In this document: positions 1 through 22,667 of the stretch, piece by piece
Numbering within the stretch: the stretch's first letter is position 1
How the letters are laid out: each line of letters opens with the position of its first letter
Virus record (IMG/VR): IMGVR_UViG_3300009163_000196
Coordinates: 1 to 22,667 of that record
Length of the DNA stretch: 22,667 bases
Strand: one strand, 5' to 3'
Source of the DNA: a virus
The notes under the pieces: generated by a model
Seen by the model: the letters and a program-made list of their open reading frames with translations, nothing else
Databases searched by the model: none
What the model was told of the DNA's origin: nothing
Translations under genes and position numbers: made by a program

Positions 1-23
1 ATCGTCAATAAATTGTTTGACAT
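1..23 (-). CDS. Major capsid (coat) protein, N-terminal fragment
   Basis: The minus strand has an ATG at base 23 that runs off the window edge after seven full codons, MSNNLLT. A clear ribosome binding site (GGAG, about 9 bases upstream) precedes it. It directly follows the scaffolding gene, where P22-like phages carry the coat gene, and the N-terminus resembles the MANxLLTIS-type start of many P22-like coat proteins. The gene is seen; the coat assignment is inferred from order and from these few residues. Almost the whole gene lies outside the window. Confidence 0.6.
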
Positions 24-49
24 TTTAAATTACTCCAAATAGATTAGGT

Positions 50-949
50 TTACCGAATCTTACCCGCTTTGCGTGCCAATTTCCACGCCTGATAACTACC
101 ATGCCATTCGCCATTAGCGGACATGGGTACATCAGGCTGACCTTGACCACCACGAATCGGTTGAATCGGTGCTGGTGCTTTACTTCTTACAACAGGGGCT
201 GTCTGCTTGGTCTCAGGCTTTGCCTCAAACCTTGCTTCTAGTCTCCCAATCTCTCTAAGCGCTGCATTTGGACTCAAGCTGGCGATCTTTTTGGCTAGGT
301 CATTGTTTTCAGCTAGGTGATACAGGATTTTTGGGCCTACATCACTCTCCAGAATTGCATCACGGACTGCGTTATTCACGACAACATCACTAGATGCGAC
401 CAAATCATCAAAATCGGGCAATTCCGCTTTGGCATCTTGAACCTTTTGCGCCCAAGATTGGATAATCTTTTGCTGCGCTTCTTGCTCTCTTGCCTGTGCT
501 ACTTGCCTATCCCGTTCCGCTAACGCTCTTTCTGTTGAAAACTCGGCTAGAGCCTTCGCATACTCAAACGCATCGCTGAACTGGCTTGGTTGTGGCTCTT
601 GGTCAACATTGATAGCTTGTGGCTGTCTCTGTTGTTCCATTGCCGCCAAACGCTGTTCTAAATCTACCCTAGCTTGGCGTTCCCGCTGGGCTTCTTGCCT
701 AGCTTCCTCACGTTGCTTGGTTATCTCTGAAAACCGCTTTTCAAGTTTAGGATTTTGCTTACGCTCACCCTCTTGGTTTGCTTCCTTTTCTGCCTCTTTC
801 GGTTCACTCTGTTCTGCCTTGGCTACTGGCTCGGGAGTTTCCTCAACCGCCTCAGTATCCGCAGGGGATTCAGCTAAACCTAATCTGTTTGCATAAAATT
901 CTGCTGCATTCTCGCTAGTCAATACTTGACCCGCTTCTTTATCGGACAT
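50..949 (-). CDS. Scaffolding protein (P22 gp8-like)
   Basis: This 299-residue protein is very acidic and rich in Gln and Ala, with a long predicted coiled coil (about residues 60-160, heptad-like E/R/Q/A/L spacing) and a short basic C-terminus (SYQAWKLARKAGKIR). P22 scaffold is close in length (303 residues) and also ends in a small basic helix-turn-helix that binds the coat protein. It sits between the portal and the presumed coat gene, the usual place of a scaffold. It would guide procapsid assembly and then leave the particle. The start is supported by a GGGAAA stretch upstream of the ATG. No sequence motif alone proves the role; length, composition and position make it likely. Confidence 0.8.
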   Translation of the reverse strand: MSDKEAGQVLTSENAAEFYANRLGLAESPADTEAVEETPEPVAKAEQSEPKEAEKEANQEGERKQNPKLEKRFSEITKQREEARQEAQRERQARVDLEQRLAAMEQQRQPQAINVDQEPQPSQFSDAFEYAKALAEFSTERALAERDRQVAQAREQEAQQKIIQSWAQKVQDAKAELPDFDDLVASSDVVVNNAVRDAILESDVGPKILYHLAENNDLAKKIASLSPNAALREIGRLEARFEAKPETKQTAPVVRSKAPAPIQPIRGGQGQPDVPMSANGEWHGSYQAWKLARKAGKIR

Positions 950-969
950 ACGTTTCCCAACGATTTGAC

Positions 970-1009
970 CCTATGAACCTCATAGGTACGGTTTAGTGGT
1001 TTTTACCAC
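970..1009. other. Two small inverted repeats in the portal-scaffold gap
   Basis: The 75-base gap between the scaffold start and the portal stop holds two perfect inverted repeats: CCTATGA-ACC-TCATAGG at 970-986 and GTGGT-TTTT-ACCAC at 996-1009. Neither is followed by a clear T-run on the minus (coding) strand, so they do not look like ordinary intrinsic terminators. They may be mRNA processing or stability hairpins that tune scaffold and coat expression relative to portal. The repeats are seen; the role is a guess. Confidence 0.45.
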
Positions 1010-1024
1010 AAATTCTTTTAAAAA

Positions 1025-3106
1025 TCAAATAGCCCGTTCAGTTGTTTCGGCAGAAGCATTTTTAAGCGTCATTCTGTCCAAAGTAGCCAATTGAATAGCT
1101 ATGTCTGCTTTCATGCGTTCTATCTCAATTTGAGTCTGAGTTTTCAGCACAGTATCGTGTGCTTGACCATCCACCCGCAATTGCATTTCGGCACGATCAC
1201 TTTGCTCACGAATCTCAACTTCATGCGCCTTGTTTGTCTCTTTCATTAGAGTGCGCTTGGTCTCGGAATCTTGACGTAATTGCTCAACGTCCATGCGGTT
1301 TTTAAGCATTAAATCTCTAGCTTGAAGCGCCTGTGTAAGTTCCTGAATCTGCTTCTGTGAAATAGCCAATTGCATTTGTACTTGTGGCGGCACTTTAGAC
1401 TTATCGTCAATTTGAGCCATTGGGTTAGCAGCGGCAAGGCGGTCAGCAATAATGTCAGCGCCAGGCCAATCCATGTTTCTAAACACCAAATCACCCGCCA
1501 CTTTCATCAATTCTGGTGTGGCAGACAACAATGGAAGCATATTGTCCACAGCCTCTTGGCGCTTGGAGTTATAGCCTGGGCCTGTCTCCATCACCACATC
1601 GTATTGACCCACAGAAATGTCGTTCAGCACTCTGCCAACAGAATCCCGTTGATTGATCGTCAACAATTCGGGCTTGCCATCATCGCCAATGATTCGCATG
1701 ACACGCTCTGTATCGTAAATCTTAGGAATAAGGTCTAGGCAAATTTTGCCAATGTGAGCAATTGACCGTGTAAGGTTGTCGTAATAGTCAAAGTTTGTTA
1801 GGTCAACTTGTTGTTGCTGACCATTCAATGCTTTGCCTGAAATGTTGCCTTGCCCAAGCTGTGCAGGGTCAAAAACGCCCATGATGTTTTTAATATCATT
1901 GTCCACACCCATAGCCGCGGCCATGATTCCCGCTTGTGGAGGCTCTGGCTGTAGGCGAACTGGGGGAGGCGCTGGGCGACCGTCAATGTCTGTCTGCTTG
2001 TAGCGCAAGAGTGGGAAAGACTTAATGTTGGCATTTGCCCAATCACTTTCATGTCCCTCGTCCTGACCTTCAGCCAGCAACCATTTGGCTTTAGGGGCTA
2101 ATGCCACGCCTTCGGTGATGGAAGTCTGCCAAAAGTTATACATACGCTGTGGGTCTTTGGCATAGCGAATCATGCCAAATTTTTTGCGCTTGTCACCAAT
2201 GACAATGTGTCTGCCATATACAGGAACAATTGGGATATGTTTACCAGCCCAATCTCGTTCCTCAAGCACTTCAACAGCGGTTAACTTGCAGTATTTAATT
2301 GTTTTCTTATAAGAATCACGCTTGTCAACAACGGTAATGCCGTAATTGTCAAGGCGGGTAAAGAAATCCTTGTCATCAGCAAAAGTAGCTGTTCCATCGC
2401 TTAAAAGGTACAGCGTAGCTTTTTCTTTGACTGTGTAATAGTACTCAGCAAGGCGAATATCCTCTTTGGTGATCCACTCGGACTGTGAGTCGCCAGTACC
2501 GCGCTGGGTGAAACTCGTGCCGCCATCTTCTGCGTCTGGGTACATCTTGCGGAATTCATCTTTACGCATCATTGTTGTAATTAAGCAACGATCAGCGTCA
2601 GAGCCATCAGGCAAGACTGAATTAGGGTCAAAGTAGACTGTAAATGGATTGTCTACAGGGTCAATGTAGATTTCTTGGTCAAATGAGTCCTCAGAAATGT
2701 AGTCTGTGCGGACTCGCATATAGCCCCAGCCCATGCGTACAGCGTATTCAAACGCATTGTCATAGGCGTGATCAGCGTTGGAATTGACCTCAATGTGGCG
2801 AATAATGCCCTGAATTGTCTGTGCATCAACCATGTCCTCATGCGTGTTTGTCGCATGAACTTTGATTCTTGGGCGTTGCTGGCGTTGTTGATTTGATACT
2901 TGGCGGCAATAGTTATCCACCTTGTTCACCGTAATAACGGGGCGTGACTCAAGATTGCGTGAGTTTTGCAGTTCTACAGGCCATTGATCACCACCACCAA
3001 ACTTCAAGTCCTCAAGTGCTTCCTGACGGTTCATTGTGTCTGCATCGTTAGCAAACTTCAGAAACTCTATTGCTTCTTGAATTCGTGAGTCGTAATCATC
3101 AGCCAT
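1025..3106 (-). CDS. Portal protein (P22 gp1-like)
   Basis: This 693-residue protein matches the P22-type portal family in length (P22 gp1 has 725) and opening: an N-terminal helix (SRIQEAIEFLKFANDAD), a GGDQWP block near residue 40, then RPVITVNKVDNYCRQV, typical of the family's first core segment. The last roughly 130 residues are Gln/Glu/Lys-rich and likely form a coiled coil, matching the barrel-like C-terminus of P22-type portals. It would form the 12-subunit ring at one capsid vertex for DNA entry, terminase docking and tail attachment. It lies 29 bases after terL, in the terS-terL-portal-scaffold order. No frame damage is seen. Confidence 0.9.
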   Translation of the reverse strand: MADDYDSRIQEAIEFLKFANDADTMNRQEALEDLKFGGGDQWPVELQNSRNLESRPVITVNKVDNYCRQVSNQQRQQRPRIKVHATNTHEDMVDAQTIQGIIRHIEVNSNADHAYDNAFEYAVRMGWGYMRVRTDYISEDSFDQEIYIDPVDNPFTVYFDPNSVLPDGSDADRCLITTMMRKDEFRKMYPDAEDGGTSFTQRGTGDSQSEWITKEDIRLAEYYYTVKEKATLYLLSDGTATFADDKDFFTRLDNYGITVVDKRDSYKKTIKYCKLTAVEVLEERDWAGKHIPIVPVYGRHIVIGDKRKKFGMIRYAKDPQRMYNFWQTSITEGVALAPKAKWLLAEGQDEGHESDWANANIKSFPLLRYKQTDIDGRPAPPPVRLQPEPPQAGIMAAAMGVDNDIKNIMGVFDPAQLGQGNISGKALNGQQQQVDLTNFDYYDNLTRSIAHIGKICLDLIPKIYDTERVMRIIGDDGKPELLTINQRDSVGRVLNDISVGQYDVVMETGPGYNSKRQEAVDNMLPLLSATPELMKVAGDLVFRNMDWPGADIIADRLAAANPMAQIDDKSKVPPQVQMQLAISQKQIQELTQALQARDLMLKNRMDVEQLRQDSETKRTLMKETNKAHEVEIREQSDRAEMQLRVDGQAHDTVLKTQTQIEIERMKADIAIQLATLDRMTLKNASAETTERAI

Positions 3107-3135
3107 GATGTTGCCCTAAGTGATTTGGAGACATT

Positions 3136-4419
3136 TTAACTCATCCATGAGTGTTGGCTACCATAATTTGCGGTAGGTCTGGGCTTTCTGCGCTCTCTAG
3201 GCTCATTGACCATCAGACCAATATATCTAAACGCATCAGCGCCATGCGAGTAATTGTCGTGCAAAGGCGTTCTGCTAAATTGCTTAGTGTCTGGGTCTAC
3301 ATCGTAACGGTAATGGCGTAGACATTGCAAGCCTTCGTGACAATTATCCCTGTCAAACCACATATTTGTAAACAATGTTCTAGCCGCATTGATTGAGTCT
3401 GTAATTGGCGTTCTAGGAATGATTTTGGTTTTATAACCCGCGGCCCTTACGATTTCCTCAATGCTTCTACCATTTGCCGCCAGCGTTTTGTTCTCAGCAT
3501 CGTGTGGAAGCCATAGCGTGTCGTACATATAACCAAACGTTTGCATCTTGGCTAGGTAGTCGCTCATGGTCTGTTGATTGCCCTCAATGTAGCGAATTAG
3601 GCGGGTTTCCATGCCTATAAACTGCAAGAACCAGATTGCTGTGGCATCAGACCAACCAAGGTCAAAGATGGCGTGAACGGGCTTTGTAGCATCGTAGTTA
3701 ACCTTTGTAATGCGCCCATCCAACTCAGCCAGTTGCATTTCTTTGGCAAAGATAGCGCCATCTACTGTCTGTCGGCATAAACCTTCCCAAACCACGTTAT
3801 AAGCCTGTGGATCACGGTGTTTAAGCGCATCCTTCTCAAGTTTCAGCGTTTCAGGAAACCACGGGTTATCTGACCAGTTTACTTTTTGGACAATGCAATC
3901 TTCTGGGGGACTCAGCACAAACCGCTGATAAGTCTCGTCTGTCTCTAATTCTGGGTTGAAAGTTATCCAAATCTCGGACTTTTCCTTACGAATGGTAGGA
4001 ATCAGCACGTTCCACGACATTCGGCTGGTTGTCTGCGCTTCCTCAACCCAGCACACATCAACACCCTCATAAGACTTAACATTTGCCACATTGTTCTTTA
4101 AACCAACAAAACTAAACTCTGTGCCGTTCCTTGCTCTGATTGATGCTTGGGTGATTTCATAGAAGCCTTCAAGCCCTAGCGCCATGATTTGATCGCATAA
4201 TAGCTTGTGAACTGAGTCTTTGATAGATGTCTGGAATTCACGGGCGCAAAGCACCCTTAATGGGGCTTGTGCGCCTTTAATCAGCAAAGCCCTAGCAACC
4301 CCCCATGATTTAGCCCCACCGCGGCCACCGTACAGGACTTTATAGCGCGATGGCTTAAACAAGCATTCCAGCTTTAGCGGGAACTCTGCTTTGGCTAGTG
4401 CTTGTTGAACTACTGACAT
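3136..4419 (-). CDS. terL: Terminase large subunit (Terminase_3/PBSX type)
   Basis: This 427-residue protein is the packaging motor. The ATPase half has a Walker A-like GGRGGAKSW (residues 31-39), a Walker B strand ending in the catalytic acids (VDVCWVEEA, 120-128) and a coupling-type ITFNPE (152-157). The nuclease half carries the expected spaced acids: D253 in IFDLGWSD, D307 in LPHDAEN and D395 in SHGADAFRY. Length is normal for the family. It would cut concatemeric DNA and pump it through the portal. A 120-base gap, not the usual overlap, separates it from terS; the ribosome binding site in that gap is weak, so translation may depend on the structured RNA there. Confidence 0.95.
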   Translation of the reverse strand: MSVVQQALAKAEFPLKLECLFKPSRYKVLYGGRGGAKSWGVARALLIKGAQAPLRVLCAREFQTSIKDSVHKLLCDQIMALGLEGFYEITQASIRARNGTEFSFVGLKNNVANVKSYEGVDVCWVEEAQTTSRMSWNVLIPTIRKEKSEIWITFNPELETDETYQRFVLSPPEDCIVQKVNWSDNPWFPETLKLEKDALKHRDPQAYNVVWEGLCRQTVDGAIFAKEMQLAELDGRITKVNYDATKPVHAIFDLGWSDATAIWFLQFIGMETRLIRYIEGNQQTMSDYLAKMQTFGYMYDTLWLPHDAENKTLAANGRSIEEIVRAAGYKTKIIPRTPITDSINAARTLFTNMWFDRDNCHEGLQCLRHYRYDVDPDTKQFSRTPLHDNYSHGADAFRYIGLMVNEPRERRKPRPTANYGSQHSWMS

Positions 4420-4452
4420 AGGTTGTTGGAACTCAATTCGGTCTTTGACTAG

Positions 4453-4481
4453 GTGCGCTGGAAAGCCAGAAAAAGGCGCAC
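4453..4481 (-). other. Nested hairpin in the terS-terL gap
   Basis: The 120 bases between terS and terL hold a nested inverted repeat. On the plus strand it reads GTGCG (4453-4457), CTGG (4458-4461), loop AAAG, CCAG (4466-4469), a 7-base A-rich bulge, then CGCAC (4477-4481). No convincing gene fills the gap; a 33-codon frame there has no ribosome binding site. The structure may affect terL translation, be an RNA processing site, or be part of a packaging start site. Only the inverted repeats are seen directly. Confidence 0.4.
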
Positions 4482-4539
4482 ATCAACATCCTTGAATGCT
4501 GGCTTAACATTCCAACACGAATGGGGTTGCCCATGCGTC

Positions 4540-4953
4540 TTAGATGTCATTAGGCTTTACAAATGAAACTTGGATACCAGTAAGGAATGGCGCACCATCT
4601 GCGCCTGTAATCTCTTGCTTGACTTGCTCACGATACTTTTTGGGAAATCTTGCCGCCATAGACCTTGACCAGATTGTTGCGTTCAGTCTTGGCCCATCTT
4701 TAGTCTCAACCATGTAATTGTCGGCTTGATCTTCCCACCATGCTTGCTCATGTTCCTTGGCTTCGCTTAAGGCTTGCATAAATTCTTCGTGTTCATCACG
4801 CCATTTGTACATAACCCTAATGGATAACCCTAACCTTGAAGCAATTTGTTCCACGCTTTTGCCTGTTTTACCCAATGCTATGACTTCCTCACAATACTCT
4901 GGTTTGTAGAGGGATGGGCGACCAACAGGGCGTTTCTCGGTTGTTTCAGTCAT
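4540..4953 (-). CDS. terS: Terminase small subunit
   Basis: This 137-residue protein has an N-terminal helix-turn-helix (about residues 29-60: GKSVEQIASRLGLSIRVMYKW) that would recognise the packaging site. A charged helical middle (DEHEEFMQALSEAKEHEQAWWEDQ) fits the oligomerisation core, and the C-terminus would touch the large subunit. It stands directly upstream of terL, and the RPVGRPSLYKPEYCEEV opening is common in this terminase family. It starts 5 bases after the upstream gene ends. Position and domain layout make the call firm, although small terminases are poorly conserved. Confidence 0.88.
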   Translation of the reverse strand: MTETTEKRPVGRPSLYKPEYCEEVIALGKTGKSVEQIASRLGLSIRVMYKWRDEHEEFMQALSEAKEHEQAWWEDQADNYMVETKDGPRLNATIWSRSMAARFPKKYREQVKQEITGADGAPFLTGIQVSFVKPNDI

Positions 4954-4958
4954 TTAAA

Positions 4959-6167
4959 TTATTCTTGTGTTTTGAAATAGCCTTGACGATTTAAATATAG
5001 TAAATCGCTTAAAGGCGTATCGTAGCCATAACCACCTTTTTGTGGGGTGAATTCATTGGGGAAGTTTTGAAGTCGTTGTTCAGGCGTTAAGTCTTGCCTT
5101 GCTTGGACTTGTCTGGCTTCTACTTCACCGCCTAAACGCTTATACATTTGGCTTGGAGTGTAAGGAGTCGTTTTTGTGTCCAATCCATACATCTTTACCA
5201 TTTGTTCAGCTTGCGTTCTTGCGTCTGTGCCTTTGCTGTAAAGAGGCCAGCTTGCTTGAAATCTTGCTTCCTCATGGGGCAACCAACTCATAGCGCCTGA
5301 TTTATCGTAATGGTTAATCAATGCGGATTCTGCATTACTAAACCAATCTGAATTGTTTTGTGGGGTTAAACCCAATCTGTCTGCGTGTTGTTCTACTTCT
5401 TTGCGCCAGTTAAGAATGTCTCTTGCTTTTGTTGCGGCATCTTGTTTTGTAAAATCTTGAGCCGATCCACCAACAGCCCAATTTTCAACCTCTTGAATTG
5501 GGTGTTGCAATTCGTGAAGCATTACGTCTTTAGCGTCCTTGCTTGACAAATTTGGGTGCATTTCAAGCCAGCCTTTGCCTTCCTCTGGAATAGCCATGCG
5601 ACCATGAACATTGCTGTTTTTGGGCAAAAACCTTACTTCAATGTCTTTCAATTCTGGGTAATGCTTATAAAGTTCAGGATGATGGAATATGTCACCAACA
5701 GTAACTGGCGCGGCTGTTTTGTCCTTACCTAGCGCTGTCATACGATTCATTACCGTATCTTCAAATGTTCCTGTGCCTTTAAGAAAAGCAGATTTATCAT
5801 TTATTTCTTGCCGCCATTGATTGTCAGCAATACCACGATGAACCCCAAGTTCTTGGTGAATGTCTTTTGGACTCATTCCCTTTTTTTCAAGCATTGCGGC
5901 TTTAAATGCAATGTTTTTAGCGGCAGGGACAAAAATGCCACCAAAATTGTATGCTTCTGCCATTTGTTTGGCTAATTGTTTAGTTTTAGGCCCATAACTT
6001 ATGCCTTCTTCTTCAGTAGCTTGATAAAGCTGATCTTTTGCAGATTTTGCTTTATCAATAGCATTTCCAGCCATTTGCTGTAACCCAGCCACAGGATTAC
6101 GGATTAGATCAGACCCCTTACGCTTGGTAGAGTCAATCAGGCTATATATGTCGGCTAGTGTTGGCAT
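4959..6167 (-). CDS. Polyvalent-protein-type Zn-metallopeptidase-like phage protein (HExxH)
   Basis: This 402-residue protein has a zincin motif, HELQH at residues 218-222, followed by HPIQEVENWAVGGSA, and a second block near the C-terminus, GGEVEARQVQARQDLTPEQR (346-365). The pair HE(I/L)QHxIQ...GGS plus GE(I/V)EARxxQAR is a signature I associate with peptidase-like domains in large phage and plasmid polyvalent proteins. The second Glu is a plausible third zinc ligand. Here the domain stands almost alone, after about 100 residues without a clear fold. It sits between small late genes and terS, so it may be a head-associated or injected protein. Zinc peptidase activity is inferred from motifs. 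The start has only a weak ribosome binding site. Confidence 0.65.
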   Translation of the reverse strand: MPTLADIYSLIDSTKRKGSDLIRNPVAGLQQMAGNAIDKAKSAKDQLYQATEEEGISYGPKTKQLAKQMAEAYNFGGIFVPAAKNIAFKAAMLEKKGMSPKDIHQELGVHRGIADNQWRQEINDKSAFLKGTGTFEDTVMNRMTALGKDKTAAPVTVGDIFHHPELYKHYPELKDIEVRFLPKNSNVHGRMAIPEEGKGWLEMHPNLSSKDAKDVMLHELQHPIQEVENWAVGGSAQDFTKQDAATKARDILNWRKEVEQHADRLGLTPQNNSDWFSNAESALINHYDKSGAMSWLPHEEARFQASWPLYSKGTDARTQAEQMVKMYGLDTKTTPYTPSQMYKRLGGEVEARQVQARQDLTPEQRLQNFPNEFTPQKGGYGYDTPLSDLLYLNRQGYFKTQE

Positions 6168-6179
6168 AGTGCCACTAAT

Positions 6180-6329
6180 TTACTCGGTTTCGGTTGGCTT
6201 TTCAACCGCAAGTTGTTTTAGCCATGCCTCATTCTCAGCAATAGCGCCTGAAATAGCATGAAAGTTAGCCAGCATTTGTTCTTTTTGCTTCTCAAGGTCA
6301 GCAATTCGGGCTTTTACTTGGTCAATCAT
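6180..6329 (-). CDS. Small coiled-coil phage protein (49 aa)
   Basis: This short frame encodes 49 residues: a charged helical start (MIDQVKARIADLEKQKEQM) with heptad-like spacing, and an acidic tail ending in KPTETE. Its ATG overlaps the stop of the upstream gene by ATGA, so it is likely translated by coupling. The ribosome binding site alone is weak. It is one of several tiny late genes before terS. No enzymatic or binding motif is visible and the function is unknown. Confidence 0.65.
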   Translation of the reverse strand: MIDQVKARIADLEKQKEQMLANFHAISGAIAENEAWLKQLAVEKPTETE

Positions 6330-6490
6330 TTTTTGGCAGTCTTTGCAGATTGTTTGAATGCTTCAGCGGTAGGTGCGCCCTTTGTGCCGGGCGTTCTCAT
6401 GCGCTCAACGGGTTTGCCCTCTGCCTTTTGGCGCTCTATGCGCTCTTGTTTTTTGTGGATGTTGGCATACAAGCCGGGTTTGGTAGCCAT
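6326..6490 (-). CDS. Small basic conserved phage protein (54 aa)
   Basis: The frame encodes 54 residues beginning MATKPGLYANIHKKQERIE and containing RMRTPGTKGAPTAEAFKQSA. This pattern (PGLYANIHxKRxRI...MRxPGxKGAPTAxAFxxSAKTAK) recurs in small proteins near phage packaging genes and seems a genuine family without known function. It has a strong ribosome binding site (GAGGAG, 6-7 bases upstream) and ends in an ATGA overlap with the next gene. Many Lys and Arg residues suggest nucleic-acid contact or a small virion component. Family recognition is from memory. Confidence 0.75.
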   Translation of the reverse strand: MATKPGLYANIHKKQERIERQKAEGKPVERMRTPGTKGAPTAEAFKQSAKTAKK

Positions 6491-6492
6491 GT

Positions 6493-6750
6493 TTACTCCT
6501 CAACAATTGCACAAATGTCAGCTTCTTGAATGATCTGATAATCTTGACCATCAATCTTTTGAGTGGGCCAGTTCAGATAATCCCCGTTGCCATACTTGAT
6601 AAAGTCGCCAATTTGGGTTTCATACACTTCAGGCCCAACCGCCACAACAGTTCCCTCGTTAAAAGGCTCTTTGTTGTTCACATAGATAATATCTGACAGC
6701 GTTCTAACTAAAGGCTTGACAATTACCCTGTCGTTTAATGGGCGCATCAT
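6493..6750 (-). CDS. groES: Phage GroES-like co-chaperonin
   Basis: This 85-residue protein matches the Cpn10 fold: RPLNDRVIVKP at the N-terminus, EGTVVAVGPE in the middle, IGDFIKYGNGDYL as the core strand, and EADICAIVE at the end, like host GroES (ESDILAIVE). The mobile loop that touches GroEL is recognisable, with a hydrophobic triplet IIY (21-23) where GroES has IVL. The protein is shorter than bacterial GroES (about 97), mainly through a shorter mobile-loop and roof region. It likely replaces or competes with host GroES so that the host chaperonin folds the coat protein, as T4 gp31 does. It overlaps the upstream gene by ATGA. Start is residue 1 or 2 of MMRPL. Confidence 0.9.
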   Translation of the reverse strand: MMRPLNDRVIVKPLVRTLSDIIYVNNKEPFNEGTVVAVGPEVYETQIGDFIKYGNGDYLNWPTQKIDGQDYQIIQEADICAIVEE

Positions 6751-6965
6751 TTTGCATCCTTTGCTGGTCTGCCACGTTTCTTTGGCGGCTCAGAAAAAGC
6801 ACCCGCCTCTGGGACGGGTAAAACATCCTCAAGGATGGCAACTAATTGATACTCACCGCACCATTCTGTGTAGTGACGGTTTTGAAATGTGGGGTAACGT
6901 CTACATTGCCCCATTATGCCTATGTCGTTAAAGTAAACACAAGCCTTACAATTCTGTTTAAGCAT
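6747..6965 (-). CDS. Cys-rich zinc-binding phage protein with basic GRP tail
   Basis: This 72-residue protein has four cysteines suited to a zinc site: C6 and C9 (CKACVYF), C21 (GQCRRYP) and C36 (EWCGEY). This CxxCxY/F...CRRYP...W-CGEY layout recurs in small phage and bacterial proteins. Its tail, KKRGRPAKDAK, holds a GRP core like an AT-hook and may touch DNA. A strong ribosome binding site (AAAGGAG) precedes the start, and the stop overlaps the GroES start by ATGA. The role is unknown; it could be regulatory or structural. Confidence 0.75.
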   Translation of the reverse strand: MLKQNCKACVYFNDIGIMGQCRRYPTFQNRHYTEWCGEYQLVAILEDVLPVPEAGAFSEPPKKRGRPAKDAK

Positions 6966-7035
6966 GGCAAATCTCCTTTATTTGTTGTGCCTAGAAACTC
7001 ATTCAGCCCTGCATGGCTGTTTGGGTTTCGCTATT

Positions 7036-7248
7036 TCAGCGGTACTCTGATTTAGTTTTAGTGTAGCAAATACCGTCTGTGCGACCAGTATTGAATTGCT
7101 TATCAGCACCCATTTTGTCCTCTTTACCCATAGCAACGCCACCACGCATTTTTTCCATGCGTTCGCCTGTACGGTCAGAAGATGCCGCACCTTTAGGGGG
7201 TGTTGCGCCAGTTGTGCTTTTAGCCATTGTTGTGTCCATTTTACCCAT
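7036..7248 (-). CDS. Small Lys/Gly-rich phage protein, first gene of the late operon (70 aa)
   Basis: The 70-residue product is Lys-, Met- and Gly-rich, with a Ser/Thr/Pro N-terminus and the tail GADKQFNTGRTDGICYTKTK. The reading frame is open further upstream to 7308, but the ATG at 7248 is chosen because AAGGAAAAATC, a good ribosome binding site, lies directly before it and the promoter at 7280-7308 lies between the two starts. It is the first gene after that promoter. Similar K/G-rich tails (GxDxQYNTGRTxGxCYT) occur in small phage proteins of unknown role. Confidence 0.7.
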   Translation of the reverse strand: MGKMDTTMAKSTTGATPPKGAASSDRTGERMEKMRGGVAMGKEDKMGADKQFNTGRTDGICYTKTKSEYR

Positions 7249-7279
7249 GATTTTTCCTTGCAAAGAATTTATGGTTTTG

Positions 7280-7308
7280 ACTTTATGCGCTATGTGGCAC
7301 AATGTCAA
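7280..7308 (-). promoter_or_regulatory. Sigma70-like late promoter
   Basis: On the minus strand a perfect -35 element TTGACA (7308-7303) is followed, after exactly 17 bases, by TAAAGT (7285-7280), matching four of six -10 bases. The predicted start near 7273 leaves a leader of about 25 bases before the ATG at 7248. It is the only good promoter seen upstream of the packaging/head genes on this strand, so it probably drives the late operon. A weaker TTGACT on the plus strand (7277-7282) overlaps it but lacks a convincing -10 box. Confidence 0.65.
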
Positions 7309-7332
7309 TCACCATTTTAACAGGAATTTATC

Positions 7333-7503
7333 ATGGCTTCAAAATTTATCATCACAGCCGCAAAGTCTAAAACTCCCCGTGAGCCAATGCACTATGAAAA
7401 GGTTTCTGAGCATCGCGCTGAAATGTCCCGCATTAAAGCTGTGGAAAAAGAATTGAAACAACATGAAGCTCAAGGCTTAGACAAAGCTCATAAGGGTAAA
7501 TGA
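7333..7503 (+). CDS. Lone plus-strand small basic protein (56 aa)
   Basis: A 56-residue frame runs on the plus strand between two minus-strand operons. It starts after a fair ribosome binding site (AGGAATTTATC-ATG) and encodes MASKFIITAAKSK, a conserved-looking TPREPMHYEKVSEHRAEM segment, then a charged helix and a basic tail. Its last 16 bases overlap the 3' end of the YbcO-like gene on the other strand. It diverges from the late promoter. No domain is recognised. Its place between early and late operons would suit a small regulator, but nothing in the protein proves that. Confidence 0.6.
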   Translation: MASKFIITAAKSKTPREPMHYEKVSEHRAEMSRIKAVEKELKQHEAQGLDKAHKGK

Positions 7504-7808
7504 GGAATTGGCACTTCTGGCGGCCATCTGTCTCCAAGTGCCTCAACCGTAGCAATGTGAGCTTTTTGCCACATATCTTTGCGTTCATCTTTTGATAGAT
7601 GTGCCCCTTGGTCTATTTCGTAATGGCATTTAAGGCACAAAGCGGCCACTAAGTTGTCATCAGCCTTGATGCCCTTACCCTTGCCACCACCCCAATTGCT
7701 GTGAGCCGCTTGAACCCCGTTATCTATGCCACAACTTTGACAGGCTAAACCCGCTACCAGTTTTAACAGTTTCTGGCTTCTCACATACTGGTGTTTCAGA
7801 TATTGCAT
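7488..7808 (-). CDS. YbcO-like / HNH-type zinc nuclease family protein
   Basis: The product (106 residues from the ATG) has paired zinc ligands C23-x2-C26 and C58-x2-C61-H62, with an AAHSN motif (H36 in QAAHSNWGGGKGKGIKADD) between them. This AHSN...GKGxGIKAxD...CxxCHxEID pattern is typical of DUF1364/YbcO-like and related phage HNH nucleases, which accompany recombination genes in lambdoid phages. The ATG start overlaps the NrdR-like gene by 89 bases. A GTG at 7784 would give VRSQKLL, close to the start I expect for relatives (MRSxKLL), and still overlaps. Nuclease activity is inferred. It is the last gene of the leftward early operon. Confidence 0.75.
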   Translation of the reverse strand: MQYLKHQYVRSQKLLKLVAGLACQSCGIDNGVQAAHSNWGGGKGKGIKADDNLVAALCLKCHYEIDQGAHLSKDERKDMWQKAHIATVEALGDRWPPEVPIPHLPL

Positions 7809-7926
7809 ATTCTTTGGTTTGGTATTTGTGGCCGTTTTTGCATTCCCGCCTTCTAAGGATAAATTCAGGGTTTGCTCTTGTGTCTAAAACTTTGTTTTTG
7901 CAAATGGCGCAAATTGGACACATCAT
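7720..7926 (-). CDS. NrdR-like stand-alone zinc ribbon
   Basis: This 68-residue protein resembles the N-terminal zinc ribbon of the ribonucleotide reductase repressor NrdR: MCPIC (C3, C6), VLDTR (residues 13-17, like VIDSR) and LRRRECKNGHKYQTKE (24-39, like RRRECxxCxxRFTTFE). The second metal pair is C29 and H33 instead of CxxC. The ATP-cone domain of NrdR is absent, so it cannot sense dATP the same way. It may compete for NrdR boxes, or simply be a small DNA-binding adaptor. It starts in an ATGA overlap with the upstream gene; its 3' end overlaps the next gene by 89 bases. Confidence 0.75.
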   Translation of the reverse strand: MMCPICAICKNKVLDTRANPEFILRRRECKNGHKYQTKEYAISETPVCEKPETVKTGSGFSLSKLWHR

Positions 7927-8078
7927 TTTTCGTCAATGCCTTCGTAAATTAGCTGTAACTTAACTAATTCCAAAGCACCGATTATTGTGGCCATATACAG
8001 GGTTTCATCATATTTGTTAATGGTGTAAAGCAAGTCTTCTATAAGACTGTCCACCAGTTCACCTTGATTAAAGTTCAT
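7923..8078 (-). CDS. Small acidic helical protein (51 aa)
   Basis: The frame is open from 8117, but the ATG at 8078 is preferred: AAGGAATAGAGAC is a good ribosome binding site directly before it, and that start forms an ATGA overlap with NinB. The product, MNFNQGELVDSLIEDLLYTI and onward, is acidic and helical with no motif I recognise. It sits between NinB and the zinc ribbon with coupled junctions on both sides, so it is surely expressed with them. Function unknown. Confidence 0.7.
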   Translation of the reverse strand: MNFNQGELVDSLIEDLLYTINKYDETLYMATIIGALELVKLQLIYEGIDEK

Positions 8079-8476
8079 GTCTCTATTCCTTTTTCTGCCA
8101 TCCAGCACAATAACCACTCAATAAACTCTGAACCTTCCTCTTTGGTAAATTTGTGGCTCTGTAACCCTAGCTGGACTACCCTTTGACCGTCTAGGCTTGG
8201 TGCTATCTTGCCTAGCTTGCGTCCTGTCTCATTTGCCCATTGATCAATTAAAAGCCGCTTCCAATCGTCTGCTGACCACTCTGAACCAGCACCCTTCATG
8301 GCTTTTGCCACTTGGTCAATCAGGGCGTGAAACATATCATTTTGGTCTGTGCTTCTGGTTGCTTTTTTAACTTCCAACCGTAATTGCTTGCCAGCTTGCA
8401 AAGTTTCTTTGATTTTCGGCCACAAATCTTTTAGCACCGTGTGGGCTTGTTGGCTGTTATGCAAGGTAAAAATCAT
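8075..8476 (-). CDS. ninB: NinB / Orf-family recombination mediator
   Basis: The 133-residue product fits the NinB (lambda Orf) family in length and in its key block, LRLEVKKATRSTDQNDMFHALIDQVAKA (about residues 33-60), where the RSxxQNxxFHAxxxxIA pattern is characteristic. Trp-rich SEWSADDWKRLLIDQW follows. Lambda Orf binds single-stranded DNA and SSB and replaces host RecFOR, helping the annealing protein load. Here the annealing protein (ERF) and the exonuclease are in the rightward operon. A GGAGG ribosome binding site precedes the start, and both ends overlap neighbours by ATGA. Confidence 0.88.
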   Translation of the reverse strand: MIFTLHNSQQAHTVLKDLWPKIKETLQAGKQLRLEVKKATRSTDQNDMFHALIDQVAKAMKGAGSEWSADDWKRLLIDQWANETGRKLGKIAPSLDGQRVVQLGLQSHKFTKEEGSEFIEWLLCWMAEKGIET

Positions 8477-8709
8477 TTAGCCTCCAATTGCTTTAAAGCC
8501 TGTTGTAAACCCAACAAACCCCCAACCCTTTGGTCATCAATAAATATTTGCGGCATTCCACGAACATTTGGGTAAACAAAATTAAACGCTTGTCTAACGC
8601 TTTCTTTGTCCATGTCATTCTCAATAAACTTTAGACCTTTTGCTTTTAATAGCTTTTTAGCGGCAACACAATTTGGACAGCCTGATTTTGTATAAATAAA
8701 AATATTCAT
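8473..8709 (-). CDS. Glutaredoxin
   Basis: This 78-residue protein is a complete small glutaredoxin: redox motif C11-P-N-C14 after a beta strand (MNIFIYTKSG), the cis-Pro loop GMPQIFID (P53), and the glutathione-contacting GG (63-64, RVGGLLGLQQAL). It would reduce disulfides with glutathione; phage versions commonly serve the host ribonucleotide reductase in making deoxynucleotides. The NrdR-like ribbon three genes downstream hints at a shared nucleotide theme. Start has a GGAG 10 bases upstream; both ends are ATGA overlaps. Confidence 0.92.
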   Translation of the reverse strand: MNIFIYTKSGCPNCVAAKKLLKAKGLKFIENDMDKESVRQAFNFVYPNVRGMPQIFIDDQRVGGLLGLQQALKQLEAK

Positions 8710-8972
8710 TTAATAACTCCAATCATGCGTAAGGCGGCTTCTGGGCTGTCAATTCGCGCCAAGGTGCTTCCAGACCAGTTTTCAAAGAAATCGGCTTGTA
8801 GCCCCGTTAAACGCTTTTTAGATGTGCTTTTGATCTCCACTAAGAATGTGTGACCGCGAAACCCAACTAAAAGATCAACAGGCAAAGAAATGATCCAAAC
8901 ATAAGCACCCGCGGCTCTTAGAGCTGAAACAATCTGTTCCTGATTTGCGTCAACTCTTGCGGCTCGTCTCAT
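8706..8972 (-). CDS. VRR-NUC-type endonuclease
   Basis: The 88-residue product shows a minimal VRR-NUC (PD-(D/E)xK) fold: an N-terminal helix with E12 (NQEQIVSALRAAGA), the strand PVDLLVGFRG with D33, the catalytic EIK (46-48) in TFLVEIKSTSKK, and Q59 in LTGLQADFF, a helix residue typical of the family. Stand-alone phage VRR-NUC proteins are proposed to be structure-specific nucleases, for example on Holliday or flap junctions, which fits the recombination neighbours. The start has AGGA 9 bases upstream. The stop overlaps glutaredoxin by ATGA. Confidence 0.88.
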   Translation of the reverse strand: MRRAARVDANQEQIVSALRAAGAYVWIISLPVDLLVGFRGHTFLVEIKSTSKKRLTGLQADFFENWSGSTLARIDSPEAALRMIGVIK

Positions 8973-9141
8973 TTTTAATCCTGTTCATTCTTTGGCGTAG
9001 GTCATCAGCGGCTGGTTGTCCGCGTCTCTTGGCAATGTCCGCTAGGGTCTGTTGCCACCAATATTGGGCTTCCCCGCCACCTTCCTCTAATGCTTTCTTT
9101 TTGAAGCGCCTGATCCATTCCAATGCTTCCGTTTGCCTCAT
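8950..9141 (-). CDS. Small conserved phage protein (63 aa), downstream member of a nested pair
   Basis: The frame is open from 9231, but the ATG at 9141 is chosen: it has a very good ribosome binding site (GGGAGACT-ATG) and yields MRQTEALEWIRRFKKKALEE...AQYWWQQTLADIAKRRG. The pattern EALEWIRRxKKK...ARxWWxxxxxDIxKxRGxxAADDLRxRMN recurs in small phage proteins beside replication genes; role unknown. It is basic and helical. Most of it lies inside the upstream gene in another frame (9005-9141), and its end overlaps VRR-NUC by 23 bases. Confidence 0.75.
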   Translation of the reverse strand: MRQTEALEWIRRFKKKALEEGGGEAQYWWQQTLADIAKRRGQPAADDLRQRMNRIKNETSRKS

Positions 9142-9241
9142 AGTCTCCCGTAAGTTCAAGCGCTCTTGTGATGACAAAGTGGCTAAATTGTTGGCCTTCT
9201 CTGGCTCGGTCAAGAATTCTGTTTGCTTCATGGTGTGTCAT
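9005..9241 (-). CDS. Small phage protein with long out-of-frame overlap (78 aa)
   Basis: The start is well supported: an unusually strong ribosome binding site (GAGGAGGAAGGC-ATG) and an ATGA overlap with the replication gene. The first 37 or so residues, MTHHEANRILDRAREGQQF...VITRALELTGDYEA, follow a pattern (MTxxEANxILDxxxxG...VITxALxxTGD) I know from small phage proteins. After that, the frame runs another 40 residues over the next gene, in a composition (ESIRGRWRGSPILVATDPSGH) that looks like an off-frame reading of that gene. The original stop may have been lost, leaving a read-on tail. The N-terminal half is confident; the tail is not. Confidence 0.65.
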   Translation of the reverse strand: MTHHEANRILDRAREGQQFSHFVITRALELTGDYEANGSIGMDQALQKESIRGRWRGSPILVATDPSGHCQETRTTSR

Positions 9242-9990
9242 GCCTTCCTCCTCAATTGAGCCATTTTTTCAAGTTCAATCAGGCTTGGCGGTCTAGTTAT
9301 TTTTTCATCAGCTTTAATTTTTTGCAAAGCAGGGTCAGGCAAATTTGACGTGGGAGTTGTCACCCGGCCAATTTCTGCGTAATTGATTTTTGGTGCGTTG
9401 GTGCTTCTCACCCAATTTCGCCATGTAGCATCCCAATCAAGTTTCACGCCCTTTTGACCAGCTTGGGCTATCCAATAATCTTTAAATTGGTCAAAGGTTT
9501 TAACAGGGTTAAGTTCTGGTCTTGTTTGTTGGCAGAAATCTTCCCATTCTTTTGTAAAACAAAAATCAGAGGCGAGGCGTGAGCCGCGCTGTGCTTTCTT
9601 ATCTTGGTTATTGGTTATTGGTTTATGGTTTATGGTTGCTATTGGGGTAGCATTAGGGGGGCTAATAGCCTCCTCATAGGGGGGCTTTGACCACCTCTTA
9701 GCCGCCCCACGTTTACCAGCCTCTGCAAACTCTTTATATTGCTTGATTTCCTTGTCAGCCCTTGGGTTTACAAAGCCTTCGGGTGTGGACAAAAAGAATT
9801 CATTTAGCACCGTCATTACATCTTCCTCATGGTCACGCATCCCAATTTGACGGGCAATGTCTCTGTGTTTTATGGGTTGTTCATGCAAAAAATAGAAATC
9901 AAGTAGCCGCCTATAGGCCAAATCTTCCAACAATGAAAGGTGATGAGTGTGACTTTTATAGTCACCAATGTGAAACTGGTAGTAGTGCAT
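9238..9990 (-). CDS. Replication protein, DUF1376 (YdaU-like) type
   Basis: This 250-residue protein opens with the DUF1376/YdaU signature (MHYYQFHIGDYKSHTHHLSLLEDLAYRRLL, residues 1-30), a winged-helix-type domain ending near KRGAAKRW (about residue 93). A low-complexity linker follows, then a second conserved block, FTKEWEDFCQQTRPEL...FDQFKDYWIAQAGQKG...DWDATWRNWVR, typical of phage replication initiators and helicase loaders. It probably recruits the host helicase to the phage origin. It is the second gene of the leftward early operon, with an AAGGCGGCT ribosome binding site. The 100 bases upstream hold imperfect hairpins (9997-10016 and 10049-10070) but no gene. Confidence 0.8.
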   Translation of the reverse strand: MHYYQFHIGDYKSHTHHLSLLEDLAYRRLLDFYFLHEQPIKHRDIARQIGMRDHEEDVMTVLNEFFLSTPEGFVNPRADKEIKQYKEFAEAGKRGAAKRWSKPPYEEAISPPNATPIATINHKPITNNQDKKAQRGSRLASDFCFTKEWEDFCQQTRPELNPVKTFDQFKDYWIAQAGQKGVKLDWDATWRNWVRSTNAPKINYAEIGRVTTPTSNLPDPALQKIKADEKITRPPSLIELEKMAQLRRKA

Positions 9991-10090
9991 AGCCGCCTTT
10001 TAAACCCCTTAAAAAGAAACTGCGGCAGGAGAGGGGATAACTCTTTTCGGAACGGGGATCAATCCATTCCTAGCCGTGTTTCAAACAATT

Positions 10091-10246
10091 TTAATCCACA
10101 AACCAATGCGGACGCAACAGCTTTAATTGCCAAATTCTTGCAATAGGTACAGCTTTCCATTGGGAAATAGCTGGTTGCTTTATCCCTAATAGTTTGGCTA
10201 GATCACTTTGTGAGCCAGCTAATGCAATAAACTTTTCTTTATTCAT
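10091..10246 (-). CDS. Cro-like transcriptional regulator (51 aa)
   Basis: The product, MNKEKFIALAGSQSDLAKLL and on to HWFVD, is a one-domain helix-turn-helix protein of the Cro/YdaS kind: SQSDLAKLLGIKQPAISQW (12-30) is the helix-turn-helix, followed by IARIWQLKLLRP. The frame is open to 10294, but the upstream part encodes implausible residues (MFSLMLLLYKCV) and overlaps the promoter. With the ATG at 10246, the -10 box TATAAT (10259-10254) places the RNA start at or next to the first codon, so the message would be leaderless. A dyad matching those at the two rightward promoters lies on this start. It probably represses all three. Confidence 0.8.
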   Translation of the reverse strand: MNKEKFIALAGSQSDLAKLLGIKQPAISQWKAVPIARIWQLKLLRPHWFVD

Positions 10247-10258
10247 AAGCCACATTAT
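10245..10258. promoter_or_regulatory. Candidate operator at the regulator promoter
   Basis: The plus strand reads ATAAGCCACATTAT: half-sites ATAA and TTAT six bases apart. It shares ATAAG-N5-TTAT with the two rightward promoter sites. It covers part of the -10 box and the start codon of the Cro-like gene, a place that would give autorepression. An 8-base motif inside it (CACATTAT, 10251-10258) recurs in inverted orientation at 10302-10309, possibly a second site. Binding is inferred. Confidence 0.5.
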
Positions 10259-10281
10259 AACACATTTGTATAAAAGCAACA
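10254..10281 (-). promoter_or_regulatory. Leftward early promoter with weak -35
   Basis: The minus strand carries a perfect -10 box TATAAT at 10259-10254. At normal spacing the -35 region (near 10276-10282) does not match TTGACA (TGTTGC or ATGTTG, depending on spacing), so the promoter may be weak or need an activator, as with lambda PRM. The start would fall near 10247, at the regulator's ATG. Confidence 0.5.
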
Positions 10282-10318
10282 TTAGGGAAAACACCTAGAA
10301 AATAATGTGAAATAGTTG

Positions 10319-10346
10319 TTGACATGGGTATAAGGTAGGTTATAAT
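10319..10346 (+). promoter_or_regulatory. Rightward early promoter A (consensus sigma70)
   Basis: TTGACA (10319-10324) and TATAAT (10341-10346) are both perfect consensus elements with a 16-base spacer. The predicted start, about 7 bases after the -10 box, is A10353, the first base of an ATG-CCC-TAG triplet series. The spacer and the -10 box carry the candidate operator. A near-copy lies at 10721-10748. Confidence 0.85.
10330..10343. promoter_or_regulatory. Candidate operator A
   Basis: ATAAGGTAGGTTAT has half-sites ATAA and TTAT six bases apart. It overlaps the spacer and the -10 box of promoter A, where a bound repressor would block RNA polymerase. It aligns base for base in position with operator B at 10732-10745. 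Part of the match comes from the -10 box itself, so the left half ATAAG is the informative part. Confidence 0.55.
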
Positions 10347-10352
10347 TACATC

Positions 10353-10388
10353 ATGCCCTAGCAATTCGCATGGGGTCTTTTTAGGAAA
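10353..10388 (+). promoter_or_regulatory. Leader A: ATG-CCC-TAG mini-frame, hairpin, T-run and ribosome binding site
   Basis: The predicted transcript begins with ATG CCC TAG (10353-10361). The bases CCCTA (10356-10360) can pair with TGGGG (10371-10375), followed by TCTTTTT (10376-10382), the shape of an intrinsic terminator. The AGGA ribosome binding site (10383-10386) for the gene at 10393 begins directly after the T-run. Leader B has the same parts with a different loop. It may be an attenuator or a 5' stabilising hairpin. Confidence 0.6.
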
Positions 10389-10392
10389 TCAA

Positions 10393-10668
10393 ATGAAAAT
10401 TGGTAAATCTTATTGGAGTGTTTCAGTTAGCCAAGACAAGGTTTGGGCAGAAATTGCTTTAACCGAACCGCAAACTGGCATTCGTGCAAACGTCATGCAC
10501 AAATGCAAATTGATCAGGGCAGATATTAAATTGCAATTAAATGGCAAAACTGAATACGCCACAGAAATTGAAGCCCGCAAAGCATTTGCAAAGTTGGATC
10601 AAGAGACTGCTAAGTTTGTAGACGTTAACGAAAACTTCCCAGTTAGTTTGGGTCTTGGTTGGTGTTAA
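10393..10668 (+). CDS. Unknown early protein (91 aa)
   Basis: This is the first gene of the rightward early operon, with an AGGAAA ribosome binding site 6 bases before the ATG. The 91-residue product, MKIGKSYWSVSVSQDKVWAEIAL and onward, looks beta-rich at first, then has a charged helix (TEIEARKAFAKLDQETAKF). No family is recognised. It lies behind a consensus promoter and is followed by a strong hairpin at 10675-10694, so it may be made as a short separate transcript at high level very early. Such genes are often host-takeover or anti-defence factors in phages; that is only a positional guess. Confidence 0.8.
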   Translation: MKIGKSYWSVSVSQDKVWAEIALTEPQTGIRANVMHKCKLIRADIKLQLNGKTEYATEIEARKAFAKLDQETAKFVDVNENFPVSLGLGWC

Positions 10669-10674
10669 GAATGG

Positions 10675-10694
10675 ATGGGGGCTTAGTCCCCCAT
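10675..10694 (+). terminator. Strong hairpin after the first early gene
   Basis: ATGGGGG (10675-10681), a 6-base loop and CCCCCAT (10688-10694) form a perfect 7-bp GC-rich stem 6 bases after the stop codon at 10668. No T-run follows, so it is not a classical intrinsic terminator. It may pause polymerase, act with Rho, or protect the message's 3' end. Its position just before promoter B supports a transcript boundary here. Confidence 0.5.
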
Positions 10695-10720
10695 TAGGGT
10701 AAGTCCTAACAAAATAATTG

Positions 10721-10748
10721 TTGACTTACACATAAGACCGCTTATAAT
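10721..10748 (+). promoter_or_regulatory. Rightward early promoter B (near-copy of A)
   Basis: TTGACT (10721-10726) and TATAAT (10743-10748) are separated by 16 bases, as in promoter A. Flanks are also shared: AATARTTG before the -35, ATAAG at the same place in the spacer, and TCATGCCCTA after the -10. The -35 differs from consensus by one base, so it may be somewhat weaker. It drives the gene at 10791 and probably the recombination genes beyond. Confidence 0.85.
10732..10745. promoter_or_regulatory. Candidate operator B
   Basis: ATAAGACCGCTTAT is a perfect dyad with 5-bp arms (ATAAG and CTTAT) and a 4-base centre. It is the most symmetrical of the three related sites and lies on the -10 box of promoter B in the same register as site A. 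The Cro-like protein encoded at 10091-10246 is the obvious candidate binder. Confidence 0.6.
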
Positions 10749-10754
10749 TCACTC

Positions 10755-10786
10755 ATGCCCTAACTTTTTGGGGTCTTTTAAGGAAA
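10755..10786 (+). promoter_or_regulatory. Leader B: ATG-CCC-TAA mini-frame, hairpin, T-run and ribosome binding site
   Basis: ATG CCC TAA (10755-10763) begins 7 bases after the -10 box, exactly as in leader A. CCCTAA (10758-10763) pairs with TTGGGG (10768-10773), with one T-G wobble and a 4-base loop; TCTTTT (10774-10779) follows, then AAGGAAA (10780-10786) as ribosome binding site before the ATG at 10791. The pairing is kept while the loop differs from leader A, which favours a functional RNA structure. Confidence 0.6.
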
Positions 10787-10790
10787 CCAA

Positions 10791-11063
10791 ATGATTGATA
10801 CCAAACTCCACTATTACTTTGACGATGTTGTGTCTTATGACAACGGCCAGACTGTTGAAAACGTCAAGGTTGGTTATGACTATTACAACGCTGAAGATAA
10901 CTACCCGTATGACTACGATTCTGCGGAAATTTTTGATGTGTTTGTGTTTGATAAACAAGGCAACCACATCACTTATGACATTCCCCAAGATGAATACAAA
11001 CGCATCATGCAAGAAGCCAAAGCCGACTTTGCACAAATTCAGAAAGACCGCAATGAAATCTAA
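10791..11063 (+). CDS. Acidic, Tyr-rich unknown early protein (90 aa)
   Basis: This 90-residue protein has 14 Asp, 6 Glu and 11 Tyr against 6 Lys and 2 Arg, a net charge of about -12. The acidic/aromatic core is DYYNAEDNYPYDYDSAEIFD (30-49). No family is recognised. A small, strongly acidic, first-transcribed phage protein could be a DNA mimic that blocks host DNA-binding proteins, but no homology supports this. It has its own promoter and leader, a good ribosome binding site (AAGGAAA), and its 3' end overlaps the next small gene by 11 bases. Confidence 0.85.
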   Translation: MIDTKLHYYFDDVVSYDNGQTVENVKVGYDYYNAEDNYPYDYDSAEIFDVFVFDKQGNHITYDIPQDEYKRIMQEAKADFAQIQKDRNEI

Positions 11064-11145
11064 GATTATTCAAACACTTGTCGAATGCTTTTTGGCAATC
11101 ATTGTCTTTGGCGGTTGGGGCGTATTACTTGCTTGGAGGGGTTGA
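11053..11145 (+). CDS. Single-pass membrane microprotein (30 aa)
   Basis: A 30-codon frame encodes MKSKIIQTLVECFLAIIVFG followed by GWGVLLAWRG: a basic start, one hydrophobic span (about residues 8-27) and a short Arg-Gly end. It overlaps the stop of the acidic gene, and its own stop lies 2 bases before the next ATG, so it fits the tight operon. The frame is open upstream, but that part is only the acidic gene read in another frame. The ribosome binding site is weak. The function is unknown; inner-membrane microproteins of phages may alter membrane or exclusion functions. Confidence 0.6.
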   Translation: MKSKIIQTLVECFLAIIVFGGWGVLLAWRG

Positions 11146-11147
11146 CC

Positions 11148-11333
11148 ATGATTGATCAAATTAAAGAATATATGCGTTTGCCATCAGCCAAAGAACTAGC
11201 GGCTAAAGAACTTGAAATGGCACAGCGCAAGCTGTTAGAGGCTCTCAGCGCCCAAGAATATGCAAAGCGCATGGGTGATTACCACTCAGACAGAATCAAA
11301 CGCCTAACGGCTTATTTAAAGGAAGAAACATGA
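11148..11333 (+). CDS. Small helical phage protein upstream of ERF (61 aa)
   Basis: The frame is open from 11085, but the ATG at 11148 is chosen because a GGAGGGG ribosome binding site lies 7-8 bases upstream. The product, MIDQIKEYMRLPSAKELAAK and onward, is helical: PSAKELAAKELEMAQRKLLEA then YHSDRIKRLTAYL. It ends in an ATGA overlap with the ERF gene, so the two are translationally coupled. It may be a coiled-coil partner of the recombination proteins. No known domain. Confidence 0.75.
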   Translation: MIDQIKEYMRLPSAKELAAKELEMAQRKLLEALSAQEYAKRMGDYHSDRIKRLTAYLKEET

Positions 11334-11941
11334 AAGTTTATCAAGCAATCAACGCCATTCAAGCAGACTTAGCCAAAACTGGAATTTCCAAAGACCGCGT
11401 GAACTCTCAAGGCTCTGGATATAAATTCCGCGGTATTGACGATGTGTATAACGCGATCAGCCCATTGTTGGCAAAACATGGTTTGTGCATTTTGCCCCGT
11501 ATGCTTAACCGCGAATGTACTGACAGAATAAGCGGCAAGGGCGGCAATCTATTCTATGTAGTTGTAGAAGCTGAGTTTGACTTTGTTAGTGCGGAGGACG
11601 GTTCTAAACACACGGTTAAGACGTTTGGTGAAGCAATGGATAGCGGAGACAAGGCCACTAATAAGGCAATGAGTGCCGCGTACAAATATGCCGCATTCCA
11701 AGCGTTTGCCATTCCTACAGAGGGTGACAATGATGCTGATGCGTACACACATGATGTTGCACCAACAATCATTGAGCCAGACAGCATGACAGAACTGTTT
11801 GCGGCTATTGAATCAGCAACCACATTAGACAATTTAAAGATTGCTTACAACGTAGCGTATGCGGCTTGTGATGGCAACAAAGTTTGGCAATTAAAAGTTA
11901 TTGCCGCCAAAGACAAAGCAAAAGAAAGGATACAACTTTAA
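11330..11941 (+). CDS. erf: ERF-family single-strand annealing protein
   Basis: The 203-residue product carries the ERF signature: GSGYKFRGIDDVYNAISPLL (28-47) and KHGLCILP, then beta strands with FYVVVEAEFDF, then GEAMDSGDKATNKAMSAAYK (about 105-124) and AFAIPTEGDND. ERF proteins (P22 Erf type) form rings on single-stranded DNA and anneal complementary strands during phage recombination and genome circularisation. The partner exonuclease lies two genes downstream. Upstream coupling is by ATGA; downstream, the stop shares a base with the next ATG (TAATG). The C-terminal domain beyond residue 140 is less conserved. Confidence 0.93.
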   Translation: MKVYQAINAIQADLAKTGISKDRVNSQGSGYKFRGIDDVYNAISPLLAKHGLCILPRMLNRECTDRISGKGGNLFYVVVEAEFDFVSAEDGSKHTVKTFGEAMDSGDKATNKAMSAAYKYAAFQAFAIPTEGDNDADAYTHDVAPTIIEPDSMTELFAAIESATTLDNLKIAYNVAYAACDGNKVWQLKVIAAKDKAKERIQL

Positions 11942-12033
11942 TGTGGCCTTTCCCACCATTCCCAAACCCAATGGACAAGGGCAACAAAGTGCCTAAATTT
12001 AACCCTGAAAATTATGAGGACGCACCACTATGA
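11941..12033 (+). CDS. Pro-rich microprotein between ERF and exonuclease (30 aa)
   Basis: A 30-codon frame begins in the last base of the ERF stop (TAATG) and ends in an ATGA overlap with the exonuclease start. It encodes MWPFPPFPNPMDKGNKVPKF then NPENYEDAPL: an aromatic/proline head, basic middle and acidic tail. An AAAGGA lies about 12 bases upstream. Exact coupling at both ends argues that it is a real gene. It might bridge the annealing protein and the nuclease, which must act together, but this is a guess. Confidence 0.65.
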   Translation: MWPFPPFPNPMDKGNKVPKFNPENYEDAPL

Positions 12034-12656
12034 TTGAAATAATGGATCAAGGCTCAGACGCATGGTTTGCGGCTCGTATTGGTAAAGTCACCGCCTCCAA
12101 GGTTGCTGATGTAATTGCCAAGACTAAATCAGGCTACAGCGCCAGCCGCGACAATTACATGGCTCAGTTAGTGTGTGAACGCTTAACAGGTCAAAGGGAA
12201 GAATTCTTTACCTCTGCCGCAATGCAACACGGCACAGACACAGAACCGCTTGGCAGAGCCGCTTATGAGTCGTTTAAAGACGTTTTAGTTGATGAAGTGG
12301 GGTTTGTACCTCACCCAAAGATTTTGATGGCTGGCGCTTCTCCTGATGGGCTTGTAAGTGATGATGGTTTATTAGAAATCAAATGCCCCAACACGGCCAC
12401 ACACATTGAGACTTTGCTGTCCCAAACTGTGCCGGGCAAGTACAACACTCAAATGCAATTCCAAATGGCTTGCACAGATCGAGAATGGTGCGACTTTGTA
12501 TCTTTTGACAATCGTTTGCCAGAGGAACTTCAATTGTTTGTTAAACGTGTCCCACGGGACAATGTTTTTATCAGGCTAATAGAGGGTGAAATTATCCAAT
12601 TCCTTGCTGAACTGGATGACAAAATTAACAAACTTATGAAAGTAAAAAATGTCTAA
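12030..12656 (+). CDS. YqaJ / lambda-Exo-type recombination exonuclease
   Basis: The 208-residue product has the YqaJ family layout: QGSDAWFAARIGKVTASKVA (7-26) at the N-terminus, HGTDTEPLGRAAYE (67-80), the active site block GASPDGLV with D106 and LLEIKCP with E116 and K118, and YNTQMQFQMA (138-147) with the conserved Gln. These acids and the Lys bind Mg2+ for 5'-3' resection of duplex DNA, giving 3' single strands for ERF. It overlaps the next gene by 8 bases. Confidence 0.93.
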   Translation: MIEIMDQGSDAWFAARIGKVTASKVADVIAKTKSGYSASRDNYMAQLVCERLTGQREEFFTSAAMQHGTDTEPLGRAAYESFKDVLVDEVGFVPHPKILMAGASPDGLVSDDGLLEIKCPNTATHIETLLSQTVPGKYNTQMQFQMACTDREWCDFVSFDNRLPEELQLFVKRVPRDNVFIRLIEGEIIQFLAELDDKINKLMKVKNV

Positions 12657-12885
12657 AATTTATGAAATTTCCGTTGTTTCTGGTAAATACAAAAACAAAG
12701 ATGGCCAAGAGAAATCCCGTTACCAAACCATTGGATCAGTCATTGAGACTAAAAATGGGCCAATGCTTAAATTAGACAGCGTTCCTTTGATGGATGGCGG
12801 TTGGAACGGTTGGGCATACCTAAACACCCCCAAGCCTAAAGATGATTACAAAGGTTTGCCAAAGGACGATGACATTGATTTTTAA
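12649..12885 (+). CDS. SSB-like small protein with acidic DDDIDF tail
   Basis: This 78-residue protein reads like a small OB-fold: KYKNKDGQEKSRYQTIGSVI then MLKLDSVPLMDGGWNGWAYL, and ends KGLPKDDDIDF. That end closely resembles the conserved DDDIPF tip of bacterial SSB, which recruits repair and replication proteins. It follows the exonuclease and ERF genes, where phage single-strand binding proteins often lie. Half the length of normal SSB, it may be a minimal SSB or a decoy for SSB partners. The fold is inferred; the tail and context are seen. Its ATG overlaps the exonuclease by 8 bases. Confidence 0.65.
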   Translation: MSKIYEISVVSGKYKNKDGQEKSRYQTIGSVIETKNGPMLKLDSVPLMDGGWNGWAYLNTPKPKDDYKGLPKDDDIDF

Positions 12886-12891
12886 GTTTAT

Positions 12892-12958
12892 GGGGGGAAA
12901 GCCATGCAATTTTAGCTTGCGCAAGAATGGTTAGTACCCCCGCCTTTTAGGAACAATC
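12892..12958 (+). promoter_or_regulatory. Structured leader before the winged-helix gene
   Basis: The 73-base gap has a G6 run (12892-12897) that can pair with a C5 run (12937-12941), enclosing a perfect 10-bp palindrome CTTGCGCAAG (12916-12925). GCCTTTTAGGA follows: T-run and ribosome binding site in the same order as leaders A and B. No clear promoter is seen. It may be a terminator or attenuator that lowers expression of the last early genes. Confidence 0.45.
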
Positions 12959-13279
12959 ATGGATTACAAAAAAATGTTTGACAAAATATTTCCCGAATTT
13001 CCAAGAGTCAGAGCCAATGACCCTTTGACTTCATTTGAAGCCGCGGACTCTATCAAAGACGCTGTGTCTCAACACCACCAGACCATTTTGGATTGTCTCC
13101 AAAAACACGGTGCATTAGGCAAAGATGGAATTTCAGCCCGTACAGACCTTGATGGGAATCAAGTAGCTAGAAGGCTTAATGAAATGAAAGTAATTGGGCT
13201 TATCCAACTTACTGGCAACACAGTTAAATCAAACTCAGGACGTAATGAAAGAGAATGGCAATGCACCAGATTGGATTAA
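12959..13279 (+). CDS. Winged-helix DNA-binding phage protein (106 aa)
   Basis: The product has an N-terminal segment ending in RANDPLTSFEAADSIKDAVS, common at the start of small phage winged-helix proteins, followed by a likely winged helix: HHQTILDCLQKHGALGKDGI (39-58), ARTDLDGNQVARRLNEMKVI (60-79) as recognition part, then a wing with NSGRNEREWQ. It may be a late-early regulator or a replication accessory. The ribosome binding site (AGGA, 6-9 bases upstream) is good and follows a hairpin leader. The 3' end overlaps the next gene by 25 bases. Confidence 0.75.
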   Translation: MDYKKMFDKIFPEFPRVRANDPLTSFEAADSIKDAVSQHHQTILDCLQKHGALGKDGISARTDLDGNQVARRLNEMKVIGLIQLTGNTVKSNSGRNEREWQCTRLD

Positions 13280-13449
13280 ACGGCAATTTCCAACTTCACC
13301 CATATAGATGCTGTAATAAGTGTGATCAAGACAAACCACCAGAGGGAGGCGTTGACATGGGGCATAAGTGGATTTGTCAGACTTGTTGGATTTCCAGAAC
13401 TACAGGCAGACATTTAAGGCAAAACAATGACCAAAGACGATCTAATTAA
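13255..13449 (+). CDS. Small zinc-binding phage protein (64 aa)
   Basis: The product has two Cys pairs fitting one zinc site: C20-x2-C23 (CNKCD) and C41-x2-C44 (ICQTCW), separated by DKPPEGGVDMGHKW. A CxxC...PPEGGVxMxxxKWxCxxCW arrangement is familiar from small phage proteins. The start may be residue 1 or 3 (ATG at 13255 or 13261). It overlaps both neighbours by about 25 bases. The tail is basic (RQNNDQRRSN), so nucleic-acid binding is possible. Function unknown. Confidence 0.65.
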   Translation: MAMHQIGLNGNFQLHPYRCCNKCDQDKPPEGGVDMGHKWICQTCWISRTTGRHLRQNNDQRRSN

Positions 13450-13621
13450 CTTGTTACGCATCACGGGCGCTCAACCAACAGCCATAGACGCTGTATGTGC
13501 GGCTTATGACGCTGGCTGGAACGATGCCCTTGACGATTACGCAAAACGCTTAGAACCGCTTCCTTTTGGCAAAGACACAATAGACAGCTTTTCTGTGTTT
13601 ATTAGGTCAGCTAAGAAATAG
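13427..13621 (+). CDS. Small acidic phage protein, last gene of the rightward operon (64 aa)
   Basis: The 64-residue product starts MTKDDLINLLRITGAQPTAI and has a central AAYDAGWNDALDDYAKRLEP. An AAGG lies about 6-9 bases before the ATG. It overlaps the previous gene by 23 bases. Its stop region overlaps the 3' end of the lysozyme gene on the opposite strand by 15 bases, so the two operons converge with no spacer and no visible bidirectional terminator. No known domain. Confidence 0.65.
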   Translation: MTKDDLINLLRITGAQPTAIDAVCAAYDAGWNDALDDYAKRLEPLPFGKDTIDSFSVFIRSAKK

Positions 13622-14083
13622 CGCTTTTTCGTCAATTCTGCGGGTTTGCAAGCCTTTGAGGATTTTGCCTCCAGCCATGCAATATTTCATCAGTTCCTCA
13701 CCAGCGCCTTCTTTATCGCCTCTAAGTAACTTTTGACGTAACGTAGAACGCTGGAGTGTCCCAAGACCCACGTTAAAACTAAAAGAAACAAGCCCGTCAA
13801 ACATACCTTGTGTAAGAGGGACAGGACAGAAAGTATGCACCCCGCGCTCAAATCGTTGCAAATCAGTTCTAAGAATGGCATCTACTTCGTCTTTTGAAAA
13901 CTGTCGATTATCTTCTTGAGCCAAAGGGAAACTGCCTCTTTGATCAATTGGCATCTTGCCTTGATTTGGGTAAAGAACATGGCCTACTCCTATTGTCCAC
14001 AACTTAGCGGGACATTGATATGGTTTAAATCTCACACCCTCATGGTGCTTGATCATGTCAACAGCTTTAAAACTGACGTTCAT
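13607..14083 (-). CDS. Endolysin, GH24 lysozyme with E-C-T triad
   Basis: The 158-residue product is a phage lysozyme of the T4/P21 R type. The active site is plain: HHEGVRFKPYQCPAKLWTIGVGH, split here as E15, then C24 eight residues on, then T30 five residues on, matching E11-D20-T26 of T4 lysozyme, but with Cys for Asp. This E-C-T version is known in a subset of the family. GLVSFSFNVG (93-102) is also conserved. It cuts peptidoglycan glycan strands at lysis. No signal peptide or anchor is seen, so release needs the holin, whose gene overlaps by ATGA upstream. Confidence 0.93.
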   Translation of the reverse strand: MNVSFKAVDMIKHHEGVRFKPYQCPAKLWTIGVGHVLYPNQGKMPIDQRGSFPLAQEDNRQFSKDEVDAILRTDLQRFERGVHTFCPVPLTQGMFDGLVSFSFNVGLGTLQRSTLRQKLLRGDKEGAGEELMKYCMAGGKILKGLQTRRIDEKALFLS

Positions 14084-14586
14084 TTTTTCTCAAATGCTTG
14101 TGAGCCAAACCAAAAAGCCACAATAGATGCCCAAATCAATTGAGTGTCGTTGTCCCACAATTGGTCTAAACATTCGCTAAAAGGCACGTTTGTATGGTAA
14201 GCGTACACAAAGCCAGCCACATCCACAAACACCAACAAAAGAAACATTCCATAAGTTAAAGTTGGGCGTACCATTGCCCTAGCGTTAGTCACCCATTGGG
14301 ATGCACCTTTGCCAATCTCTATGTCGTGAGCATACAACGATTGACGCTCTTGTAGTCTATACCCTTGAGCATTTGTTTCGGCTTGGATTTGCATTTGCTC
14401 TGTGTGGATGTGTTCCACCCGTTCTTGAGCCTCAAACCCCGCTTTACGCAATTCAATCTCACGTTGAATTTGCAATTGAGCCAATTCAAGTTCATGCGCC
14501 TTGTCGGATCGGTCTTGAAAGAAACCTAATAACTTGGGCAAACCGCCCATAAGAAACGATAAAAGGGTTGAAAGTAGTGTTAGCAT
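14080..14586 (-). CDS. Holin, putative 3-TM (GTA holin-like)
   Basis: This 168-residue protein has a hydrophobic N-terminal segment (about 2-22), a long charged coiled-coil-like stretch (26-85), then two membrane spans: LTYGMFLLLVFVDVAGFVYA (about 109-128) and LIWASIVAFWFGSQAF (about 150-165). This matches the three-span holin family found in gene transfer agents and phages, including the FWFGS motif before the C-terminus. It lies directly upstream of the lysozyme with an ATGA overlap. It would form the membrane lesion that lets the lysozyme reach the wall. The assignment rests on layout and context. Confidence 0.75.
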   Translation of the reverse strand: MLTLLSTLLSFLMGGLPKLLGFFQDRSDKAHELELAQLQIQREIELRKAGFEAQERVEHIHTEQMQIQAETNAQGYRLQERQSLYAHDIEIGKGASQWVTNARAMVRPTLTYGMFLLLVFVDVAGFVYAYHTNVPFSECLDQLWDNDTQLIWASIVAFWFGSQAFEKK

Positions 14587-15278
14587 TATTTAGCCATTTC
14601 TGTTGAAGCAAGGTTGATACGGGTCTTGACAGCGCCAAGGTCTTGTGGTTCTTTGGTAAATCCTACAGAAACATAACCCTCAAAAGCGCCCATTTCTGGG
14701 GGAATTGAGCCACGGCAAATAAAATTTACGCCTTGTTTTTCTTCCCACTCTGAAGTCTTACCAGAGGCAACAAGTTTGTCGCAATAAACTTCTCCATTCA
14801 TCATTGCAATCACGGCAGAATTACGGGTTGCATCTTTGCCAAACAAAGTAGAGTTATAGCCATCCAATGCGATTTCTCGCCCTTTTGGGCCATACGCAAG
14901 TAACGTGACCCTACTATTCACAACCAAAGCCACTTTGTGAACCAACACCGTTTCGGCTTCCAAATCCTTTTTTAGTCTTTCGGCAACGTGTTCTAAAACT
15001 TTGATTTCTTTAAGTTGGGGTTGATGGCTTGAACTTGTAATGGCATTCAAAATAACGGTGCGTGAGTCCCATGCAAAGTACCCAGCAAAGAACAAGAAAG
15101 ATAAAAGGATGACCGTAAACAGTTTGAAAGGATTGTCTACCCACTCAATTAAACCAATCACTTTACCAATTGTGCTGTCATCTTTTTTAGCTTCAGGCTT
15201 AGACACAATTTTTACCTTGGGTTTAGGTGTTCTGCGTTTAACAGGCGCTACTTTGGCAGGGGATTTTTTTGTGACCAT
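14586..15278 (-). CDS. Membrane-anchored phage protein, lysis/late region (230 aa)
   Basis: The N-terminus (residues 1-32) is strongly Lys/Pro-rich and cytoplasmic, then one membrane span follows, FKLFTVILLSFLFFAGYFAW (51-70), and a roughly 160-residue outer part with a short coiled coil (EIKVLEHVAERLKKDLEAE) and a beta-rich end containing two cysteines (VYCDKL, NFICRG) that could form a disulfide in the periplasm. No family is recognised. It overlaps the holin start by a shared TAATG. It could be a spanin-like partner or a receptor/exclusion protein; the layout fits an inner-membrane protein facing the periplasm. Confidence 0.7.
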   Translation of the reverse strand: MVTKKSPAKVAPVKRRTPKPKVKIVSKPEAKKDDSTIGKVIGLIEWVDNPFKLFTVILLSFLFFAGYFAWDSRTVILNAITSSSHQPQLKEIKVLEHVAERLKKDLEAETVLVHKVALVVNSRVTLLAYGPKGREIALDGYNSTLFGKDATRNSAVIAMMNGEVYCDKLVASGKTSEWEEKQGVNFICRGSIPPEMGAFEGYVSVGFTKEPQDLGAVKTRINLASTEMAK

Positions 15279-15514
15279 TATGCGTATACGTCCAGTTTGC
15301 GGTTAGTAAATATCTCCATGCGAATGCGCTCTTGAGTTACTTTTTTACAGTAAATCTCAAACCCTATGTCTTGCAATTGCACTTGTTTCTTTTTGGCTAA
15401 TTCAAGAGTTTTGTTAACTTCCTCTTGTTTTTCCAACTTTTTTTGAGCAAGATCATGTTGGTCGGGATACCCTGACGCTTGAACGGTTGGAAATAATTTG
15501 ATCGATTCAATCAT
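15278..15514 (-). CDS. Small coiled-coil phage protein (78 aa)
   Basis: The 78-residue product has a central charged helix (AQKKLEKQEEVNKTLELAKK) and no membrane segment or signal peptide. It is joined to both neighbours by overlaps: ATGA with the gene upstream and TAATG with the gene downstream, so it belongs to the lysis-region operon. It may associate with the membrane protein that follows. No motif is recognised. Confidence 0.65.
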   Translation of the reverse strand: MIESIKLFPTVQASGYPDQHDLAQKKLEKQEEVNKTLELAKKKQVQLQDIGFEIYCKKVTQERIRMEIFTNRKLDVYA

Positions 15515-15798
15515 TTTTTTTCACGCTCTTGCGCTTCTTTGTAACCGTGAATTATTAACGCCCTAGTTTCTGCCGAATCCGCTGTTCCCGCCCATTCCGA
15601 AAGATTGTTCCAAATCACCACATAATCTGTCGATTTGCAATACTGAGCATTGTTTTTTAACCACGCCACCATTTGCGAATGACGTTCCGATGGGTTGTGC
15701 GTTGTGTACCCAATCCCATAGAATTCTCTAACGTGACAACCATTCTTGGCTACCGCACCAACTAGCCCAAACAATAATAAAAGAATGAGCCAGCGCAT
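15511..15798 (-). CDS. Small secreted phage protein with signal peptide (95 aa)
   Basis: The product starts MRWLILLLLFGLVGAVAKNG, a clear signal peptide, cleaved probably after AVA (residue 17). There is no lipobox, since the nearest Cys (C21) lacks one. The mature part holds two cysteines (C21 and C54) that could pair, and a segment REFYGIGYTTHNPSERHSQM that recurs in small exported phage proteins. It is made with the lysis genes and would act in the periplasm, perhaps in an outer spanin-like role, though it lacks the expected lipid anchor. Function unknown. Confidence 0.7.
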   Translation of the reverse strand: MRWLILLLLFGLVGAVAKNGCHVREFYGIGYTTHNPSERHSQMVAWLKNNAQYCKSTDYVVIWNNLSEWAGTADSAETRALIIHGYKEAQEREKK

Positions 15799-15802
15799 TC
15801 AT

Positions 15803-16006
15803 TTACTTTGTCCAATGATGGCTAAAGTATCCCATGACAGTAGAAATGGCAGAAACAAATGTCATGCCCATCCAAAAGCCACCACGACCTTTGTTGGCTA
15901 GTTCAATCAAAGTGTCTAGTTGAACTTCCATCTTGTCAATCTTTGCTTCCATTGATTCAACTTTTTGCCACAAAACACCATATTTGACCAAATCAATATC
16001 CGACAT
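15803..16006 (-). CDS. Coiled-coil plus C-terminal membrane span protein, XhlA/holin-like (67 aa)
   Basis: The frame is open to 16090, but the part before 16006 overlaps the tail protein and reads as noise. The ATG at 16006 begins 1 base after the tail gene's stop, as expected for coupling. The product has a long amphipathic helix, WQKVESMEAKIDKMEVQLDT (13-32), then GGFWMGMTFVSAISTVMGYF (42-61) as a single membrane span. This order matches small XhlA-like phage proteins linked with holins. It may support or time lysis. Confidence 0.7.
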   Translation of the reverse strand: MSDIDLVKYGVLWQKVESMEAKIDKMEVQLDTLIELANKGRGGFWMGMTFVSAISTVMGYFSHHWTK

Positions 16007-16007
16007 C

Positions 16008-16550
16008 TTAGGCTTTCTGGATAAACGCCAATGAATAGTAAAGGGGCAAATATGTGCCACCTGAACTTGTTGCCGCGGCTGTAAAGCCACCAGTATTGCC
16101 TACAGCATAGGTGCTACCAGAACCCACTACAAACTTGTCTCTCAAGTCTGGAGTACCGTTAGAGCCATTGCATAAGTAATAGCCTGTAGGAATAGCACCA
16201 ATAGAGCCTGACCACATAATGATGCCGCCAGAAGGAATTGGGTTGACAGCCGCGCTAGTTCCCAAGATGCCATAAAGATTGTCATAAGTACCAATTTGAA
16301 CATTGGCAGAATCTGTCAAAATAAACTTGTAAGAGTAGCCCTCAGTCAGCCAAATCTCTTGTGGGGGTCTGCCATCAGTTCCTAATTGAATAGGATTGGA
16401 ATTGGCAATTGTTCCAGCGGCAGTCGTATAGGTTGCCAAAGGAGTGCTAGACCCTGCTTGGTAGGTATAGATATACCCACCGTTTAAAGGAATGCCTGTG
16501 TTGGTAAAAAATTGAAATCCATTACCAATGGGGGAAAGATTGACTGCCAT
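16008..16550 (-). CDS. Tail fibre/collar-domain protein (180 aa)
   Basis: The N-terminal half (MAVNLSPIGNGFQFFTNTGI, LNGGYIYTYQAGSSTPLATY, QEIWLTEGYSYKFILTD) matches the head-binding domain type of phage tail fibres. The second half is a short tail-collar domain: PSGGIIMWSGSIGAIPTGYY, LCNGSNGTPDLRDKFVVGSG. The C-terminus, YLPLYYSLAFIQKA, is the normal end of such proteins. It is short for a receptor-binding protein, so it may be a small fibre or adaptor. Good ribosome binding site (AGGAAAATAAC). Confidence 0.85.
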   Translation of the reverse strand: MAVNLSPIGNGFQFFTNTGIPLNGGYIYTYQAGSSTPLATYTTAAGTIANSNPIQLGTDGRPPQEIWLTEGYSYKFILTDSANVQIGTYDNLYGILGTSAAVNPIPSGGIIMWSGSIGAIPTGYYLCNGSNGTPDLRDKFVVGSGSTYAVGNTGGFTAAATSSGGTYLPLYYSLAFIQKA

Positions 16551-16551
16551 G

Positions 16552-19050
16552 TTATTTTCCTACGTCTGAAAGTTTAGTGCCAAGTTGTGATGCTTTACGC
16601 ATTTCCTCTTGAGACTTTTTTGCTTGTTTTTGCATAGCCCTTGCCGCCATAGCTTCTGATCCAGCCACACCAGCTTTGCCGCCTAAGTAGCCACCAACAG
16701 CCGCACCGCCCGGCCCTGCAATTGCACCACCTAATCCAGCGCCAGCAGTTGTGCCAATTTTACCAAGGTTGCCTTCAACAATGCCAACTCTACGCATTTG
16801 CTGACCAGCGCCTTCGTAGCCGTGAACGCCCGGCATCAAATAGCCACCCATGTTTAATGTGTGAAAGGCTTTTTGTTCTTCAGGAGAAAACGCCATTTTG
16901 ATCTTGTCGGCTCTAGCGTTCAAAATCTTATTAACTGAGTTTTGATTCCATTCACCAGCTTTTGATGCGCCAGCTTGATAAATCTCACGCGCAAGGTTGC
17001 CACGCATTTCGTTCATTGCTGATTCAGCAGAAACACGCAGTTCTTGTGGAACTTCAATAGTCCATTTTGGCAAGCCTGTTGCTTTGTCCACAGGGCCAGA
17101 AATAGAACCTTTAGAAACTTTTTCAGCCGTGTCGTAAATATGCTTCCATTGGTCAAGGGGCATACTGTTTAACTTTTGCGGAATTGCATCAAAAGCCGTT
17201 GCAGTCTGAACGCCATTAGGATCAATGTCACCAAATATTTCTTTGATGCCTTTAGAACCAAACAAGGTTTTTTCAGCTTGGTGCAAACTGTCAGCCTTTT
17301 TAAGCAAATCAAGCCCACCAGCAGAACCAATGTCTCGCTCAATTGCTTGGTTAATTTGCTTAATAATGCCAGCGTTGTCTTTTGTCCAATTACTGTTTAA
17401 AGACTTTTGAACCGCAACCCATCCATTGACACTATTGGGCGCATACACATTGCCCATTTCATCTTTAAAGCCAACAGTTTTGGCTAAGTTAATAAGTTCT
17501 TCAGCAGACCTTGCAACACCCTCATTGCCTTTTAAACCAAGACCAGCTTTAAACTGTTTGTCAGCAAACAGATTTTCCACATTGCTTGTTTGAATAGGAT
17601 TATCACCAACTTTAGAACTTACATCGTCATATAGCTTTTTCTTTTCGCCTTTAAAGAAACCAGCAAGCCCGTTATCACCAGAAAATGTGTCATTGATACG
17701 TTGACCGCGTTCATAAGGCGTAACCAATGTTGGGCTTGCGCCTGTGTTCTCAATGCGCTTTTGGGCATAGTTAGACAACGCCACTTGTTCATTGGCAATT
17801 TGTTGTTTATACAGTTCACCTTCTGGTGTGGGGTTAGCCATCTTTGCTTTGGTGTGTTCATTACGCAATAGATTTTCATTGCCAGTAATAACACCTTGAC
17901 GCACTTGACCAGAGTCACCCAGAATTTCATTGGCAATTTGCGCTCTAGTTGTTTGCTCTGTGACTGGTACATCTTGAGCAGTCTTAGACAATTTAACTTG
18001 AGGAAATTGACCCCTAGCTGTTTCTTCGCCAGTAATTGCACCAGCATAAGGATTAGCATCAACTTTAGCCGCACCAACGCTACCAAGCGGGGCTTGTTTT
18101 GCCTTAAATTGGGCTTGTAAATCAGCCGCGGCTGTGCTTGGGCGTTGAACTTGTAACTCTGATGCCGCCTCACGAAATGGCGCGGCAACCGTTTGACCTA
18201 CTTGTTTGACAGCGGGTATTGTTTCTTTAATGGCTTGCGGCAAAGCAACAGCAGCAATCACAATCATGTTTCTAATGTCTTGTGCGGGTATTCCTGTTTT
18301 CTCTGAAATTTGTTCAGGAGTCATGCCCAATTGATTGAACATTTTGTTCACTTCTTTGGCAATTGGCTCTGTAACACCGCCTAAAGGTTGCTGATATGTT
18401 TGTTTGCCTGTTATGCCAAAGGCTTTGCCCATTGGTTTGTCAATAGTAGCCGCGGCTTGTTGACCAATACGTTCTGCTTCTTGAGGCGTATTGGCTGTTC
18501 TAGCCAAAGCCTGAACACCCGCACCATAAATAGCAGGGACAACACCATACAAAGTGTCAATCCCACCAGCAACCCGTTCACCAAAACCACGCTTGGCTTC
18601 TTGTACTTGACCTAAAACATTACCCGCCATGCGGCCTAATGCCGTTCCTTCAAGTTTTGGCCCTGTAAGCGGTTTAACTTCACCACCGAATGTGCTTGGT
18701 TGGACTTGTTGAACTGGCTGGCTTGGTTGGCTTGGTTGAGTTTGCTTGCCAAGAATCATTGCCCCTAGTTCATCTTGTGGGGCTTGTTGCGTTTGTTGAG
18801 GCGCTAGTGGTGTTTTAGACTTTCGTGAAATTTCTTTCAATAAAGAATCTACATCACCTTGCAACCTTCTTTTTTGTTGCGGATCAGTTGTTTTTCCTAA
18901 TTGATCTTGTACGTTTGTAAGTTCGCTTTGAATAATTCTCAAAGATTCTTGATCACGTTCAGATTGAGTTTTTGAAACTGTACTTGAATTTTTTGCAGAA
19001 ACATTAGATTCAGGCGCTTTGCCTAAAATGAGTGCGCCAAGTTCATCCAT
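16552..19050 (-). CDS. Large virion/ejection protein with repeated DELGAxILGK motif (832 aa)
   Basis: This 832-residue protein has a Gln-rich, disordered N-terminus with the motif DELGALILGK (2-11) repeated as DELGAMILGK (93-102), a QPSQPSQPVQQVQPS tract, Ala-rich membrane-like stretches (IAAVALPQAIKET), a long helical core and a Gly/Ala C-terminus (GLGGAIAGPGGAAVGGYLGG, followed by a basic end). Its position with two other large late proteins before the tail fibre, and the helical Ala-rich build, fit a podovirus internal protein injected with the DNA. No lytic transglycosylase motif was found. Its start shares TAATG with the gene upstream. Confidence 0.65.
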   Translation of the reverse strand: MDELGALILGKAPESNVSAKNSSTVSKTQSERDQESLRIIQSELTNVQDQLGKTTDPQQKRRLQGDVDSLLKEISRKSKTPLAPQQTQQAPQDELGAMILGKQTQPSQPSQPVQQVQPSTFGGEVKPLTGPKLEGTALGRMAGNVLGQVQEAKRGFGERVAGGIDTLYGVVPAIYGAGVQALARTANTPQEAERIGQQAAATIDKPMGKAFGITGKQTYQQPLGGVTEPIAKEVNKMFNQLGMTPEQISEKTGIPAQDIRNMIVIAAVALPQAIKETIPAVKQVGQTVAAPFREAASELQVQRPSTAAADLQAQFKAKQAPLGSVGAAKVDANPYAGAITGEETARGQFPQVKLSKTAQDVPVTEQTTRAQIANEILGDSGQVRQGVITGNENLLRNEHTKAKMANPTPEGELYKQQIANEQVALSNYAQKRIENTGASPTLVTPYERGQRINDTFSGDNGLAGFFKGEKKKLYDDVSSKVGDNPIQTSNVENLFADKQFKAGLGLKGNEGVARSAEELINLAKTVGFKDEMGNVYAPNSVNGWVAVQKSLNSNWTKDNAGIIKQINQAIERDIGSAGGLDLLKKADSLHQAEKTLFGSKGIKEIFGDIDPNGVQTATAFDAIPQKLNSMPLDQWKHIYDTAEKVSKGSISGPVDKATGLPKWTIEVPQELRVSAESAMNEMRGNLAREIYQAGASKAGEWNQNSVNKILNARADKIKMAFSPEEQKAFHTLNMGGYLMPGVHGYEGAGQQMRRVGIVEGNLGKIGTTAGAGLGGAIAGPGGAAVGGYLGGKAGVAGSEAMAARAMQKQAKKSQEEMRKASQLGTKLSDVGK

Positions 19051-20507
19051 TACAAACCTCCAGTTTCAGACAATTTTTTAATGTTCTGATACTTATTGTA
19101 AAACTCTTGACGCTTTGCGGGGTCACTTCCTAGCAGTTTTTCAATTTCAAACTTACGTTTAGTTGGATCAGTTATGTCTTTATACAGATTCATAACCTCA
19201 AAAATCTTGGTATCAGCATTGGAATTCCATAATTGCTGATAAGCCTTAATGTTGTTGTCGCCAAATTGCTGTGCAAACTTTTGTGCGCCATTAGCTTGCA
19301 TATCAATATTGGTCTGATCGGCTTGAACCCTACGGGCAATGTTGATCAACACGTTAGTTGGCACTTTAACTGTGCCGTTAGCAACCGCTTGCATATCCAA
19401 TCCAGCCACGGTATTGCCAACGCCACCCATAGCCTTAGTGTTTGACAAAGCCATGTTAGCCAAGTCTTTGGCAAGCATATCGTATTGATCGCTTTTCATT
19501 GCCATGAGAACTTTTTGCTCTAATTGACCCATAACGCCACCGCTAGGAAATCTAAGGTTTTCACCAATTCCTGTGGCTTGCTTAATTACTTCCTCAACAT
19601 TCCTTCGGCTTTGTGGCAAACCCCCTTGAGCCTCAATTAAACGTGTGCGGTAGCTTTGACCAGAAGCCTGATCTGCCGCCTCTGTTGGCTCTGGCGCGTA
19701 AGGTTGTGATGCGCTTCTGACAGGATAAGGTAATGGCAAATTACCGACTACGGGCCTTTGGCCCATACCGCCACCACCTTGCTGTGGGGTGTTCTGCAAT
19801 CCTTGAGCGACACCAATGGTAGCTGTAGGCGTAGAACCCGCCACGCTAGGCTGTGTAAGTATAGTTTGACCTTGCGCTGTTGTGCTAATGCTTGGTGTTA
19901 ATGCAGTTTCTTTTTGCGCTGGCGACAACAAAGATTGCTCTTGTGCAATCAAATCTTTAACAACATTAGGGCCTTTTTGCGCTTTGCTAAGTGGATATTT
20001 GTAAGCATCAATTAAGTCGTGTACTTCACGGCTATCAGGATTTTCTTTTTTTAAACGCTCTAATTCGCCAATAACAAGGTTTGGATCATCAATACCCATA
20101 CGTCCCAAAATTCCCAAACGACCACCAACAATTTGTCGCATATCTTGCGTCATTGAATTTTTGGCTTTTGTTGCATCAGTTTGGCTTTTGTGTAATCCAC
20201 TTAATGAAGTAATAACGTCAGAGCCTGTCAATGGGGCAATTTTAGGAATGACAGAATTGATCTTGTCCATGTCAATGCGACCATTAGTCTGCCAATTGTC
20301 AGGATTACTTGTGAACTCTTGAAGTTTTAAACGCTCATCGTTTTTTTGCTTTAAAACTTGATTTTCAATCTGAGCTTTTTCCAAAGCCAATGGATTCATT
20401 TGTTGGGCTTGCTGGTAGTTTTGGATGCCGCCAGCCATGTTCAACATATCCCCAAGGGTTTGACCTTGAGGCTTTGGGTAATTTACATTCATTGAAAAGT
20501 CAGCCAT
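19050..20507 (-). CDS. Internal virion/DNA-ejection protein (485 aa)
   Basis: The product begins MADFSMNVNYPKPQGQTLGD with a Gln-rich helical region (QNYQQAQQMNPLALEKAQIE, typical at the N-terminus of phage injected proteins), followed by a helical domain, a disordered Ser/Thr/Pro/Gly-rich linker (about 205-285) and a second helical domain (VEEVIKQATGIGENLRFPSG onward) to the end. It lies between the Gly-rich DNA-transfer-like gene and the 832-residue gene, so the three probably form the P22 gp7/gp20/gp16-like ejection set. No catalytic motif is visible. Start has an AGGA about 7-10 bases upstream. Confidence 0.65.
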   Translation of the reverse strand: MADFSMNVNYPKPQGQTLGDMLNMAGGIQNYQQAQQMNPLALEKAQIENQVLKQKNDERLKLQEFTSNPDNWQTNGRIDMDKINSVIPKIAPLTGSDVITSLSGLHKSQTDATKAKNSMTQDMRQIVGGRLGILGRMGIDDPNLVIGELERLKKENPDSREVHDLIDAYKYPLSKAQKGPNVVKDLIAQEQSLLSPAQKETALTPSISTTAQGQTILTQPSVAGSTPTATIGVAQGLQNTPQQGGGGMGQRPVVGNLPLPYPVRSASQPYAPEPTEAADQASGQSYRTRLIEAQGGLPQSRRNVEEVIKQATGIGENLRFPSGGVMGQLEQKVLMAMKSDQYDMLAKDLANMALSNTKAMGGVGNTVAGLDMQAVANGTVKVPTNVLINIARRVQADQTNIDMQANGAQKFAQQFGDNNIKAYQQLWNSNADTKIFEVMNLYKDITDPTKRKFEIEKLLGSDPAKRQEFYNKYQNIKKLSETGGL

Positions 20508-20516
20508 GATTTATCC

Positions 20517-22466
20517 TTATGTCGCTTTAATCATTGAGCCAAGCAACGCTGTGTTACCAAGTGTACTAAGAGCATTTGCGGTGTTAGCACCACCAGCCAC
20601 AGCATTGCCAGCCAAAGCTGAACCAATACCAGTTGCAAGATTAGCGGTGTTTAAACCATACGCATTTGCCGCACCAATTCCTTGACCAGCATTTGTTGTT
20701 ATGTTGCCACCATAGTTAGATGACAGACCACCAAGGTTAGAACCGTATGTATTGCCAAGACCAGCCAATTGACCGCCAGAAGTTGTGCCAATGTCAGCCA
20801 TTCCTTTTAAGCTGTTGTAAATGTTGTTGCGCTGGGTGTTGTAGTTATTAAACGCATTTTGGTAAGCGCCACTAGCATAGTTTTGAGTGTAGTCTTGCAG
20901 ACCTCTCATTGCATTACCACCTAAAGCACCACCAGCCATGTTTCCAGCACGTTGGTTAGCCATTTGCCCTTGACCTAATTGAAATTGATAATTGGGCGCT
21001 AAATTTGAATAAAGGTCAGCAGTATTAAATTGATTAGTAAAGTAAGGCTGATTAGCAATTAACCCTTGCGAACCCGCTTGGCCAACAGCTTGGTAAGGTT
21101 GCTGAATTCCAACTTGCTGGTTGTAAATGTCATACAAGTTACCTTGAGTTTTTGCATAGTTGCTTGCCAAATCACCACGATTTGCAACATTTAAGCCTTG
21201 AGCATCAGCATAAGCCTTTGCAAGATTGCCTTGCGCTTGTGTTCCATATTGGTTAATCAAGTTTCTAGCATCAGAAATGCCTGATTGATTTGCGGCAGTT
21301 CCAAGTACATTGCCAAGGGCAGATAAACCAAGTCCTGTGGCAAGGCTAGTGCCTAAAGCTGAACCAGCGCCAGCGCCAAGTGCAGAACCCACACCAGAGC
21401 CAACGGCAGAACCTACGCCTGTGGACAAACCGCCCAATGTTGAGCCAAGTGCGCCAGCGCCTACGCCTGTAGCTAAACTACCTAATGTAGAACCAAGAGT
21501 AGACCCACCAAGCAAAGAGTTTGTAGCGGCTAAACCACCAGCACCTAAACCAGCGCCTAAAGCACCTTCAAAACCAGCCGCACCAAGAGTCCCCCCCAAA
21601 CCGCCAGCACCAGCGGCAGTCAAACCAGAACCTAAAGAGCCACCAAGACTACTAACACCACCCGCACCGCCAAGACCGCCAGCGCCAGCGGCTGTTAAAC
21701 CTGTGCCTGTTCCCATGCCAGTAACAGTTGACCCTAAACCATCAACGCCTAAACTACCAAGTCCAGACATGTCAGCAATGCCACCCAAAGTAGCACCTCC
21801 AGCGCCACCCAATGCGCTATTGGCAGTTGTCAAATCAGCTAACCCCGACATATCAGCCACGCCACCTAAAGCACCAATTGATCCAAGAGTAGAGCCACCC
21901 GTACCATAAACACCCATTCCAGCGTCTAATGCGCTACCAGCGCCAGCACCAGCGCCTAAAGCCGCACCACCATACATAGCCGCAATTAATTTAGCGGCAT
22001 TACGAACTTGCCCCATGTCGCTAGAACTATTCCATTGAGGAACAATGGCTACGCCACCGTCAGCAGTTTGAACGGCTTTATAACCAACATTGCCATGCCC
22101 TTCACTTGTCCACGACATTAAATTGTTGGGTTGAAGGTAATCAGCTTTGCCTTTCAGGTTTTCATTAACATTACCTATGAAACCTAATTGCTGTCCATTG
22201 TTAGTCAAATAACCTACAGGGGCTGTGCCGCCTTCATCATCTACAGATATATTTTTTGAACCAAGTTTAAGATTGGAAAGGTCTGTAATTCCGTTTTGCG
22301 CCATTGTGGTTGCCAAAGATGAAGCGCGATCTTGCAAAGAGATACCACCGGGCAAATCTTTAACGCCAATTTTGTCCCATTGATCAAGCAATTGGTTTGT
22401 CAGTTTGTCAGTTGACCCGCCAGTAGCCATTGTTTGAGAAACTAAAGAATTGATTGTGTTGTCCAT
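20517..22466 (-). CDS. Gly/Ala-rich DNA-transfer (ejection) protein, P22 gp7-like C-terminus (649 aa)
   Basis: The middle (about residues 160-390) is almost wholly Gly, Ala, Leu, Ser and Thr, with internal repeats such as GLTAAGAGGLGG (twice) and GG(V/I)ADMSGL (twice). The C-terminal part, QRAGNMAGGALGGNAMRGLQ, GAYQNAFNNYNTQRNNIYNS and LKGMADIGTTSGGQLA, is a pattern typical of P22-like DNA-transfer proteins. The Gly-zipper-like middle suits membrane insertion during DNA entry. It precedes two further ejection-type genes. The composition leaves a long Pro/Ala-coded open frame on the opposite strand (21310-21909), which is an artefact. Confidence 0.7.
   Translation of the reverse strand: MDNTINSLVSQTMATGGSTDKLTNQLLDQWDKIGVKDLPGGISLQDRASSLATTMAQNGITDLSNLKLGSKNISVDDEGGTAPVGYLTNNGQQLGFIGNVNENLKGKADYLQPNNLMSWTSEGHGNVGYKAVQTADGGVAIVPQWNSSSDMGQVRNAAKLIAAMYGGAALGAGAGAGSALDAGMGVYGTGGSTLGSIGALGGVADMSGLADLTTANSALGGAGGATLGGIADMSGLGSLGVDGLGSTVTGMGTGTGLTAAGAGGLGGAGGVSSLGGSLGSGLTAAGAGGLGGTLGAAGFEGALGAGLGAGGLAATNSLLGGSTLGSTLGSLATGVGAGALGSTLGGLSTGVGSAVGSGVGSALGAGAGSALGTSLATGLGLSALGNVLGTAANQSGISDARNLINQYGTQAQGNLAKAYADAQGLNVANRGDLASNYAKTQGNLYDIYNQQVGIQQPYQAVGQAGSQGLIANQPYFTNQFNTADLYSNLAPNYQFQLGQGQMANQRAGNMAGGALGGNAMRGLQDYTQNYASGAYQNAFNNYNTQRNNIYNSLKGMADIGTTSGGQLAGLGNTYGSNLGGLSSNYGGNITTNAGQGIGAANAYGLNTANLATGIGSALAGNAVAGGANTANALSTLGNTALLGSMIKAT
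21601..21701. repeat. 26-bp imperfect direct repeat inside the Gly-rich ejection gene
   Basis: The segments 21601-21626 and 21676-21701 are near-identical (beginning CCGCCAGC, four mismatches by eye) and encode the repeated GLTAAGAGG unit. Related shorter repeats lie across about 21310-21990, including the copies of ADMSGL near 21760 and 21840. They probably arose by local duplication and could allow length change of the coded region. Confidence 0.7.
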
Positions 22467-22479
22467 GATTTAGGCTCTC

Positions 22480-22667
22480 TCAAACATTGTAGTAAGGGAC
22501 TTTATAAGTCTGTCCATTTACGGTGACATTCATAAATAGAACAGGATTAGCTGGAAGCGTGGCAGACGCTGCCGTAGCAGTTGTGGCAGAACTAAAGTTC
22601 AACAAGTTGATAAAAAATTGTTGCCAAGGCCGTGAAGGGCGATTAGTCGTTCCATCCAAAAACGGTG
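22480..22667 (-). CDS. Late virion-associated protein, C-terminal fragment
   Basis: A minus-strand frame enters at the window edge and ends at TGA (22482-22480) after 61 readable codons. It reads PFLDGTTNRPSRPWQQFFIN at its beginning and MNVTVNGQTYKVPYYNV at its end. The last part, a strand pair ending in PYYN, is common at the C-terminus of small phage tail or neck-associated proteins. It ends 13 bases before the Gly-rich gene starts. Frame and codon use fit the neighbouring late genes. Only the end of the gene is present, so the function cannot be named. Confidence 0.65.
   Translation of the reverse strand, partial: PFLDGTTNRPSRPWQQFFINLLNFSSATTATAASATLPANPVLFMNVTVNGQTYKVPYYNV

Follow-up and report, generated by a model that had tools for sequence, protein, structure and literature searches.

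Why two unrelated small phage genes, lying one behind the other, should each stand behind the same promoter and the same leader is the question raised by this locus. An earlier note, made from the letters of a 22.7-kb stretch of viral DNA (the window), had described two plus-strand control units in front of these genes, and our analysis bears the observation out: there are two copies of one promoter-leader unit, at 10319-10395 and 10721-10793, with the parts in the same order and at the same spacing. The explanation we favor, at a probability of about 0.72, is that the unit serves uncultured P22-like podoviruses as a modular cassette for early expression, in which early timing, the transcription start, binding by a Cro-like protein, and the role of Erf are predicted from sequence. 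The features are as follows, in window coordinates.

10091 to 10246, minus strand: P22-Cro-family repressor gene (Pfam PF14549, P22_Cro), divergent to the cassettes, ATG at 10246
10246 to 10257, no strand: operator-like but degenerate site TAAGCCACATTA where the repressor gene begins; many relatives have a perfect TAAG-N4-CTTA here
10282 to 10306, plus strand: copy 1 upstream element, TTAGGG...CCTA dyad and A+T-rich AAAATAAT, kept in relatives
10319 to 10346, plus strand: copy 1 promoter TTGACA-N16-TATAAT, 12 of 12 consensus matches
10331 to 10342, no strand: copy 1 operator TAAGGTAGGTTA, an imperfect palindrome between -35 and -10 (AAG-N4-CTT in relatives and in P22 OL/OR)
10353, plus strand: copy 1 predicted transcription start, the A of ATG, 7 nt past TATAAT, placed by spacing
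10355 to 10376, plus strand: copy 1 leader hairpin GCCCTAGC...GCATGGGGT, from the fold and from covariation in relatives
10383 to 10392, plus strand: copy 1 Shine-Dalgarno sequence AGGAAA and spacer to the ATG at 10393, conserved in alignments
10393 to 10668, plus strand: cargo gene 1, 91 aa, no Pfam match and no relative found among the cargo genes
10675 to 10694, plus strand: intergenic inverted repeat ATGGGGG-CTTAGT-CCCCCAT before cassette 2, -11.0 kcal/mol
10694 to 10719, plus strand: copy 2 upstream element, TTAGGG...CCTA and AAAATAATT, kept in relatives
10721 to 10748, plus strand: copy 2 promoter TTGACT-N16-TATAAT, 11 of 12 consensus matches
10733 to 10744, no strand: copy 2 operator TAAGACCGCTTA, a complete palindrome, from the TAAG-N4-CTTA site scan
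10755, plus strand: copy 2 predicted transcription start, the A of ATG, placed by spacing
10757 to 10774, plus strand: copy 2 leader hairpin GCCCTAACTTTTTGGGGT, from the fold and from covariation in relatives
10780 to 10790, plus strand: copy 2 Shine-Dalgarno sequence AAGGAAA and spacer to the ATG at 10791, read from the sequence
10791 to 11063, plus strand: cargo gene 2, 90 aa, unrelated to gene 1, from a family with eight cassette-linked members
11330 to 11941, plus strand: Erf single-strand annealing recombinase, downstream of the cassettes (PF04404, E 8e-23)

The unit, its surroundings, and its relatives

The repeat between the two copies consists of 51 nt at 75% identity and 26 nt at 92%, with offsets of 402 and 398 bases. 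With up to three mismatches allowed, the pattern TTGACW-N5-ATAAG-N5-TTATAATT has exactly two matches in the window, compared with 0.00 in 100 dinucleotide shuffles, and the two cassette promoters are the two best promoter matches in a 9-kb scan. Under a covariance model built from 46 aligned cassettes, both window copies included, the copies score 84.4 and 74.4 bits, and no third copy was found in the window with this model, the next best place reaching 12.5 bits (E = 1.3). An Rfam search gave no match, and a search for tRNA and tmRNA returned none. The conserved block extends upstream of the unit as first described, through TTAGGG...CCTA and AAAATAATT, and upstream of copy 1 the identity to relatives stays at about 93% out to roughly -50. 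Each cassette would comprise the upstream TTAGGG..CCTA and A+T-rich element, a strong sigma70-type promoter, an operator, a hairpin, and a leader, of which the part from promoter to ribosome site takes up some 80-100 bases. The TTAGGG-N6..8-CCTA dyad itself (10282-10297 and 10694-10708) is conserved in many relatives and may be a second protein-binding site. Both window cassettes recur, 402 bases apart and with every compared base the same, in record L007 (IMGVR_UViG_3300027736_000446), a contig of a different assembly, so they are unlikely to be an assembly artefact.

The gene content marks the window as part of a P22-like podovirus genome: the minus strand encodes a portal protein and a terminase of P22 type, and the plus strand carries, in order, the two cassettes, each followed by a small gene unrelated to the other, then erf and the gene for a YqaJ nuclease. 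The divergent repressor matches the P22_Cro family at E 5e-10 and 39.4 bits (gathering cut-off 30.2), and its open reading frame, as listed by the program, extends to 10294. We infer early timing from the position of the cassettes between this Cro-type repressor gene and erf, together with their operator. Two minor features can be recorded here. The repressor's own promoter on the minus strand (TTGCTT..TATAAT, within 10246-10294) ends about 8 nt before the repressor ATG, and the repressor mRNA may therefore be leaderless, as is the lambda cI mRNA. A small conserved reading frame, MWPFPPFPNP..., is found at 11884-12033 between erf and the YqaJ nuclease gene, and in one relative (L164:8084) it stands behind a weak cassette of its own.

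The cassette is widespread among related viral contigs. Starting from IMG/VR scans with short exact patterns, whose hits were then aligned and modelled, the covariance search of related phages that the earlier note had proposed yielded 237 cassettes, 198 of them distinct, from 125 sources that are mostly IMG/VR contigs. Every one of the 50 IMG/VR records searched whole carries one to four matches (E <= 0.001), and 82 further loci were added to these for the cassette total; the true spread is probably larger, because the search patterns favor near-consensus copies. The statement that the genes behind the two units share no evident similarity holds for window genes 1 and 2 and extends to the relatives, whose cargo falls into 63 mutually dissimilar families of small proteins (median 80 aa), defined as BLASTP clusters at E 1e-3, a threshold at which very distant kinship may be missed. 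In some phages, cassettes also lie on the opposite strand at a distance of 2.7-3.5 kb from the main array, not all of them strong matches (L194:5938 (+) and L194:3278 (-); L186:5375 (+) and L186:2711 (-); L164:8084 (+); L161:876 (-)), which hint at a second early unit.

Neither a megablast search with the window nor a blastn search with the consensus, the latter against 50,697 phage records, found anything among named phages. The strict cassette pattern had 0 matches in bacterial genomes, and no cassette was found in 17 loci around terminase relatives. The nearest named records by terminase, MW202674, MW202520, and MW202710, contain no significant cassette (best E 2.3). The first two, phage records from Manatee Spring, have a terminase 79% identical and possess Cro-like and erf genes with nearby AAG-N4-CTT sites, e.g., TTAAGTTAGCTT; the genomes of the cassette phages resemble this arrangement, with ORFans and cassettes apparently added in the interval from cro to erf. 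Terminase relatives in MAG contigs point to conflicting hosts (Burkholderiales, Legionella, Methylococcales) and may lie in misbinned virus contigs.

The leader hairpin and the predicted RNA start

The earlier note took the combination of a kept stem and a changed loop as the mark of selection on structure. The two copies alone, both of which use a CCC/GGG stem, are insufficient for this conclusion, and it is covariation in the relatives that sustains it. Folding energy of single copies was considered as evidence and discarded as uninformative, the window hairpins being ordinary relative to dinucleotide shuffles (z = -0.39 and +0.05). Across the relatives, compensatory changes are present: at the third pair of 55 distinct hairpins there are 48 C-G, 5 G-C, 1 G-U, and 1 U-G, so that all are paired, and none of 2000 shuffled re-pairings was as good. 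Changes on both sides of the stem number 40 against 10.7 in shuffles, counted on the model alignment, which leans towards the model. Searching all of IMG/VR with otherwise identical patterns returned at least 119 loci with CCC/GGG and 17 with CCG/CGG, compared with none for CCC/CGG and one for CCG/GGG, and this single locus is taken as a chance hit because it lacks a ribosome site; among the loci examined, the CCG/CGG class comprises seven distinct hairpins in 17 distinct contexts. On this comparative evidence, the leader stem is real. Two of the outcomes that the earlier note would have taken as refutation, a lack of further copies in related genomes and a lack of covariation in the stem, did not come about.

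What the stem does is suggested mainly by where it lies. The CC of the stem begins 9 nt past the -10 box in 221 of 235 cassettes, and this fixed distance predicts a stem within about 4 nt of the RNA 5' end; with a start 7 nt past the -10 box, as the spacing predicts, the RNA would begin 5'-AUGCCC and the stem at nucleotide 3 or 4, with a standard U-rich and Shine-Dalgarno leader to follow. Secondary structures at the 5' end stabilize mRNA, since RppH and RNase E require single-stranded 5' ends (PMC3997798). Our best guess, for which we would give even odds, is that the hairpin is a structure protecting the 5' end of the mRNA, most likely shielding it from RppH and RNase E and thereby providing the same insulated leader for every cargo gene. 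With its predicted place within a few nucleotides of the 5' end it would resemble the stabilizing stem-loops of the ompA/papA type, but it differs from them in being far smaller, at three to seven pairs. The stem is weak (median -5.0 kcal/mol), and protection may therefore be modest. Counting against the protective reading is the conserved ATG at the predicted start, which it leaves unexplained.

An unlikely alternative is that the hairpin and the UCUUUU behind it form a conditional terminator, or attenuator, stopping transcription near +30 unless an antitermination factor intervenes, in the manner of lambda N/nut or the put RNA of HK022. In its favor, the leaders conserve a G+C-rich hairpin with a T-rich run behind it, and related T4-type elements are called promoter-terminator motifs in a title cited in PMC4503421. 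However, none of 103 hairpins reaches the d'Aubenton-Carafa threshold for an intrinsic terminator (median -22.6, best -4.4), whereas two P22 terminators used as positive controls score 27.8 and 32.8. The stem can also be as short as three or four pairs around a 4-nt loop (GCCC-TAAC-GGGT), and the T-run passes straight into the Shine-Dalgarno sequence.

Slightly less probable is that the hairpin is the binding site of a phage or host protein regulating translation or RNA stability, with Cro as a minor player. Many leaders keep an inner GC/GC stem that closes loops like AAAUC and AAUUC, which would fit such a site, but loops vary widely (UAAC, UUG, AACAAAC, AAAUC) and the inner stem is missing from many copies, which argues against a single sequence-specific RNA reader.

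The conserved ATG invites a further, speculative reading. It stands at the predicted +1 in 167 of 182 distinct leaders (in the window at 10353-10361 and 10755-10763), the stem accounts for its G only, and in 91 of about 165 distinct leaders it opens a Met-Pro-stop frame, with the stop at codon 3. A leaderless Met-Pro-stop minigene as the conserved function was rejected, since variants read CCC CAA, CCG CAA, AAT CCC, and so on. In E. coli, 5'-terminal AUGs upstream of genes with a Shine-Dalgarno sequence can bind ribosomes and affect the downstream gene (PMC4965119). The 5'-terminal AUG under the folded hairpin might conceivably act as a ribosome-loading platform feeding the downstream Shine-Dalgarno start, a long shot as we see it; if true, the leader would, besides acting as a promoter, be a portable starter of translation for whatever gene lies behind it.

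The operator and the divergent Cro-family gene

The ATAAG to which the earlier note drew attention is present in both copies, but it is only the left half of a palindrome, TAAG-N4-CTTA, that lies between -35 and -10. This palindrome occurs there in 42 versions, and its AAG-N4-CTT core is exact in 69 of 103 cassettes; about one-third of cassettes have no perfect core, and the site in window copy 1 is among the imperfect ones. The cassette regions, 328 kb in all, contain 93 TAAG-N4-CTTA sites, compared with about 7 expected, and 70 of the 93 fall inside cassettes, while 21 of the other 23 lie within 92 bp of one. Many records have extra sites on the repressor side. In P22, which served as a control, five of seven AAG-N4-CTT sites in 14 kb fall in the annotated OL and OR regions, and one is between the -35 and -10 of the early right promoter.

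A P22_Cro gene lies divergent to the first cassette, at a distance of 39-135 bp, in all 32 records that have the gene, the window included. An integrase was not found in the 17 records searched for one, and no CI-type repressor was noticed in the cassette phages. The operator is most likely the target of the divergently encoded P22-Cro-family protein, which very probably controls all cassettes together, to go by these arrangements. Acting at a shared operator, Cro would let all copies fire at once on entry and be shut off together. That the cassettes are instead activated, with a factor from host or phage acting at TAAG-N4-CTTA or the TTAGGG..CCTA dyad, seems quite improbable: the palindrome is kept in some copies that have lost a recognizable -35 (TTGAC), e.g., in L005 and L026, as activation would allow, but it overlaps the -10 box and fills the spacer between -35 and -10, the classic place for repression, and the P22 OR region is arranged alike.

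The likeness to P22, in which Cro and C2 act at OR1-3 and OL1-3, thus includes the regulator family (PF14549), the AAG-N4-CTT core, and a site between -35 and -10. P22 differs in that it has a single PR and a single PL, its operators are clustered, and it uses nut antitermination, whereas in the cassette phages the promoter-operator is copied before several genes.

Exchange of the genes behind the cassette

The proposal that the switch accepts any gene behind it is supported by the way homology between related phages stops at the end of a cassette and restarts just before the next. We compared cassettes from different records with promoters at least 87% identical and unrelated genes. This gave 46 pairs of cargo families with near-identical promoters. 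Over the stretch from -50 to +19, counted from the -10 box, their identity stands at 93-95%; within 25-30 nt past the hairpin, at the start codon, it has dropped to the random level of about 25%. Shared blocks end at a cassette and are followed by different genes in L182/L184, L182/L197, L173/L182, L164/L166, L185/L171, and window/L179, and in these phage pairs homology returns either directly after the exchanged gene or roughly 30-50 bp ahead of the next cassette. The cassettes therefore mark the edges of swapped or inserted genes, and the alignments indicate that between phages with near-identical cassettes the cargo has been exchanged and the cassette kept. Recent tandem duplication within each phage, with no exchange of cassettes, is very improbable as the sole source of their likeness, since, although two to four copies often lie within 250-1800 bp on one strand, related phage pairs have the same cassette before different genes with the next cassette again shared, window copy 1 is nearly identical to the L179 cassette before a different gene, and some cargo families stand behind quite different hairpins (L171_4350 vs L166_3554).

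Because all are alike, the cassette copies could serve as recombination homology, plausibly via the phage's Erf annealing protein, and small accessory early genes would in this way be gained, lost, or replaced in the interval from the repressor gene to erf. Erf is encoded downstream in 25 of 33 cassette records searched, and in the other eight, some of them fragments, it was not found; it is a plausible candidate for the driver of cassette recombination.

The intergenic regions show a further regularity. The inverted repeat at 10675-10694 has no U-tract and a terminator score of -8.9, and an intergenic hairpin with z < -1.5 (mononucleotide shuffles) precedes 16 of 42 internal cassettes vs 7 of 53 first cassettes. 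Strong inverted repeats without a U-tract are seen before many internal cassettes (L173, L182, L184, L196, L197, L161, L164, L171), after the preceding gene, similar in shape and different in sequence.

The shuffling of genes by a promoter joined to a stem-loop is not new as such, being known from T4-type phages as PeSLs (promoter early stem loops; Arbiol et al. 2010 and Comeau et al. 2014, as cited in PMC4503421 and PMC3950731). As the two citing papers summarize it, the PeSL is an early promoter with a stem-loop that is repeated before genes in plastic regions and mediates shuffling by recombination, and a PeSL-like motif has been reported in the haloarchaeal virus HGTV-1. Our cassette is like it in joining a sigma70-type promoter, early by prediction, to a stem-loop and in standing, in many copies (237, with 63 cargo families), before unrelated small genes that are exchanged. 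It is unlike it in that the phages are not T4-type myoviruses but have a P22-type portal and terminase, a P22-Cro regulator, and contigs of up to about 39 kb; in that the promoter contains a P22-Cro-type operator, with one to four copies per contig; and in that the stem is fixed 9 nt from the -10 box and the hairpin has no terminator score, the terminator of the PeSL being taken from the 2014 title. The cassette works like a PeSL but is not the T4-type element, a distinction drawn from published descriptions of PeSLs.

Promoter-plus-stem-loop shuffling, on record for T4-type phages and a single archaeal virus, would with this finding reach the small P22-like podoviruses of uncultured hosts and would be tied to a defined repressor-operator pair, giving a concrete rule for the uptake of new early genes. 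The cassette would be, in effect, a natural, insulated expression unit. It is also a sequence tag: the small early proteins that it marks, most of them unannotated, make up 63 families, and in proteins of this class one expects functions in host takeover and anti-defence. Ten representative cargo proteins gave one Pfam match (LPD29) and three PHROGs matches, all of unknown function. Elsewhere, LPD29 is part of large polyvalent phage and plasmid proteins. Here, the LPD29-domain protein (PF18847) is a recurrent cassette-driven gene (L157, L158, L160, L163, L168, L174, L175, L178, L192, L199, L201, L203), usually directly beside cro.
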